Positions 1-64,000 of a DNA stretch of 64,000 nucleotides are shown here, one piece after another. The number at the start of each line of letters is the position of its first letter. Within the stretch, counting starts at the first letter, position 1. Below the pieces are notes generated by a model. It was not told the DNA's origin. It saw nothing but the letters and a program-made list of their open reading frames with translations, and ran no database searches. The stretch is taken from contig JAJZZM010000013.1 in the NCBI GenBank assembly GCA_021797555.1, positions 62,001 to 126,000 on the forward strand, in the 5' to 3' direction. The DNA comes from Thermoplasmata archaeon. GTDB taxonomy: Archaea; Thermoplasmatota; Thermoplasmata; Thermoplasmatales; Thermoplasmataceae. The position numbers and the translations under genes are program-made.

Positions 1-15
1 GGTATTATACATATT

Positions 16-630
16 ATGTACCCTATGAAAACAGAAATTATATTATTATTAAAAAAGAACTCAATGACACTGGATGAACTGTCCGAAAAACTTTCAATAT
101 CAAAGATGGCAGTTTTAAACCACATAAATAAGCTTGAAGAAGAAAAGATAATAAAAAGGGATATAATTAAAAGGGATGTTGGCAGGCCTGTTTATAAATT
201 CAGCCTAACAGAATTGTCAAAGGATAAAATTTCAAATAGCTATGGCAAAATACTGGATGATTTGCTGGAATATATGTATTTAACAAAAAATGGCAATATC
301 ATTGAGGAGTTTCTAAAAACCAGGTACTCCGATGTTGAAAATAAATATAATAGAAATATGTCAGGCATTGAAAATGAAAAAAGGATAGAGGAATTATTTA
401 AATTAAGGGAAAATGAGGGATATTATCCGGAAATAAATGAAATAGGGGATGGCAAATATGAACTTTTGGAGTATAACTGCCCCATATTTAAGGTTGCGAA
501 TAGATTCGGTATAGCCTGTTCTATGGAAACAAAATTATTTTCAAACGTCCTTGGCATGGATGTAAAATCAACGCACAGGCAGGTTAATGGCTATGATGTT
601 TGCAGGTTTATTATAGGTAAAAAATTATAA
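16..630 (+). CDS. SufR/ArsR-like winged-helix transcriptional regulator
   Basis: DNA-binding regulator of about 204 residues. The N-terminal ~70 residues form a winged helix (MTLDELSEKLSISKMAVLNH, then the wing around GRPVYKF), the pattern seen in SufR-type iron-sulfur responsive regulators. The C-terminal part has a Cys-rich pocket: Cys in EYNCPIF, Cys 13 residues later in GIACSME, and Cys near the end in YDVCRF, the sort of spacing that binds an Fe-S cluster in SufR. That function is inferred. A second in-frame ATG lies at 25. The gene lies at the window edge, so its promoter cannot be judged. It converges on the phosphodiesterase gene, with a 6-base overlap of 3' ends. Confidence 0.7.
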   Translation: MYPMKTEIILLLKKNSMTLDELSEKLSISKMAVLNHINKLEEEKIIKRDIIKRDVGRPVYKFSLTELSKDKISNSYGKILDDLLEYMYLTKNGNIIEEFLKTRYSDVENKYNRNMSGIENEKRIEELFKLRENEGYYPEINEIGDGKYELLEYNCPIFKVANRFGIACSMETKLFSNVLGMDVKSTHRQVNGYDVCRFIIGKKL

Positions 631-1782
631 TTTTAATATGGGTATTTCCATTTCATCCTTTAATAATCCGCTATGCCCGCCTTTCATTTCATATTTTCTC
701 TGATTTAATGGATAATGGTATATATCATTATTTTTTGAGATCCCTATTAATTCCGGCAGTTTTTTTATTATTTTTTCATCAATTTTTCCGAATAATTTCT
801 TATATAATTCATCGTTCTTTTTTATTAATAATAAATTATTATAACTGTTATCTAAATAGTCATACAATTCATCACTGTAATTGAAAAATATTGACCTTGC
901 ATCTCCATAAGGTGGAATTAATGTTAAATCATCCAATTTATTATCCCTGCTCAGGTCTATTATATTATCTACTTCAATATGCCCGTGATCTGCAGTTATG
1001 ATGAAATCATAATCATCGTGTTTTTTTATTATTTTATACAATTCAGTTAATATATACCTAGCATTTTCCACTGTATATTCATTATATGGACCTAATTTAT
1101 GTGCTGTCTGATCTATATAGGGCAGATAATAGGTTATGAAGTCATAATCCTTTTTTAAATCGTTATCAAGGGCATAAAAACTATGGAACAGGTTTGAGTA
1201 TGCATCAGTGTAATTATTACTACCATATATTAAATTTGAAAATGATGTATTATTTATAAATGCGGGAATTATATTTATAGTTTTTATTCCGGCATTGTTT
1301 AGCTGGTTAATTTTTGAATCAAAATTGAATATTTTATTTACAGGATATGCCTTTTCCATCGAATCACGTATATAGGAAGCCGAAGATGTATAGCCTAAAA
1401 TATTTATAATGGCCCCAAGTTCCTTAACATATACCAGATACCCATTTATTCCATGCTCTCCGGGATATTTATTTAAAAATATTGATGACAGTACATTTGA
1501 TGTTGTTGATGGAAATAATGAAGTTCCTTTTATTTCATTATCAAAATTAATTCCTGTTTTTTTGTATATGTTCCATCCAAGGCCATCTAATAATATAAAA
1601 CATAATTTTTTATGTTTATAGTTTAAATTCATGGTATCTGATGTTACTTTTAAATTAAAATGGCCAAACATATCACTTGACAGATTTATTAATGAATTCT
1701 CATCCGGCATTATAAAATTATTTTCCATTGTTGCATATTGAAGAATACTAAATAATGTTTTTTCTATTATATTTATATTCAT
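625..1782 (-). CDS. Type I phosphodiesterase / alkaline-phosphatase-fold protein
   Basis: Metal-dependent hydrolase of the alkaline phosphatase superfamily (nucleotide pyrophosphatase/phosphodiesterase branch), 385 residues. Visible motifs are the first metal Asp in FILLDGLGWN, the nucleophile region in SLFPSTTSNVLSS (Thr likely), LPYIDQTAHKLGP with Asp and His ligands, and ITADHGHIEVD with the Asp-His pair. No signal peptide or membrane segment is seen, so it is probably cytosolic. The start overlaps the end of cbiA by 35 bases, so it is the last gene of a cbiG-cbiA-phosphodiesterase operon and is probably translationally coupled. The substrate is unknown; a role in cobalamin or nucleotide-loop metabolism is only suggested by position. 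Confidence 0.75.
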   Translation of the reverse strand: MNINIIEKTLFSILQYATMENNFIMPDENSLINLSSDMFGHFNLKVTSDTMNLNYKHKKLCFILLDGLGWNIYKKTGINFDNEIKGTSLFPSTTSNVLSSIFLNKYPGEHGINGYLVYVKELGAIINILGYTSSASYIRDSMEKAYPVNKIFNFDSKINQLNNAGIKTINIIPAFINNTSFSNLIYGSNNYTDAYSNLFHSFYALDNDLKKDYDFITYYLPYIDQTAHKLGPYNEYTVENARYILTELYKIIKKHDDYDFIITADHGHIEVDNIIDLSRDNKLDDLTLIPPYGDARSIFFNYSDELYDYLDNSYNNLLLIKKNDELYKKLFGKIDEKIIKKLPELIGISKNNDIYHYPLNQRKYEMKGGHSGLLKDEMEIPILKL

Positions 1783-3112
1783 AGCATTTTTTTACAAAAT
1801 TTTCAGGTATTTTTTGATTCGATGGAAAATACATGTGAACATATCCCGCAATCATATTTTTATATGCATATCCATCGGTTTTGCCATTTAATTTATACGG
1901 TTTATTGTTCTCTTTAATATATTCCAGTATAGAATAATGGAATTCGTGCCCTTTAATTTTATAGTTATTTTTTAATAAATAATTATTATCATTTGATTCA
2001 ACTGTTTTATAGCCTATTGTTAATCTATCCATGTATACATTTGCAGGTATTGAATTCACCATGTTATATGTTTTTTTATTATAATTTATATTACTGCACA
2101 AATACATATAGCCGCCACATTCTGCAAATACGGGCATGTAATTCTCTATTTTGTTTTTAATATCGCTTAGCATGCTTTTATTTTCTGACAGTTCACTGGC
2201 ATATACCTCTGGAAATCCACCGCCAATATATATGCCATCAACATCAGGCAATTTTTCATCCCTTATTGGGTCAAAATATATTATTTCAGCACCATATTTT
2301 TTCAGTAAATCTAAATTTTCTTCATAGTAGAAATTAAATGCCTTATTATACGCTATTCCTATTTTTACTTTATTTTCACTTATATAATTATATATTTTCA
2401 TCTTTTTAATTTTTATATTACCTTTATTTTTTGATATTTTTATTATTTCATTCAGGTCTATGCTTTTATTTATTGTTTCATTCAGTTTATCAAAATAATT
2501 ATTATTTAATTTATCCTCAATAAATGGTATTAATCCCAGATGCCTTGAATTAATTTTTAAATCATTATTATTTTTTATACAGCCTAAAACCTTTACTTTA
2601 TTTATTTTTTCTATAGCTTCCTTTACTATTCTGCAGTGATAATCAGACCCTGCCCTGTTTAATATTACTCCCTTTAAATTTATTCTTTTATCTATATTTT
2701 TAAAGCCATGTATTATGGCAGTAGCACTTCTTGCCATTGCTGATATATCTATTACAAGTATTACAGGTATGTTTAACAGCAGGGAAATCTCAAAAGAGCT
2801 TCCTTTTATGCTATTTACGGATTTTCCATCAAATAGCCCCATAACTCCCTCAACTATTGAAATATCCTTTCCAGTAGAATTTTTTATAAATATTTCTTTT
2901 ATAATGTCATTATTCCCCATAACAGTATCAAGGTTTCTTGATTTATTCCCTGTTACATATGTATGGAATCCAGGGTCTATATAATCAGGTCCAACTTTAA
3001 ATGGCTGGACATTATAACCCAAATTTTTCAATGCAAGCATAATTCCAACCGCAACAGTGGTTTTACCTGAATTGCTGGATGGTGCCGCAATCATAACACT
3101 ATTTATATTCAT
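1748..3112 (-). CDS. cbiA: Cobyrinate a,c-diamide synthase
   Basis: ATP- and glutamine-dependent amidation of the a and c side chains of cobyrinate in cobalamin synthesis. The N-terminal dethiobiotin-synthetase-like domain has the P-loop APSSNSGKTT near residue 10, KVGPDYIDPGFH, and VEGVMGLFDG. The C-terminal class I glutamine amidotransferase domain has IGGGFPE and the nucleophile Cys of FAECGGYMYL (about residue 332), with GHEFHYS near the end. Length about 454 matches the family. An upstream in-frame ATG lies at 3136, but the start at 3112 (MNINSVMIAAP) fits homologues better; another ATG is at 3094. It overlaps cbiG upstream and the phosphodiesterase gene downstream. Confidence 0.92.
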   Translation of the reverse strand: MNINSVMIAAPSSNSGKTTVAVGIMLALKNLGYNVQPFKVGPDYIDPGFHTYVTGNKSRNLDTVMGNNDIIKEIFIKNSTGKDISIVEGVMGLFDGKSVNSIKGSSFEISLLLNIPVILVIDISAMARSATAIIHGFKNIDKRINLKGVILNRAGSDYHCRIVKEAIEKINKVKVLGCIKNNNDLKINSRHLGLIPFIEDKLNNNYFDKLNETINKSIDLNEIIKISKNKGNIKIKKMKIYNYISENKVKIGIAYNKAFNFYYEENLDLLKKYGAEIIYFDPIRDEKLPDVDGIYIGGGFPEVYASELSENKSMLSDIKNKIENYMPVFAECGGYMYLCSNINYNKKTYNMVNSIPANVYMDRLTIGYKTVESNDNNYLLKNNYKIKGHEFHYSILEYIKENNKPYKLNGKTDGYAYKNMIAGYVHMYFPSNQKIPENFVKKCYEYKYNRKNII

Positions 3113-4091
3113 ATTCAAAGACAGATACTGTAACATTATTAAATATTTCTTTTTTTATTAATTCAGTGCCGTTATTTGATCCTATCCTTCCGGCAGCATT
3201 TGAAACAGAATATGCACCGGTGTATTTATATACAGTATCGGATTTATAAATGGAATTATCATTTAATTCATCCTTATTATAGAATATTAAATCTGCATTG
3301 AAATATTCGGATATTTTTTTTATATCGATATTATTACTCTTAATATCAATTGTTGCTACTGCTTTTATTGATTCAGTATAAAAGTTATGTTTACTGAATA
3401 CATTCATAATAGCATTTTTCATATCATTGAAATTGGCATCAGTTGAAAATCCAATGCCTATTACTAAAATTTTAGGGACCATTATTAAATATCTATTTTC
3501 ATCATTTTTTTTATATGTAATAATTATATAATTATCGCAATTTTCATAGTTATTATATTCTATATCTATTTTTGTCTGATTTTTTATGCATATTTTATTT
3601 CCATTTATTATATCAGATGAAATTCTGGTAAGAATATTTTTATTTATTATTTTTAGATTATATCTGTATGCAAGATGTTCAGGAGAAATTTTATTATCCA
3701 CATCGGATGCAGTTGTTATTACTGGAGTATTACCCAATATTGATGATATATATTTACAGAATTCATTTGCGCCTTCATGGCCTGAAACAACACTTACTGT
3801 AAATTTATTTGCATCATCTATAGCTATTATTTTAGGGTCTGTATATTTGCTTTTTAAATACGGTGCAATTAATCTTATTACTGCACCGAGGGATAAAACA
3901 AATATCATGCAATCATATTTATTAAAAATATTTTCAATTATATCTCTGAGTTTATCAAAATAATATGCATCATATTTATCGTAAAATCTTCTGCTTAAAT
4001 ATAAATCATATTTTACTGAATTTTCTAATTTTTTTGATATGTTTATTCCATTATTTGTTATTGCTATTAATGCAGTATTTTTGCAGTTCAT
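3099..4091 (-). CDS. cbiG: Cobalt-precorrin-5A hydrolase
   Basis: Opens the delta-lactone ring of cobalt-precorrin-5A, releasing acetaldehyde, in the anaerobic cobalamin route. The family signature GAVIR (residues 69-73) and SGHEGAN (103-109) is clear in the N-terminal and central domains, and the C-terminal domain begins with VIGIGFSTDAN near residue 211. Its 330 residues are full length. It is the first gene of the leftward cbiG-cbiA-phosphodiesterase run. A TATA-like AT-rich stretch sits about 26 bases upstream of the ATG (around 4117). Only these late cbi genes and cobY (38 kb) are in the window; the rest of the pathway must be elsewhere. Confidence 0.9.
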   Translation of the reverse strand: MNCKNTALIAITNNGINISKKLENSVKYDLYLSRRFYDKYDAYYFDKLRDIIENIFNKYDCMIFVLSLGAVIRLIAPYLKSKYTDPKIIAIDDANKFTVSVVSGHEGANEFCKYISSILGNTPVITTASDVDNKISPEHLAYRYNLKIINKNILTRISSDIINGNKICIKNQTKIDIEYNNYENCDNYIIITYKKNDENRYLIMVPKILVIGIGFSTDANFNDMKNAIMNVFSKHNFYTESIKAVATIDIKSNNIDIKKISEYFNADLIFYNKDELNDNSIYKSDTVYKYTGAYSVSNAAGRIGSNNGTELIKKEIFNNVTVSVFEYEYK

Positions 4092-4336
4092 TGATAAGTA
4101 TATTTATATTTATTATATATAATGTTATAAGCAATAATTTTATGTTAATTAACCGGTATACCTGCATTATTTATTTCCATTTAATATTAAATATATGCCT
4201 GTTCAATTTAGCCACAGATTTGTATACGTTAATACTTTAAATTATTTTTATATCAATGGGCTACAGTATTTTTATGGGTTAACTGATAAATATGGTATTA
4301 ATAAAAATATTTTTATAGCCGTTATAATTATATTAA

Positions 4337-4420
4337 ATACCGGGGAGCTTATAAAAGCTGAGAGGATAGGGATCGACCCGTGGAACCTGATCCGGTCAAT
4401 GCCGGCGGAGGGAGAGTGCT
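4337..4420 (+). promoter_or_regulatory. TPP riboswitch (THI box)
   Basis: The conserved parts of the thiamine pyrophosphate aptamer are present in order: GGGGAGC at 4342-4348, GCTGAGA at 4357-4363, the GACCCGTGGAACCTGATC core (4375-4392), and AATGCCGGCGGAGGGA (4398-4413). GCTT/AAGC-type pairing and CCGG/CCGG pairing can be drawn for the P3 and P4/5 arms. A TATA-like TTTTTATA near 4310 would start the transcript just before it. It ends about 36 bases before the ATG of the MFS gene, so it probably controls translation of that carrier. Archaeal THI boxes in front of MFS genes are known from Thermoplasma. Confidence 0.93.
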
Positions 4421-4455
4421 ACGAAAGAAAAATTAAATTTTAACGGGTTTGTACG

Positions 4456-5682
4456 ATGTTAAGTCAGAAGCAGAAATTTATGCTGCTTTCCAGTTCTTCT
4501 GGCCTAACATTCTGGGGAATGATAGCTACATTAGGCCCTTTAGCGGCTGCAGGGTCTCTGATAGGAGTTCTGCCAAAAACATTAAAGGTACTGATACTTC
4601 TAATAGGTCCCATATTTGTTCCGTTTGGCAATATTACAATGGGATTTTTGTCGGATAAAATCGGCAGAAAGAAAATATTTGTAATTACCATGATAATTTA
4701 TAGCATAGGCATATTAATAATATCATTAAGCTATACCTTTACACCATTATTAATCGGGTTATTGCTTGCAGAGTTCGGAGTCGGAGGTGAAGAAATACCG
4801 ACATTGTCACTTGTGTCAGAGGATTCCCCGGTAACGCAGAGGGCAAAGTGGTTAACAATAATATCTGATTTTGATAATATAGGCAGTGCATTAATAGCAG
4901 GGTTATTCATTATAACGGCAAATGTATATTATGATAGGATAATATTATTGTCCTCTGCTGCAGTGCTTGTAATAATAATGATAATTTCAAGATTATTGCT
5001 GCCAGAATCATACAGATGGCTAAATGTAAATGGCAAAAAAACAGAGGCAAAAAAACAGGAATCCGAACTTTACACTGATGGCAATGGGATAGATGTTAAA
5101 AAGCCGCTATATAGATTAAGTTTTCCTGTTTTAATGATAATGGGAATATCACAGTATACAACATTCGGTTTAATGGCCTATATTATAGGGCCATATGAAT
5201 TCCCGGGAATTTATACTGATGATATGATTATATTTGTTGCATTATTGGGTGCTTCTGTGGCAGGTTTTATAGCAGCGCCATTGATAACAAAGGGCAGAAA
5301 AAAATACACATTATATTCTTATTTCTTCGGATTTGTAACAACGGTTCTAATATTTCTTCTAGTTCCATATTTAAAAAATGTTTTGATATTTTATCCTTTA
5401 CTATTTGTGAATATGATGCTAAGTGAATTTGCCTGGGCATCAAGGACAACATTGGAACCTGAACTGGCACCTACAAGGCACCGTGGGCTATTTATTGGCA
5501 CTGTAAGGCTGGCTCCAATGATATCCTACACATTGCTTGTTTTATACACAAGCACCTTAAATTTATATGATTTTGTTTTACTGAATGTATTTCTATGGCT
5601 ATCCGGTTTTATAGGTGCGGCAGTTTGGAACCATTACGGAATAGAAACAAAGGGTGTAAACATAGATTATCAGAATGTTTAA
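4456..5682 (+). CDS. MFS carrier, probable thiamine or thiamine-precursor transporter
   Basis: Major facilitator superfamily protein of 408 residues with about 12 predicted membrane segments. The loop 2-3 signature GFLSDKIGRKKI is at residues 63-74, and RHRGLFIGTVRLAP is in the second half. The general fold resembles the sugar/metabolite porter branch. The substrate is inferred from the TPP riboswitch directly upstream: in Thermoplasma, MFS proteins under THI-box control were predicted as thiamine transporters (ThiT1/ThiT2). No thiamine biosynthesis gene is next to it. The ATG at 4456 follows the riboswitch by about 36 bases. Confidence 0.85.
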   Translation: MLSQKQKFMLLSSSSGLTFWGMIATLGPLAAAGSLIGVLPKTLKVLILLIGPIFVPFGNITMGFLSDKIGRKKIFVITMIIYSIGILIISLSYTFTPLLIGLLLAEFGVGGEEIPTLSLVSEDSPVTQRAKWLTIISDFDNIGSALIAGLFIITANVYYDRIILLSSAAVLVIIMIISRLLLPESYRWLNVNGKKTEAKKQESELYTDGNGIDVKKPLYRLSFPVLMIMGISQYTTFGLMAYIIGPYEFPGIYTDDMIIFVALLGASVAGFIAAPLITKGRKKYTLYSYFFGFVTTVLIFLLVPYLKNVLIFYPLLFVNMMLSEFAWASRTTLEPELAPTRHRGLFIGTVRLAPMISYTLLVLYTSTLNLYDFVLLNVFLWLSGFIGAAVWNHYGIETKGVNIDYQNV

Positions 5683-5755
5683 AATTTTTTATATAATATT
5701 AATAATATGAATAATAAGATTAATATATACTTTTAGCTATTATATAAGGAATATC

Positions 5756-8700
5756 ATGGAAATTAATATAGATGATAACATAAAAAAATGGGAAAAGGAC
5801 ATAATAGATATATCAAAAAATAACAAATTATTATATTTCGATAATAAAAATTTTTTAAGAATACTGTCGCCGTCGATGTCATTTCTATTTGATGATATTG
5901 TTAACAAGGATAAAAAAATGGTATTTAAATTAAATAATGATGACACAAGGAAAAATAATGAAATTGTTATATCAAGAAGAGAAAATATATTAAAATCACT
6001 GAATGAAATGCTTTATAATTCAAGAAATGCGTTGAAAGAACACGGTTCAAATGTTTTATATCTGTCATTTGGCCTTTTAAAATGGTTTGATGAGAATAAT
6101 AATAGTGTAGAAACACAGCTATTCTTTGTTCCTGTTGAAATAAACAGAAAATTATATGACAATTTTTATTTAGAATCAATTGAGGGTGAAATATTTTTTA
6201 ACCCTGTACTGAAGGAGAAGTTAGAACAATTTGGCATAAAGTTTGATTTTGATTTTGATAAAAACCTGAATATTTCTGATGCCATGAAAATTTTTAAATT
6301 AACAGTAAAGGACTCGAAATGGACTGTTAACAATTATATTTATTTAGGAACTTTATCATTTACAAATAACATAATATATAATGATATAAAAAACAATCAC
6401 GAACTTATAAAAAATAATGAATTAACAAGGTCGCTTGCCGGTGACCTTGATATAATAAAAAAGCTAAATGATAAAATGCCGGAAAAAATGGATCGTAATA
6501 TTGATACTGTAATGGATGCAGATTCGAGTCAGTTAAATGCAGTATATGCTGCAGGTTGTGGTGCAAGCTTCATTTTAAATGGCCCACCGGGCACAGGGAA
6601 AAGCCAGACAATTGCAAATATAATTGCAGATTCTATTAAAAACAATAAAAGTGTTTTATTTGTAAGTGAAAAATATGCTGCAATAGACGTTGTTAAAAAA
6701 AGGCTGGAAAAACTCGGTCTTGATGATTATATATTAGAATTTCATGGTAGTAAGCCAAAATCAGAAATAATAAGGTCATTTTATAAATCAATAACCGATA
6801 AAAGTGATATCAGTGAAGAAAAAATGCTGGTAGACCGCTATTCAGATACTTTAAATAATTACGTTAAGGCCATACATTTAAAAAGAGAAAGGTTAAACAT
6901 AAGTATATATGATGCATGCAATATATACCTAAAAAATAAAACCGATTTAACAGTAAAGATAGATGATAAATTATTAGAATTGCCAAGGGACGATTTAGAC
7001 AATATAGAGTTTCAGTTAAGTGAAACGGATGATTATCTTGATATAATTAAAAATTATAAAAAAATTCCGGAGCAGTTCAATATAAATAAATTTAGGGATG
7101 ATAAGGAAACATTTTATAACAATTTAGAAAATTTATTATCTGGCATTGATAAATTAATTGAAAATTCAGGCACAATAAATAAGGTATTAGGCATTGAAAT
7201 AGATAATATAAACTCCCTTGAAAATATTTATAACATAATAAATTTAATAAATAAGGATATTAAACTGGATACTAATTATTTTAATGCCGATTATATAAAT
7301 GAATTGTATTCATTAATAGAAAAGTATGATAAAATAAAATTAGAATATAATTATATGCTTGATATTCTATCAAAGAAAAGGTTACCGGAATTTTTAAATT
7401 TAAACATTTTACAGTTAAGGTCAGATTTCAGGGATATATATAAATCCAGATTAAAAAGGTTATCATCCAGCTATAAAGAATTACTAAATAAAATAATGGA
7501 TCTAACATATGATAAAAACAGGAATAGCTATGATGATATATTAAATGACCTTGACTATGCAGCAAGGATAAAGGATAAGGAAAATGATTTAAAATCTATG
7601 GAAGCTATTATGGATGAAAAAAATATTTCCACGGATGAAAAAGAAAAAATACTGTATGCAAAGAATATTATAAAGATAACAGAAAATATATTAAATGAGA
7701 ATATTAAAAATTTCTTTTCAGATTATAATAATATAGATAATATACTAGTTATAAAGCCACTGTATGAAGATTTAATAAAAAATATGCATTATTTTGATAC
7801 AATGTTCCCTGATATCAATTTAAGTCTGTATAATTTTAACGAAATAAAAAACACTGTGAATAATATACTATCATTTGATATTGAAAGATATGTTAAACTA
7901 TATGACTTAATAGAAGCAATGAAAAATAAGGGAATAGATATATCAATGGCAATGAATGAAAATTTAGCTCCTGGATTGATTTTGCATTCATTCAGATCAG
8001 AATTTTATAAAAAATTTATTATGCATTATGTAAATATTGATGAAAATTTAAAGGATTTCAGGCCATCATCACATGAAAGAATTATAAATATGTTCATATC
8101 ATTCGATAAAAAAAGAATGGATGTCACCAAAAGCAATATAATATACACGCTGCATAAAAATAAAATTGAAACATTAGCGCAGCACCCTGAAATATCAATG
8201 ATGATCAAAACAGAAAATTCAAAGAAAAAATATCAAAAACCGGTAAAAAGATTATTTGATGAAATGGGCAATTTAATGTTTAAATTAAAGCCATGCATAA
8301 TGACCGGCCCAACAAATGTAAGTTCATTCTTCGGCAATAAAATTAGCTTTGATTTATTAATATTTGATGAAGCTTCCCAGTTAACGCCTCCGGAGGCAGT
8401 AGGGTCTCTTCTAAGATCAAAGCAGGTCATTGTTTCAGGGGATACACAGCAGCTGCCTCCAACGCAATTCTTTGAAAATATAAACACAAATAAATATGAT
8501 GAAGATTATGTAGTTCTTGATAACATTTTAGATCAGTTTGATGCTATGGGTTTAAATAAAATATTATTAAAATGGCATTATAGAAGTTTGGATGATAAAT
8601 TAATAGCATTTTCAAATAAATATTTTTATGACAATTTATTAGAATCATTTCCACCGGCATATAAAAATTCTGAGGAAACAGGAATAAAATTTGTTTATGT

Positions 8701-9571
8701 TGAGGGTTTGTATTCCAGGGGTAAAAAAAGAGATAATATAACAGAGGCAAATGAGGTTATAAAAATACTGAAGGAAGAATTAAATTATACCAGTTCAATA
8801 GGGATAGTAACATTAAGTGAATCACAGAGGTCCGCAATAGAGGATGTTTTGCTTGACTATTCAAAAAATGACAATGTATTATCTGAAATATTGAATAATG
8901 GCGATATTTTTGTTAAAAACCTGGAAAATGTTCAGGGTGATGAAAAGGACGTAATAATTTTAAGCATAGGGTACGGAAAGGATGAAAACGGAAAATTAAC
9001 AATGAACTTCGGTCCAATAAATGCAGCAGGTGGAGAGAAAAGATTGAATGTTGCAATAACAAGAGCAAGAAAAAAAATTATAATTGTATCATCAATAAGG
9101 GCAGAGGATATAAGGTTACCATTAAATTCCGGCAAGGGTCCTGAACTGCTAAAAAAATATATAAATTTTGCAACAAATAAGAACAATACGGATTTCAGGG
9201 TGTTTAAAAACAATGATGAGATTATAAATAATATATCACGGAGTCTCGAGAAAAATGGATTTATCACGGAAAAGGATGTAGGTTTTTCAGGTAACAATAT
9301 AGCACTGGCAGTAATAGACCCCGAAAATGAAAATCATTATATTTTAGGCATAGAAACCGATGGCCATGTTTATAGCAGCATGAAAACTGCCTCTGAAAGG
9401 GAAAGAATAAGGAATCAAATATTAAAAAGCCGTGGGTGGAATTTATACCGTGTCTGGTCAGTAGATTACATAAAAAACCCAGAAAGTGTTATTCATGATA
9501 TTATAAATAACATAAATAAAATAAATTTTAAAAAGTTAGATGAAAAAAATAGCGCTGGGAGGGAGATTTGA
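5756..9571 (+). CDS. DUF4011 / SF1 helicase / Vsr-like nuclease protein (Hhe-like defence candidate)
   Basis: A 1271-residue multidomain protein. The N-terminal ~200 residues look like DUF4011 (DIIDISKNNKLLYFDN; VETQLFFVPVEI). An SF1 (Upf1-like, AAA_11/AAA_12) helicase follows: Walker A GPPGTGKS at residues 276-283, a long coiled insert to about 830, Walker B FDEASQ near 870, GDTQQLPP, QGDEKDVIILS near 1062 and VAITRARKK near 1100. The C-terminal ~100 residues are a Vsr-like endonuclease (MTES_1575 type): ETDGHVYSS, then ERERIRNQIL and GWNLYRVWSVDY. This order matches the single-gene Hhe antiphage system as I recall it. A TATA-like TTAATATATA lies 26-35 bases upstream. The last codons lie inside a tRNA-Ser gene on the other strand. 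Confidence 0.88.
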   Translation: MEINIDDNIKKWEKDIIDISKNNKLLYFDNKNFLRILSPSMSFLFDDIVNKDKKMVFKLNNDDTRKNNEIVISRRENILKSLNEMLYNSRNALKEHGSNVLYLSFGLLKWFDENNNSVETQLFFVPVEINRKLYDNFYLESIEGEIFFNPVLKEKLEQFGIKFDFDFDKNLNISDAMKIFKLTVKDSKWTVNNYIYLGTLSFTNNIIYNDIKNNHELIKNNELTRSLAGDLDIIKKLNDKMPEKMDRNIDTVMDADSSQLNAVYAAGCGASFILNGPPGTGKSQTIANIIADSIKNNKSVLFVSEKYAAIDVVKKRLEKLGLDDYILEFHGSKPKSEIIRSFYKSITDKSDISEEKMLVDRYSDTLNNYVKAIHLKRERLNISIYDACNIYLKNKTDLTVKIDDKLLELPRDDLDNIEFQLSETDDYLDIIKNYKKIPEQFNINKFRDDKETFYNNLENLLSGIDKLIENSGTINKVLGIEIDNINSLENIYNIINLINKDIKLDTNYFNADYINELYSLIEKYDKIKLEYNYMLDILSKKRLPEFLNLNILQLRSDFRDIYKSRLKRLSSSYKELLNKIMDLTYDKNRNSYDDILNDLDYAARIKDKENDLKSMEAIMDEKNISTDEKEKILYAKNIIKITENILNENIKNFFSDYNNIDNILVIKPLYEDLIKNMHYFDTMFPDINLSLYNFNEIKNTVNNILSFDIERYVKLYDLIEAMKNKGIDISMAMNENLAPGLILHSFRSEFYKKFIMHYVNIDENLKDFRPSSHERIINMFISFDKKRMDVTKSNIIYTLHKNKIETLAQHPEISMMIKTENSKKKYQKPVKRLFDEMGNLMFKLKPCIMTGPTNVSSFFGNKISFDLLIFDEASQLTPPEAVGSLLRSKQVIVSGDTQQLPPTQFFENINTNKYDEDYVVLDNILDQFDAMGLNKILLKWHYRSLDDKLIAFSNKYFYDNLLESFPPAYKNSEETGIKFVYVEGLYSRGKKRDNITEANEVIKILKEELNYTSSIGIVTLSESQRSAIEDVLLDYSKNDNVLSEILNNGDIFVKNLENVQGDEKDVIILSIGYGKDENGKLTMNFGPINAAGGEKRLNVAITRARKKIIIVSSIRAEDIRLPLNSGKGPELLKKYINFATNKNNTDFRVFKNNDEIINNISRSLEKNGFITEKDVGFSGNNIALAVIDPENENHYILGIETDGHVYSSMKTASERERIRNQILKSRGWNLYRVWSVDYIKNPESVIHDIINNINKINFKKLDEKNSAGREI

Positions 9572-9636
9572 ACTCCCGGGCTCTTACGAGCACAGGTTTT
9601 CCAGACCTGCGTCTTACCAGGCTAGGCTATCCCAGC
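9553..9636 (-). tRNA. tRNA-Ser (anticodon GGA)
   Basis: An 84-nt type II tRNA on the minus strand. The acceptor stem GCTGGGA/TCCCAGC pairs fully with G discriminator, as expected for serine. The anticodon stem CAGGT/ACCTG encloses CT-GGA-AA, giving anticodon GGA. The long variable arm GCTCGTAAGAGC forms a hairpin, and the T arm is GGGAG/CTCCC with loop TTCAAAT. CCA is not encoded. The helicase CDS on the plus strand ends 19 bases inside its 3' end. Confidence 0.95.
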
Positions 9637-9658
9637 TTCATATGATAATGCATTTTAT

Positions 9659-10102
9659 TTATAATATTCTTTCGAATAATGGTATTGTCAAACTCTTTTC
9701 AATGCCGTCCATTGTCCTGAGCTTTCCAAGTACAAAATTTGATAAATCTTTCATTGATTTCTGTGCGGTTAAAATTATTATATCCCAGTCACCGGTTATA
9801 ATTGCCGCAGATATAACGCTATCAAGTTTAGCAAGATTATTGCATACTGTCCTTTGGTCCGTCTTTGATTTTGGGTCATACTGTATTAATATATAAGAAA
9901 GTACAGAATAGCCAAGTTTCTCGTAATCAAGATCAACTGTATATTTTTTGATAAAACCGTCTTTCTTCAATCTTTCCATTCTTTCGAAGATTGTTGCCCT
10001 CGGTATGTTCAGTTCATTAGATGCGTCCGAAATTTTATCCCTTCCATGCTCTTTTAAATAATCTATTATTTTCAAATCCTTTTTATCAACGCTATCAAGC
10101 AT
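9659..10102 (-). CDS. Lrp/AsnC family transcriptional regulator
   Basis: Feast/famine regulator of about 147 residues. An N-terminal helix-turn-helix (LKIIDYLKEHGRDKISDASN, then IPRATIFERMERLKKDGFI) is followed by the RAM ligand-binding domain (VLSYILIQYD, then ITGDWDIIILTA). The start at 10102 (MLDSVDKKDLK) is preferred over an in-frame ATG at 10117 because the TATA box at 10123-10130 lies about 25 bases upstream of 10102 but only 10 from 10117. It is divergent from the asparagine synthetase gene, with about 90 bases between, and may control it, as AsnC does asnA in E. coli. That regulation is inferred from position. Confidence 0.9.
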   Translation of the reverse strand: MLDSVDKKDLKIIDYLKEHGRDKISDASNELNIPRATIFERMERLKKDGFIKKYTVDLDYEKLGYSVLSYILIQYDPKSKTDQRTVCNNLAKLDSVISAAIITGDWDIIILTAQKSMKDLSNFVLGKLRTMDGIEKSLTIPLFERIL

Positions 10103-10122
10103 AAACCAAAATGACATGTTAG

Positions 10123-10130
10123 TATATAAA
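10123..10130 (-). promoter_or_regulatory. TATA box of the Lrp/AsnC regulator gene
   Basis: On the minus strand the box reads TTTATATA. Its centre is about 25 bases upstream of the ATG at 10102, the expected distance for a leaderless archaeal mRNA. It decides the start codon of the regulator. Confidence 0.65.
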
Positions 10131-10165
10131 TGGTTTGTTTTAATAACATAAATATCGATATAAAA

Positions 10166-10173
10166 TTTATAAA
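10166..10173 (+). promoter_or_regulatory. TATA box of the asparagine synthetase gene
   Basis: TTTATAAA centred about 25 bases upstream of the ATG at 10195, so the mRNA is probably leaderless. The box is divergent from the regulator's own TATA box, and the 90-base gap between the two genes would hold any Lrp operator. I see no clear inverted repeat in it. Confidence 0.65.
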
Positions 10174-10194
10174 TAACGGTATAATTATGTAATT

Positions 10195-11154
10195 ATGGAA
10201 ACAGTTAATCAAAGTGATAAATATATATCGAAAGAAATAGAGATGACAATAAGGCATCTGTCCGATGAAAAAGTCAGGCATGCAATAATAGTCCAGGGCT
10301 ATATCCGGCAATATGTATCTGATTTTCTGAGGTTAAAAGGCTACATTGAAATATCGCCAATTATAATATCACCTCTAACAGACCCATTAAACCATCCTGT
10401 ATACGATCCAATGATACATGCATACGGTGGCGATATGTGGATTACCAAAAGCATGATATTCCATAAGCAAATAGCTGTACAGGAACTAAAAAAGATTTTT
10501 ATAATGTCACCAAACATAAGATTGGAGGAGGAGAAAAGAGCAGAAACAGGAAGGCATTTATATGAATTTACGCAGATAGATATAGAAGCCTTAGAAAAGT
10601 CAAGGGAAGATATGATGGACCTTGCCGAAGATTTAATTATATACACAATAGGCAGAATAAAGAAGGAGCATCCTGAAGAATTAAAATATTTCCATAGGGA
10701 ATTGCCTGATTATAAAAAACCATTTGATAAAATAACATATTTAGATGCAGAGAAAAAATATGGTAAAGACTTTGAAAGAAAGTTATCACTGGAAGCAAAA
10801 TCACCTGTATGGCTAATCGATATACCATTAAAGGAGAGAGAATTCTATGATCGTGAGTATCCTGATAAACCAGGCATATTAAGGGATATGGATTTAATAT
10901 ACCCTGAAGGATATCAGGAGGCTTCATCAGGTGGTGAAAGGGAATTTGAACTATCAAAAATACTTGAAAGAATACATAAAAAAGGTCAGACAGAAGATCA
11001 GTTTAAATGGTTTATTGAATTAGCGAAACATGGCATAAAACTATCAACGGGCTTTGGCATAGGAATAGAAAGATTCACAAGATTTGTCTGCGGTGTTGAA
11101 AAAATAGAAGATGTATCACCATTTCCTAAAATACCAGGTAAAATATCGTTATAA
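10195..11154 (+). CDS. Archaeal asparagine synthetase (asparaginyl-tRNA synthetase-related)
   Basis: A 319-residue class II synthetase catalytic core without an anticodon-binding domain, like the AsnRS-related asparagine synthetase (AS-AR) of Pyrococcus abyssi, which makes asparagine from aspartate, ammonia and ATP. Visible motifs: motif 1 region with GYIEISPIIISPLTDP, motif 2 region FIMSPNIRLEEEKRAETGRH ending in YEFTQIDIE, and motif 3 GFGIGIERFTRFVCG near the C-terminus. The missing N-terminal OB fold argues against a true AsnRS. It is leaderless from a good TATA box and divergent from an Lrp/AsnC regulator. The last 24 bases and the downstream region are duplicated about 2.07 kb further on. 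Confidence 0.85.
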   Translation: METVNQSDKYISKEIEMTIRHLSDEKVRHAIIVQGYIRQYVSDFLRLKGYIEISPIIISPLTDPLNHPVYDPMIHAYGGDMWITKSMIFHKQIAVQELKKIFIMSPNIRLEEEKRAETGRHLYEFTQIDIEALEKSREDMMDLAEDLIIYTIGRIKKEHPEELKYFHRELPDYKKPFDKITYLDAEKKYGKDFERKLSLEAKSPVWLIDIPLKEREFYDREYPDKPGILRDMDLIYPEGYQEASSGGEREFELSKILERIHKKGQTEDQFKWFIELAKHGIKLSTGFGIGIERFTRFVCGVEKIEDVSPFPKIPGKISL

Positions 11155-11283
11155 TTTTATTGAAATAATTATAAATAATATACCAAGGAAAATAAATAAT
11201 TTATTATTTTATTATTGTATTTTAAATGCAGGAATGAGAATATTTTAATTTTATTTCCATTTTTTATGAATATGCCATTGCAT
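11131..11283. repeat. Left copy of a ~155-bp direct repeat (spans the 3' end of the asparagine synthetase gene)
   Basis: This stretch, from ATACCAGGTAAAATATC through GAATATGCCATTGCAT, recurs at 13204-13360 in the same orientation with a few substitutions and a 4-base insertion. The left copy includes the true last codons of the synthetase gene, so it is the source and the right copy a duplicate. The two copies bracket the AAA_14/DUF4143 ATPase gene. The 327-base gap to that gene otherwise holds only AT-rich sequence. Confidence 0.9.
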
Positions 11284-11481
11284 TTGTTGATTATTCATAG
11301 CTGTTTCGGTCCTGTTAAATCAAGATATAAATATATTATAATGTGAATGGGAATGGTATAAAATAATTTTATTCCATAGTTATGCTGCATAAAAAATTAA
11401 ATTGCCATAGTGTATAGGAATATATATGCATAATATTTAATATACTGCATAAATTTTTATGTTTTCATGTAATATAATATC

Positions 11482-12753
11482 ATGAATAATGTTATGGAAG
11501 CTGTACAGAGATCTAAAAACTATCTGGAGTACTTTTTGAAGCAGGATTTTATCAAGAGAAAAATAAAAATAGACCCCAATACTTTTTCAGGCACAATAAT
11601 AAAGGTAATAATAGGGCCCAGAAGGTCAGGAAAATCAACATTTACTATTATGAATTTGGCAGGTAAAAAAGCAGCATACCTGAATTTTGATGATGAAGTT
11701 CTGTTGAAGGAAAAAAATTATAATAATTATTTAAAATATATAAACGAAATATATGGCAAAAGCATATTTCTTATACTTGACGAAATTCAGAATTTGCCAG
11801 AATGGGAAATTTTTGTAAACAGGCTTCAGAGAGAGAATTACAATCTGTTTATAACTGGTTCAAATTCATCATTATTAAGTGGAGAGCTTGCAAGCCATTT
11901 AACAGGGCGCTATGCACAGATTACAGTACTGCCATTCTCTTTCAGGGAAATCCTGGATTTTCACAATGTAAAAACAGATTTAAATTCCATGGTTGCTGAG
12001 GAATACGGAACAATATTAAATTTTCTGGATATATATATGTTTATGGGAGGATTTCCAGAAATTATTGTGAAAAATTATGATGCAAGAACATACCTGCAAA
12101 CACTGGTTGAAAATATCATTTATAAGGACATAGTTGCCAGATATGGAATAAGGCACAGTACTGGGATAATTGATATGGCAAATTACCTTATAAACTCCTA
12201 TTCTGGTGAGGTTACAGGCAATTCTGCCGCAATGGCCTGTGGAATAAATAGTGTACACACAGCCCTAAACTATATGAAATATATTTCCAGCTCATTTTTA
12301 GTATTCTTTGTTGAACGACTTTCTTTTAAATCCAGAGTAAGAATAAATTCTCCAAAGAAGGTATATTGCATAGATAATGGAATAATTTCCTTATACGCGT
12401 TCAGGCACAGTGAGGATATGGGAAAAATAATGGAAAATACTGTAGCAATTGAACTCCTGAGGCGTAGCAGTTTAATGGTAGAATTTAATTTTTATTACTG
12501 GAGAAATGAAAACAACAAAGAGGTTGATTTCGTTATAAAACGTGGAATAAAAATTATTGAGTTAATCAACGTGAGCTATATTACGTCAGGAGGTGATATA
12601 AAAAAGAGGGAGCTTGATAGTATTATTTCTGCATCAAGGGAAATGAACTGTGATAATTTAATAATAATAACATGGGACTATGAGAAAGCTATGGATATCA
12701 ATGGAACCAGGATTAAGTGCATTCCACTCTGGAAGTGGTTGATCGCAGAGTAG
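11482..12753 (+). CDS. AAA_14/DUF4143 family ATPase
   Basis: A 423-residue protein of the archaeal/bacterial ATPase family with an N-terminal AAA_14 domain and a C-terminal DUF4143 domain. Walker A is GPRRSGKST near residue 49, Walker B LILDEIQNLPEWE near 95, a sensor-like ITGSNSSLLSGELA, then the TGR motif and VLPFSFREIL. The C-terminal part has a degenerate PD-(D/E)xK-like core: FYYWRNENNKEVDFVIKRG, ending in the expected EVDFV. Such genes are numerous in Thermoplasmatales and often linked to mobile or toxin-like loci, but their role is unclear. It lies alone, bracketed by a direct repeat, which suggests acquisition together with the flanking duplication. Confidence 0.85.
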   Translation: MNNVMEAVQRSKNYLEYFLKQDFIKRKIKIDPNTFSGTIIKVIIGPRRSGKSTFTIMNLAGKKAAYLNFDDEVLLKEKNYNNYLKYINEIYGKSIFLILDEIQNLPEWEIFVNRLQRENYNLFITGSNSSLLSGELASHLTGRYAQITVLPFSFREILDFHNVKTDLNSMVAEEYGTILNFLDIYMFMGGFPEIIVKNYDARTYLQTLVENIIYKDIVARYGIRHSTGIIDMANYLINSYSGEVTGNSAAMACGINSVHTALNYMKYISSSFLVFFVERLSFKSRVRINSPKKVYCIDNGIISLYAFRHSEDMGKIMENTVAIELLRRSSLMVEFNFYYWRNENNKEVDFVIKRGIKIIELINVSYITSGGDIKKRELDSIISASREMNCDNLIIITWDYEKAMDINGTRIKCIPLWKWLIAE

Positions 12754-12888
12754 TTAAGACATTTATTTATATTATCATGGTTACTACTGCAAAAATATGC
12801 TGTTTTCCACCCTAAATGTAATATTACAATTTTCAGTCCCAGTGGGAATTGCAGAATTCATGGCATTAAATATGTATGCCCATATTAA

Positions 12889-13131
12889 TATGAATTATTA
12901 ATATATAATTATTATAGATTCAGAACCTATGCAATATTATTTAAGGATCACTTATTTTCCTATTCCTTTAATAATAAAATTCCACCGTTTTTATTTACAC
13001 TGCAAATAGGCTTTATAATTACCTATCTTATAGTTTTAATTGCAGTACTCGCCGGTATCATGTCAGTAAGTTTTTCAGGCATTGTTCCTGGATTTATCTT
13101 CTTAACTGGTTATTTACTGAATAACTATTGA
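12889..13131 (+). pseudogene. Membrane-protein fragment without a start codon
   Basis: An open frame of about 80 codons with coherent protein-like content: YAILFKDHLFSYSFNNKIPP, then a hydrophobic helix FTLQIGFIITYLIVLIAVLA and a second one SGIVPGFIFLTGYLL before the stop. There is no plausible ATG in the first half and a stop lies directly upstream. It reads like the C-terminal part of a two- or multi-helix membrane protein left after deletion. The family is not recognised. The remaining 12754-12888 stretch holds nothing I can name. Confidence 0.4.
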
Positions 13132-13203
13132 TATATATGATTAAATATTACACCCGTCTAACATTTATATAAAATTGCACATCAGCAATAGCTGTTCCCA
13201 GAA

Positions 13204-13360
13204 ATACCCGGTAAAATATCATTATGATTCTATTGAAATAATTATAAATAATAGGCCAAGGAAAATAAATAAATAATTTATTATTTTATTATTGTATTTT
13301 AAATGCAGGAATGAGAATATTTTAATTTTATTTCCATTTTTTATGAATATGCCATTGCAT
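13204..13360. repeat. Right copy of the ~155-bp direct repeat
   Basis: Starts with ATACCCGGTAAAATATC and runs to GAATATGCCATTGCAT, matching 11131-11283. It carries the former last codons of the asparagine synthetase gene without the rest of the gene. Differences are a few substitutions and an extra AAAT-type unit in the AT-rich centre. Confidence 0.9.
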
Positions 13361-13383
13361 GTGAATGCATCAAGAAATAGATG

Positions 13384-13656
13384 TCATGGCCCTGCAAAAA
13401 ATCCTTGATAAAATATTGCAATTATATAATTATTTATTATGATGCTATAATATAAATGCACAATAAATATTAAAGTAAATGCAGGCAGTAAACCTATTAA
13501 AATGCTATTAGTAACTGAATGCGTCCTTTTTGTTATTGCATAATGTTTACTTTTTATTTTATGTCCAAATTTATCTATTATATAATTTGAAATTATAGAT
13601 ATTACAAAAGCAGAAATAAATGAATAAAAGGTATTTACAAATAATACCCAATAATT
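13384..13656 (-). pseudogene. Second membrane-protein fragment without a start codon
   Basis: A minus-strand open frame of 91 codons with no ATG, GTG or TTG near its beginning, bounded by a stop upstream. Its content is protein-like: WVLFVNTFYSFISAFVISII, a short basic loop (DKFGHKIKSKHYAITKRT), then SILIGLLPAFTLIFIVHLYY and IIAIFYQGFFAGP before the stop. Three hydrophobic segments suggest an integral membrane protein that lost its N-terminus. The family is not recognised. It sits between the right repeat copy and the second tRNA-Ser. Confidence 0.4.
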
Positions 13657-13736
13657 TCAGTAAACATGTCTAAAATATATAATGTATTAATAATTTCATG
13701 GTCTATTATTGTCATATAATTAAAATATTTTTTTAG

Positions 13737-13820
13737 CGCTGGGAGGGAGATTTGAACTCCCGGGCTATTTCTAGCAGTAGATTTCGAATCTACCGTCTTA
13801 CCGGACTAGGCTATCCCAGC
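13737..13820 (-). tRNA. tRNA-Ser (anticodon CGA)
   Basis: An 84-nt type II tRNA on the minus strand with acceptor stem GCTGGGA/TCCCAGC and G discriminator. The anticodon stem GTAGA/TCTAC encloses TT-CGA-AA, giving anticodon CGA. The variable arm is GCTAGAAATAGC. Its 3' half and two bases beyond are identical over 32 bases to the tRNA-Ser(GGA) at 9553-9636. CCA is not encoded. Confidence 0.95.
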
Positions 13821-13834
13821 TTTATTGTATATGA

Positions 13835-14227
13835 TTAATCATTATTTAATTTTTCATGTTCCTTTTTCATGCATTTATCCATTACAACATATAAATTATT
13901 TTTTTCTGCAAGGTCTTTTGCCCCGTTATTTACTATGCCTTCCTGCATCCATATGACTCTTGCTTTGCCTATTGATTCACTGACTATGTCTGTTATGAAT
14001 TCCGGTTTCCTGAATATATCCACTATATCTATATTTTTATCCACTGATTTTATATCTTTATATGCCTTTATTCCTCTCCATTCCTGAATCCCGGGATTTA
14101 CAGGTATAATATTATATCCATTCCTTAAAAGATAATCCGCAACAATATAACTATATCTCTCAGGTTTATCGGATAATCCAACAACAGCTATATCCTTATA
14201 ATTCTTTAATATATATTTTATGTCCAT
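13835..14227 (-). CDS. CoA-binding protein (CoA_binding_2, YccU-like)
   Basis: A 130-residue Rossmann-type protein of the CoA_binding_2 family. The glycine-containing loop IAVVGLSDKPERYSY and the IPVNPGIQEWRGIKAY segment, followed by DIVDIFRKPEFI and VIWMQEGIVNN, are the family's landmarks. The biochemical role of stand-alone members is not settled. A TATA-like element TTTAAATA at 14249-14256 (minus) is centred 25 bases upstream of the ATG, implying a leaderless transcript. It is divergent from the TFS gene. Confidence 0.88.
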   Translation of the reverse strand: MDIKYILKNYKDIAVVGLSDKPERYSYIVADYLLRNGYNIIPVNPGIQEWRGIKAYKDIKSVDKNIDIVDIFRKPEFITDIVSESIGKARVIWMQEGIVNNGAKDLAEKNNLYVVMDKCMKKEHEKLNND

Positions 14228-14301
14228 AAATTATACATGCATAATTTTTATTTAAACTTTCTATTTAAATAAACTTAAATATTTTTCTGTAATATTAAAC
14301 A

Positions 14302-14607
14302 ATGTTTTGCCCAAAATGTGGATCATTAATGACTCCAAATAAGGATAAATATATATGTAACAATTGCGGATATGAAGTTTTAAAGGAAGGAGTTTCAAGT
14401 CAGAGAATAACCACAAAAAGTTTAGATAAGGAAGTGGTGATGGTTGCAAAGGAAGTAAGTGCCGAGCCGCTGGATAGTGATGCAGTATGCCCGAAATGCC
14501 ATCATGTTGGGGCATATTATCTGTTAAAGCAAACAAGGTCAGCCGATGAGCCGGAAACAAAGTTCTATACGTGCGAAGCCTGTGGCTATAGATGGAGGGA
14601 ATACTAA
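14302..14607 (+). CDS. tfs: Transcription factor S (TFIIS/RPB9-like)
   Basis: Cleavage-stimulating factor for backtracked archaeal RNA polymerase, 101 residues. The N-terminal zinc ribbon uses Cys3, Cys6, Cys19 and Cys22. The C-terminal TFIIS-type ribbon uses Cys63, Cys66, Cys91 and Cys94. The tip carries RSADEP at residues 79-84, with the acidic Asp-Glu pair that activates transcript cleavage, so this is an active TFS rather than an RNAP subunit or an inactive paralogue. A TATA-like CTTAAATA lies about 25 bases upstream. Directly downstream lies an IS605-type relic. Confidence 0.95.
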   Translation: MFCPKCGSLMTPNKDKYICNNCGYEVLKEGVSSQRITTKSLDKEVVMVAKEVSAEPLDSDAVCPKCHHVGAYYLLKQTRSADEPETKFYTCEACGYRWREY

Positions 14608-14610
14608 ATT

Positions 14611-14843
14611 TTTACAGATCAATCCACCAGAAAGGACGCCACTGAGTTTAGTATGTGCATGAATTAGCACTTAAAATAAAGCTCCAATTCTTATAAATCA
14701 AATACCTGCGGAGCGCTTAAGGGAATACACTCCTTTAGCGATAACCAATACCTTGAAGGATTTAATATAACTCCGTATGTTAAGGCAAGTATAGTACATG
14801 AATCAGGAAGCTTTTATGCTTTGGTATGTGGTAGCTCACATAA
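14611..14843 (+). mobile_element. Relic of an IS605/IS1341-type element (left end plus right end, no intact tnpB)
   Basis: The first ~55 bases (ACCAGAAAGGACGCCACTGA and the following GTTTA..TGTGCATGAATT) match the left end of the tnpB element at 42161. The last ~140 bases resemble the right end of the same element: a GC-rich hairpin (CGCTTAAGGGA with TCCTTTAGCG, 14713-14740), AACCAATACCTT at 14743-14754, and the terminal GGAAGC..TGTGGTAGCTCAC. The body of tnpB is missing; a broken frame with GTG/TGG codons remains. It fills the 273-base gap between tfs and srp54. Confidence 0.7.
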
Positions 14844-14880
14844 TTAGATAAATCTAAATATTATTTTTAAATATTTAATC

Positions 14881-16242
14881 ATGGTTCTTGAAAGTTTATC
14901 AGATTCATTAAAAGGTATAATGCGGAAAGTATCCGGATCAAGCTATATAGATAAGGATACTATAAAAGAAGTTACCAAGGATATCCAGAGAGCTCTGTTA
15001 AAGGCAGATGTAAATGTAAAATTAGTTTTAAAATTAACAAATACAGTCCAGGAAAGGGCATTAAATGAAAAACCACCCGCAGGCATGACAAATCAGGATT
15101 ATATTATAAGGATTATCTATGATGAATTATTAAAAATTTTAGGTGAAAATGTAAATTTTGAAATGAAACCGCAAACAATAATGTTAGTAGGCTTATACGG
15201 CAATGGAAAAACAACTACAGCGGGCAAATTGGCGAAATTATTCACAAAAAAAGGATTTACTACAGGATTAATTGCAGCAGATGTTCACAGGCCAGGTGCA
15301 TATGAACAATTAAATCATATAGCTAAAGATATAAATTCTAAATTCTATGGTGAAAAAGGAGAAAAAAATGCATTAAAAATTGTTAAAAATGGCATAAAAG
15401 AACTGGATACAAAAATAAAAATTATAGATACAAGTGGCCGTGATTCTTTAGATGATGAGTTAATAAATGAGGTTAAGGAAATAAAGGAAGAAATAAAGCC
15501 TGATAATGTTCTATTTGTCATTGATGCGACTTTAGGCCAGCAGGCAGGTCCACAGGCTCAGGCCCTAAATAATGCAGTAAATATAAATGGTGTTATAATT
15601 ACCAAAATGGATGGTACAGGCAAGGCAGGAGGTGCTTTAAGTGCAGTTGCAGATATAAAATCACCTGTGTATTTTATAGGTACGGGAGAACATATGGATG
15701 ACCTGGAAATATTTAATCCGAAGAAATTTCTGTCAAGGTTGCTTGGCATGGGAGACATAGACGCACTGATGGAGGCGGTACAGGAAACAAATATAACCGA
15801 AGAAGAAGCAGAAAAGTCCTTAGAAAAATTAATGTCCGGAAAATTCAATTTAATGGATATGTACGATGTCTGGGAAAAATTCTCAAAACCCGGATTATTA
15901 AAAAAAATATTTGGGTCATTGCCACTGGCAAAGATTCCGGGCGGCAATAAGATTGATGAATCACAGATAGACCAGGCCGATGTAAAATTAAAATTATACA
16001 GGGTTATTCTTGACTCGATGACCTATGATGAACTGGAAAATCCAGATTTATTAAATGCAAAAAGGATAAAAAGGATATCAATGGGGTCAGGCAAATCTGA
16101 GGCAAACATCCGTGAATTATTAAAAGAATACCGTGCAATGAAAAATAATTTGAAAATGATGAAGGGAAACAGGAATTTCAGGAAATTATTAAAATCGCAG
16201 ATAAAGGGCGGAGACTTCAGTCTGGACAATATGGATTTATAA
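14881..16242 (+). CDS. srp54: Signal recognition particle 54 kDa protein
   Basis: GTPase subunit of the signal recognition particle, which binds signal peptides and 7S RNA and docks with FtsY. The N domain spans about residues 1-95. The G domain has G1 GLYGNGKTTT near 104, AADVHRPGA, G3 DTSGRD near 183 and G4 TKMDGTGKAGG near 240. The methionine-containing M domain (300-453) ends with the RNA-binding helix-turn-helix around RIKRISMGSGKSEANIRELL. The G1 loop carries Tyr and Asn where many relatives have Gln and Ser. Length 453 is normal. The matching 7S RNA is at 37605-37909. Confidence 0.97.
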   Translation: MVLESLSDSLKGIMRKVSGSSYIDKDTIKEVTKDIQRALLKADVNVKLVLKLTNTVQERALNEKPPAGMTNQDYIIRIIYDELLKILGENVNFEMKPQTIMLVGLYGNGKTTTAGKLAKLFTKKGFTTGLIAADVHRPGAYEQLNHIAKDINSKFYGEKGEKNALKIVKNGIKELDTKIKIIDTSGRDSLDDELINEVKEIKEEIKPDNVLFVIDATLGQQAGPQAQALNNAVNINGVIITKMDGTGKAGGALSAVADIKSPVYFIGTGEHMDDLEIFNPKKFLSRLLGMGDIDALMEAVQETNITEEEAEKSLEKLMSGKFNLMDMYDVWEKFSKPGLLKKIFGSLPLAKIPGGNKIDESQIDQADVKLKLYRVILDSMTYDELENPDLLNAKRIKRISMGSGKSEANIRELLKEYRAMKNNLKMMKGNRNFRKLLKSQIKGGDFSLDNMDL

Positions 16243-16281
16243 TAAAATTTTTTTACCTAATATAAAATAATAAAGATTTAT

Positions 16282-17472
16282 TTAAATTAAATCTTCCAGC
16301 TGTTCAACAAGTTCAGGATATTTTACCTGCACTGCCTTTAATATTTCCTCAACGGATATATCCTTTATTTTAACATCCGATATAACATCAACTAATTTAT
16401 CCAATGTATCATCCGACAGTGTACCCAATTTTTCTTTTGCGAACCAGTTTCTTAAATGTTTTCTTTCGAATTTTTCCTTTACCATTGTATCATAGTTTCT
16501 CATCATATCTTCGGAAAAATCGTTTTCATCTATTGCTTTTTTTGCAACCTGTGCCGCATATTTACCCGATATTAATCCGTTTGCTATTCCGCCGCCTGTT
16601 ATGGGGTCTATTAATCTCGCGGCATCACCTATTACCATTAATCCCGGCATTGTCATTTTATCACGTACCTTATTTACAGAAACACCGCCCGTTATTTCCT
16701 GTATAATTTTTCCTTTTTTATATCCGGGATGTGAATTTATCCAGTCATCCAAATAGTTTTTAACATCCCAGCGATCCTTCATTCTTGTTATTGTTACACC
16801 TATGCCTACATTTGCCTCATGTGGACCTTTAGGAAATACCCATAAATAACCGGCGGGTGCCATTGAACCGAGATAAAAATCCGTATAATCTTCATTTGAA
16901 TCAACGTTTATCATTCTATATTCTATTGCTGATATTATATCATTCTTTGCCAGAATTAAAGATTTCAATCCTGCCCATCTGCCGAACTCACTTTCAAAGC
17001 CGTCTGCAGCTATTACTATTTTTGCCCTAACATCAACTATCTCTGCATTATGCCTTATTTTAGCACCAACCACTCTATTGCCTTCCTTAATTATTCCAAC
17101 TGCAGGTGATTTAACCCATACATCAGATCCTTCTGAAGCTGCCAGAGCTGCAACATGTTTATCGAATTTATCTCTTTCTATAACATAACCAACTTCATTG
17201 CCTGCACTTTCTGCAGTTAACATTATTGGCTTTTTCTCAGACGGACCGTATATCCTTGCACCTTTAACCTCATCGGATATCCAGTGTGGATCTGGTTTTA
17301 AATCTACTTCAGGCATCCAGGCTTTTGAAATGCCCTCACCGCATCTAACAGGTGAACCTATATCAGGCCTTTTCTCTATTAATAAAGTTTTTAAACCAAA
17401 TCTTGAGGCGTATCTTGCTGCTGAACTGCCGGCAGGTCCGGCACCTATAACCAGTACATCATAATTTAGCAT
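16282..17472 (-). CDS. Digeranylgeranylglycerophospholipid reductase (geranylgeranyl reductase)
   Basis: FAD-dependent enzyme that saturates the geranylgeranyl chains of archaeal lipids, about 396 residues. N-terminal dinucleotide-binding motif DVLVIGAGPAGSSAARYA, followed by IEKRPDIGSPVRCGEGIS (the Cys is typical of the family) and, in the middle, PAGYLWVFPKG. The second FAD motif is GLMVIGDAARLIDPITGGGI. The start at 17472 (MLNYDVLV) is chosen over an upstream in-frame codon: a GGAGTGG ribosome site lies just before it and the ATG overlaps the ferredoxin gene by 14 bases. The upstream ferredoxin is a plausible electron donor. The Thermoplasma acidophilum homologue has a known structure. Confidence 0.93.
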   Translation of the reverse strand: MLNYDVLVIGAGPAGSSAARYASRFGLKTLLIEKRPDIGSPVRCGEGISKAWMPEVDLKPDPHWISDEVKGARIYGPSEKKPIMLTAESAGNEVGYVIERDKFDKHVAALAASEGSDVWVKSPAVGIIKEGNRVVGAKIRHNAEIVDVRAKIVIAADGFESEFGRWAGLKSLILAKNDIISAIEYRMINVDSNEDYTDFYLGSMAPAGYLWVFPKGPHEANVGIGVTITRMKDRWDVKNYLDDWINSHPGYKKGKIIQEITGGVSVNKVRDKMTMPGLMVIGDAARLIDPITGGGIANGLISGKYAAQVAKKAIDENDFSEDMMRNYDTMVKEKFERKHLRNWFAKEKLGTLSDDTLDKLVDVISDVKIKDISVEEILKAVQVKYPELVEQLEDLI

Positions 17473-17668
17473 GGAACCACTCCGCTGAAATTGCTGCTGT
17501 AGGGCATCCCACAACACAAAAACCACATTTTATACATTTTTCCTCGTTGATATCAATTATTGTTTCGTCCATTGTAATCGCATCTGTAGGGCACATGCCA
17601 ACGCATGCACCACAGTAATTACACAGGCTTCTATCAACGTCCATCTCGCTATTGATTTTTAATTCCAT
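17459..17668 (-). CDS. 2[4Fe-4S] ferredoxin
   Basis: Small electron carrier with two clusters: CNYCGACVGMCP and CIKCGFCVVGCP, both in the CxxCxxCxxxCP form. The start at 17668 (MELKINSEMDVD) is chosen because the TATA-like stretch near 17693 lies 25 bases upstream of it; in-frame starts at 17674 and 17716 fit less well. The stop overlaps the geranylgeranyl reductase start, so the two form an operon and the ferredoxin probably feeds electrons to that reductase (inferred). Confidence 0.9.
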   Translation of the reverse strand: MELKINSEMDVDRSLCNYCGACVGMCPTDAITMDETIIDINEEKCIKCGFCVVGCPTAAISAEWFHAKL

Positions 17669-17727
17669 AACCATAAAAGCCACATTAATATATTTATTTT
17701 TTGTTTTTCTGCGCATAAATTTTGAAA

Positions 17728-18363
17728 TTATTTTTTTATTTTTTTATTATTTATATAATAATCACAGCATTCTGTTAACTGGCATATATCACACCTTGGA
17801 GATACTGGTTTGCATATGCTCTTTCCAAATTCAACAAAAACAGGGTTAAATTCGATCTGATATTTTAATGGTATTATTTTTTTTAGTGCTTCTTCAGTTT
17901 CATCTGGGTCTTTTGTTTTTACAAGCCCTATCCTGTTTGATATCCTAAATACATGTGTATCAACAGCTATTGCAGGTATATTATATCCCTGTGTTAAAAC
18001 AATATTTGCCGTTTTGCTGCCAACTCCGGGAATTTTTATTAAATCATCATGATTATTCGGAACCTCTCCACTGTAATCATGATTTATTATTTTTGATACT
18101 TCTATTAATCTTTTTGATTTTACATTGCTGAAACCTACATTTTTTATTATTTTTTTTATGTTATCAGGGTCTGCATTTTCTAGGTTATATGAATCCTTAT
18201 ATTTATTATATAAAGCCCTGGCAGCTTCATCCGTTGTTTTATCCTTTGTTCTCTGTGATAATATTGTTGTTATTAATATCCAGAATGGGTCATTTTTAAA
18301 TTCAAAATGATGTTCCGGTGCCATTTTTTTAATTTTTCCATAAATTTTTTCAAAGTCCTTCAT
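17728..18363 (-). CDS. nth: Endonuclease III (DNA glycosylase/AP lyase)
   Basis: Base-excision repair glycosylase for oxidised pyrimidines, 211 residues. The helix-hairpin-helix is LIKIPGVGSKTANIVL with the catalytic Lys in GSKTA, and the catalytic Asp is in AVDTHVFR. The C-terminal cysteine cluster CKPVSPRCDICQLTECC binds [4Fe-4S]. Full length for the family. It is followed at 60 bases by the ferredoxin gene on the same strand, probably under its own promoter. Confidence 0.95.
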   Translation of the reverse strand: MKDFEKIYGKIKKMAPEHHFEFKNDPFWILITTILSQRTKDKTTDEAARALYNKYKDSYNLENADPDNIKKIIKNVGFSNVKSKRLIEVSKIINHDYSGEVPNNHDDLIKIPGVGSKTANIVLTQGYNIPAIAVDTHVFRISNRIGLVKTKDPDETEEALKKIIPLKYQIEFNPVFVEFGKSICKPVSPRCDICQLTECCDYYINNKKIKK

Positions 18364-18466
18364 TCAATGGTAATTATACTATTATTAATATTTTTTTAGA
18401 ATTTAATTATTATATAATAATTATTATTTAAATAATATTTAAATCTGTATTTTGCTATTACGTTGC

Positions 18467-19393
18467 ATGGATTTATATTCACTTAAATTAAGGTTTATTA
18501 CGATATTTGTTGGAATAATAATTGCATTGATATTTGCATTTGTGGTAGCCGGTGTCCTTGTTTATATTTTTGGAATAACAATAACATCGTCATTAATCTA
18601 TTTATTATTGTTTATAATGCTTTTTATTGACATAATTCAATGGCTATTTTCTCCGTATTTAGTAGGTCTGGCATTCAGGTTAAAAAAGGCAGATGAAAAT
18701 GGATATCCTGAATTATTTGGTATTGTAAAGGAAGCATGCAATTACAATAATATACAAAAAATGCCGGAAATATATATTGCATTGAACGGGTCTCCAAATG
18801 CATTTGCATATGGATCGCCATTAACCGGCAAAAGGATAGCATTTACAAAAAGCATTTTAGGGTTATTAAATCATGATGAATTAATGGCTGTGACCGGCCA
18901 TGAACTGGGCCATATTAAACACCATGATATGGAATTATTAATGGCTATTGGATTGATACCCACATTAATATTCTACATGGCATACGGAACATTATTTTCA
19001 GGTTTTGGGTCAAGAAAAAGTGGCAATTTCCTATTAATAGCGATATTACTATTTGCATTGAGTGCTGTATTTAACATAATGATTCTAGGCATTAACAGAA
19101 TACGTGAATCCTATGCGGATGTGAATTCAGCAAAAACGATACCGGATGGTGCATATAATTTGCAGAGGAGCCTGGCGAAATTAACAAAGGGTGAAAGCAC
19201 AGGAAATAAAAAGCATTCAATAAATGATATGTTAATGTTCTCGGATAATGCTTTTAAAACAAGTTTTTTTGATGATATTGATGAAACAATAGAAAAATTA
19301 AAAAAAATGAAGGCACCAAAATCAATATTTTCAGATCATCCGCATCCTGCAAAAAGAATTCAAGTTCTGGAAAAATACAAAAATAAATTTTAA
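18467..19393 (+). CDS. htpX: HtpX-like M48 membrane metalloprotease
   Basis: Membrane protease of quality control, about 308 residues. Two N-terminal membrane helices (FITIFVGIIIALIFAFVVAG and SLIYLLLFIMLFIDIIQWLF) are followed by the zinc motif VTGHELGHIKHHD near residue 145, two more hydrophobic segments, and the third zinc ligand region ESYADVNSA. The C-terminus has SDHPHPAKRI, usual in M48B. The start at the ATG 18467 is preferred to an in-frame TTG at 18452. Its 3' end overlaps that of carB by 4 bases (convergent). Confidence 0.92.
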   Translation: MDLYSLKLRFITIFVGIIIALIFAFVVAGVLVYIFGITITSSLIYLLLFIMLFIDIIQWLFSPYLVGLAFRLKKADENGYPELFGIVKEACNYNNIQKMPEIYIALNGSPNAFAYGSPLTGKRIAFTKSILGLLNHDELMAVTGHELGHIKHHDMELLMAIGLIPTLIFYMAYGTLFSGFGSRKSGNFLLIAILLFALSAVFNIMILGINRIRESYADVNSAKTIPDGAYNLQRSLAKLTKGESTGNKKHSINDMLMFSDNAFKTSFFDDIDETIEKLKKMKAPKSIFSDHPHPAKRIQVLEKYKNKF

Positions 19394-22300
19394 TAATATT
19401 CTGATAATTCACGGTATTCTATTTTGTTATTTGATAATATGGATTCTATTAATTTCTCTGCAAATTTTATATTTGTTATTACAGGTATATCCATTCTTAT
19501 TCCAAGTTCACGTATTGAAGACCCATCTCTCATGGAGCCATATGTTTCAGAAGGTGTATTTATTATTAATGATATATTATTATTCTTTATTGCCTCTGTG
19601 ATTCCAGGTGATCTCATATCCTTTATCCTGTATACTGCAACATTCTCTATATTTTTATTTTTTAGGTTTTCCGATGTTCCAGGCGTTGCATATATTTTTA
19701 TATTATTTTTATATAATTTCTCAGCCATCCTTATTGCTGTTTCCTTGTCCTTGTCATTAACGGTAATTATGACAGATTCCAATTTAAAATTTCTTTTCAT
19801 AATTTTTATGACCTTGGACATGGCCTCATCAAAGGTTTTGCCACAGCACATTGCCTCACCTGTAGATTTCATCTCAGGCCCAAGTATGGTATCCAAATCT
19901 TTGAACCTCTTAAATGGGAATACAGGGACCTTTATGAAATATGATTCAGGAATTATATATTTTTCATCAATGTTATTTCCAAGAATGGCTTTGATTCCTG
20001 ATTCCACCCAGTTGATATCTGTTGCTTTTGAAACAAATGGCACAGACCTTGAAGACCTTGCATTTAATTCTATGATGTATATATCATCATTTTTTACTGC
20101 AATCTGCAAATTTGACAATCCTATTAAATTAAAATTTTTTCTCATTTTTTCTACAATTTCACTTATCTCGTCTATTTTTTTGCTATCAATTACATCAGGG
20201 CCCAAGACCATTGTAGCATCGCCTGAATGTGTTCCTGCTTCCTCTATATGTACTGATATTCCAGATATTACGGATTTGTTATTATCTGAAACAAAGTCAA
20301 CATCTATTTCAGTTGCATCCTGCAGGTACTCGCTTATCAAAATAGGGTATCCCGGTCTTTCTGTAAATAATTCCTTAACCCTTCTTGACAATATATCATA
20401 ATCATATATTATATCCATGGCCCTGCCGCCTATTATAAAGCTAGACCTTATAATAACAGGTAAATTTATTTTCTTAATTTTTTCTTCCATATCATTTATA
20501 TTATTTATTTCAATAAAATAGGGCTGTTTGATATTCAATTCCCTTAATTTCCTTGAAAATATTGTTCTTTCCTCGATTCTATATATATCATCTGACTTAG
20601 TACCTAGAATTATGCTGCCAAATAATTCATTTAAGTTCCTGGCCATGTTCTGCCCTGTTTGCCCGGAAAATTGAATTATTATTCCATATGGATTTTCCCT
20701 TTTTATTATATTGGATATATGCTCTAAGGTTATGGGTTCAAAATATAAAATATCGGAAACATCGAAATCTGTTGAAACCGTTTCCGGATTGCTATTTACC
20801 ATTACTGTAGTGTAACCCAATTTTTTCAATGCTGTAATTGATTTAACAGCACCATAATCAAATTCAACACCCTGTGAAATTCTGTTAGGTCCTGATCCTA
20901 TAACTATTATCTTTTTATCGTTATTTACATTTATATCATCATATTTGTCATAGCACGAATACAGATACGGTGTGCTTGAATCAAATTCTGCCGAGCATGT
21001 GTCTATGTTTTTATAAACTGGAAAAATATTATTTTTAAATCTATATTTTATTATATCCAAAATATCTATTTTTGTATAATATGATATCGTTTCATCTGAA
21101 ATTCCAAGCGTTTTTAGTCCTTTAATATTCTCTATTTTATTTATTTCTATATTTTTTATTGCATTTACAATATTATTCATCTTATTTATAAAGAAGCTAT
21201 CATATCCTGTTTTCTCACATATAATATTTATATCAATATTCTGGAATAAAGCCTCAAAAATTGCAAATATTCTCTGATCCGTTGTTTTTTCCATTAATTC
21301 CATTGTTTTCTCCTTATCAGTAAATAGTCTCAGTGTTTCTGAATTTTTGATATCCAGTGAGGATAATGCTTTTAATAAAGCTTCCTCAAAAATTCTGCCT
21401 ATTCCCATTGCTTCGCCTATGGATTTCATTTCTATGCCTATCTCCCTTTTTACGGAAAATTTGTCAAAGGGCCATCTAGGTATCTTTACTGTTATATAAT
21501 CCAATGAAGGTTCAAAGGCAGCATATGTATTTTTTGTAACAGGATTTTTTATTTCATTTAAATTATATCCTATGGATATTTTTGTTGATATCCTTGCTAT
21601 TGGATATCCGGTTGCCTTTGAGGCAAGGGCAGATGACCTTGATGTTCTCGGGTTTACCTCAACAACATAATACTCATTATTTTTCTGGTTTAATGCAAAC
21701 TGAATATTGCATGAACCTATAACGCCAATTTCACTTACTATATGTATTGCCGATGTCCTTAATTTCTGGTAATCATCATTGCTTAATGTCAATGATGGTG
21801 TAACAACTATGCTTTCGCCGGTATGTATTCCCATTGGATCAAGATTTTCCATATTGCATATTGAAATACAGTTCCCATTATTGTCGCGCATCATTTCATA
21901 TTCTATCTCCTTTAGGCCAAGCAATGATTCATCTAATTCTAAATCATGTTCATTTATTGAGAAGTAATCATTGCAGTATTTTAACAGTTCATCTTCATTA
22001 TTTATTACGGTTCCTCCTGATCCGCCTAAGGAAAATCCGGTCCTTAATATTAATGGATACCTTTTAATTTTACTTATTTCATTTTTATAATTATCTTTTT
22101 TTAATGTATATGAATCTATTATAGGTTCATTTATTTTTTTCATTAAATTAAAGAATTTATTTCTGTCCTCTGCAACTTCAATTGAACTGACAGGACTTCC
22201 TAAAACCTTAATGTTATACATTGATAAAATTCCTAATTTCCCAAGCAATATAACTAAATTTAGACCTACCTGGCCACCCGTTGATGGCAGTATGGAATCA

Positions 22301-22542
22301 ATGTTTTCTTTTTTTATTATCTCTATTACTGTATCGGGCTCTATAGGCTCTATGTATATCCTATCTGCTATTTCCCTATCAGTCTGTATTGTTGCAGGGT
22401 TGGAATTCAACAAAACGGTTTTTATTCCCTCTTCTTTCAATGCCAGACATGCCTGTGAACCTGAATAATCAAATTCTGCCGCCTGACCCACAACTATTGG
22501 ACCTGAACCTATTACCAAAGTACATTTAATATTATTAATCAT
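19390..22542 (-). CDS. carB: Carbamoyl phosphate synthase large subunit
   Basis: Makes carbamoyl phosphate from bicarbonate, ammonia and two ATP, for pyrimidines and arginine. About 1050 residues in the usual order: first ATP-grasp half beginning IGSGPIVVGQAAEFDYSGSQ, with RTGFSLGGSGGTV; an oligomerisation region; second half beginning IGSGPNRISQGVEFDYG, with RSSFIIGGRAM; and the C-terminal MGS allosteric domain with YATPGTSENL. The ATG at 22542 (MINNIKCT) is chosen over a GTG at 22551. It overlaps carA by 8 bases, with an AGGTGC ribosome-site-like sequence before it. Confidence 0.97.
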   Translation of the reverse strand: MINNIKCTLVIGSGPIVVGQAAEFDYSGSQACLALKEEGIKTVLLNSNPATIQTDREIADRIYIEPIEPDTVIEIIKKENIDSILPSTGGQVGLNLVILLGKLGILSMYNIKVLGSPVSSIEVAEDRNKFFNLMKKINEPIIDSYTLKKDNYKNEISKIKRYPLILRTGFSLGGSGGTVINNEDELLKYCNDYFSINEHDLELDESLLGLKEIEYEMMRDNNGNCISICNMENLDPMGIHTGESIVVTPSLTLSNDDYQKLRTSAIHIVSEIGVIGSCNIQFALNQKNNEYYVVEVNPRTSRSSALASKATGYPIARISTKISIGYNLNEIKNPVTKNTYAAFEPSLDYITVKIPRWPFDKFSVKREIGIEMKSIGEAMGIGRIFEEALLKALSSLDIKNSETLRLFTDKEKTMELMEKTTDQRIFAIFEALFQNIDINIICEKTGYDSFFINKMNNIVNAIKNIEINKIENIKGLKTLGISDETISYYTKIDILDIIKYRFKNNIFPVYKNIDTCSAEFDSSTPYLYSCYDKYDDINVNNDKKIIVIGSGPNRISQGVEFDYGAVKSITALKKLGYTTVMVNSNPETVSTDFDVSDILYFEPITLEHISNIIKRENPYGIIIQFSGQTGQNMARNLNELFGSIILGTKSDDIYRIEERTIFSRKLRELNIKQPYFIEINNINDMEEKIKKINLPVIIRSSFIIGGRAMDIIYDYDILSRRVKELFTERPGYPILISEYLQDATEIDVDFVSDNNKSVISGISVHIEEAGTHSGDATMVLGPDVIDSKKIDEISEIVEKMRKNFNLIGLSNLQIAVKNDDIYIIELNARSSRSVPFVSKATDINWVESGIKAILGNNIDEKYIIPESYFIKVPVFPFKRFKDLDTILGPEMKSTGEAMCCGKTFDEAMSKVIKIMKRNFKLESVIITVNDKDKETAIRMAEKLYKNNIKIYATPGTSENLKNKNIENVAVYRIKDMRSPGITEAIKNNNISLIINTPSETYGSMRDGSSIRELGIRMDIPVITNIKFAEKLIESILSNNKIEYRELSEYY

Positions 22543-23590
22543 TTTTAGCACCTACCGTATTTCTTATTTTTTCAAAAAACCATAAACCATCATATGGCCC
22601 TGGATGTGCCTCCGGATGGAACTGCACGGAATATACCGGCAATTCTTTATGTTCCATCATTTCAACGGTATTATCATTTATATCAAAGCCTGTTGCAATT
22701 AGGTCTGTATTTTTCAATGAATCGCCATTTACCGCATAGCCATGGTTATGTGATGTAATGTAAATTTTCTTATCATTTATAACAGCATGGTTTACCCCAC
22801 GATGGCCGAACTTCATTTTTTCTGTTTTTCCATTTAATGCAAGTGCTATTAACTGGTTTCCGAGGCATACCCCTATAACAGGCACTTCATTATATTTTTC
22901 CCTTATAAACTCCCTTACATTTTTTAATGATTCATGATTCGGGTCTCCAGGGCCATTTGGAATAAATATTGCATCATATTTAAACTTAATATTAAACAAA
23001 TCATAATTATACGGAACTATATGAAGCGATGCAATTCCACTCAGATTATTTATTAAGCTATTTTTTGTTCCAACATCTATAAACAGTATATTTTTTTTAT
23101 TTCCAGAATCGTAATACTGGTATTTTTTCCTTGACGCGGGACCAACAAGGTTTTTATCATATGGATTATTGAATTTATCTGGCATTTCATTTTTGTTTGA
23201 TATAACTGCCTTTAAAACCCCATTTTTCCTTATTTTTTCGACCAGAAACCTTGTATCTATGCCATCTATTGCCGGTATTTTATTATTTTTTAAAAATTCA
23301 TTAAAATTATCTCCATTTTCACCGCCATAAAAAATATTATGTGCATCCTTTGTTATTAAGCCCGATATCTGTATTTTATTTGATTCCATATTTTCATAGC
23401 TTAACGGATAATTTGCAATTTCAGGAAATGCAAAAATAAGTATTTGCCCGGCATATGATGGGTCTGTTATTGTTTCAATGTACCCGGACATTGATGTGGT
23501 AAAAACAATTTCACCATCTGTTTCTCCGGAATAGCCGTAACCCTTACCTTTAATTATTGTTCCATCTTCAAGAATTAAGTATTTTTCCAT
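22535..23590 (-). CDS. carA: Carbamoyl phosphate synthase small (glutaminase) subunit
   Basis: Glutamine amidotransferase subunit that supplies ammonia to CarB, 351 residues. The N-terminal domain includes GEIVFTTSMSGYIETITDPS. The C-terminal class I amidotransferase has FIPNGPGDPNH, the nucleophile Cys in VIGVCLGNQLIALA, and SVQFHPEAHPGP with the catalytic His and Glu. First gene of the carAB operon. AT-rich sequence upstream offers several TATA-like boxes. Note that the substrate-binding-like gene at 23729 is divergent from it. Confidence 0.97.
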   Translation of the reverse strand: MEKYLILEDGTIIKGKGYGYSGETDGEIVFTTSMSGYIETITDPSYAGQILIFAFPEIANYPLSYENMESNKIQISGLITKDAHNIFYGGENGDNFNEFLKNNKIPAIDGIDTRFLVEKIRKNGVLKAVISNKNEMPDKFNNPYDKNLVGPASRKKYQYYDSGNKKNILFIDVGTKNSLINNLSGIASLHIVPYNYDLFNIKFKYDAIFIPNGPGDPNHESLKNVREFIREKYNEVPVIGVCLGNQLIALALNGKTEKMKFGHRGVNHAVINDKKIYITSHNHGYAVNGDSLKNTDLIATGFDINDNTVEMMEHKELPVYSVQFHPEAHPGPYDGLWFFEKIRNTVGAKND

Positions 23591-23728
23591 TTAAATCCTT
23601 AAAAAGGTTAATTTCTACTTTACTTATATTATTTTCTATTATTTTTATTATTAAACATTGTATTATTTATTTTTATTCTAACATTATTAAAAACATTATA
23701 TTAATAAATGACTTATCTATTATTGATT

Positions 23729-24388
23729 ATGAAAATAATAGCAGCACCTGGACCTGTGTGCTATCCTATAGTAGCAGCACAGATGGTAAGAAATGATATA
23801 GATATTGAGTATAAAAAGGAAGGAAAAGCTGATATAGTTCTTGATTCAACCGTATCTTTAATGAAAAGGAATTTGCCATTGGATTATGTGACAATAGAAA
23901 ATCTATCAAGAGTAACACCAAAACTTGGTTATAAAATTGGAATTACAAGGAAAGGCGGAGCATCAGATATATTATTCAGAGCATTTGTCAATGAAACGCA
24001 TCAGTCTGTAGAAATCAAATACTATGAAAGCATGGGTGATTTGATGAACGCCATGAACAAAAATGAAATAGATACAGTTGTTATACCTGCAATAGATAAT
24101 TCCGGCGTAAGCATAGAGGAATATTTTAAGAAAAACAATGTTTACATTCCCGGAAGCTGCGGTGCAGCTGTATATAACAATGAAAAGGAATTTGTCGAAG
24201 CCTACAATCAGGGAATAAAATTAATTAAAGAAAAACCAGAAGAAACGGCAAAATTTATTGTTTCAAAGCTGCCAATGCAATTTCCTGAGGAATTTATAAT
24301 CAATACAATGAAAAACTCTGATTTAAATGTACACAAACCTGAAAACTATGATAAATTCAAAGAACTTGTAGAAAAATACTCAAAATAA
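23729..24388 (+). CDS. DUF3834-like protein, substrate-binding (PBP-like) fold
   Basis: About 219 residues with no signal peptide. The order MKIIAAPGPVCYPIVAAQ, KADIVLDSTVSLMKR, GITRKGGASDILFRAFVN and GSCGAAVYNNEKEFVEAY resembles a cytosolic type 2 periplasmic-binding-protein fold. I believe it matches the archaeal DUF3834 family, but cannot confirm that here. The ATG at 23729 is preferred over an in-frame start at 23708, because a TATATTAATAAA stretch is centred about 27 bases before it. It may be a sensor or ligand carrier; no function is known to me. Confidence 0.6.
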   Translation: MKIIAAPGPVCYPIVAAQMVRNDIDIEYKKEGKADIVLDSTVSLMKRNLPLDYVTIENLSRVTPKLGYKIGITRKGGASDILFRAFVNETHQSVEIKYYESMGDLMNAMNKNEIDTVVIPAIDNSGVSIEEYFKKNNVYIPGSCGAAVYNNEKEFVEAYNQGIKLIKEKPEETAKFIVSKLPMQFPEEFIINTMKNSDLNVHKPENYDKFKELVEKYSK

Positions 24389-24598
24389 TAAGATTAATTT
24401 AAATATTTTTTAATAATTATTAAAATAATATATAAATTATTATATAGATTATCAGACAATGGCAGACAATATATCAATACAGAAAATATAACTGTAGTGT
24501 TTATAATCATTCCAGCACTGATTTAAATCGACATGGTTAAAAAAAATTCTGTAACAGTACTACTATAACTTTATTATATATAATTGTTATATATGGAT

Positions 24599-25111
24599 AT
24601 GTGGGATTATATAAACATTGCATTTAATAACTATCCGGCTGAAAAAAAGGTCATACAAAAACTAATAAATGTCGGACTTTCAATCAGGGTTGTTGACGAT
24701 GAGACAAAAGTCTTCTGCGATGAAATAGAAATAAAGCCCAATTCTATTGCAAGGGCATATAACGTGGATCGCAGGGTTGTGGTAAATATGTTATCAAGAA
24801 TAGTTAAGGATAAAAAATTATATGATTTCTTTTATAATTTGAAGCCCGTTTCAAATTTTGAAGGTTCCGGATCAAAAATGGGTTTCGGAGTTATAGAAAT
24901 AATTCCTGACGATGCAAACAGGCCAGGGATTCTTTCTGGAATAATGTCAATACTATCATCAAATGAAATAAGCGTAAGGCAGGTTATAACGGATGACCCT
25001 GACCTTATTGACAATCCTAAATCCATTATAGTAACGTCCACAGCTATTTCTGGAGATATTTTAAATAAAATAAAAAAGGCAGATGGCGTTAAAGGCGTTT
25101 TATTGCTTTGA
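24599..25111 (+). CDS. ACT-domain amino-acid-metabolism regulator (COG2150-like)
   Basis: About 170 residues. The N-terminal half contains a helix-turn-helix-like segment (IKPNSIARAYNVDRRVVVNM). The C-terminal half is an ACT domain: GFGVIEIIPDDANRPGILSG, then SSNEISVRQVI and a closing beta strand. This order matches archaeal predicted regulators of amino acid metabolism. ATGs at 24593 and 24599 are both possible; the TATA-like TTTATTAT at 24570 favours 24599. The 200-base gap upstream holds only AT-rich sequence and a 10-codon frame not called as a gene. Confidence 0.75.
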   Translation: MWDYINIAFNNYPAEKKVIQKLINVGLSIRVVDDETKVFCDEIEIKPNSIARAYNVDRRVVVNMLSRIVKDKKLYDFFYNLKPVSNFEGSGSKMGFGVIEIIPDDANRPGILSGIMSILSSNEISVRQVITDDPDLIDNPKSIIVTSTAISGDILNKIKKADGVKGVLLL

Positions 25112-26194
25112 TTATATATAATTATTTAATCCATTTTCATAAACAGTGTTAATTAATTTATTAATTCTTTCACTTACATCATCATATGAATCGCCATATA
25201 TGTTTATATGCCCCATTTTTCTTTTTCTAATGGTCTCTGATTTATGGTACCAGTATATATCAGTTTTATCATCAATTATTTCATTCACTTTGCCATTTAT
25301 ATCCGTTCCTATAATATTCAATATTCCGGAAGGTTTGAATAAAACGGGCTTAATTATATTCAAATTCATTACAGACCTTACATGTTCTTCAAACTGTGAT
25401 ACTGATGAACCCAATAATGTATGGTGGCCGGTATTGTGTACCCTTGGTGAATATTCATTTATTATAACACTGTCATTTACAACATAAAACTCTATGCCCA
25501 TGACACCTATATATTTTAGTTTATCCATAAGTTTTTTAGCTATGTCTATCATTTTATTATTTATATTATAATCTTTTAAAGGTGCTATATTATATATTAA
25601 AATTCCATTCTTATTATAATTAAATGACGGGTCAAAGAATTCAAAGTTTTTATTTTCATTTCTGACAGCTATAATAGAAGCCTCGTAGTCATAATCTATA
25701 AATTTTTCTATTACATATGGAATATTACCCTCTTCAATGTATCTGCTGCCTTCATCTATAAAATACTGGTTTTTTCCATCATAGCCACCATGCCTTGATT
25801 TTATTACGCCCTTTCCAAATGATTTAGCTATTTCAAAGGCTTCTTTATAACTATCTGAAATCTTGTATTCTGCAACAGGTAGATTATTTCTCCTTAAAAA
25901 ATCCTTTTCAAGTAATCTATCCTTTTTTAAATCAACGGTTTTTATGTTTGGCCTTAATTTATTCTTTTCTTCAGCGTATTTTAAAACAGTTTCATCCACC
26001 TGTTCAAACTCAAATGTAACATAATCACACGAATCAACAAAATTTTTATAATCATTCAAATAAAAAAATTTATCGGCTATATATCCCGCAGGGCCCTTAT
26101 TTTTATCTATAACATAGAATTCCATGGGATATTTTCTCATTGTGTTTATCATCATATAACCCAACTGTCCTGATCCAATAATGCCAAGAATCAT
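25112..26194 (-). CDS. purK: N5-carboxyaminoimidazole ribonucleotide synthase
   Basis: ATP-grasp enzyme of purine synthesis that carboxylates AIR at N5, 360 residues. N-terminal [19 protein letters not shown], substrate-side FEFEQVD, the ATP-grasp [19 protein letters not shown], and [16 protein letters not shown] at the metal site are all in place. The ATG overlaps the purE stop by 4 bases (ATGA), and an AGGTGA ribosome site lies before it. Its 3' end abuts that of the ACT-domain gene. Confidence 0.96.
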
Positions 26195-26658
26195 AATTTT
26201 TCACCTAAAACTTTATTTTTTTGTTTTTCCATGTAATCATCCATTAAAATTCTAAGTTTATCATATTTTATTGACAGTATCCTTACCGCCATTAATGCTG
26301 CGTTTTTTGATCCGTTTATTGCAACCGTTGCCACAGGAACTCCGGAAGGCATCTGGACTATGGATAATAATGAATCCAATCCATTTAAGGCTTTAGATTG
26401 AACAGGAACGCCTATAACAGGCAATGAGGTCATTGCCGCAACCATTCCGGGCAAATGCGCAGCCCCGCCTGCACCTGCAATTATAACCTCGATATTATTA
26501 TTTTTAGCATTTTTAGCATATTCCAGCATAAATTCAGGCGTTCTATGTGCAGAAACAATTTTATCCTCAACTTCTACCCCAAATTCTTTCAATGTGTCTA
26601 TTGCATCCTTCATTACATTAAAATCAGATGAACTGCCCATTATAACAGATACTTTCAT
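26191..26658 (-). CDS. purE: N5-carboxyaminoimidazole ribonucleotide mutase
   Basis: Converts N5-CAIR to CAIR, 155 residues. The N-terminal [30 protein letters not shown] (active-site His), [18 protein letters not shown] and [20 protein letters not shown] make it a class I PurE. First gene of the purE-purK operon. Confidence 0.97.
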
Positions 26659-26703
26659 AGATCAATATATAATTATCATTAATAAAATTTTAATTATTGT
26701 GCA

Positions 26704-28161
26704 TTAAAACCTTATTTTATAATTTTTTAGCCAGTTCAAATCACTGTTGTATATCTCCCTTATGTCATTTAAATTATAATATATCATTGCCAGTCTTTCC
26801 AAGCCTAACCCGAAAGCAAGAACTGGAGATTTTAATCCTAACGGTTTTGTAACCTCCGGCCGGAATATTCCGGAACCACCCATTTCAACTTCCCTTCCAT
26901 TAATATCCACTATAACATCCATACTTGGTTCCGTATATGGATAATATGATGGCAAAAATTTTATGTTGTCAAACCCAAGTCTTGAATAAAACTCCCTTAA
27001 TAGCCATTTTAATGTTGATAAATTCGCATCTTTGCTGTAAACCGATCCTTCTATCTGATATAATTCCGATAAATGTTTCCAGTCAACACTTTCATGCCTG
27101 AATACCTTTTCTATTGAAAAAACAAACTGCGGCTCCTCCCTGTTATGGTATAGATACCTTACTGTGTTTACAGTTGTATGTGTTCTTAATATTACCTTTT
27201 TTGCTTCTTTTTCTGACCATTTATAATTCCATCCTGGATAATTTTTATAACCTTTTTCATGGACCCTTCTTACGATTTTCAATATTTCCGGATCCTCAAA
27301 CTCCATTTCATTATCATTTTTTAAATAAAATGTATCCTGCAAATCCCTTGCAGGATGATCCTGCGGTATAAATAGCATATCCATATTCCATGCCGTATAC
27401 TCCATATAATGGCCACGCATTTCTGTAAATCCCATATCTAAAAAGATTTTCCTGATTTCATCTATTAAATATGTTAATGGGTGGAGTCCAGCACCATTTA
27501 TACTTTCAACCCTTGAATTTAAGTCATATTTCCTGAATTTTTTATTTTTCCATTCCCCTGATGCCAGTATTTCGGGCGTCAATAATTCTATATAGTCATT
27601 ATTTTCATAGTTTTTTAATGCGTTTAATCCGTCATTATTTATATTTATTATTCTTGTTAAATTATTTTTTTCCTTTACTAATCCCCTTTTTATAAATTCA
27701 TTTATTTTTTTTTCTTCAGGATATTTTTTGTTTTTTATCTCAATTAATTTTTTTTTGCTTTCTATAAATATGTTATTTAGACTATTATTATTATAAACAA
27801 GTTTGCCATCTACTGGCTTTATACCAAGCTTTGCAAGGTTTGCCATTGCTATTTTATATTTGCCGTTTAAATAATTTTTAATTTCATTTACTGCCAGTTC
27901 CTTTTTTTCCATTAAAATGTTATATAAATTTTCTTCTGGAAATCCATTTTTTAAATATTCCTCGCCCTCATCTGTAATACTGTACGTTTTTTTATACTCT
28001 TTCCTTACATCAATTAATTTTTTAAATTCCAAATATGATATAGAGCTTGAAATTATTCTTTCGTTTTCATTAATACCTATACTATTTTCATTTACATCCT
28101 TTTTATCCTTTATATAGTCCAGTATTTTATACTCATAATTGCTTATTTCTGTTTTTTCCAT
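26704..28161 (-). CDS. pheS: Phenylalanyl-tRNA synthetase alpha subunit
   Basis: Catalytic subunit of the heterotetrameric PheRS, 485 residues, archaeal/eukaryotic length. The N-terminal ~200 residues form winged-helix DNA/RNA-binding-like domains. The class II core begins around LHPLTYLIDEIRKIFLDMGF. It contains MDMLFIPQDHPARDLQDTFY, the motif 2 loop region RTHTTVNTVRYLY, VFRHESVD, GSGIFRPEVTKPLG, and motif 3 AFGLGLERLAMIYY. The beta subunit is not in the window. Confidence 0.96.
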   Translation of the reverse strand: MEKTEISNYEYKILDYIKDKKDVNENSIGINENERIISSSISYLEFKKLIDVRKEYKKTYSITDEGEEYLKNGFPEENLYNILMEKKELAVNEIKNYLNGKYKIAMANLAKLGIKPVDGKLVYNNNSLNNIFIESKKKLIEIKNKKYPEEKKINEFIKRGLVKEKNNLTRIININNDGLNALKNYENNDYIELLTPEILASGEWKNKKFRKYDLNSRVESINGAGLHPLTYLIDEIRKIFLDMGFTEMRGHYMEYTAWNMDMLFIPQDHPARDLQDTFYLKNDNEMEFEDPEILKIVRRVHEKGYKNYPGWNYKWSEKEAKKVILRTHTTVNTVRYLYHNREEPQFVFSIEKVFRHESVDWKHLSELYQIEGSVYSKDANLSTLKWLLREFYSRLGFDNIKFLPSYYPYTEPSMDVIVDINGREVEMGGSGIFRPEVTKPLGLKSPVLAFGLGLERLAMIYYNLNDIREIYNSDLNWLKNYKIRF

Positions 28162-28324
28162 TGTATGATAAATATATAATAATATTAAATAATTTTCTTA
28201 ATATTATTAATTCAGTACCATATATAATGTTATTTATAAACTTCATTATTATAACGTTTTAAAATATATGATAAATATTTTCCATATTTGAAATTATTTA
28301 AATAATAATTTACTATTAACTAAT

Positions 28325-30151
28325 GTGGATTATGTACCTGATACATCAGTAATAGTAAGCGGAAAATTTAGAGAATATCTAAAGGATAAGAAAGATGCCA
28401 AAGTTATTCTGCCCGAGGCAATGCTCGCAGAAATAGAGCATCAAGCAAATGAGGGCAGGTCAATAGGTTTTACTGCCCTGGAAGAATTAAAAAAATTAAG
28501 GGAATTAGCAGACAAAGGCAAAATTTACATAGACATTTTAGGAAACAGGCCAATGGAATGGCAGATAAGAAATGCACATAGTGGCGAAATTGACAACATA
28601 ATAAGAAATGTTGCAATAGAAAATAATGCAACTTTGGTAACCGGAGATCATATACAGAGTATACTTGCATCAATAAAGGGCATCAATGTAGTATACCTGA
28701 AAGGCCCTGAAAAAGAGGTCCGTGATATTGAAGAATTCTTTGATGATGACACATCATCCATTCATTTAAAGGCAAATATGAAGCCACTGGTAAAAAGGGG
28801 AAAACCTGGACAGGTTAAGCTTGAAGAATTAAATTATACCATAACAAATGATGAACTTGAAGATATTGCATATAATATAGTTCAGAGGGGAAAGTTTGAG
28901 GACCAATCGTTTATAGAAATGGACATGCTTGGTGCAACAGTTATACAGTTAAAGAATTTAAGAATTGTAATAACAAGACCACCATTTTCTGACCTGATGG
29001 AAATAACTGCTATAAGGCCCGTGGTAAAAACAACAATAGAGGAGTATAATTTAGATAAAAAAATTATGGAAAGATTAGATAATAAAGCCTATGGCATATT
29101 GGTTGCTGGATCTCCGGGAGCAGGAAAAAGTACATTTGTAACTGCATTAGCAGAGTACTATGCATCAAAAAATAAAATTGTAAAAACAATGGAGAAACCC
29201 AGGGATTTGCAGGTAAACGATAGCATAACCCAGTACACATCATTAGAAGGCGATATGGAAAAAACAGGTGATATACTATTACTTGTTCGTGAGGATTATA
29301 CAGTCTTCGATGAAATGAGGGTAACCTCTGATTTCCGGGTTTATTCTGATTTAAGGCTGGCAGGTGTAGGCATGATAGGTGTTGTACACTCTACAAGAGC
29401 AGTTGATGCAATTCAGAGATTTGTAAGCAGGATAGAATTAGGTTTAATACCGCAGGTAGTTGATACAGTATTATTTATAGAAAATGGCAAGGTTGCACAG
29501 GTTTTAACAACAGAATACGTTGTTAAGGTTCCATCAGGCATGAGCCAGGAAGATTTAGCCAGACCTGTAATAGTAATAAAGGATTTCATGAAAAATAAGC
29601 CATTGAGTGAAATATATACATTTGGTGATCAGGTTGTTGTTGTCCCTGTAGGTGCTTCAGCTTCAGGTGTATCAAATCCTTTGTATGCACTTGCTGCAGG
29701 AAAAATAAAGGATGACATGTCAAAATTCTTGGATACAGACCATATAGAAGTCAGTTTTGTTTCAGATAATAGAATATCAATAAAGGTTCCTGATACAAAA
29801 ATACCAAAATTAATAGGCAAAAAAGGTGAAACTGTAAATAACTTAGAAAAGGCATATAATTTAAAAATAGATGTTGATACATTATCTGAGGATGTAAATG
29901 TAATGCAGGAAGCTTTATTTGAAATAAAAAATAAAACAATATTCATAGATGTCAGTGCAAGAAACAAACCCGTGAAAATATATGTTGACGGCATATTAAT
30001 AATGCAGGCACGCAGTTCTTCAAAGGGATTTATAAAGCTAAGGATGAATAGCGATACAGGTTCAAATTTATATAAATATATAAAACAGGGAAAAAGAATA
30101 CAGTATATGATTGGTGAAGACGATTTAAATAAAGTACAGCAAAACAATTAA
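28325..30151 (+). CDS. PIN-ATPase-KH protein (COG1855 type)
   Basis: A 608-residue protein found across archaea. A PIN nuclease domain opens it (VPDTSVIVSGKF with Asp6; AEIEHQA; VTGDHIQ). A PilT/VirB11-like ATPase follows (Walker A AGSPGAGKSTF near residue 265, then DYTVFDEMRVTSDF and VGMIGVVHSTR). A KH domain (PKLIGKKGETVNNLEKAY) sits near 495. The start is GTG at 28325: the first PIN Asp is only six residues in, and a TATA-like ATTTAAATA is centred 25 bases upstream. The family is thought to act in RNA or membrane-linked processing; its exact role is not known to me. Confidence 0.88.
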   Translation: MDYVPDTSVIVSGKFREYLKDKKDAKVILPEAMLAEIEHQANEGRSIGFTALEELKKLRELADKGKIYIDILGNRPMEWQIRNAHSGEIDNIIRNVAIENNATLVTGDHIQSILASIKGINVVYLKGPEKEVRDIEEFFDDDTSSIHLKANMKPLVKRGKPGQVKLEELNYTITNDELEDIAYNIVQRGKFEDQSFIEMDMLGATVIQLKNLRIVITRPPFSDLMEITAIRPVVKTTIEEYNLDKKIMERLDNKAYGILVAGSPGAGKSTFVTALAEYYASKNKIVKTMEKPRDLQVNDSITQYTSLEGDMEKTGDILLLVREDYTVFDEMRVTSDFRVYSDLRLAGVGMIGVVHSTRAVDAIQRFVSRIELGLIPQVVDTVLFIENGKVAQVLTTEYVVKVPSGMSQEDLARPVIVIKDFMKNKPLSEIYTFGDQVVVVPVGASASGVSNPLYALAAGKIKDDMSKFLDTDHIEVSFVSDNRISIKVPDTKIPKLIGKKGETVNNLEKAYNLKIDVDTLSEDVNVMQEALFEIKNKTIFIDVSARNKPVKIYVDGILIMQARSSSKGFIKLRMNSDTGSNLYKYIKQGKRIQYMIGEDDLNKVQQNN

Positions 30152-30245
30152 TAAATTAAATAAAATTATAATAAGTCTTATCATAAAATTAAATTTATAT
30201 ATTCTGCTAAATGATGTTTAAATATTTTTAATGTATATAGAGATT

Positions 30246-30620
30246 ATGTATTCATATGAACGTACCGTAGAAAAAAACGCAGAAACCATATTTGGAGAAT
30301 TGCACAAAGCGCTAAAGGAAAAAGACTGGTTAATATTATCATATGTTGATGTAAAGGAAATATTTAAAAAAATGAATAAGGAGCTAGAACCATATTATAT
30401 TCTGGATGTATGCTACCCAAAGGCTGCAATTGAGTTAATAACGGCTGATCCTGATATTGGCGCATTTATACCCTGCAAACTTGTTTTAATGGAAAATGGC
30501 AATAAAACAAGGATTTTAATGCCAAAGCCATCAGTTCAGGCAAAGGATTATCTAAATTTAAATGGCGAAATAGTCAGGAAATATGAGGATGCACTGATTG
30601 GAATTATAAATGAGTTATAA
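30246..30620 (+). CDS. DUF302 family protein
   Basis: About 124 residues of the DUF302 (TT1751-like) fold, function unknown. Landmarks are the opening SYERTVEKNAETIFGELHKA, the ILDVCYPKAAIELITADPD segment and IGAFIPCKLVLMEN. The ATG at 30246 is preferred to the in-frame ATG at 30231 because TTTAAATA at 30217-30224 lies 26 bases upstream of 30246. No operon partner. Confidence 0.8.
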   Translation: MYSYERTVEKNAETIFGELHKALKEKDWLILSYVDVKEIFKKMNKELEPYYILDVCYPKAAIELITADPDIGAFIPCKLVLMENGNKTRILMPKPSVQAKDYLNLNGEIVRKYEDALIGIINEL

Positions 30621-30722
30621 TTTATTTCCATATAAATAATATTTTTCAATTTTTGTACTTAAGTTATAAAATATTTTATTGTAAACATAAACTTTATTCA
30701 TATATTTTAATATACGGCAGTA

Positions 30723-32240
30723 TTGATCACGAAAAAATCACCTTTGCTGGTATTAAGCCAGATAATAAACTCCTTATTCGGTTATATAGGATTATTTTTT
30801 ATAATAAGATTTATAGGGCTTCAATACTGGGGATTTTTAAGTTTTTCACTTGCATTTATTGGGTTAATGAGTATTGTCGGGGACCTCGGCTATGGTTCTG
30901 CGCATTTAAGATTTTTATCGGATAAAAATACGGATAAGGGTGTATGCAATGGTACATTTTTAACAATAAGAACGGTTCAAACATTTATTACAGTATTTTT
31001 TGTGCTTATTGCATTATTTGTATGGATTGATGTACTGCACCGTGGATTTCAAAGCAATGTTGAGATATATACAATAATATTATTATTGCCATATGTATTT
31101 TTCAGGAAATTAAAGGATGTTCCCAATATATATTTCAATTCAAAACTGCAATCGGCAAGGATGTCTCTACCGCAGATGATAGAGGCAATAGTAAGGAACT
31201 CAGCATTTATATACCTGGGCATATTATATTTTTATAAAATTCCTGGATACAATATAATTAACGCCTCAATTTTACTTGCAATTATATACAGCATATCATA
31301 TTTTCTATATTTTATAATAGCATATGCCATAGGCAGGCCTTGGAATATCAAAAAACCGACATTGGAAATGTTCAGGAAATATACAAAAATAGCATACCCT
31401 TTAGCACTGGCATCAATTATTGGATCCGTAAGCGGCAACATCGATAAGGTTTTAATAGAATTTTACTGGCATGCAGTTGCAACAGGGGCATTTGCATCTT
31501 TACAGAAGATAACCTCACCAATAGTAACATTTTCAGGGACTATTAGTGTGCTTTTTATTCCTTTATTGATGAATGGGCATACAAAGAAGGAATTTACAGA
31601 TAACATAGCATCATTTGAAAGAATAATTTCATTATTTATATTGCCTCTGGTTGTAATATTCATCGGTTTAAGAATTTATGTTGCAAATCTATGGGATTCA
31701 AGCCTTATACCATATTCGGACCTATTAATATTTTTAGCGCTGGCATCATATTTTATAGCAATAAATTCACCATATTCATCAAGTTTAATAGCGAGGGGTC
31801 TAACAAAGAAAATAGGCCTTTTAACGGTAATATCATTAGTAATAAATGTAATATTAGATTTATTATTGATACCATCAAGCATTTTTGGTGTAACATACTT
31901 TTCACTGGGTGTCCTTGGCGGAGCAGTAAGCACATTTATATCAATGCTTTTTGAAACTCTTGCATACAGGTTAATTGTTATAAAGTCGGAACAAATGCCT
32001 GTAAATTTGAAAATTTTGATGCAATTAATCCCATCAGGGGCACAGTTTTCATTCCTGTTTTTTATAACAATGTATATAAAAGTTTATGACATTGTCCTGT
32101 TTGCTCCTGTTGCAGTGTCATCCATAATAATATTTTTTATTGTGGCAATTCTATTAAAAGAGATATCATTGAAACAATTAATAACATTTATTAAACTATT
32201 AAATCCATTTTCAATTAAAAAAGCATTTAAAAATGAATAA
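30723..32240 (+). CDS. Polysaccharide/lipid-linked-oligosaccharide flippase (Wzx/RfbX-like)
   Basis: A 505-residue membrane protein with about 12-14 hydrophobic segments, of the MOP flippase type (LLVLSQIINSLFGYIGLFFI; GLQYWGFLSFSLAFIGLMSI; DLGYGSAHLRFLSD). It probably moves lipid-linked sugars across the membrane for surface glycans or protein glycosylation. The start appears to be TTG at 30723, since no ATG precedes the first conserved segment. The upstream box (TTTATTCATA) is weak. The GT2 enzyme at 54.7 kb and the sequon-rich protein at 60.5 kb could be in the same pathway (inferred). Confidence 0.85.
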   Translation: MITKKSPLLVLSQIINSLFGYIGLFFIIRFIGLQYWGFLSFSLAFIGLMSIVGDLGYGSAHLRFLSDKNTDKGVCNGTFLTIRTVQTFITVFFVLIALFVWIDVLHRGFQSNVEIYTIILLLPYVFFRKLKDVPNIYFNSKLQSARMSLPQMIEAIVRNSAFIYLGILYFYKIPGYNIINASILLAIIYSISYFLYFIIAYAIGRPWNIKKPTLEMFRKYTKIAYPLALASIIGSVSGNIDKVLIEFYWHAVATGAFASLQKITSPIVTFSGTISVLFIPLLMNGHTKKEFTDNIASFERIISLFILPLVVIFIGLRIYVANLWDSSLIPYSDLLIFLALASYFIAINSPYSSSLIARGLTKKIGLLTVISLVINVILDLLLIPSSIFGVTYFSLGVLGGAVSTFISMLFETLAYRLIVIKSEQMPVNLKILMQLIPSGAQFSFLFFITMYIKVYDIVLFAPVAVSSIIIFFIVAILLKEISLKQLITFIKLLNPFSIKKAFKNE

Positions 32241-32269
32241 GTTTATATTTTATTACAAAAATACAGGAT

Positions 32270-32596
32270 ATGGACCAGATAAATATAGAGGATTTCCATA
32301 AAATAGACTTAAGGGTCGGAAGGGTAATAGAATGCGAAAAGGTAGAGAAATCAAGGAATTTATTAAAAATAATTGTTGATACCGGTGATGAAAAAAAACA
32401 GATAATATCAAGCATATCAAATTATTATAATCCCGAGGATATGCTGGGAAAACAGTTAATTATTGTAAATAATTTAAAACCTGCAAAGTTTATGGGCCTG
32501 GAAAGCCAGGGCATGCTTTTAGCGGTTGAGGATGATAAGGGTGTTTCCCTTTTGAATCCTGATAGGGAAATGGAACCTGGATCAAAGGTGCATTAA
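32270..32596 (+). CDS. Stand-alone tRNA-binding (EMAP/CsaA-like) protein, MetRS beta type
   Basis: A 108-residue OB-fold protein matching the C-terminal tRNA-binding domain of methionyl-tRNA synthetase: FHKIDLRVGRVIECEKVEKS, LIIVNNLKPAKFMGLESQGM, and LLAVEDDKG. In archaea this domain is often a separate gene that works with MetRS. Its stop shares one base with the rfcL start, so the two are co-transcribed. Confidence 0.88.
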   Translation: MDQINIEDFHKIDLRVGRVIECEKVEKSRNLLKIIVDTGDEKKQIISSISNYYNPEDMLGKQLIIVNNLKPAKFMGLESQGMLLAVEDDKGVSLLNPDREMEPGSKVH

Positions 32597-33852
32597 TGTC
32601 GTTGCCGGATGATTACAGGCCAGATAATATAGACGATTTAATCATAAATGATGAAACAAAGGATGCCCTGAAATCATGGATAAATTCCTGGCTAAATCAT
32701 GAAGAAACAAAAAAAGCCATAATTTTATGGGGCAACCAGGGAACAGGTAAAACAAGTACAGCATATGCCCTCGCAAAATTTGGAAACCTGCCTATCATAG
32801 AAATGAATGCATCTGAACAGAGAAATAAGGAAAACATGAAAAGAATAGCATTAATGGCATCGGAATACCATGATTTATTCAGCAGCAAAGAACCTGATAA
32901 ACTAATATTAATTGATGAGGCAGACAATATATTTGAATCCAGGAATCCATCAAAGGGTGGTGATTCCGGAGGTTTATCTGAATTATTGGATGTAATAAAA
33001 AAAACTAAAAATCCTGTTGTAATAACAATGAATGACTTCTATGCATTCAGGGGTAAAAATAATGCAAAGGAAATAATATTCTTATCCATAGTTATAGATA
33101 TGACACCATATAAAAGGAAGAATGAAGTGAACTATAAATCATTTTTCCATAAAGCATTTGACCGCTTAAAATTTATTTCAGATGAGGAAAATATAAATAT
33201 TTCAGGGACTGAACTAAATGAAATAATAAAAAATGATGAACCGGATATCAGGTCAATGATAAATGATTTATATTTATATAAAACAAAAAACAATGGCATC
33301 ACTGAAAATAGCAGGGATGTATCAAAATCAATATATTATATGGTATCTGACACATTCAGGAATAATAACTATGATTATGTTTTAAATTCATTGCATAGCA
33401 TGGATGATGATCCGAATTTCTATATGAAATGGCTCGATGAAAATATACCATATGAATACAGTGACCCTGAGGACATGATGAGATCCTATGATGTGCTGTC
33501 AAAGGCGGATATCTACTATGGAAAAAGATTAAATGACTACTCATTAGTTAATTATGCACTTGAAATATCTTCAGGTGTATCGCTTGTAATAAAAAATAAA
33601 AACGAACATTATGTAAAATATACATTCCCGGAATACGTGAAAAAACTAAGTGCAAGGAAAAATAACCGTGATAGGTACAATTTAAGGAATTTCATGACAA
33701 AATTATCTGTTATATCGCACACATCATTATCTGAAATATTAAATGGGATGTGGTTTTATTATATATTAAAAACAAAGTCAAAAAAGGATTTTAATTATAT
33801 ATCAACGGCATTGGATTTATCAGATGAGGAGAAGAATGCGATAAAAAAATAA
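32596..33852 (+). CDS. rfcL: Replication factor C large subunit
   Basis: Clamp loader ATPase that places PCNA on DNA, 418 residues, short for the family. Walker A GNQGTGKTS at residues 46-54, Walker B LILIDEAD near 105, then VVITMNDFYAF. The EMNASEQRN segment after the P-loop is typical of RFC large subunits. The C-terminal third is divergent. AAGGTG lies 5 bases before the ATG, and the start overlaps the previous stop by one base. Confidence 0.93.
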   Translation: MSLPDDYRPDNIDDLIINDETKDALKSWINSWLNHEETKKAIILWGNQGTGKTSTAYALAKFGNLPIIEMNASEQRNKENMKRIALMASEYHDLFSSKEPDKLILIDEADNIFESRNPSKGGDSGGLSELLDVIKKTKNPVVITMNDFYAFRGKNNAKEIIFLSIVIDMTPYKRKNEVNYKSFFHKAFDRLKFISDEENINISGTELNEIIKNDEPDIRSMINDLYLYKTKNNGITENSRDVSKSIYYMVSDTFRNNNYDYVLNSLHSMDDDPNFYMKWLDENIPYEYSDPEDMMRSYDVLSKADIYYGKRLNDYSLVNYALEISSGVSLVIKNKNEHYVKYTFPEYVKKLSARKNNRDRYNLRNFMTKLSVISHTSLSEILNGMWFYYILKTKSKKDFNYISTALDLSDEEKNAIKK

Positions 33853-34119
33853 TTACCTTATTTTATTCTGAATAAAGCCATTCATAATTTTTTTGCATTT
33901 TTTTATTGTACCGCTTACGTATACCACGTCATAACCTTTTTTTTCTATAATTTTTATTATATAATCCTTATTGAACTGGTTGCACATAAATATTGCAAAG
34001 TTACTGTTTTTATATTTCCTTTTGATGCTATAAAAATTATATAAATATTTATCAATGCCATTTATTCCATATTCCGAATAGATTAATACATACCTTTTCC
34101 TTAAAATAGAACCTTTCAA
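33853..34119 (-). CDS. rnp2: Ribonuclease P protein component 2 (Pop5-like), short
   Basis: An 88-residue protein. LRKRYVLIYSEYG at the N-terminus and GYDVVYVSGTIKKCKK at the C-terminus match the ends of archaeal Pop5/Rnp2, a subunit of RNase P for tRNA 5' processing. The usual length is about 110-140, so the core is shortened. The start is TTG at 34119: no ATG exists between it and the upstream stop at 34138, and CAAAATATAG near 34143 is about 25 bases upstream. The 3' end abuts rfcL. Confidence 0.65.
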   Translation of the reverse strand: MKGSILRKRYVLIYSEYGINGIDKYLYNFYSIKRKYKNSNFAIFMCNQFNKDYIIKIIEKKGYDVVYVSGTIKKCKKIMNGFIQNKIR

Positions 34120-34237
34120 TATTACATTATGCCATTGCTATATTTTGTTTTTATGATTTTTTTAATAATAAAGATAAATACAAATAACAAGCTATAAATA
34201 TTATTTTTAAATAAACTATCAACTAAAAGTGAATAAT

Positions 34238-34825
34238 ATGGAAAGTTCTTACAGTTTAATCAGGGATGAATGGAAAAAACTAAAAAAATCGGAGATATAC
34301 GGATTACAGAAGCAGAGAATGATATCATGGAGAAAAGGTCATTCTATAGAGAGGCTTGAATATCCAACAAGAATAGACAAAGCCAGAAACATGGGATATA
34401 AGGCAAAGGAAGGCTATATTGTTGTAAGGGCCAGGGTAAGGAGAGGCGGACAGCACAAGCCCAAAATCATGGGAGGCAGAAGGCCAAGAAGGCTTGCATA
34501 TACAAAGATGACATTAAAAAAGAATATACAGGTAATAGCAGAGGAAAGGGCAGCAGACAAATATCCCAATATGGAAGTATTGAACTCATATTATGTTGGT
34601 GAGGACGGTTTATACAAATATTATGAAATAATATTTGTGGACAAGGCAAGCCCATCAATATATAATGATAAGAAGATATCATGGATTGCTGAACCACAGA
34701 ATAAAGGCAGAGCTTACCGTGGATTGACATCCGCTGGATATAAAAACCGTGGACTCGGCCATGGAAGATTGGGAAGCTCAAAGAGCAGGCCATCAATAAG
34801 ATCTAATGGCAGGCTTAGAAAGTAA
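34238..34825 (+). CDS. rpl15e: Ribosomal protein L15e
   Basis: Large-subunit ribosomal protein of about 195 residues, specific to archaea and eukaryotes. [59 protein letters not shown] and the glycine-rich end [20 protein letters not shown] are all characteristic. The ATG at 34238 (MESSYSL) is preferred over a GTG at 34229; TTTAAATA at 34206 is about 28 bases upstream. tRNA-Ser(UGA) follows 14 bases after. Confidence 0.97.
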
Positions 34826-34839
34826 ATATTAATATTTTT

Positions 34840-34920
34840 GCCACGGTGGCCCAGTGGTACGGCGCCAGCCTTGAGAGCTGGTTCCCTTGTGGATCGGGTG
34901 TTCGAATCACCCCCGTGGCG
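34840..34920 (+). tRNA. tRNA-Ser (anticodon TGA)
   Basis: An 81-nt type II tRNA with acceptor stem GCCACGG/CCGTGGC and G discriminator. The anticodon stem CCAGC/GCTGG encloses CT-TGA-GA, giving anticodon TGA. Long variable arm TTCCCTTGTGGATC and T arm GGGTGTTCGAATCACCC. CCA is not encoded. It completes three serine tRNAs in the window, for the UCC/UCU, UCG and UCA codons. Confidence 0.95.
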
Positions 34921-34960
34921 TTTTACGTATATTTTAAATAGGACTTTTTAATTTTATATA

Positions 34961-35521
34961 ATGGATAGAGATAAGTTGAATGAGTTCAGAAACAATGCGC
35001 TTCTATTTCTTTTTAATATAGAAATACTTGAAGATAATACATATGTTTATGATAAAAATCTTGTTCAGGGTGGCCTGGAATATGAAGATTTAGAATTTCA
35101 GGATATAAATACGGTATTTACCGTTGATAATTTTACGGTTCTGCAGTTTGATAAGCCGTTAAGGAAAAATGGTATTTTAATAATAAATTTTAATGGAATT
35201 TACATGGACTCATATGAAAAAAGTGAATTATTCTACAGGGAAAAATATAATAAAATCATAGAAAACAATGATAATGTAAAATTAATAAATTATATACCAT
35301 TAAGAACTGTGAGCAAGGAAAATTTTATGAACCTTTTTGAAAGGACAGAATTTAACGGCATTGTAACTTTTGATTATATTATAAATAAATTATATGAAAT
35401 TTATATTAAAAATGTAATAGATGAAATTGACCCTGAAAAAATAATAATTATGGATAAAGAACTTATAAAGCCCTTAAAAAATATTTTAAATGATGTTGAA
35501 GTCCTGGAAAACAATCAATAA
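34961..35521 (+). CDS. Conserved-looking hypothetical protein
   Basis: A 186-residue acidic protein with no membrane segment or signal peptide. I do not recognise the family. The composition (DKLNEFRNNALLFLFNIEIL, then VFTVDNFTVLQFDKPL) alternates beta- and alpha-like stretches and looks like real coding sequence. A TATA-like TATTTTAAAT lies about 25 bases upstream, which supports the ATG at 34961. It stands alone downstream of tRNA-Ser(UGA). Confidence 0.6.
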   Translation: MDRDKLNEFRNNALLFLFNIEILEDNTYVYDKNLVQGGLEYEDLEFQDINTVFTVDNFTVLQFDKPLRKNGILIINFNGIYMDSYEKSELFYREKYNKIIENNDNVKLINYIPLRTVSKENFMNLFERTEFNGIVTFDYIINKLYEIYIKNVIDEIDPEKIIIMDKELIKPLKNILNDVEVLENNQ

Positions 35522-35586
35522 AAAAATTTTATATTTTTATATAATTTATAAAAAATATTTAAATACTATAAATTATTTATATATTT

Positions 35587-35955
35587 ATGGCAAATAAGGT
35601 AATGGATACGTTAAGGTGGCTTGCCATTCTTGGCTCTGCCTTATGGGCAGGTATACACATGACATTACTTGGCATAAAATTGCCATATACAGTGAAGGTA
35701 TTTTTTGGGTTTGTGATAGCAATAGCTATAGTCTCGGCAATGATATATGTGAGCGGAAAAAAGGAGTTTTACCTTCCTGTTTTTGTTTTCTATATACTTG
35801 ATACTGCATTATTACTGGAATCGAGAATAAGCATAGCCCCTGTATTTGGAAAAAGATTGCCATGGACAGCATCTGCAATAGATAGTATAATTCTTGATGT
35901 TATTATGGTAATACTGTCTGGAATTATATATTTCATAGCAAAGAAATCAAAATAA
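35587..35955 (+). CDS. Small integral membrane protein, unknown
   Basis: A 122-residue protein with four hydrophobic segments: LAILGSALWAGIHMTLLGI, VFFGFVIAIAIVSAMIYV, FYLPVFVFYILDTALLL and SIILDVIMVILSGIIYFIA. I do not recognise the family. The ATG lies about 25 bases behind an ATTTAAATA stretch, as for a leaderless gene. Alone between a hypothetical gene and an acetyltransferase gene. Confidence 0.6.
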   Translation: MANKVMDTLRWLAILGSALWAGIHMTLLGIKLPYTVKVFFGFVIAIAIVSAMIYVSGKKEFYLPVFVFYILDTALLLESRISIAPVFGKRLPWTASAIDSIILDVIMVILSGIIYFIAKKSK

Positions 35956-36014
35956 TGTAATTTGTAACTTTTATTTTTGATTATATTTATTAATATATTT
36001 TTAATATCTTAAAA

Positions 36015-36464
36015 ATGAAGTTACGATTCTTTCATGATACGGATTTAACCGATATATCCAAAATAGAAAGCTCATCATTTACTGTTGGCGCCTATTCATT
36101 AATGATGCTTAAATCCATGATATATAGCAATTCAAGTTTTACAATAGTAATAGAAGAAAATAATAAAATTATCGGTTATGGAACAGCGGCAAAATTAAAT
36201 AAAAAGTCAATGGATATAGAAAGCATAGCAATACTGCCAGAATATCAGGGAAAGGGATATGGTTCAAAACTAATAGAAGCAGTTGAAGATGAAATAAAAA
36301 AAAGGAATTATAAAACAGCTGTTTTAGAGGTAAGGGAAAAAAATGAAAATGCTAAAAGTTTTTATTTAAACCACGGTTATAAAATAGTAGATTTTATAGA
36401 AAATTATTATTTACTGGAATTCAACAAATCAAGAAATGCATACAGGATGGAAAAAGACCTATAA
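36015..36464 (+). CDS. GNAT-family N-acetyltransferase (RimI-like)
   Basis: A 149-residue GCN5-related acetyltransferase. The acetyl-CoA loop IAILPEYQGKGYGSKLIEAVE (Q/R-x-x-G-x-G/A) is clear, followed by AVLEVREKNENAKSFYLNHG and YYLLEFNKSRNAYRMEKDL, the end typical of archaeal RimI/N-terminal acetyltransferases. It probably acetylates protein N-termini or ribosomal proteins; the substrate is not provable here. Converges closely with the HD-domain gene. Confidence 0.82.
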   Translation: MKLRFFHDTDLTDISKIESSSFTVGAYSLMMLKSMIYSNSSFTIVIEENNKIIGYGTAAKLNKKSMDIESIAILPEYQGKGYGSKLIEAVEDEIKKRNYKTAVLEVREKNENAKSFYLNHGYKIVDFIENYYLLEFNKSRNAYRMEKDL

Positions 36465-36465
36465 A

Positions 36466-37590
36466 TCATATAGAATTTTTAACATCATTATATATATTAT
36501 TCTCTGCGGAAATTATTAATTTTCTTTTTTCAACATCCCTCTGCAATGATTTAACTATGTGTGATATTTTATCTATTCTATATTTTTTGCCATTATAATA
36601 AACCCCAATATCATTTTTAACCCTATCCCTGCCACTAAAATATAGTGGCGGTATTATATCAGATATATAGTCATATTTATTGAATTTACTCAATTTATTT
36701 TTAATTTCAATGTAATTTTCACTGCTATAATAATTATTATAAACAATTTTATATAAATTTCTTTTTAAAATATTTTTTATCAAATCCTTTGATTTTCCAT
36801 TCAATAACTTATTTATTAGCTCAAAGTCATTTAACTTTAAATCATTTATATCTGCATCATCATTATTATAGTATGCATATCCAAACATTTTCTGGGCAAT
36901 CCTGCATGTTTTGTGGAAATAAACTGAGTTAAACATTAATATTCTTGTTATGATAGCAGATTCAATGTTTACTATTGATTTCTCCTCACCTACAATTTTA
37001 TTTTCCTCTATTTTTATCGTATTGAATATTCTCTTATAATCTATGTTCCCCATTGTAACTCCACAGAAAAACGCATCCCTTCTCAAATAGTCTATTTCAT
37101 CAACATCTATTGGCCCACTTATAATATTTGACAGCAATATATTTTTCTTTGATTTTCCTATAGCCATTTTTCCTATTTCTTCTGGATTATAGCCATATTT
37201 TTTTAATATATCGGGTATGCTGCTGTCATCATATGGTTTTTCACCTTTTATTATTTTTAAGGTCAAATCCTCATGCTTTATTTTATATAGATCATAAAAA
37301 ACATCCTCTATTCCATGGCTTAGTGGTGGATGCCCTATATCATGCAATAACGCCGCCAACCGTAATTTTTCACCATCTATTTTTAACGAGTTTGATATTT
37401 CCATAGCCATAAACATTGTTCCTATAGAATGCTCAAATCTTGTATGGTTTGCTCCTGGAAAAACTAAATAGCACATACCTAATTGCTTTATATATCTTAA
37501 TCTCTGGAAATATGGTGAATCTATAATATCATTATATATACCATCTATTTTTATTGGGCCGTTGATGGTATCCTGAATAATTTTATACAT
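36466..37590 (-). CDS. HD-domain phosphohydrolase (COG1078, dNTPase-like)
   Basis: About 374 residues. The HD signature is visible: FEHSIGTMFMAMEIS, then LAALLHDIGHPPLSHG with the His-Asp metal pair, followed by DEIDYLRRDAFFCGV. The family resembles dNTP triphosphohydrolases/SAMHD1. The start at 37590 (MYKIIQDTINGPIKI) matches homologues. In-frame ATGs at 37599 and 37602 and a GTG at 37614 lie upstream, but 37614 would be inside the SRP RNA. No TATA box sits at the expected place, so it may be transcribed with the SRP RNA. Confidence 0.83.
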   Translation of the reverse strand: MYKIIQDTINGPIKIDGIYNDIIDSPYFQRLRYIKQLGMCYLVFPGANHTRFEHSIGTMFMAMEISNSLKIDGEKLRLAALLHDIGHPPLSHGIEDVFYDLYKIKHEDLTLKIIKGEKPYDDSSIPDILKKYGYNPEEIGKMAIGKSKKNILLSNIISGPIDVDEIDYLRRDAFFCGVTMGNIDYKRIFNTIKIEENKIVGEEKSIVNIESAIITRILMFNSVYFHKTCRIAQKMFGYAYYNNDDADINDLKLNDFELINKLLNGKSKDLIKNILKRNLYKIVYNNYYSSENYIEIKNKLSKFNKYDYISDIIPPLYFSGRDRVKNDIGVYYNGKKYRIDKISHIVKSLQRDVEKRKLIISAENNIYNDVKNSI

Positions 37591-37604
37591 ATTTATCATC
37601 ATAA

Positions 37605-37909
37605 TACTGGACACGCTTGAATCAGACCAGGTGTTTTGATAGCGTCCTCCACTTCCTCTCCTCCCCGCACCCTCTCAGCATCAATGGTTCCGAATACCGT
37701 TGTTCCCTTCCGGGCCTGGCGGGTTTTCCGGATAAATTATATCCATATTCTCCTTTGAGATTATAGATATAAACCCCCGATCCAAGAGGACAGAGACTCT
37801 ACGATTCCATAGAGACTGTCAAAGGCCTGGTTGCCCTCTCCAAGCAGTCGCCCCCGCATTTCGTCTTCGGGTCACAGGGAGGGACTGGCTCCCCGGTCAA
37901 GTCCAGTAT
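37605..37909 (-). ncRNA. Signal recognition particle RNA (7S RNA)
   Basis: A GC-rich island in AT-rich surroundings, read on the minus strand. The S-domain helix 8 signature CCAGGCCCGGAAGGGAACAA is present, with the GGAA-type tetraloop region. The 5' end TACTGGAC pairs exactly with the 3' end GTCCAGTA, which sets the borders (about 305 nt). The 5' domain has the paired GGGGCGACTGC region and the 3' part the long helix 5 strand. It works with SRP54 at 14881. Confidence 0.92.
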
Positions 37910-37940
37910 ATGTTAATCAGTACATGCTAAAAAAATTTTG

Positions 37941-38444
37941 CTATTTCTCAAAAAAACTTTTAGCATTAATATAATCATAATAATAATTTATATTAAAAAA
38001 ATCATTTCTATTGTAATTTATATTATTGTATTTAAGTTCATTATCAAATAGTTTTTCAAAGAAAATGGATATTCCCGTCAATTTGTTGTTTATTTCAAGA
38101 TTAACAATGCCATATCCTATTTTCATTGCCGCATCAATAAATTTTATTAATATTTCTATATTAAATATTACGTCAGCTGGAAATACAAAAACAGGCAATT
38201 TTAATTTATCCAATGCCAGTTTAAGGTCATTGTTATAATCACCCGTGCCGTATATAATTTTTTCATTGATCATATCCCCTAAAAACAATGTATTACTGTT
38301 TATGCATATGTTTATGTTAAAATTTAGAGTTTTTAATTTATTTATCAGCATAGAGATGATATATTCATTATTTATTTTTAAAAGCATTTTTCTATTATTG
38401 TTTATACGTGATCCCCTGCCACCGGCCATTATTAATGCATCCAT
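37941..38444 (-). CDS. cobY: Adenosylcobinamide-phosphate guanylyltransferase (archaeal CobY)
   Basis: A 167-residue nucleotidyltransferase. N-terminal LIMAGGRGSRINNNRKMLLK is the NTP-binding loop, and VFVFPADVIF carries the metal Asp. Archaeal CobY transfers GMP to adenosylcobinamide phosphate before nucleotide-loop assembly. The protein is shorter than other sugar nucleotidyltransferases, as CobY is. It lies 34 kb from cbiG/cbiA. It is just upstream of the SRP RNA on the same strand. Confidence 0.8.
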   Translation of the reverse strand: MDALIMAGGRGSRINNNRKMLLKINNEYIISMLINKLKTLNFNINICINSNTLFLGDMINEKIIYGTGDYNNDLKLALDKLKLPVFVFPADVIFNIEILIKFIDAAMKIGYGIVNLEINNKLTGISIFFEKLFDNELKYNNINYNRNDFFNINYYYDYINAKSFFEK

Positions 38445-38542
38445 TGCCTACATTAATTTTTTAATATATTTTATTGTTTCCATTTAAAAAATATTTATAA
38501 ATATTATAGAAAGTTTATAATTATAATTTATAATATAGTGTC

Positions 38543-39130
38543 ATGGATAATTATTATATAGAGGGTGAGGAGAGGTTTGGAAAATTTACAACATCATTTT
38601 ATAATGTCATTGCATGGAGGATGCTAAAAAAATTATATAATTTTACATTAAATGAAATGGATACTTTAAACCCTGAAACGATACTGGATGTGGGAGCAGG
38701 ACCAGGCAAATTAACTGTAATGGTTGCCAAAAAATTCCCAAAAGCTAAAATATATGCTATAGACCCATCAAAATATATGGTTGAAACAGAAAAAAATAAT
38801 TTCAAAAAGGAAAATATTGAGGCAGTATGTTCATTAGGTAGCAGCAGGGATATACCATTTGACAACAATTTCGATTTAATTTTTACAAGTCTGTCATTCC
38901 ATCACTGGAAAGAACGGGAAAAAAGCCTTGAAATTATATTAAAGAAGTTAAATTTAAAAGGCAATTTGCTTATAATAGAATTTTTAAATGATTATTACAG
39001 TTCGTTATCACCACAGAAAAAACATTCACTGTCAAAGCATGATGCAGAACTGCTGAATTTTGATGGTTATGAAAAAACAATAGATACTAAAAATAATTTT
39101 ATTGCATTAAAATTTAAAAGAATAATTTAA
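38543..39130 (+). CDS. Class I SAM-dependent methyltransferase
   Basis: A 195-residue Rossmann methyltransferase. The SAM-binding motif ILDVGAGPGKLT is at residues 47-58, with the acidic end of strand 2 in YAIDPSKYMV and motif IV around FDLIFTSLSFHHW. The substrate is unknown; members of this group methylate small molecules. TTTATAA at about 38514-38520 is roughly 25 bases before the ATG. It abuts ubiD tail to tail with no gap. Confidence 0.8.
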   Translation: MDNYYIEGEERFGKFTTSFYNVIAWRMLKKLYNFTLNEMDTLNPETILDVGAGPGKLTVMVAKKFPKAKIYAIDPSKYMVETEKNNFKKENIEAVCSLGSSRDIPFDNNFDLIFTSLSFHHWKEREKSLEIILKKLNLKGNLLIIEFLNDYYSSLSPQKKHSLSKHDAELLNFDGYEKTIDTKNNFIALKFKRII

Positions 39131-40570
39131 TCATTTATTATCTAAATTATTTATTATTTCATCAACCTTCTTCTCAATATCTGAATTCATTTTCAATGTA
39201 TCCGGCCATTTTCCATTGTAATTCTCTGCCTTTGATTTCTTTGTTGCATCTATGCCCATTTTTGACCCGTAATTTAATAGCTGTGATGGGTGGTCTAAGG
39301 TATCTGTAGCTGTTCCTGGTATAACCATAACATCCCTTTCCGGGTCTATGCGTGTTGTCATTGCCCACATAACCTGCTTCATATCATGGACATCTATGTC
39401 ATCGTCAACAACAACAACTATTTTTGTAAGTGCCATCTGGCCTGTGCCCCATATTGCAAACATTACCTTTTTCGCCTGTCCTGGATATCTTTTTTTAATT
39501 GAAACAACAATCATATTTGTTGTAACTGTTTCCTCAGGAATATTCATATCTACTATTTCCGGTATCTGTATCTGGACTAAAGGCAAAAACATTCTCTCTA
39601 TAGCTTTACCTATCCTTACATCCTCATTCCATAATTTCCCTACAATTGTTGTTGTATATATGGGATTTTTTTTCTGTATTACCTTCTTAATATGGAATAC
39701 CGGAAATTCTTCCTCTAGGGAATAATAGCCTGTATGGTCTCCAAAAGGCCCCTCTAAACGTGTTTCAGATGGGTCTATATAGCCTTCTAAAACTATTTCT
39801 GCATTCCTCGGGTATTCCAAATTAACTGTTTCGCCCTTTATTAATTCTAAATGTTTCTTTGCAAGCAATCCACGGAATGCAAATTCATCTATGCCATTTG
39901 GCAGAGGCGCTATAGAAGAGAAAAATGTTAATGGGTCAACACCTATTGCGACGGCAACATCCATTTTTCTATTCTCGTTTTTATACCCACTAAAATGCTC
40001 TGCACCGCCTTTATGTATCTGCCAGTGCATGCCCGTAGTTTCATTATCATAAACCTGCATTCTGTATGTTCCAACATTTCTCTGCCCCGTATCCGGGTCT
40101 CTTGTTATTACCAGTGGCATTGTTATATATTTTCCTCCATCATCTGGCCAGTTCTTTGTAATAGGATACCTTGATAAATCCGGGTCCATGATGTTAAATT
40201 CAGAATCCTTTCTCTGTGATACCTTTGGTTTTATGCCGGATAATTCCTTCATCATTTCTAAACCGCGTGATATCATGGATTCGGTATCATCCGGTATTCT
40301 TACTAAATTTTTTAATTTCAGGCCTATATTATATGGTGTATCACCTAAAATATACTCTATGCGTTTATCCGTTGAAAATAAATTGCCGGCAACCGGCATA
40401 TTATATCCCTTGACATTATCAAATACCATTGCCCTTTTTTTCCCTATTCTTTCCTCCTCACTTAAAATATATGTTAATTCAAGGTTAGGATCTACTTCCT
40501 CCTTTACATGGATAAGTTCCCTGCTCTTTTCCAAAAAATTAAGGTAATCCCTTAAATCTTCAAATACCAT
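39131..40570 (-). CDS. UbiD-family decarboxylase
   Basis: A 479-residue prenyl-FMN-dependent decarboxylase. Recognisable segments include NVGTYRMQVYDNETTGMHWQ, the TGMHWQIHKGGAEHF region, EGPFGDHTGYYSLEEEFPVF and WAMTTRIDPERDVMVIPG. Candidate roles are the quinone pathway or other aromatic acid decarboxylation; the substrate is not decided by sequence. The UbiX partner that makes prenyl-FMN is not in the window. Confidence 0.92.
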   Translation of the reverse strand: MVFEDLRDYLNFLEKSRELIHVKEEVDPNLELTYILSEEERIGKKRAMVFDNVKGYNMPVAGNLFSTDKRIEYILGDTPYNIGLKLKNLVRIPDDTESMISRGLEMMKELSGIKPKVSQRKDSEFNIMDPDLSRYPITKNWPDDGGKYITMPLVITRDPDTGQRNVGTYRMQVYDNETTGMHWQIHKGGAEHFSGYKNENRKMDVAVAIGVDPLTFFSSIAPLPNGIDEFAFRGLLAKKHLELIKGETVNLEYPRNAEIVLEGYIDPSETRLEGPFGDHTGYYSLEEEFPVFHIKKVIQKKNPIYTTTIVGKLWNEDVRIGKAIERMFLPLVQIQIPEIVDMNIPEETVTTNMIVVSIKKRYPGQAKKVMFAIWGTGQMALTKIVVVVDDDIDVHDMKQVMWAMTTRIDPERDVMVIPGTATDTLDHPSQLLNYGSKMGIDATKKSKAENYNGKWPDTLKMNSDIEKKVDEIINNLDNK

Positions 40571-40600
40571 GATTTTGTTATAACTTAATTAAATATAATT

Positions 40601-41437
40601 TTATCCCATGAATCTATAAGTCCTTGGTTTTATCACGTCATAATAAAAGTTCATTATCGATAATATAACTATCAATATGCCGGCTATAAGTGATATTATG
40701 CCAGAAATTATTAATAATATATTTCCTGTTACTGCAATAGGTACGGGAATGCCTTTGAGGTTTACTGTAATAAGCAGTGAACCTGTTATTAAATATCCAA
40801 TTCCAAATATTAGCATTGCAATAGCTTTTCCAGAACTTTCAAAGAAGTCACTGATAATGCTGTTGTTTTTGAATATATAGGAAATTAATAAAGATAATTC
40901 AAGTATTATAAATGCCTGTGCCCATAAATCAGAGTTGAAGTATGACGCGGATACAAAATAAAATTGTGCCAATGGATACCCAGAAAGTGATATATATATT
41001 AATATTGCAGAAACTATTACCATTAACCTCGATATTAATTCATCCCTTTTGAAGTAGAAATAAAGAAAACCAAAGAAAACACCAATTATTCCAATTATTC
41101 CGCTAAAAAAGTTTATTTTTAAATAAACCTCAACCAATATTTCTGATATAAATACCGAAAAGAACATTGTTAATGAATAAAATATTAGTTTATCAGTTAT
41201 CTTAAACTTATCATTATTATAAAATATAAAATCATTCAAAATATAAATTACATCAAATATGATTACAAATATAATAGCTATTTTTTCAATAATCCCATAC
41301 GAAAACAATCCATACAATGAAACAAGCAGCGACGAGATAATCGTAAGCCCTACCGAAATTAATATAATCAACTTGGACATATGCATAAGTTTGTTTATGG
41401 AATCGTTATCATAGTACCTTTTTTTAAACATAAGCAT
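40601..41437 (-). CDS. Multi-pass membrane protein, unknown
   Basis: About 278 residues with roughly eight hydrophobic segments, such as LIILISVGLTIISSLLVSLY, IIGIIGVFFGFLYFYF and AIAMLIFGIGYLITGSLLIT. I do not recognise the family. ATGs exist at 41437 and 41431, after a TTG at 41440. It follows the HxlR-type gene by about 15 bases on the same strand, so the regulator and membrane protein probably form an operon. Confidence 0.7.
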   Translation of the reverse strand: MLMFKKRYYDNDSINKLMHMSKLIILISVGLTIISSLLVSLYGLFSYGIIEKIAIIFVIIFDVIYILNDFIFYNNDKFKITDKLIFYSLTMFFSVFISEILVEVYLKINFFSGIIGIIGVFFGFLYFYFKRDELISRLMVIVSAILIYISLSGYPLAQFYFVSASYFNSDLWAQAFIILELSLLISYIFKNNSIISDFFESSGKAIAMLIFGIGYLITGSLLITVNLKGIPVPIAVTGNILLIISGIISLIAGILIVILSIMNFYYDVIKPRTYRFMG

Positions 41438-41452
41438 CAAATTAGAAAATAG

Positions 41453-41767
41453 TTATTTAATCTTTCTTATTAAATATTTATTTCTGGTATACCAATTTTC
41501 AAGGTCATTTATGGAATCCTTTAATTTTAAACCATTCTCCGTTAATTTGTACAAAAATCTATTTTCCTTATATATCTTCTCTATTATATTATTTTTTAAC
41601 AATTTTTTAAGTGAAGATGAAAGTGCCCTGGCCGTTATGCCATCTATTGAGTGCAAAAGGTCATTATACCGCATTTCTTCCATAAAAAGCAAATGAATTA
41701 TCAACGGGTCATATTTGCCATTTATAGATTTCAAGGCTTCAGTCAATGGACAATCATCAGCATTCAT
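41453..41767 (-). CDS. HxlR-type winged-helix regulator
   Basis: A 104-residue MarR/HxlR-like regulator. DDCPLTEALKSINGKYDPLI matches the HxlR opening, with a conserved N-terminal Cys that senses oxidants or electrophiles in some members. The winged helix is LLHSIDGITARALSSSLKKL, with the wing around KENRFLYKLTENG. The adjacent membrane-protein gene (40601-41437) is its likely target; no operator is obvious. Confidence 0.85.
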   Translation of the reverse strand: MNADDCPLTEALKSINGKYDPLIIHLLFMEEMRYNDLLHSIDGITARALSSSLKKLLKNNIIEKIYKENRFLYKLTENGLKLKDSINDLENWYTRNKYLIRKIK

Positions 41768-41850
41768 TGTATCCTCTCCATATATAATGATGCCATTACT
41801 GTTTTTATTTTTTTTGAAAAATGATTTATATAATTATATATTAACTGGAT

Positions 41851-42060
41851 GTGCAAAAAACTGATGCAATAAACTTTATGAAGGATTATATAAATAAAAC
41901 CTACAGCAATGTATACAATATAAAAATACGTGAAATAAAATATGATGAATATACAAAAAACTGGTCATCACATATAAGTTTTAATGATGATATGAATAGC
42001 CATGAAATCGCATTAATATTGAATAATGGCAGAATAATATTTGTTAAGGAATTTAAATAA
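41851..42060 (+). CDS. Small protein of unknown family (69 residues)
   Basis: A short acidic-to-basic protein, DAINFMKDYINKTYSNVYNI, ending in SFNDDMNSHEIALILNNGRI, then IFVKEFK. The start is GTG at 41851: ATTTATATAA lies about 24 bases before it, and the ATG two bases earlier is out of frame. The frame is plausible but not recognised. It ends about 100 bases before the IS605-type element. Confidence 0.5.
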   Translation: MQKTDAINFMKDYINKTYSNVYNIKIREIKYDEYTKNWSSHISFNDDMNSHEIALILNNGRIIFVKEFK

Positions 42061-42408
42061 AAATAATTAATATGCCCTTTCGTCGTAAGGCTTTATGTTT
42101 AAATTAGAAACTATCCTTGAGAATAATTTTATACATATTTAATGCATAAATAAATTAAATTTACAAATCAACATACCAGAAAGAAAGCCACTGAGTTTAC
42201 GATGTGGATGAATTTCTGGAATTATATAGTATAAATAAAAATTTCATCTCCTCAAACATTCAATAAATAATTAATATTTGGTATATTTTCAGAATTCACG
42301 AATGGTATAATTTCTAAAATAACAATAAATTAAATATTATTAGAATAAATATTATGCAGCAATTTAAAGAGAAATTTTATATATAGTTAAATCATTATAA
42401 TTATATAC

Positions 42409-43688
42409 ATGGAATATAAAACCACTTATAAATTCATACTCTATCCTAATAAAACACAAATAAATAAAATAGGTTATATTCTAGATTTATCACATAATTT
42501 ATATAATGCAATGTTGGAACAGAGAAAAATGGCATATGAATTAAATAAATATTTTTATGAAAATTTAAAGGTTGATTATAATACACAGTCCGTAGAACTA
42601 TCAAAACTTAAGAAAGAATTTCCAGAATATAAAAATGTATATTCACAGGTACTTATGAATGTGGCAGATAGATTAGATAAGGCATATAATAACTTCTTCA
42701 GAAGAATAAATGAAAAGAATAATGGTAAAAAGATTAAAGCAGGCTTTCCAAGATTTAAATCTAAATTTAATTACAGATCAATAACATATACACAATCTGG
42801 ATTTAATATAATGGATAATACACATCTATTTATTTCCAAAATAGGAAGAATAAGGATGTTAAAACACAGAGATATAAAAGGCAATATAAAACAGTTAACT
42901 ATTAAAAAAGATAGATCCAATAATTACTATGCAACATTTATTGTGGAGGAAAATAATAATATAAACTACTCTGAATTTCCATATAATGCAATAGGAATAG
43001 ATGTTGGTCTTCTTAAATTAATAGCAACAACAGATAACACACCGGTAGACCCACCTAAATACTTAAGAAGATCAGAAAAGAGATTAAAAAGAGCACATAG
43101 AAGTTATCAAGGAAAATAAAATGTTCTAAGAACAGGGAAGAGGCAAGAATAAAATTAGCTAAGATAAATAATCGTATATCCAATCAAAGAAATGACTTTG
43201 CACAGAACTTATCTAAAAATATTGTGGATAATCATAACTTCATAGCATATGAGGACCTTAACATATCAAATATGTTAAAGAACCATAAATTGGCTAAAAG
43301 CATAGAGGATGCTTCTTGGGGTATACTTATAAATAATATTATTTACAAGGCTGAGAGGGCTGGTAAATATTATATAAAAGTAAATCCAAGGAATACATCC
43401 AAAAAATGTTCTAAATGTGGAAATATTATGGAAGAATTATCTCTTGATATTAGGGAATACCATTGCAGTAAATGTGGATTAATAATAAATAGGGATTTAA
43501 ATGCTGCAATAAATATACTAAATGATGCTATAAATAAAATATTTAATAAATTTATTGTAATAAAGAAAATAAGAAAAAATAAACATAAGAAAGTACCCAC
43601 GGACTGTGGGGAACTTATGCCCGTGGAGGGAAAACCAATACCTTATAATGCAAGTTTTTCTGTGGAAGCGGGAAGCCCTGATCTTTAG
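42409..43688 (+). pseudogene. tnpB: TnpB RNA-guided nuclease gene with one frameshift
   Basis: The first frame (42409-43119) holds the N-terminal half of TnpB: TTYKFILYPNKTQINK, the RuvC-I Asp in AIGIDVGLLKLIATTD, and RRSEKRLKRAHRS. Reading then shifts one frame at about 43101-43104 (LSRKIKCSKNREEARIKLAK) and continues to 43688. The second frame has the RuvC-II Glu in FIAYEDLNISNML, the zinc finger CSKCGN..YHCSKCGL and the RuvC-III Asp in NRDLNAAINIL. A single missing T in AGAAGTTATCAAGG explains everything, and all catalytic residues survive. Either a very young pseudogene or a sequencing/assembly error. Confidence 0.85.
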
Positions 43689-43704
43689 AGAGTGGAGGAT
43701 GTCA
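43600..43704 (+). ncRNA. Predicted omega-RNA/right-end region of the tnpB element
   Basis: In tnpB elements the 3' end of the gene and the right end encode the guide RNA scaffold. Here a structured segment begins with CCCACGG (43596-43602) and CCGTGG (43621-43626), has AACCAATACC at 43634-43643, and finishes with the GAAGCC..GTGGAGGATGTCAC hairpin. The guide would be the host sequence directly 3' of the border. Inferred from the known arrangement of the family and the matching relic at 14.7 kb. Confidence 0.5.
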
Positions 43705-43731
43705 CCGTGAAACTTTAACCATAATATCGAT

Positions 43732-43806
43732 AAGCCACCGGGGGGAATTGAACCCCCGACCTGCTGATTACGAATCAGCCACTCTACCTACTGAGCTACG
43801 ATGGCT
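43732..43806 (-). tRNA. tRNA-Thr (anticodon CGT)
   Basis: A 75-nt tRNA on the minus strand with acceptor AGCCATC/GGTGGCT (one T-G pair) and discriminator T, as in archaeal threonine tRNAs. The anticodon stem GCTGA/TCAGC encloses TT-CGT-AA, giving anticodon CGT. T arm GGGGG/CCCCC with loop TTCAATT. CCA is not encoded. The DUF1015 gene upstream ends 11 bases inside its 5' end, on the same strand. Confidence 0.95.
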
Positions 43807-44956
43807 TTATATATACTGCTATACCTGATGGAATTTTTGGATAAAAATATGTTGATTTTTGCGGCAGAATTTTATTTTCGAGTATTAATTTTAAAAACCT
43901 TTCCTTCTGCCAGGACGGTATAAGTATTGCAAAATCGCATTCGTGCTGGTCAACTGCATTTATTGCATCGGTATAATTATAAATGTATCTTACCTTTTCG
44001 CCCATCTCTTTTTCCTTCATGGATAAAGCTTCCTCAAATAATACTTTATTTATTACTCCCGTTGGCAAAGGTCCAGAACCGTCAAATTTTTCATTTAATA
44101 TATATTCTTTAGGAATCATTTCATAGAATTTATTATTGCTATATATGTAAATATTTTCTCCATTTTCTATATTCTTTGTAATTCTTATATCAAAGAAATT
44201 TTTGATTTTATTTATGTTTACCTCGAAATTAATACCGTATACAAGCCTGTGTACGCCACCTATCATTAAGCCATTATCATAAATTGATGTTATATACGAC
44301 ATTGCAAATTTCCAGAAATTATCATCTGTTTCACTGTATAATTCCCTTATTGCCCTCAATCTATGATGCCCATCGGCAACAACACCTGTAATGTTTTTTA
44401 ATGAGTCCTTTATTTTATTAATTTTTTCAGGGTCATCCAGAAAATAGACATAGTTTATTACCCCTGAAGGCTCTTCAAATTTATATTTTTCTTCAAGAAG
44501 TACCGATTCTCTTCTTATTAACCTGTCAAAGTTGTTGTCAGGCACAACTATAAAAATGGGTTCAAGCTGTGAATTCAGGTTTTTCATTATGTTTTTTCTA
44601 TCATAAACCTGCTTCTCAAAGGTGTTTTCATGCGGCTTTATGTCATCATTTATCTCTACAAGTGATATGATCCCATAACGGGTTAACATTTCCTTATTAA
44701 AATTAAATGATTGCTTCAGTATTATTATAATCTCCCTGTCATACAAATTTATAATGTTTTCATTTAGCCATCTGTCTAATATTGTCTTTGACCCTTTCAT
44801 TCCAGTTACTTTATCCGGTATTGTAAGATTAATTATATTTTCATTTCTTGATCTTAAATTATATTCCTGCTCCCATGTAATGATATCAAACGGGGGTGAA
44901 ATAAACTTTTTAATATCTCCATTGAATATGTAGGGTTTAAATTTATCGATTATCAT
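43796..44956 (-). CDS. DUF1015 family protein
   Basis: A 386-residue protein of the DUF1015 family, function not established to my knowledge. The N-terminal FISPPFDIITWEQEYNLRSR, the GVVADGHHRLRAIRELY signature and C-terminal ILPQKSTYFYPKIPSGI are diagnostic. Some relatives act on serine or phosphoserine, but I would not extend that here. Its start overlaps the Nfo stop by 4 bases, with GGTGA before it, so it is the second gene of an operon. Its own stop lies inside the downstream tRNA-Thr gene. Confidence 0.85.
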   Translation of the reverse strand: MIIDKFKPYIFNGDIKKFISPPFDIITWEQEYNLRSRNENIINLTIPDKVTGMKGSKTILDRWLNENIINLYDREIIIILKQSFNFNKEMLTRYGIISLVEINDDIKPHENTFEKQVYDRKNIMKNLNSQLEPIFIVVPDNNFDRLIRRESVLLEEKYKFEEPSGVINYVYFLDDPEKINKIKDSLKNITGVVADGHHRLRAIRELYSETDDNFWKFAMSYITSIYDNGLMIGGVHRLVYGINFEVNINKIKNFFDIRITKNIENGENIYIYSNNKFYEMIPKEYILNEKFDGSGPLPTGVINKVLFEEALSMKEKEMGEKVRYIYNYTDAINAVDQHECDFAILIPSWQKERFLKLILENKILPQKSTYFYPKIPSGIAVYIKPS

Positions 44957-45765
44957 TTATTCACCATTAAATTCACAATTTTATTTAAATTTTCACTGTA
45001 ATTTTTATCTCCTTCCGGAGTTTCCATTATTAATGGAATATTATTAAAATTATTGTCATTTATTATATTAGAAAATCCTTTCAGGCCTATAAAGCCATTG
45101 CCTATATTTTCATGTCTGTCCTTTTTTGAATTTAAATCAAACATTGAATCATTTAAATGTACAACCTTTATACTTTTAATTAAATTATCTGATTTTAAGT
45201 TGTAAATTACATTATCATAATCATTTTTGATATCGTAGCCATATGCAAAAAAGTGGCACGTATCCAGGCATATGCCTGCATTATTATCAGATAAATCAAT
45301 CATATACTCCATCTCTTCTATTGTTGATGGCAATGTGTTGCCTTTTCCCGATGAATTCTCTACTAATAACTCAACATTTTTTGTATCGAAACTGTTCAGT
45401 ATTTCCATAATATTTTTCATTGATTTTGTTCTATCTTTATTTGACCCTGGATGCACAACTAAATAATTTATGCCAAGTTCATTGCATGCCTCTATTTCAT
45501 ATTTTAAATCCTCAATTGATTTATCCAGTAATAATTTATTATCCGTACCAAAATTTATTAAATATGTGGCATGTGCAACAGTCTTTTTTATATTATATTT
45601 TTTTATATTTTCCTTAAATTTTTTTATATTATCATCGCTTATTTTTTTATAATTCCATTGCATATTACTTTTAACGAATATCTGGAATGTATCGAATTGA
45701 AAGTTATTAGCCCTTTCAGGCGCTTTAGATATGTTTTCTGCTATGGATACATGTCCACCTATCAT
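44953..45765 (-). CDS. nfo: Endonuclease IV (AP endonuclease)
   Basis: Zinc-dependent AP endonuclease of base excision repair, about 270 residues from the chosen start. The opening MIGGHVSIAENISKAPERAN matches IGAHVS, followed by VVHPGSNKDRTKSM, LVENSSGKGN (Glu ligand), ICLDTCHFFAYGYD and the closing METPEGD. The start at 45765 fits homologues; in-frame upstream starts at 45801, 45804, 45810 and 45813 (TTG) would add 12 to 16 residues. It is first in the nfo-DUF1015 operon. Confidence 0.93.
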   Translation of the reverse strand: MIGGHVSIAENISKAPERANNFQFDTFQIFVKSNMQWNYKKISDDNIKKFKENIKKYNIKKTVAHATYLINFGTDNKLLLDKSIEDLKYEIEACNELGINYLVVHPGSNKDRTKSMKNIMEILNSFDTKNVELLVENSSGKGNTLPSTIEEMEYMIDLSDNNAGICLDTCHFFAYGYDIKNDYDNVIYNLKSDNLIKSIKVVHLNDSMFDLNSKKDRHENIGNGFIGLKGFSNIINDNNFNNIPLIMETPEGDKNYSENLNKIVNLMVNK

Positions 45766-45813
45766 TTTGTTATTTTTTTCTAATTCATATCTTAATTTCA
45801 TCATATTCATCAA

Positions 45814-46223
45814 ACCACATCCATGGGGACACTGTTTACAGGAGCATGGAACAATTGAATATTAAATTTTAATCCCTTACCATACTTTCTTATTTGTCCT
45901 TCTTTTATATTTGCATCCATCTTATTTTCACCATTCTTAATAACCACGCTTTACCCATAACTTTGTGTTCCCATAATATTCTATCACCTGTATTTAATGC
46001 AGGCATACTCTCCGGCCATCCCGCAGGTACATACCATGGCAGTTAGAAAGGGTTTTTATAGCCGGAACACTGAAATTTCCTCTCTTTTTAGAATTGCCAC
46101 GGTTGCCATGAACCCGTGGATAATACGTAATTTTGCATGTATTTATCATTTTCAACTTTTGATTTTTCATATTAGGTCCACTAATCGAATCATGTGTTGC
46201 CATAATGGAATAATCTCCATGGA
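45814..46223. other. 410-base gene-free stretch with coding-like, disrupted sequence
   Basis: No intact gene is found here. The section 45990-46130 is visibly richer in G and C than the intergenic norm of the window. It supports short frames on both strands (for example 45994-46203 on minus, MATHDSISGPNMKNQKLKMI onward) that do not look like a known family. A hairpin CCATG..CATGG is near 45831. I interpret it as the decayed remains of a gene or insertion, not as a functional feature. Confidence 0.3.
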
Positions 46224-46940
46224 TTAGTTGGGCGGTATTTGATTATTTATCATCATATGAATAAACTGTAATACATGTAATGATAATACAGGATTATCTG
46301 TATATCCACATGCATCCAGATCGGCTCCGGCAAGCATTGCCCTCGAATCATCACTTGCAACATCAGTAGCTATCAGGCCTTCCTTTCTATATACCTCGGT
46401 ATTCTGTGGCACCCTTTTATTAGGTGGTGTAATAAAAATAACTTTTACACCTCTTTTTAATGCATTTTCTATATTTTTCTTTAATTCTGTCCTGATTTCC
46501 CTGATCTTGGGTGTTGCTATCATTATTTCCCTTTCAGTCAAATCAAACATTTCGGCCATCTTTTTCATTACTTTTGACCTGCCATAAATTGTGAAAACTA
46601 ACTGCGGATCACCCTTTGATGGAAGTACGTCCTGCAATTCCCTTAATTCATTAAATAATTTATTAACATCATTTATGAAATTTTCCCTGATTATTGACAT
46701 TTCCTCAGGTTTGAACATCCTGGGTCTCCCCTCAGTTTCTCTTGCAAAGCCCCTGCTGACAAGTGATTCCATAACCTTATATGCCGATGTTCTCGGTATA
46801 CTAGCAGTATCTGCAATAGTATCTGCATTTGCAACTCCATGATAAACAAGTGCGGCAAATGCCTGTGCCTCGTATGATGATAAACCCAATATTTTCAACA
46901 TATCAGCAGTTTTAATTATATGGTCTGAATTAGCTTCCAT
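46224..46940 (-). CDS. TrmB-family transcriptional regulator
   Basis: A 238-residue regulator. The N-terminal winged helix is typical of TrmB (LGLSSYEAQAFAALVYHGVA, then ADTASIPRTSAYKVMESLVS). A helical linker with acidic/basic repeats follows, and the C-terminal half (VFTIYGRSKVMKKMAEMFDL; ATPKIREIRTELKK) is the sugar/effector domain type. The effector is unknown. It is alone, divergent from coaBC across 218 bases of AT-rich sequence. Confidence 0.85.
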   Translation of the reverse strand: MEANSDHIIKTADMLKILGLSSYEAQAFAALVYHGVANADTIADTASIPRTSAYKVMESLVSRGFARETEGRPRMFKPEEMSIIRENFINDVNKLFNELRELQDVLPSKGDPQLVFTIYGRSKVMKKMAEMFDLTEREIMIATPKIREIRTELKKNIENALKRGVKVIFITPPNKRVPQNTEVYRKEGLIATDVASDDSRAMLAGADLDACGYTDNPVLSLHVLQFIHMMINNQIPPN

Positions 46941-47158
46941 AGCTAATTAATGCGTTATTAATTTAAAATCTTTTCTATTTCATAATGAATAAAATAAATG
47001 CTTATAGAATTAAAAAAAAATTATCTATCATAATTTTTGTTACTTATTTTCATGATTTATTATACAATATATTATTATATATTCTATTTAAAAATATGTT
47101 AAATATATAATTGTTGCAAAATTAATAAAGAATTTAAATAATAAAGAAATATTAAAAT

Positions 47159-48358
47159 ATGAATTACATAGAATCACATTTTGAAAACATGCTTTCAGGC
47201 AAAAAGGTTGTTATAGCAAGCTCGGCAAGTATATCAATTTATAGAATTCCAGATTTAATAAGGGATATAAAAAGGGAAGGTGCTGATGTAATTTCAGGCA
47301 TGAGTGAAAACGCATCAGAATTAATAAATCCTGATGTTATGAAATGGGCTTCAGGCCACGATGTAATTACAAAAATTACGGGCAATATAGAACATATATC
47401 ATTATTTGATGAGAATACTATACTTTTAATAGCTCCGGCATCATATAATACAATAGCTAAAATGGCTAATGGAATAGCAGATAATATACCATCATTATTC
47501 TTTTCATATGCATACGGCCATGGAAATCCTGTTGTAATAGTTCCGGCAATGCATAAGGACATGATGAACAGTAAAATAAATATGGAAAATATCAAAAAAT
47601 TAAGGGAATTAGGCATTCTTATTGTAGACCCCGAATATGATGATACAAAGGCAAAAATAGCAGATAATGACAGGATAATTGATTATTTGTGCAGGTCAGT
47701 TTATGGGAGTAAGTTAAAAAATAAAAACGTTTTAATAATATCAGGAAGGAGTGAATTAAATATAGACCCTGTGAGAATAATGTCAAACAGGTCTTCAGGT
47801 TATACAGGTTACTGGCTAACAAGAAATGCATTCAGATTAGGCGCAGATGTTATAACATATGTTGGCAATTCGGAATATAACATTCCTTCATATGCAACAT
47901 ATATGAAAAAGTATAATTTAAGGGAGATAATTGTGGAAATAAATACATATTTAAGCATAAACAGATATGATTACATAATAATGCCAATGGCATTAATGGA
48001 CTTTGATTTAAGTGAAAGCAAAGAAAAATTGAAAAGCAACTCTGACCATGATATAACATTAAAACCAAGGCCCAAGGTCAGGGACCGCATAAGGGAAATG
48101 TCACCTAATTCAGTAATGGCATTATTTAGTTTGGAGAAGGAAGATAATTACGATGAAAACAAATTTAAAAAATCGTCCCCTGATCTTGTAATATTAAATG
48201 ATTACAAACACCCATTTGGGGAAACCATAAATGATTATACATTTATATATAATAATAAAAAAGAAACATTAAACTGTGATAAAAGCGGATTATCATTAAA
48301 GATATATGATATAATATTAAATATTAAAAGGGAAGATGGAATAGATTTTAAGGTTTAA
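47159..48358 (+). CDS. coaBC: Bifunctional phosphopantothenoylcysteine decarboxylase/synthetase (CoaBC)
   Basis: Makes 4'-phosphopantetheine from phosphopantothenate and cysteine for CoA synthesis, 399 residues. The N-terminal flavoprotein (CoaC) half has KKVVIASSASISIYRIPDLI, IAPASYNTIAKMANGIADN and VPAMHKDMM. The C-terminal (CoaB) half has GRSELNIDPVRIMSNRSSG followed by YWLTRNAFRLGADV, plus KPRPKVRDRI. Its 3' end overlaps that of the hydrolase gene by 11 bases (convergent). Confidence 0.93.
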   Translation: MNYIESHFENMLSGKKVVIASSASISIYRIPDLIRDIKREGADVISGMSENASELINPDVMKWASGHDVITKITGNIEHISLFDENTILLIAPASYNTIAKMANGIADNIPSLFFSYAYGHGNPVVIVPAMHKDMMNSKINMENIKKLRELGILIVDPEYDDTKAKIADNDRIIDYLCRSVYGSKLKNKNVLIISGRSELNIDPVRIMSNRSSGYTGYWLTRNAFRLGADVITYVGNSEYNIPSYATYMKKYNLREIIVEINTYLSINRYDYIIMPMALMDFDLSESKEKLKSNSDHDITLKPRPKVRDRIREMSPNSVMALFSLEKEDNYDENKFKKSSPDLVILNDYKHPFGETINDYTFIYNNKKETLNCDKSGLSLKIYDIILNIKREDGIDFKV

Positions 48359-49052
48359 CTGCATTATTTATTATTCCAGCTATTTTTTCCGGCTCATTTA
48401 TAAACGGTGTATGGCCGGCATTATCTATTTCAATAAATTCACTTTCTATTTTTTTATTTAATGTTAAACCATATTTTATATCTATTGTTTTATCATCTTT
48501 TCCCCATATAATATATGTTTTTGATCTTATTTTTTTTAATTCTTCATCGGTAATTTTTTCAGAGTCTTTTTTATTATTTTCCATTATTTTATATAATGCA
48601 TCCCTATTTTTATAATTCCTTACCTTTAAGATTGAGGATATTATATCATCCATTTTTTCTTTGCTTTCATTGCTTAATGCAGGAGATATGCCTGCAGAAT
48701 CTATTAAAAACAGATTTTCTGGCTCTATATAATCTGATGATAACTTTAATGAAATCCACCCACCATATGAATTTCCTGCCAGGGAAAATTTATTTATTTT
48801 TAATTCATTTATAAGATCTATTATGGCTTTGCATTGCTGATCTATTGTGTAATCTATATCAGGCTTGTCTGAATGTCCGTGGCCTAATAAATCAATGAAT
48901 ACGGGCATTATATCCTTTTTTAAATATGGTTCCAGCCTTAGCCATGTATTGCCTGTTCCACCAAAGCCATGTAAAAATATTACAGGATAATTTCCATCCC
49001 CTATAAGGTATGATAATTTTCCATATAATGTATTCACATATTTTCTTTCCAT
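48348..49052 (-). CDS. Alpha/beta hydrolase
   Basis: A 234-residue hydrolase with a complete triad: the oxyanion segment FLHGFGGTGNTWLR, nucleophile Ser in SLAGNSYGGW, acid Asp in IIWGKDDKTI, and His in IDNAGHTPFINEPE. The DLLGHGHSD loop follows the first strand. The substrate is unknown; the architecture resembles esterases or C-C hydrolases. It is the last gene of a leftward run HMGR-TPR-hydrolase, with only 2 bases between it and the TPR gene. Confidence 0.85.
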   Translation of the reverse strand: MERKYVNTLYGKLSYLIGDGNYPVIFLHGFGGTGNTWLRLEPYLKKDIMPVFIDLLGHGHSDKPDIDYTIDQQCKAIIDLINELKINKFSLAGNSYGGWISLKLSSDYIEPENLFLIDSAGISPALSNESKEKMDDIISSILKVRNYKNRDALYKIMENNKKDSEKITDEELKKIRSKTYIIWGKDDKTIDIKYGLTLNKKIESEFIEIDNAGHTPFINEPEKIAGIINNAVKP

Positions 49053-49054
49053 TT

Positions 49055-49786
49055 TTATTCCTTCGACCTTGCAGCTATTTTCATTGCTTCATCTATATTT
49101 TCAAGTTCCATTGCAATGTCTGATGTTATATCATATATATAGCCTAAATTATCCTTAAATTCCTTTTTTTCTTTCTTTGTTTTTATTTTATTCATTATTT
49201 CATCGATTTTATCAAGTGATTTTTTTCCTAGTTCAAATGCCTCATTTATATCTGTATTTCTTAATATGTTAATTTTGCCATATGTTGCCTCAAAGTAATT
49301 TTCCCAGTCATTTGATTTCTCAGTTATTTTTATAACCTCATCATATATTTTTAATGCATCGCTATATTTTGATTTTAACGTTGATAATGCTTCAGCCTTT
49401 GCATTATTCGTCAATGCTATTAACTGTATATCCTTTATTTTAGATGATAAATCAATAGCCTCATCAAAATGTTTCAGTGCATCATCCCTTTTGCCTGCAT
49501 CAAGATATATGTAACCTAAATTTATTAAATCTATTATTTTCATATCATCTTCATTTAATTTTTCATGGATTTTTAACGATTCTTCACCATATTTTATAGG
49601 GTTTTCAAGGTTTTTATGGTCCAGTGAAGAGTACGATTGGGATAATTTATAGCAAAGTTCTGCCTTTTCATTATCATCCCCATTTAAAAGCTCATATGCC
49701 TTTGAATATTCCCTTATAGCGTCCATATACTTCTCCTTATTTATGAATTTATCACCGTTTGTTATATATTCATTATAGTTTTCCAT
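49055..49786 (-). CDS. TPR-repeat protein
   Basis: About 243 residues of repeated helical pairs: GDKFINKEKYMDAIREYSKA, INLGYIYLDAGKRDDALKHF and ALTNNAKAEALSTLKSKYSD are typical TPR units, at least four. It probably acts as a protein-protein scaffold. The ATG at 49786 is preferred to 49798, since GGTGA sits about five bases before it. It overlaps the HMGR gene by 14 bases, so it is translated with the mevalonate enzyme; a partner role is possible but unproven. Confidence 0.8.
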   Translation of the reverse strand: MENYNEYITNGDKFINKEKYMDAIREYSKAYELLNGDDNEKAELCYKLSQSYSSLDHKNLENPIKYGEESLKIHEKLNEDDMKIIDLINLGYIYLDAGKRDDALKHFDEAIDLSSKIKDIQLIALTNNAKAEALSTLKSKYSDALKIYDEVIKITEKSNDWENYFEATYGKINILRNTDINEAFELGKKSLDKIDEIMNKIKTKKEKKEFKDNLGYIYDITSDIAMELENIDEAMKIAARSKE

Positions 49787-51029
49787 TTTTATCACCATTT
49801 AATAATTCTATTGCCCTTGAATAGCTTATATTATTCTCATCAAGCATAGTATTAACTATTTTATCTATTTTACTGCCAGTGGCACCGGCGGATATTGCTA
49901 TGTTACGCGCATGCAGTTTCATATGACCCTTCTGTATTCCCTCATCAGCCAAAGCCCTCAGTGCAGCAAAATTCTGCGCCAGTCCAACAGAGGCAAGTAC
50001 GTTTGCAAATTCATTTGAATCCCGTATTCCAAGTATTTTCATGTTTAACTGTGCCTTTTTAGATGTTTTTGTTGCGCCACCAACAGTGCCAACTGCTACC
50101 GGTATTCTTATTGACCCTATTAAATTTCCATCATTATCCTTTGCATATTCTGTTAATGGTTTATATCCATTAATAGATGCATATGCATGGGCATTTGCTT
50201 CTTCGGCCCTGAAATCATTTAATGTTGCCAGTAAAACCGCATCTATTCCATTCATTATACCCTTATTGTGTGTTGTGGCTCTGTATATATCGTTTTTTGC
50301 AAAATTGTTTGCCATAATTATTCTATCTACTATTTCTTCGCCCAAAGCATTTCCATCAAATTTTGCATATGCATATGTTATTCTTTCTGTTGTTAAATTG
50401 CTCATTATCCTTAAATTTGTTTTGCCGCCTGTAATATTTTCTATACAACCTGATATATACTCAAGCATTGTGTTAATAACATTTGCACCCATTGCATCCT
50501 TAACGTTTACTATTAAATATAATATTATTTCATTATTTATTATTTTAAATTCTATATTGATGGCACCTGCATTTAAGCGTGATAATGTTTTTGACCTTGT
50601 ATTAGCCATTTCAAGAATTTTATTTTTTTCTTTCATTATTTTAATTATGGCTAATTCTATATCAGGTATGTTATATATCTCAATTTCACCCCGCATTATC
50701 GACTCAGTAGAATATGCTGTAAAACCTCCACAAATTCTTGCATATTTTGCGCCATTTGAGCATGCAGCTATAACTGATGGCTCCTCAATGCTCATTGGTA
50801 TTAAGTAATCACTGCCATTTATCCTGAAATTTGTTGCTATGCCGACAGGCAAACTCATTAATGTATACACATTTTCTATCATGTCAAATGAATTTTCATC
50901 AACATAATTATTCATTATATTCATGTCATTCTCATTTAGATTAGATAATTCTTTTATTATGTTTCTCCGATCATTAATCTCCATCCTATGGAAATTATGA
51001 ATATCTGAATTCATAAATTCATAATTCAT
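49773..51029 (-). CDS. Hydroxymethylglutaryl-CoA reductase, class II
   Basis: Reduces HMG-CoA to mevalonate, the entry to archaeal isoprenoid lipids, 418 residues. Catalytic residues are in place: Glu in EEPSVIAACSNGAK, Lys in TTHNKGIMNGIDAVL, Asp in the same segment, and His in GHMKLHARNIAI. The sequence resembles the class II (Pseudomonas mevalonii-type) enzymes that Thermoplasmatales use. The first 15 residues precede a second ATG (MEINDRRN), so the true start could be either. First gene of the HMGR-TPR-hydrolase operon. Confidence 0.94.
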   Translation of the reverse strand: MNYEFMNSDIHNFHRMEINDRRNIIKELSNLNENDMNIMNNYVDENSFDMIENVYTLMSLPVGIATNFRINGSDYLIPMSIEEPSVIAACSNGAKYARICGGFTAYSTESIMRGEIEIYNIPDIELAIIKIMKEKNKILEMANTRSKTLSRLNAGAINIEFKIINNEIILYLIVNVKDAMGANVINTMLEYISGCIENITGGKTNLRIMSNLTTERITYAYAKFDGNALGEEIVDRIIMANNFAKNDIYRATTHNKGIMNGIDAVLLATLNDFRAEEANAHAYASINGYKPLTEYAKDNDGNLIGSIRIPVAVGTVGGATKTSKKAQLNMKILGIRDSNEFANVLASVGLAQNFAALRALADEGIQKGHMKLHARNIAISAGATGSKIDKIVNTMLDENNISYSRAIELLNGDKNGKL

Positions 51030-51118
51030 TATCTATTATTAATTTTTATTATATGTTTATAATTGCATTAACGGTTACAGCATTAAAAATTTAAATTTAA
51101 AGGTCGCATAATGTATTA

Positions 51119-51919
51119 ATGATTGATTATAAAAAATATGACAGATATATAAAAAAATTTAAAAATAGATCGATATTAGATTATTTAATCAAAAACGAGA
51201 TAATAACAGGCAATTATGATGATATTATATCTGATTTAATTGATGATGAAATATCTATGATAAATGATAAATTTGACATGCCTATTAAAAAATGTGCGGT
51301 AAAGGCATTGCAGAGTGCTTATTTCTGCGCCAAAAATGGAATGGCAAGTGCAGCATTTGAAAATAATAGATTTTTTCTGGAAAGATTATCATTATTAAAG
51401 ATTATATCATGCATGGATATTGAAAATAATCCGTATGAACTGGCCTTGGAAAGAAAGGAGTGGCATGAGTTAATAAACAATAGATTTACTTTGTATGGGT
51501 CTGCACAGTTTGTCGGAAAATTAAATCATTACTATGGCAAAAATTTTGATGTAAAAAATGTTTCCGTTTATACGACAGGAATACCTTTATGCGGAATACA
51601 TTCAAAAAAATTTGCAATGTATTCTATGGACATATCAAAAATAGAAAAGGAAACAAATATAAAAATAAATGAGAAATGCTCCAAATGTGATAAAAAAGCA
51701 ACACGATTCGTTATTGCATTGCCAAAGGCCGGTGCAATTATAGGCCTTTTAGGTTTCTATAATAATAAGGATACGAGAAATATAGGCAAATTATATGCAG
51801 ATTATTCAAGAGTTTTACATCCATATGGATTTTATTCATATCCAAAGGAATATCTTATAAATTTATGGTCTCTAGATTTAATAAGATTATTTACAACAAT
51901 AAATAAGCTTATTTTTTAA
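51119..51919 (+). CDS. Hypothetical protein with a CxxC motif
   Basis: A 266-residue protein not recognised. It is mostly helical in the first half (KKYDRYIKKFKNRSILDYLI; AVKALQSAYFCAKNGMASAA) and has a small metal-binding-like element in the second half (INEKCSKCDKKATRFVIALP) followed by a glycine-rich IGLLGFYNN stretch. No transmembrane segment. The gene ends just before an IS605-type right-end-like sequence (51921-51964). Divergent from HMGR, with 89 bases between. Confidence 0.55.
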   Translation: MIDYKKYDRYIKKFKNRSILDYLIKNEIITGNYDDIISDLIDDEISMINDKFDMPIKKCAVKALQSAYFCAKNGMASAAFENNRFFLERLSLLKIISCMDIENNPYELALERKEWHELINNRFTLYGSAQFVGKLNHYYGKNFDVKNVSVYTTGIPLCGIHSKKFAMYSMDISKIEKETNIKINEKCSKCDKKATRFVIALPKAGAIIGLLGFYNNKDTRNIGKLYADYSRVLHPYGFYSYPKEYLINLWSLDLIRLFTTINKLIF

Positions 51920-51920
51920 C

Positions 51921-51964
51921 TTGAAAGCCGGAATCATCCTGCGTTATCTGAAGGCAGAAGTCAC
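51921..51964 (+). repeat. Possible solitary right end of an IS605-type element
   Basis: TTGAAAGCCGGAATCATCC followed by TGAAGGCAGAAGTCAC resembles the terminal GAAGCC..GTCAC hairpin of the elements at 43704 and 14843. It could be a remnant left by an excision or a decayed copy. No left end is seen nearby. Short, so the match is only suggestive. Confidence 0.4.
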
Positions 51965-51966
51965 CT

Positions 51967-52320
51967 TTAAACGTTCTGCCCATCAAAATATGTGTGCCTT
52001 CTATATGCCTTTCCACCCTTAAATGTATATATATCAACAAATTTTGTATATGATTTATTGCCATCTTTTAATGTACCTTGAAATTCTCCCTCAACGATAA
52101 CATACGGATCTTTCACTATTATGTTTTTTAATGTATGGTGGCCTTCCTTTATTATTCTATTATTCTTATAAAAGTTTTGAAAATCCTTCCTTCCTTTTAA
52201 AGGTTCATATCCTGGCCTCTCATATATTATATCATCGGAAAACACAGAAAATAATGTATTTAAATCATTTTCATCTACTGCCTTATAATATTTTTTTACA
52301 AGTTCTTCTAAATCGTACAT
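51967..52320 (-). CDS. SnoaL-like (NTF2-fold) protein
   Basis: A 117-residue protein of the NTF2/SnoaL cone fold: LVKKYYKAVDENDLNTLFSV, DDIIYERPGYEPLKGRKDFQ, then HHTLKNIIVKDPYVIVEGEF and GKAYRRHTYFD. Such proteins are small hydrolases, isomerases or ligand-binders; the substrate is not evident. It is alone and convergent with the hypothetical gene at 51119. Confidence 0.8.
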   Translation of the reverse strand: MYDLEELVKKYYKAVDENDLNTLFSVFSDDIIYERPGYEPLKGRKDFQNFYKNNRIIKEGHHTLKNIIVKDPYVIVEGEFQGTLKDGNKSYTKFVDIYTFKGGKAYRRHTYFDGQNV

Positions 52321-52501
52321 GGTACATGATAATAATTATTTATATATTATTTTTTATGATATAGATTTTTATTGTTGTAGATAATACAGCATTTTTATAT
52401 TTTCAGATAAAAATATTATTTATTCCTTATTTAAAAAATCTGGAATTAATAAATTTCTCTAAAATAAAAAGGTTAATGAAATTGTATATAATTCACCTTA
52501 A

Positions 52502-53419
52502 ATGTTAAAAAATAGAAGTTTGGTTTCAATATCTGATCTATCAGAAGATGATGTAAATAACGTATTTTTAAAGGCAGATGAGATGCTTGGGTATATAAAT
52601 AACTCAAAAAAGATTAATATAATGAATTCAAAAATACTGGCAACATTATTTTATGAACCAAGCACAAGAACAAGATTATCATTTGAATCTGCAATGCACA
52701 GGCTTGGTGGTTCTGTAATAAGCATGGCAGATTCCAAAACGGCATCTGTATCAAAAGGCGAAACACTGGCAGATACAATAAGAATAGTTGAATCCTATTC
52801 AGATATAATTGTTATAAGGCATCCATTAGAGGGGGCAGCTTTGCTTGCATCAAAATTTTCATCAAAGCCGATAATAAATGCCGGTGACGGTTCAGGTGAA
52901 CACCCAACACAGACACTTGTGGATTTATATACAATAAGAAAGGAATTAGGCGACATCAATGACAAAACAATAACCATAATAGGCGATTTAAAATATGGCA
53001 GGACCGTGCACTCATTATTAATGGCTTTAATTCGTTATAATGTAAAGATAAATTTAATATCCCCTGAAAATTTAAGATTGCCGGATTATGTTTACAACGA
53101 ATTAAAAAATAAATTAAATATAACAATTTCAAGCAATCTTGAAAAATATATAGATAGTACAGATGTATTATATGTAACCAGAATACAAAAAGAAAGATTT
53201 ACAGATAAAAATGAGTATTCAAAATTAATAGGGTCATATAAAATAACATTGAAGGAAGTGGATAAAATGAAGGATAATTCAATAATAATGCATCCATTGC
53301 CAAGGATTGATGAGATAAGTCCAAAAGTAGATATTACGGATAAGGCAAAATATTTTAAACAGGCATCATATGGAATACCTATAAGAATGGCATTAATTTC
53401 TATGATAGTAGGTGATTAA
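52502..53419 (+). CDS. pyrB: Aspartate carbamoyltransferase catalytic subunit
   Basis: Joins carbamoyl phosphate and aspartate in pyrimidine synthesis, 305 residues. [12 protein letters not shown], the [14 protein letters not shown] segment and [10 protein letters not shown] are the diagnostic motifs. First gene of the pyrB-pyrI operon. It uses the carbamoyl phosphate from CarAB at 19-23 kb, with the two operons separated by about 29 kb. Confidence 0.97.
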
Positions 53420-53420
53420 A

Positions 53421-53876
53421 ATGGAAAAAACGTTAAAGATATCAAAAATAAAGGACGGAACCGTTATAGATCATATACCTGCAGGGAACGCTCTGAAGGT
53501 TCTGGATATACTTAATATATATGAAAATAATTCAATAAGCATAGGCATAAGGGTTTTAAGCAATAAGATAGAATATAAGGATGTTATAAAGATTGAGAAT
53601 AGATTTTTAGAAAAAATAGAGTTAGATAAAATATCATTGATTGCACCATCGGCTACAATAAGCATAATAAAAAATTATGTAATAATAGAAAAATTCCGTG
53701 TTGATATGCCCGATAAAATAAGGGGTATATTAAAATGTATAAACCAGAACTGTATAACAAATTCCGGCGAACCGGTTAAATCAGAATTTAATATAATTTC
53801 AAAGGAACCGCTTATAGTGAAATGTATATACTGCAAGCGCGAAATGAATAGCGATGAAATTATAAAAAATATATAA
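53421..53876 (+). CDS. pyrI: Aspartate carbamoyltransferase regulatory subunit
   Basis: Allosteric zinc subunit that binds CTP/ATP, about 152 residues. The N-terminal nucleotide-binding part has [20 protein letters not shown]. The C-terminal zinc domain has CINQNC and CIYCKRE, four cysteines. The start is the ATG at 53421, with GGTGA about five bases before it and one base after the pyrB stop. Its 3' end meets the Dph6-like gene with no gap. Confidence 0.95.
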
Positions 53877-54500
53877 TTAAATATCTAAAATTAAATAACC
53901 GCCGGAATTTTTCCATATTATATTTTTATTTTTTATTTTTATTTGATCCTTATTGATTCCATACACAAAAGATTCATATTCACCACCTTCACCGGCTATG
54001 TTTATCCTATACATTTTATATATTTCCTTTAAGTGTTTAAAATACTTATAATCTATAGTTTTTCCAAGGTCATTTTCACTGAATCCTTCGGCAGAAACAG
54101 ACACAATCATTGCTTTTATATTTCTTAATAAAAGTTCCTCCAGAATATATTCCTGTTTTTTACGCCATAACGGTGAAAAAACTATGGTTTTTTCACTATA
54201 TACCAATTTTTCTATTCTTGTTTTTTGATAATCCGATGCTATTGCACCGGTAATAATGGCATCAACATTATCTATATTTTTTATATAATTTTCAAAGTTT
54301 TTTTCCTTTATATATCTTATTTCAAAGTTTAATAGTGATGCGGGATATTTAGATATTCCAGAATTAGGATAATGGAACATCATTGAATATTCATCAGGTA
54401 TTATTGTTATGCCATATAATATATCATAGCCATGCTCCATTGCAATCATAGTTGATAAAAATGAATCCTTGCCGCCTGAAAATAATGTTATAGCTTTCAT
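53877..54500 (-). CDS. Diphthine-ammonia ligase-like ATPase (Dph6)
   Basis: A PP-loop ATPase of 207 residues. LFSGGKDSFLSTMIAMEHGY is the PP motif, DAIITGAIASDYQKTRIEKL the middle, and IAGEGGEYESFVYG the signature. In eukaryotes and archaea Dph6 finishes diphthamide on elongation factor 2. Length and motifs fit this use. It is convergent with pyrI. Confidence 0.85.
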   Translation of the reverse strand: MKAITLFSGGKDSFLSTMIAMEHGYDILYGITIIPDEYSMMFHYPNSGISKYPASLLNFEIRYIKEKNFENYIKNIDNVDAIITGAIASDYQKTRIEKLVYSEKTIVFSPLWRKKQEYILEELLLRNIKAMIVSVSAEGFSENDLGKTIDYKYFKHLKEIYKMYRINIAGEGGEYESFVYGINKDQIKIKNKNIIWKNSGGYLILDI

Positions 54501-54734
54501 CGCTAGTAATTACATAATTATATTTAATTTATAATTTACGAGACTGTAAACAAATAGTTTTTTATCCATATATTTCCAGTATTACCTGCACATGGAAGTC
54601 TAACTGCAATGCCTTTCATGCAATATGATAAAACAATTATATCCTGGAAACCTTTATTGCAAAAACGATTTTCAATCCAATAATATAAATTCTTTATTAA
54701 TAAAGTATTAATAGTCATTTTTACTTATTGAATA

Positions 54735-56006
54735 GTGAAATACATACTCATATTTGTTATACTCACGTTTCTTGCATTAATATCATTTATTTATTATATT
54801 TTAAACGTTTATTATTCTACAAAATACCGGCAGATAAAAAATTCAAACAGTATTAATTTAAACGATTCAATGATTCTTATACCGGTATATAAAGAGGATG
54901 TAGAAACATTTGAAAATGTTATAAAGGCAGTAAAATATCAGGGTGTTAAATTTATTGTTGTTGGTGATGGTGAAGACAGCAATGAACCATACAGGTCAAT
55001 AACTGAAAAATATGGCGGCAAATTTATTTTAAAGGACCATGGTGGAAAAAGGAAGGCACTTGCAGAGGGCATGAAATATGTAAATACAGATTATGTAATG
55101 TTTGTTGATAGTGATACAGTAATACCACGCAATGCATTAAAGGATATGTTAACAAATTTTAAGGATAATATAGCCTGTGTAAGTGTTAATATAAGAATTA
55201 AAAATGATAATTCAAAAGTTTCATACGCATCGGAATTTATAGAAAGGACAAGGGAAATTATATTCAGGGCAATGTCATACAATGGCAGCATTATGGTTGC
55301 CGATGGAAGGTGCGCTTTATATAAAACAGATGCAGTAAAGAATTATATTATGTCCACTGATTTTAAGGATAAAAAAGTTTTTGGCAAAACTACAATTTCC
55401 GGTGATGATATAGAATTAACAAGTTATTTAATAAAGAACGGGTATAAAGTTGTTAAGGATTATCACGTTACAGTTGAAACAGATTCACAGAAGGATTTTA
55501 AAAAATTTATGCACCAGCAGATTCGCTGGGCAAGAAATGGGTGGTATTATTTCTTTAAAAATATATCAAACGGCACAACAAAAAAGGCAGGCTGGTTATA
55601 TTCATTTGATGTTTTATATATGTACATAATACCATTTTTTGGACTTGCTTTTCTATTATACAGATCATTTTTAATGTTACACCATTTCGGTTATTTTGAT
55701 GATTTATCACTGGTGAGAGTACAGCATTATATAATGTTCAATATACTGCCATTTAGGTATCATGTATCTGGGGATAAAATAAAGTACTTCAGTAATTTTT
55801 TATATTTTATATTTATTGATAAGATGGCAGTGGGCCTGCTTGGAATAATGGGAAATTCAATATTTATTGTGACAATAATGCTTAAAATAGAGAAACAGAG
55901 ATTGAAGACATTGGGTTATGGTGCCCTAGGATTATTAATAATGTTCATAGCAAATATATACGGTTTTTTCACATTCTGGAAACAATCAAAATGGATGACA
56001 AGATAA
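54735..56006 (+). CDS. GT2 family glycosyltransferase with membrane segments (NodC-like)
   Basis: A processive-type glycosyltransferase of 423 residues. One N-terminal membrane helix, the GT-A core with ILIPVYKEDVETFENVIKAV, VGDGEDS, FVDSDTVI (the DxD motif), GDDIELT and QQIRWARNGW (Q/RxxRW), then about four C-terminal membrane segments. It resembles hyaluronan/chitin synthase-type enzymes, so it may make a surface polysaccharide or lipid-linked glycan. The start is GTG at 54735. Possible pathway partner of the flippase at 30.7 kb (inferred). Confidence 0.83.
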   Translation: MKYILIFVILTFLALISFIYYILNVYYSTKYRQIKNSNSINLNDSMILIPVYKEDVETFENVIKAVKYQGVKFIVVGDGEDSNEPYRSITEKYGGKFILKDHGGKRKALAEGMKYVNTDYVMFVDSDTVIPRNALKDMLTNFKDNIACVSVNIRIKNDNSKVSYASEFIERTREIIFRAMSYNGSIMVADGRCALYKTDAVKNYIMSTDFKDKKVFGKTTISGDDIELTSYLIKNGYKVVKDYHVTVETDSQKDFKKFMHQQIRWARNGWYYFFKNISNGTTKKAGWLYSFDVLYMYIIPFFGLAFLLYRSFLMLHHFGYFDDLSLVRVQHYIMFNILPFRYHVSGDKIKYFSNFLYFIFIDKMAVGLLGIMGNSIFIVTIMLKIEKQRLKTLGYGALGLLIMFIANIYGFFTFWKQSKWMTR

Positions 56007-56007
56007 A

Positions 56008-56670
56008 TTAATTATCTATATCAACGTTTAATTTTAACTCATCATTGTCATTTAATTTTAATTCATCCCTTAAATATTTATCTGAAATAATCTCTACAAT
56101 GTCTGTATATGAACTTCTTTCAGGAAATATTAAAAAGCATTTTATTCCATCTATATGTGCCTTAAAGCATTTAACTCCGCCGAAAGTCCTCTCATCGTCC
56201 TTGAATCCATTAATATGTATGCCATCAGCACTTCTTACGCTCCTTAAAATATTTTCATATTCACTATTTATTTTTACATTCAATGTTCCGGGATATGGTT
56301 TTATCCCAAGTTTTTCCTCAAACTGTTTCATATACCCCTCCTTTGATATGTAATATTTTCCCTCTCCAAGGCCATTCCTCACATTTCCACTTAATTCAAA
56401 ATTCTGATGCATTTCAAGTATTGAATATAAATCGTTAAGCTCTGAATATAAGACATCAAGGGATTTTTCAAGCAATGTTATTTTTTGTTTCCGGTTATTC
56501 ATTGTTCTATCTATAAATTTATTCTTATATAAATTTATTATAATACGGGATGCAGTTTGCTGGCTTATTTTCATTTCCCTTGCAAGCCCGGCAGATGATA
56601 TAAAAACAACATTTTTGCTTCCGGATTTTTTTTTCAATATTTTAATAGCATTATAAATATTATAATCCAT
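56008..56670 (-). CDS. ribK: CTP-dependent riboflavin kinase with N-terminal winged helix
   Basis: A 220-residue archaeal RibK that makes FMN with CTP. The first ~85 residues are a winged helix (ISSAGLAREMKISQQTASRI; KQKITLLEKSLDVLY), and the C-terminal barrel has GNVRNGLGEGKYYIS, KEGYMKQFEEKLGIKPYPG, then LNVKI. The helix-turn-helix suggests self-regulation or control of riboflavin genes, as in the RbkR type (inferred). It abuts the GT2 gene tail to tail. Confidence 0.93.
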   Translation of the reverse strand: MDYNIYNAIKILKKKSGSKNVVFISSAGLAREMKISQQTASRIIINLYKNKFIDRTMNNRKQKITLLEKSLDVLYSELNDLYSILEMHQNFELSGNVRNGLGEGKYYISKEGYMKQFEEKLGIKPYPGTLNVKINSEYENILRSVRSADGIHINGFKDDERTFGGVKCFKAHIDGIKCFLIFPERSSYTDIVEIISDKYLRDELKLNDNDELKLNVDIDN

Positions 56671-56707
56671 GCAATGTTATGCTAAATTAATATAAATATT
56701 ATTTTAA

Positions 56708-57064
56708 CTAATAAAAATGAAATGATTTTTTATTTGATATTATTATTACTTTTATATTATCATCTTTCAGTATTTTTATTAAGCCCCTGTCGTTTGTCAT
56801 TACATACGCATTTAACCTTTCAGCCATTAAGTGTATGCAATTGTCTGCTTTGCCTTCAGATGGTATTATATTAAAATTATGCGCATATTTTAATGCCGCC
56901 CTTGCATACCAGTTGCCAGTGCCAAGGCCATTTAATTCATATATTACGCACTGCGGTACTAATATATTAAATGTCTGTACCAGCTTTGTTATCTCTATTT
57001 TTATATCTATCTTATTCTTTATGGCATATATCAGTGCATTGGTATCAAGTATAAGATTTTCCAT
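56708..57064 (-). CDS. PIN-domain nuclease (FCF1-like)
   Basis: A 118-residue PIN protein: LILDTNALIYAIKNKIDIKI with the first Asp, VIYELNGL with Glu, KADNCIHLMAERLNAY with the second Asp, and VMTNDRGLIKIL with Asp. This is the COG1412 Fcf1-like type, in archaea often near translation genes and thought to act in rRNA processing. It is the second gene of the aIF2-beta operon, 6 bases after that gene. No antitoxin partner, so it is not a VapBC pair. Confidence 0.85.
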   Translation of the reverse strand: MENLILDTNALIYAIKNKIDIKIEITKLVQTFNILVPQCVIYELNGLGTGNWYARAALKYAHNFNIIPSEGKADNCIHLMAERLNAYVMTNDRGLIKILKDDNIKVIIISNKKSFHFY

Positions 57065-57070
57065 TGTATA

Positions 57071-57682
57071 TCATTTTACATTTTCAGCTATTGCTATATT
57101 TTTCCTTATTTTTTTAATCAATACCTTTATATGTTCTCCTTTTTTTACATTAGGTATATATATCGTATATTCTCCATAAAATGCATGGCCTTCCCCGGAT
57201 TTACCTATTTCTGAAACGGTTACATTATATGTTTTGCCTTCAAGTAGCTCATCTTCATTTTCCTTTATCTCCCTTATTACTTTTATAGGGTGCTGTGCAC
57301 CACATGCCTTACATACCAGCAAATATGTACGTCCAACCTTTTCAATTGTAGTGTCAGGGGAGTTGCATTCATAGCACAATACGTAGGTTGCCATATATTC
57401 GCTCATTTTTTCCCTTAAATCATCTTCACGGATTTTTCTATTAATAACCAACCGCCTTGATACTATATTTGCACCGATGCCGAACTTCTTTGTTAAATAT
57501 TTTGTTATGTCTTCTGGATTCCTGTTTAGCATATCTGCTATATCAAGAAAATTCCTTATTATAGTTGATTTCCCCTCATAAATAATTTCAGGGCTTGGTA
57601 CTTTCAATCTTTCCTCTGTTTTATTTTTCTGCGATAATACACCGGATGCCTCGTTTAATAATTTATTATAATCAAATTCCAT
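57071..57682 (-). CDS. eif2b: Translation initiation factor aIF2 beta fused to a TRAM domain
   Basis: Subunit of the heterotrimer that delivers initiator tRNA. The N-terminal core includes FLDIADMLNRNPEDITKYLT, and the zinc ribbon is CYECNS with VCKACGAQHP. After this comes a TRAM domain (YNVTVSEIGKSGEGHAFYGE, then YTIYIPNVKKGEHIKVLI), an RNA-binding beta-barrel. Such an addition is found in some euryarchaeal aIF2-beta proteins. The start at 57682 (MEFDYNKLLNEA) fits homologues; an in-frame ATG at 57697 also has a TATA-like stretch behind it. Confidence 0.92.
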   Translation of the reverse strand: MEFDYNKLLNEASGVLSQKNKTEERLKVPSPEIIYEGKSTIIRNFLDIADMLNRNPEDITKYLTKKFGIGANIVSRRLVINRKIREDDLREKMSEYMATYVLCYECNSPDTTIEKVGRTYLLVCKACGAQHPIKVIREIKENEDELLEGKTYNVTVSEIGKSGEGHAFYGEYTIYIPNVKKGEHIKVLIKKIRKNIAIAENVK

Positions 57683-57921
57683 AATATATGATTTCATACT
57701 TGTTTATTAATATTATTTAATTATATGCATATAAAATAAAATGTACACAATAATATTTTTTACAATAAAATGGTTATTTGTTATAATGATGTCAGACAAA
57801 CCTTTAATATAAGTTATTATTTTATATAATATATTAAAATTATTAAAATATAAACGTACACATTTAATTTTTTGTCAGTACAATAAAAATATATAAATAC
57901 TATGATATGTTAACAATAACT

Positions 57922-58299
57922 ATGAAAGAAAAAAATGAGAAACTTACATTAAGGATCTCAGATGATGAACTGGAAGAAATAGATAATTTTCTTTCAACCA
58001 ATGTTAATTTCACAAACAGATCAGAGTTTATAAGATTTGCTACAATGGAATATATAACAAATCAGAGAATAGGCATAATTACAAAAAATAATAGTGTACA
58101 CACAGAACCTATAATAGAAAAAACACTTTCTAAAGCTGTTAATTCAGGTTATTTTAAAAGCCTGGAGTCAGCATATGAGGAAATAATAAATGAAGCATGG
58201 AGAAAAAATTTGATATCATTACTTATAAATATGAGAATAAAGGAAATGGAAAAAATTCAAAAAACAATGGGGAACGAGGTGAAATATGATAAAATATGA
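57922..58299 (+). CDS. Ribbon-helix-helix (CopG/Arc-type) DNA-binding protein
   Basis: About 125 residues. The N-terminal ~45 form an RHH fold: KLTLRISDDELEEIDNFLST and RSEFIRFATMEYITN. The C-terminal ~80 residues (VNSGYFKSLESAYEEIINEA) are a helical domain not recognised, perhaps for partner binding. The start at 57922 has TATATAAATA about 26 bases before it; an in-frame ATG at 57907 fits less well. It overlaps the next gene by 14 bases. Its target is unknown and is probably its own operon (inferred). Confidence 0.8.
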   Translation: MKEKNEKLTLRISDDELEEIDNFLSTNVNFTNRSEFIRFATMEYITNQRIGIITKNNSVHTEPIIEKTLSKAVNSGYFKSLESAYEEIINEAWRKNLISLLINMRIKEMEKIQKTMGNEVKYDKI

Positions 58300-58777
58300 A
58301 GATTTACGTGATGCTATATCATCAAGCCAGATAGATTATTTTTCATTTATAACATGTGATAACAGGCTTTACAATAAAATACAGGATGGAATAAAAAATA
58401 TATCCTCATTTTATTATGTAGCAAACACAGCAAAAAAATATTATATAGAAGAATTTACGAATTATAATTATAAAAACAGTTACAATGATGATAATGTAAT
58501 TATAGAAAAGGGAGAAAAAGCAAAAAAATATAAATTTGTAAGATTATGTGGCCTTAATAATTTATCAGATAACCTTATTAATATAATATCAGATGCTGCA
58601 CTTTACGTATTTATTGATAATCAAAAAAATATATTTAATAATATATATAAATATATGGATGCCAGTAATATACCATATATAAAAATAGTATATTCTGGAA
58701 AATATCTGATAGATAATAAATACATTGCATCTCCAGAAAAATTATTTGAACATATATATAATAATTATTATTTATAA
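58286..58777 (+). CDS. Unknown partner protein of the RHH regulator
   Basis: A 163-residue protein with no recognised family. N-terminal YEDLRDAISSSQIDYFSFIT, the middle KKYKFVRLCGLNNLSDNLIN and the C-terminal ASNIPYIKIVYSGKYLIDNK could be an alpha/beta fold of the NTPase-like kind, but there is no P-loop. A clear ribosome site GAGGTGA at 58276-58282, six bases before the ATG counting from GAGG, and the overlap with the RHH gene show tight co-translation. Convergent with the ABC transporter operon by 10 bases. Confidence 0.6.
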   Translation: MIKYEDLRDAISSSQIDYFSFITCDNRLYNKIQDGIKNISSFYYVANTAKKYYIEEFTNYNYKNSYNDDNVIIEKGEKAKKYKFVRLCGLNNLSDNLINIISDAALYVFIDNQKNIFNNIYKYMDASNIPYIKIVYSGKYLIDNKYIASPEKLFEHIYNNYYL

Positions 58778-59658
58778 CTATCTTCTTTATTTATTATTGA
58801 AACGTATGTATTTTCAAGATTGTCATATTTCTCAACATAATCTATTTTTAAGCCCTCTTTTAATAAATCATTTATAACTTCATAGTTCTCAAAATTCTTA
58901 TTTTTCTCTATTATTATATAATCATTATCCATCGTATAATTAACTATTTTATTGCTTATAATTTTTATTTTATTTTCAGCAGTAATTTTTAGCAATTCTT
59001 TATTTTCATCCATTTTTGAGTCGTGGCCTATATTTCCCCTATTTATTATAATAGCCCTATCACATAATTCTCTTGCCTCATAAATTAAATGTGTGCTCAA
59101 TAATACCAGATGTTCCTTTGATATTTCTTTTATTAGTTCCCTTATGTCATACATGCCTTTGGGGTCAAGCCCAAAAGTTGGTTCATCAAGTATTACTATC
59201 TCAGGGCCTCCGAGTATCGCCACCGCCAATGCCAGTCTCTGTTTCATACCCCTTGAATAAGTTCCAGTTTTTCTGTTTACAAATTCTGTTATGTTTGTTA
59301 TATCCTTCAGGTTTTTAACATCCCTTAAATAATCATTTTTCGGTATTCCCTTGATTTTTCCAGTAAATTCAAGTATTTCATTGCCTGATAAATATGGATA
59401 AAATTCTGGTTGCTCTATTAATGACCCTACATATTTCATTGCCTTTTCAGGATACATTGCCACGTTTATATTGTTTATTTCAACTTTTCCGGACGTTGGC
59501 TTTATTATGTTAGTTGCAAGTTTTAGCATTGTTGTTTTTCCTGCACCATTAGGGCCTAATAAACCAACGCAACCATGGCCAGTAATATCAATGTTTATAT
59601 TGTTCAATGCAGTTAATTTGCCATATTTCTTTGTTAAAGAATCCATAAATATTTCCAT
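58768..59658 (-). CDS. ABC transporter ATP-binding protein
   Basis: A 296-residue ABC ATPase: Walker A LLGPNGAGKTTMLK, Q-loop LIEQPEFY, signature YSRGMKQRLALAVAI, Walker B VILDEPTFGLD and switch His in LLSTHL. The C-terminal tail is typical of ABC-2 exporters (CcmA type). It is the third gene of an operon; its start overlaps the permease stop by one base and AAGGAGGT (59665-59672 on minus) lies six bases before the ATG. Substrate unknown. Confidence 0.93.
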   Translation of the reverse strand: MEIFMDSLTKKYGKLTALNNINIDITGHGCVGLLGPNGAGKTTMLKLATNIIKPTSGKVEINNINVAMYPEKAMKYVGSLIEQPEFYPYLSGNEILEFTGKIKGIPKNDYLRDVKNLKDITNITEFVNRKTGTYSRGMKQRLALAVAILGGPEIVILDEPTFGLDPKGMYDIRELIKEISKEHLVLLSTHLIYEARELCDRAIIINRGNIGHDSKMDENKELLKITAENKIKIISNKIVNYTMDNDYIIIEKNKNFENYEVINDLLKEGLKIDYVEKYDNLENTYVSIINKEDSYK

Positions 59659-60476
59659 TATGAGACCTCCTTCCTTTCAAATAAAAACATGCCTATAATA
59701 AATGAAATAACCAAATAAATAATCATTACAAGCATTGCAAGCACTATGTCGCTAAATGGTGCAGGAGAAATGCTTGGTTTCGCTAAAAAATCCGTTGTAT
59801 TTATGTTCATATATACCCTATCTATTATCGTTGCTGCTTCATTTAATAGATAGGTAGGTGTTACCTTATACAATAATTCAATTATTAAAGAACCTGCCTC
59901 GAAAACTATGTAATATATTATAAAGACGCTTATGTATGCATATGTATTTTTATTAAAAATTGCGCTTATCATAAATGTTATTGACATTATAGATAATATA
60001 AAAAGGACCAAAAGACCCAGTGAATAATAGAAATCAATAGATGGTAGATTCTTAAAAAGGAAACCCAGTGTTCCCAGCTCAAATACTGTATAAATTGCGA
60101 TAATTATCAATGTAACTGTAACCGCAGCTAAATATTTCCCTATATATAATTTATACCTGTTTATTGGTAATGGGAAGATGTAATATGCAGTCTTATTCTC
60201 TATTTCACTGGATAATGCAGGTGATCCAAAAAACACAGATGCGAATACAGGTATATTTGCCAGGACAAATGTCCACAGAAAATAAAACAAAGTTTCCTTC
60301 AATGCTGGAGGCAATGATGTAGACCCTAAAAATCTGGGCAAATCATTTACATATTTTAATGAAAAATATGTCATCATTACACTTATTACTATTATCAAAA
60401 ACAGCATTAAATAAAAGCTCTTTGATCTGTAATAATTTTTTATGTATTGAAGATAAATTGTAGATAACTTAGACAT
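59658..60476 (-). CDS. ABC-2 type permease
   Basis: A 272-residue membrane protein with six hydrophobic segments, such as FYLMLFLIIVISVMMTYFSL and ISVFIIYYIVFEAGSLII. It has the ABC-2 exporter layout, with the conserved loop ENKTAYYIFPLPINRYKLYI. Partner of the ATPase encoded downstream. Ten bases behind the sequon-rich protein gene, in one operon. Confidence 0.88.
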   Translation of the reverse strand: MSKLSTIYLQYIKNYYRSKSFYLMLFLIIVISVMMTYFSLKYVNDLPRFLGSTSLPPALKETLFYFLWTFVLANIPVFASVFFGSPALSSEIENKTAYYIFPLPINRYKLYIGKYLAAVTVTLIIIAIYTVFELGTLGFLFKNLPSIDFYYSLGLLVLFILSIMSITFMISAIFNKNTYAYISVFIIYYIVFEAGSLIIELLYKVTPTYLLNEAATIIDRVYMNINTTDFLAKPSISPAPFSDIVLAMLVMIIYLVISFIIGMFLFERKEVS

Positions 60477-60485
60477 ATTATCACA

Positions 60486-61364
60486 TTACTTTTTAATATT
60501 TATGCTTTTAAGGATATTGATAATATTGTGGAATCCAACATCTATTTCAATTGTGACATTGTTTTTATTTTCTGTTATCACAGGTTTTGATATATTCATA
60601 TTTGTTATGTTGGATATACCTGATATGTTTGTTAATTTTGTATTATTTAATTCTTCAAGAATAGTTAACTCAGCCTCGAATTTAGTTATATTTTGCTCAA
60701 AGTTAGTCATGTTATAGGGAGTTATATTTATAAACGTATTATTATTTGTTGAATTTACTGTAATATAATTTATATTCATGGATTTATTTTTTAATGCATA
60801 ATACATTGATAAGTTCTGGTTTATGTTTATATAACTATCAAGGCTATGTGCATTTTTATTATCCTTATTTGCTATTATTGAGTTATTTATGGCATTATGT
60901 TCCCCCATAACAACATATTTATCTGAAATTAAATAAAAGTAAAGGTTCATTGTTTCATTTGTAACATTTTTATTGCCGATAAACTGTGATAGTATAAGGT
61001 TAACGCTTACATTTTTTGCCTCAAATACTGTAACACCTTTATACGTACTGCTTGTTAAATTTATATTGCTATTCAGGGATGAATTATCGCTTATTGCATA
61101 GCTAACATAATTATTATTTATTATATTATCGTTGGATGCATTTAATACAATTCCAAATGAATTATCATCATAGAATATGTAATATAATGAATTATTCTCA
61201 TTCACTGTTGATATAAAAGTTGAATTGCCCGGTATATATTCCATAGGGTTATATGTATTAGCCTGATTTGATGTATTAAAATACTGGTACGCGTAATATC
61301 CAGCAGGTGCAATAATGGCTGCTGAAACCAGGATAATAATAATTTTTAATATTATAGGTTTCAT
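60486..61364 (-). CDS. Membrane-anchored, sequon-rich extracellular protein
   Basis: A 292-residue protein with an N-terminal hydrophobic anchor (IILKIIIILVSAAIIAPAGY) and a long polar outside region very rich in Asn, Ser and Thr. I count about twenty N-glycosylation sequons N-x-S/T, for example NST, NLT, NVS, NKS and NIT. There is no recognisable enzyme domain. It is probably a glycosylated surface protein exposed to the acid medium. First gene of the operon with the ABC exporter, so it may be an accessory or a substrate-side part. Confidence 0.7.
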   Translation of the reverse strand: MKPIILKIIIILVSAAIIAPAGYYAYQYFNTSNQANTYNPMEYIPGNSTFISTVNENNSLYYIFYDDNSFGIVLNASNDNIINNNYVSYAISDNSSLNSNINLTSSTYKGVTVFEAKNVSVNLILSQFIGNKNVTNETMNLYFYLISDKYVVMGEHNAINNSIIANKDNKNAHSLDSYININQNLSMYYALKNKSMNINYITVNSTNNNTFINITPYNMTNFEQNITKFEAELTILEELNNTKLTNISGISNITNMNISKPVITENKNNVTIEIDVGFHNIINILKSINIKK

Positions 61365-61458
61365 TATTAATCTCTATCGTTAATTCTATATAAATACTTT
61401 ATTAATTAAAGATTAATAAAAATGAATAGTTAAATATAAAAAAACAATATAGGTGTGA

Positions 61459-61533
61459 GCTCCGGTGGTGTAGCCAGGCCAAGCATTAGGGACTCTCAAT
61501 CCCCCGACTCGGGTCCAAATCCCGGCCGGAGCA
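61459..61533 (+). tRNA. tRNA-Glu (anticodon CTC)
   Basis: A 75-nt tRNA: acceptor GCTCCGG/CCGGAGC, discriminator A, D-arm region GGTGTAGCCAGGCCAAGC. The anticodon loop CT-CTC-AA sits between AGGGA and TCCCC (one A-C mismatch at the outer pair), giving anticodon CTC. T arm CGGGTCCAAATCCCG. It aligns with the general archaeal tRNA-Glu. CCA is not encoded. Confidence 0.93.
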
Positions 61534-61614
61534 TCCGGTAACGGCATATTTAAATATTTTATTAATTATATATAATTTTTATTTATAAAATATCACCAAT
61601 TTATCAATACATCA

Positions 61615-62298
61615 TTACTGGGAAAAGCCATAATTGGATATTTCCCGCAATGATTTTTTATCCCCTGGAACTGATAACAGTATACCGTACAAATTATAGC
61701 ATTTCAAAGATTCAATATAATTGTCTAATTCCTTAATTCTTATATATGGCTGTTTTATTCTTTCAAGTATATTCTTATTTTTATCTGTGCCTATTATAAT
61801 ATATGGCATTAATCTTTTTGTTTCAATACTATTTAATAATGATATATTATTAAAATTCACACACAGGAACATATCAGCATTTAATCTTAACCTTTTTTCT
61901 ATTTCCGTTTTATTTTTGTTAAAACTTATTATTAAACCGGATCTCACATCCCTTGATAAACTTATTTTCAATGCATTTTCCGATGTTAAATCATTAATTT
62001 TGTTACCATATAAAGGATCATCGCCCTGTGTAAAAATTATTGAGGAATTTATAGATTTAGCCGCCTTTATTATAGATATTAATTTCAATTCATTTATATC
62101 TATTAAGCGCTGGTTCATTATAATCTCCTTATCGTTATAATAATCTCTTATTATGTAACCTATAAGTTCAGGAGGCATTGTTGGGTATCCTAAAGGATTG
62201 TCGGGTATATCAAATCCATCAAATGCCTCTAAATACTTTATATACTCCTTTAATTTATTTATATTGGACGAAGGATAAATCTCTGCATATATTTTCAT
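61615..62298 (-). CDS. Methylenetetrahydrofolate reductase-like TIM-barrel protein
   Basis: A 227-residue protein related to the MTHFR barrel: AFDGFDIPDNPLGYPTMPPE, then EIIMNQRLIDINELKLISII, AAKSINSSIIFTQGDDPLYG and FLCVNFNN match, respectively, the pterin/flavin region, the R-D-N strand and the TGD-type loop of known MTHFR-like proteins. It is shorter than full-length MTHFR (about 290), which would trim the C-terminus. The pterin or flavin substrate is not shown. It stands alone. Confidence 0.55.
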   Translation of the reverse strand: MKIYAEIYPSSNINKLKEYIKYLEAFDGFDIPDNPLGYPTMPPELIGYIIRDYYNDKEIIMNQRLIDINELKLISIIKAAKSINSSIIFTQGDDPLYGNKINDLTSENALKISLSRDVRSGLIISFNKNKTEIEKRLRLNADMFLCVNFNNISLLNSIETKRLMPYIIIGTDKNKNILERIKQPYIRIKELDNYIESLKCYNLYGILLSVPGDKKSLREISNYGFSQ

Positions 62299-62378
62299 TC
62301 ATTACCTATTAGTATATCAATAATATAAGTTTTTGGTATAATAGATAAAAAAACACTAGGTTTAATTTAAAATTATCA

Positions 62379-62960
62379 TTAATAATTAATTATATGTGGT
62401 TCAGTTAATTTTTTTGATATTAAATTTATCAACCGTATGGATTTATCCTTTGAAACGTTTGCAACTGCTCCCTGTGTGGATATTGCACAGTCATTTTCTT
62501 TCATTTCATTAAATGTTAAAATATTATATGTTAAATTATAAATATCCTTAATAATATAATTATACCCCTTTTCCTTTTTTTCTTGTATTGTTTCATCCTT
62601 TATGTTTTTAATACTGCCAAAAAACCACATATCAGAAAAATATATCTTAATCGGCCTCAATCCTTCCGGTGTAAAAGCACCATCATACGGTTCATTTTCT
62701 ATTATTTTTTTATCCTTTAATACCCCTATGCCTATTATGCCTGTTTTTATTGAATTATCCAATGGCAGATATTCCTGCTTCATTGAATGGAATACAAAAA
62801 CATCATTACCTTTAAAGGAATTATAAAATTTTATTGTTTTATCATATCTCCTGAATCCCCATGATTCTGTGTTTAATGCCTTTAACCAGTCACATGGCGG
62901 GCCCGTAATCTTTTTTATACCATTGCTTGATGCAAGCTTTATTAATTCTTTTTCGTCCAT
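62379..62960 (-). CDS. PUA/EVE-superfamily-like protein, unknown
   Basis: A 193-residue protein. The middle (GNDVFVFHSMKQEYLPLDNS; GIIGIGVLKDKKI; RPIKIYFSDMWFFGSIKNIK) resembles the EVE/PUA-like fold, which binds modified nucleotides or RNA. The Cys-Asp-Trp near residue 23 (PPCDWLKAL) is not a family signature. I cannot confirm the family from sequence alone. Alone, on the strand opposite the Nudix-UDG gene. Confidence 0.45.
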   Translation of the reverse strand: MDEKELIKLASSNGIKKITGPPCDWLKALNTESWGFRRYDKTIKFYNSFKGNDVFVFHSMKQEYLPLDNSIKTGIIGIGVLKDKKIIENEPYDGAFTPEGLRPIKIYFSDMWFFGSIKNIKDETIQEKKEKGYNYIIKDIYNLTYNILTFNEMKENDCAISTQGAVANVSKDKSIRLINLISKKLTEPHIINY

Positions 62961-63028
62961 TTTTTAATATAAGTTTATATTTTAAAAATATTATGTAAAA
63001 TTATATAATATAATTCAATTAAGATATA

Positions 63029-63985
63029 ATGAGGAAAGAATTCAGTTATGGAATAATAATATATTCATACGATAATAATGAGGTTAAATATTTATTATTA
63101 AAAAGAAATGAAGGATGGCTTGATTTTCCAAAAGGGCATATAGAAACTGGAGAAGATGAATATGCCGCGGCATTAAGGGAAACATTTGAGGAAACAGGAA
63201 TAAAACTAAGTACGGGAGATCTGGATGAAAATTTTGAATATACAATAAAATATAGTTTTACATATGATGGTGAAGATATATTTAAGAACGTTAAAATGTT
63301 TATGGCAGAAATAAATTATAATAATATAATACGGATATCACATGAACACGCTGGATTTTTATGGTTAAATTATGATGAAGCAATGTTCAATTTGAGTTAT
63401 AATGACCAGAAGAATATGCTAAAATATGCAGATGGATATATAGCAAAAAAGGAAAAAATAAATGAACTAGATAATAATTATTCAGAATTATGCAACAGGA
63501 ATGACTGGCATCTGAGCAAAAATTTTGTACCAGGGAATGGAAATTTAAACGCAAAAGTATTTATTGTGGGGCAGGCCCCTGGAAAAAATGAGGATATACA
63601 GAAAAAGCCATTTGTTGGGAGGAGCGGGAAATTATTAACGGAATTGCTTGAAAATAATGGCATAAAAAGGAAGACCGTTTATATAACAAGTGTTGTCCAG
63701 TTTTATCCACCTGATAACCGGATTCCGGATAAAAATGAAATAAATATATGCCTGCCGTTTTTGAGAAAGCAGATAGATATAATAGATCCCGAAATTATTG
63801 TATTATTAGGTTCTGTTGCAATGCAGTCATTAACGTCAATTAAAAATGTAATGAACAACCATGGCAAATTTATAGATAATTTATATTTTATAACACTCCA
63901 TCCAGCCGCTGCATTGCGCAATCCTGCAAACCTTAAAATTATGGAATCTGATTTTAAAAAACTTAAGGAAATAATAAATCAATAA
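63029..63985 (+). CDS. Fusion of a Nudix hydrolase and a family 4-type uracil-DNA glycosylase
   Basis: A 318-residue fusion. Residues 1-140 are a Nudix domain (Ap4A hydrolase-like): box GHIETGEDEYAAALRETFEE with TG following. Residues 150-318 are a UDG of the family 4 (and perhaps 5) type: FIVGQAPGKNEDI (motif 1), KPFVGRSGKLL, and LHPAAALRNPA (motif with catalytic-side His). Of the four Fe-S cysteines of family 4, only Cys155 and Cys241 are present; the second and third sites are Asn158 and Phe225. TTATATAATA lies 25 bases before the ATG. Both activities fit nucleotide pool cleaning and uracil excision (inferred). Confidence 0.88.
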   Translation: MRKEFSYGIIIYSYDNNEVKYLLLKRNEGWLDFPKGHIETGEDEYAAALRETFEETGIKLSTGDLDENFEYTIKYSFTYDGEDIFKNVKMFMAEINYNNIIRISHEHAGFLWLNYDEAMFNLSYNDQKNMLKYADGYIAKKEKINELDNNYSELCNRNDWHLSKNFVPGNGNLNAKVFIVGQAPGKNEDIQKKPFVGRSGKLLTELLENNGIKRKTVYITSVVQFYPPDNRIPDKNEINICLPFLRKQIDIIDPEIIVLLGSVAMQSLTSIKNVMNNHGKFIDNLYFITLHPAAALRNPANLKIMESDFKKLKEIINQ

Positions 63986-64000
63986 ATACTTTTATTTTTT

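What the first reader, a model, noticed from the sequence alone, without database searches (positions are those of the whole stretch)
5756..9571. Hhe-like single-gene defence candidate in a Thermoplasmatales chromosome
The domain order DUF4011, SF1 helicase, Vsr-like nuclease with an intact ETDG-type active site matches the Hhe architecture tested as an antiphage system in bacteria (from memory: Gao and co-workers, 2020). It lies alone with no restriction-modification partner and ends in a tRNA gene, as an accessory gene would. Archaeal versions may be undescribed functionally.
Basis: partly seen in the sequence, partly recalled or inferred. Interest (0 to 1): 0.72.

Follow-up and report, generated by a model that had tools for sequence, protein, structure and literature searches.

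The report
Core archaeal helicase with crippled nuclease
A large DNA-unwinding protein from the Hhe/ProA family of anti-virus proteins has become a fixed, inherited gene in one clade of acid-loving archaea, and it has lost the key residue its cutting domain needs, so it is probably neither an optional gene nor a self-sufficient DNA-cutting defence.

Summary
The 1271-aa ORF (5756-9571, +) is real and has the stated domain order: DUF4011, SF1 (Upf1-like) helicase, Vsr-like MTES_1575 domain. Two inferences from it fail. (1) The nuclease site is not intact. ETDG remains, but the motif II aspartate (Vsr D51 equivalent), present in 61 of 62 dereplicated relatives from bacteria, plasmids, viral contigs and other archaea, is Ala or Pro in all 8 dereplicated members of this clade; the motif I Glu is also gone. 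The helicase motifs are intact. (2) It is not accessory. It is single-copy in all 8 near-complete genomes of the genus, in the same MFS-gene-tRNA-Ser-Lrp-AsnA setting. It is present in all 13 sampled genomes of one supported EF-2 clade (three genera) and in none of 13 sampled sister genomes. Its gene tree agrees with the species tree, and it is under purifying selection (dN/dS 0.12; dS as in flanking genes). Its closest described families are PDC-S37 (PADLOC) and ProA (NCBIfam), ahead of Hhe; it falls below both NCBIfam cut-offs. Best reading: a vertically fixed, probably nuclease-dead variant acting as a nucleic-acid translocase, in genome maintenance or core immunity. Which of the two is untested.

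The parts
5756..9571 (+). Whole gene, 1271 aa: DUF4011 - SF1 helicase - Vsr-like (MTES_1575) protein of the PDC-S37/ProA/Hhe family
5804..6223 (+). DUF4011 domain (aa 17-156)
   Evidence: Pfam PF13195, E 2.8e-20
6581..6604 (+). Walker A GPPGTGKS (aa 276-283), intact in every full-length clade member
6776..8200 (+). About 475-aa AT-rich spacer between helicase motifs (aa 341-815), the fastest-evolving part (dN/dS 0.17)
8201..9145 (+). Second part of the SF1 helicase (aa 816-1130): FDEASQ, GDTQQLPP, NVQGDEKD, RLNVAITRARK all intact
   Evidence: Pfam AAA_11/AAA_12; alignments
9230..9514 (+). Vsr-like PD-(D/E)XK domain (REase_MTES_1575, aa 1159-1253)
   Evidence: Pfam PF18741, E 1.3e-22; model pLDDT 84, Foldseek best matches 3hrl and 3r3p
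9224..9226 (+). Codon of I1157: position of the motif I Glu (Vsr E25-like), E in 44/62 relatives, never E in the clade
9302..9304 (+). Codon of A1183: position of the motif II Asp (Vsr D51-like), D in 61/62 relatives, A or P in 8/8 clade members
9353..9364 (+). E1200-T-D1202-G1203, the retained ETDG motif
9552..9636 (-). tRNA-Ser(GGA), overlapping the gene's last codons; the overlap is conserved in the genus, and members not next to this tRNA lack the SAGREI tail

Best explanation
This is a chromosomal, vertically inherited member of the DUF4011-SF1 helicase-Vsr family (PDC-S37/ProA/Hhe) that entered, or was kept in, the ancestor of one Thermoplasmatales clade (probably Ferroplasma-Acidiplasma-Picrophilus) and has been fixed since. 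Its helicase is intact; its C-terminal Vsr-like domain keeps the fold but lacks the metal-binding motif II Asp and the motif I Glu, so it most likely cannot cut. Most likely mechanism: the protein binds nucleic acid through DUF4011 and the dead nuclease domain and uses ATP to move along it and strip or unwind it, in genome surveillance or repair, with cutting (if any) done by another protein. Shown here: anatomy, loss of the Asp, fixation, vertical descent, purifying selection. Inferred: loss of cleavage, nucleic-acid translocation, and a maintenance rather than purely antiviral role.
For: Domains. Motif II Asp in 61/62 dereplicated relatives and 0/8 clade members; helicase motifs unchanged. 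Vsr active-site set E25, D51, H64, H69, D97 and its mapping onto a DUF559 relative: PMC12907096. The domain models as a Vsr/DUF559-type fold, top Foldseek matches 3hrl and 3r3p. Present in 8/8 near-complete genomes of the genus, one copy each. Syntenic block MFS-gene-tRNA-Ser-Lrp-AsnA. Carriers form exactly one EF-2 clade, support 100/99, 13/13 inside and 0/13 in the sister genomes sampled. The gene tree has the same branching. dN/dS 0.12 with dS similar to neighbouring genes, dN/dS 0.11-0.12 in the nuclease-like domain. Neighbours are metabolic in all three genera and never a defence island. The clade Picrophilus-Ferroplasma-Acidiplasma and strong gene loss in Picrophilus are described in PMC10354927; keeping the gene there would argue for constant use.
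Against: No biochemistry. ETDG, E1214 and R1215 stay conserved, which could mean residual or altered catalysis. Motif I Glu and motif III Glu also vary in relatives that keep the Asp, so the site is plastic. The closest named families are labelled antiphage, and a defence gene can become fixed. The gene is absent from most genera of the family, so it is not a universal repair factor.
Confidence: 0.5

Rival explanations
1. Core immunity: the protein is still antiviral, fixed in the clade, and acts without its own cutting, for example by helicase-driven displacement on invading DNA or by handing DNA to host nucleases.
For: Best matches are PDC-S37 and ProA/Hhe, families labelled defence. Relatives lie on plasmids and in viral or prophage contigs. 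In Hachiman the helicase is the sensor of damaged DNA and the nuclease a separate effector (PMC12278908, abstract). In P. aeruginosa a large DUF4011 gene is also core, beside a defence hotspot (PMC10250203).
Against: No defence neighbours in the genera scanned. dN/dS is low throughout and shows no diversifying domain. Fixation and synteny are unusual for a defence gene.
Confidence: 0.28
2. The nuclease is still active with a rearranged site (E1200, D1202, E1214 and neighbours), so the protein is an ordinary helicase-nuclease of the ProA/PDC-S37 kind.
For: ETDG, E1214 and R1215 are invariant in the clade. The domain is under purifying selection. Active-site residues migrate in some PD-(D/E)XK families (PMC1913061).
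Against: The motif II Asp is, with D1202, the most conserved acidic residue of the domain, and no new acidic residue conserved in the clade replaces it.
Confidence: 0.12
3. An RNA-acting factor: a Upf1-like helicase with a RAP-like, RNA-binding C-terminal domain, working on RNA or ribosome quality control.
For: Best sequence matches in the PDB are Upf1/SMUBP2; the profile of the C-terminal domain matches RAP proteins of the Toxoplasma mitoribosome (E 7e-7), also seen by fold.
Against: Upf1-like helicases act on DNA too; no translation gene is consistently linked apart from the tRNA, and that link is absent in two sampled g2 genomes and in g13.
Confidence: 0.06
4. One reading: an accessory, horizontally moving single-gene Hhe defence system with an intact nuclease, parked at a tRNA gene.
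For: Domain order; overlap with a tRNA gene; relatives on plasmids.
Against: Fixed, syntenic and vertical; site not intact; Hhe cut-off missed by 1400 bits; no att-like repeat and no integrase among the neighbours scanned.
Confidence: 0.04

Closest known systems
PDC-S37 (PADLOC phage-defence candidate, single gene)
   Same: Best PADLOC model, 910 bits over residues 1-1263; single gene; DUF4011-helicase-Vsr
   Different: A candidate only, no test known to me and no paper in the library names it; this clade lacks the motif II Asp
ProA (NCBIfam NF058533)
   Same: Best NCBIfam model, 904 bits, residues 64-1266
   Different: Below the curated cut-off of 1500; model of 1903 positions against 1271 aa here
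Hhe (Gao and co-workers 2020, from memory; NCBIfam NF042953)
   Same: DUF4011, SF1 helicase, MTES_1575 in the same order
   Different: 591 bits against a cut-off of 2000; a Klebsiella protein annotated Hhe is 1911 aa with the full E/D/ECDG..H site and is 26% identical to this one in the alignment
Vsr / I-Bth0305I / DUF559 nucleases
   Same: Fold of the C-terminal domain
   Different: E25- and D51-like residues lost

Membership tests
Hhe | DUF4011 - SF1 helicase - Vsr-like domain order | tested here: met
Hhe | NCBIfam equivalog cut-off (2000 bits) | tested here: not met
   590.6 bits; none of 390 genomes of the phylum passes
Hhe | Complete nuclease active site (E, D, ExDG) | tested here: not met
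   I1157, A1183, ETDG kept
Hhe | Antiphage activity | not testable with these tools
   needs infection assays
ProA | NCBIfam equivalog cut-off (1500 bits) | tested here: not met
   903.8 bits
PDC-S37 | Match to PADLOC model PDLC05009 over most of its length | tested here: met
   E 8.4e-274, model 1-1348 of 1550; PADLOC's own calling thresholds were not available
SF1 Upf1-like helicases | Motifs I, II, III, V, VI | tested here: met
Active PD-(D/E)XK (Vsr-type) nuclease | Motif II Asp | tested here: not met
   A1183; D in 61/62 relatives
Accessory or mobile defence gene | Patchy presence among close relatives, unstable site | tested here: not met
   8/8 in genus, one clade, conserved neighbours

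The most novel reading that the evidence does not exclude
An antiphage-type helicase-nuclease was domesticated once in the ancestor of a hyperacidophilic archaeal clade: it lost cleavage, kept the motor, and became a fixed genome-maintenance or core-immunity factor, a nuclease-dead branch of the Hhe/ProA family.
Probability: 0.4. Interest if true: 0.62.

Novelty: new variant of a known kind. Interest (0 to 1): 0.45.

Why it matters
Annotation by domain order would count this gene as a defence nuclease in every genome of the clade; the missing Asp and its core status say otherwise. It offers a natural test of what the DUF4011-helicase part does without cutting, which is not known for Hhe or ProA as far as I could find (only three papers in the library mention DUF4011). 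It may also be a case of a defence effector turned into a core gene.

Tried and rejected
Integration at the tRNA: no copy of the tRNA 3' end other than the two tRNA-Ser genes themselves. Co-located defence genes: none found in g1 or g13 apart from the AAA_14 insertion. Close relatives in viral contigs with the window protein alone: none; an alignment query found 31 distant ones. Folding the nuclease domain without relatives gave a poor model (pLDDT 50); with 24 rows it was good (84). Annotated phage records hold one family member and two plain helicase matches. Literature on PDC-S37 or archaeal DUF4011: none found. Considered and rejected: plain DNA2-like helicase without the end domains (Pfam finds both); pseudogene (open frame and low dN/dS).

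Full report
What is there. The ORF at 5756-9571 (+) codes for 1271 aa. Pfam finds DUF4011 (17-156), the two halves of an SF1 helicase, and REase_MTES_1575 (1159-1253), all above cut-off. PADLOC's best model is the candidate family PDC-S37 (910 bits, residues 1-1263), then Hhe (427 bits). NCBIfam's best are ProA (904 bits, cut-off 1500) and Hhe (591 bits, cut-off 2000). It is therefore a relative of both but a member of neither by the curated cut-offs. In a sample of 390 genomes of the phylum none passes the Hhe cut-off.

The nuclease site. I compared the C-terminal domain with relatives from plasmids (haloarchaea, Bacteroides, cyanobacteria, Proteobacteria, including a protein annotated as Hhe in Klebsiella), other Thermoplasmata and viral contigs. 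The consensus is FE ... Y-R-[IV]-D-L-A ... [IV]ECDG..YH ... ARDRDRLR. The motif II Asp is present in 61 of 62 relatives dereplicated at 90%. In the eight dereplicated members of this clade it is Ala (4) or Pro (4); the motif I Glu is Ile or Thr; E1200, D1202 and G1203 of ETDG are kept. In E. coli Vsr the active-site residues are E25, D51, H64, H69 and D97, and they have been mapped onto a DUF559 relative (PMC12907096). By my reading of that mapping, the E25, D51 and H69 equivalents are gone here, H64 corresponds to the kept D1202, and D97 may correspond to E1214. The E25 and H69 positions vary in relatives too, so the Asp is the telling one. The single other exception is L089 (genome G448, Gly), apparently an independent loss. 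The helicase motifs are unchanged in all clade members. [quoted passage not shown] E 0.007 and 0.012). The fold is kept; the site is not.

Core, not accessory. One full-length copy occurs in every near-complete genome of the genus (8/8; 9/10 overall with one cut by a contig end, the tenth genome being 80% complete). In the genus the block CobB-CbiG ... MFS - gene - tRNA-Ser(GGA) - Lrp - AsnA is preserved wherever the contig is long enough. In genus g2 one genome keeps the tRNA side and two keep the MFS side; in g13 the gene sits with CobN and PyrD. In genera without the gene the tRNA-Ser-Lrp-AsnA cluster exists without it (g3, g9). On an EF-2 tree the 13 carriers form exactly one clade with support 100/99, and none of the 13 sampled sister genomes in the family carries a full family member. 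G050 also carries it, in two pieces on two contigs, but its EF-2 fragment was too short for the tree. The gene tree on the helicase core repeats that order. Against its 80% identical relatives dN/dS is 0.12, and dS (about 0.9) is like that of the neighbours (0.8-1.2, CbiG 0.57), so the gene is as old in place as they are; the nuclease-like domain has 0.11-0.12 and the spacer 0.17. There is no sign of decay or of diversifying selection at this resolution.

The tRNA overlap. The last six codons (SAGREI) lie almost entirely in the antisense of tRNA-Ser(GGA). Clade members that are not next to this tRNA lack the tail (L041, L042, L043). So the overlap is a feature of position, inherited in the genus, not a mark of recent integration; no att-like duplicate was found.

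How it most likely works. Shown: intact motor motifs, broken site, fixation. Inferred: ATP-driven movement on nucleic acid with the Vsr-like domain as a binding module. I lean to genome surveillance or repair because the gene is fixed, vertical, evenly constrained and lies among metabolic genes. Core immunity without self-cutting is the main rival. Hachiman shows that in a defence system the helicase can be the damage sensor (PMC12278908), and a large DUF4011 gene is core in P. aeruginosa beside a defence hotspot (PMC10250203). The genome also has a Cas1, so other defences exist. No experiment decides between these.

Compared with what is known. In domain order it works like the Hhe/ProA/PDC-S37 proteins. 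As to membership, it fails the curated cut-offs of Hhe and ProA and lacks the catalytic Asp; it matches the PADLOC candidate model PDC-S37 over nearly its whole length. I therefore file it as a nuclease-degenerate, vertically fixed variant of that family, not as an Hhe system.

Limits. The 61/62 count depends on the relatives fetched and on alignment, but residue 1183 is clear in all alignments made. NG86 dS near 0.9 is approaching saturation. Loss of cleavage is predicted, not measured.

Noticed in passing
window 11122-13363: An AAA_14/DUF4143 ATPase gene (11482-12753, PADLOC candidate PDC-S01) lies between two direct repeats of about 165 bp (11122-11286 and 13195-13363) that include the 3' end of AsnA. 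The AsnA to tRNA-Ser(CGA) distance is 2582 bp here and 514 bp in two 80%-identical relatives (L002, L003), so this is the true accessory insertion of the region.
   Followed up: partly
window 4331-5682: A TPP riboswitch (64.5 bits) directly precedes the MFS transporter gene upstream of the finding, suggesting a thiamine transporter.
   Followed up: no
L080-L088 (genomes of family f8, same class): A roughly 1250-aa relative recurs in many f8 genomes, with the motif II Asp but CDS, SDS or SDT in place of CDG; it looks like another core variant of the family.
   Followed up: partly
L089 (G448) 5564-9559: Second, apparently independent loss of the motif II Asp (Gly) together with ETDG.
   Followed up: no
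L092 3334-8208 and 8252-12802 (G303); also G326: Two different DUF4011-helicase-Vsr proteins encoded side by side in family f10 genomes.
   Followed up: no
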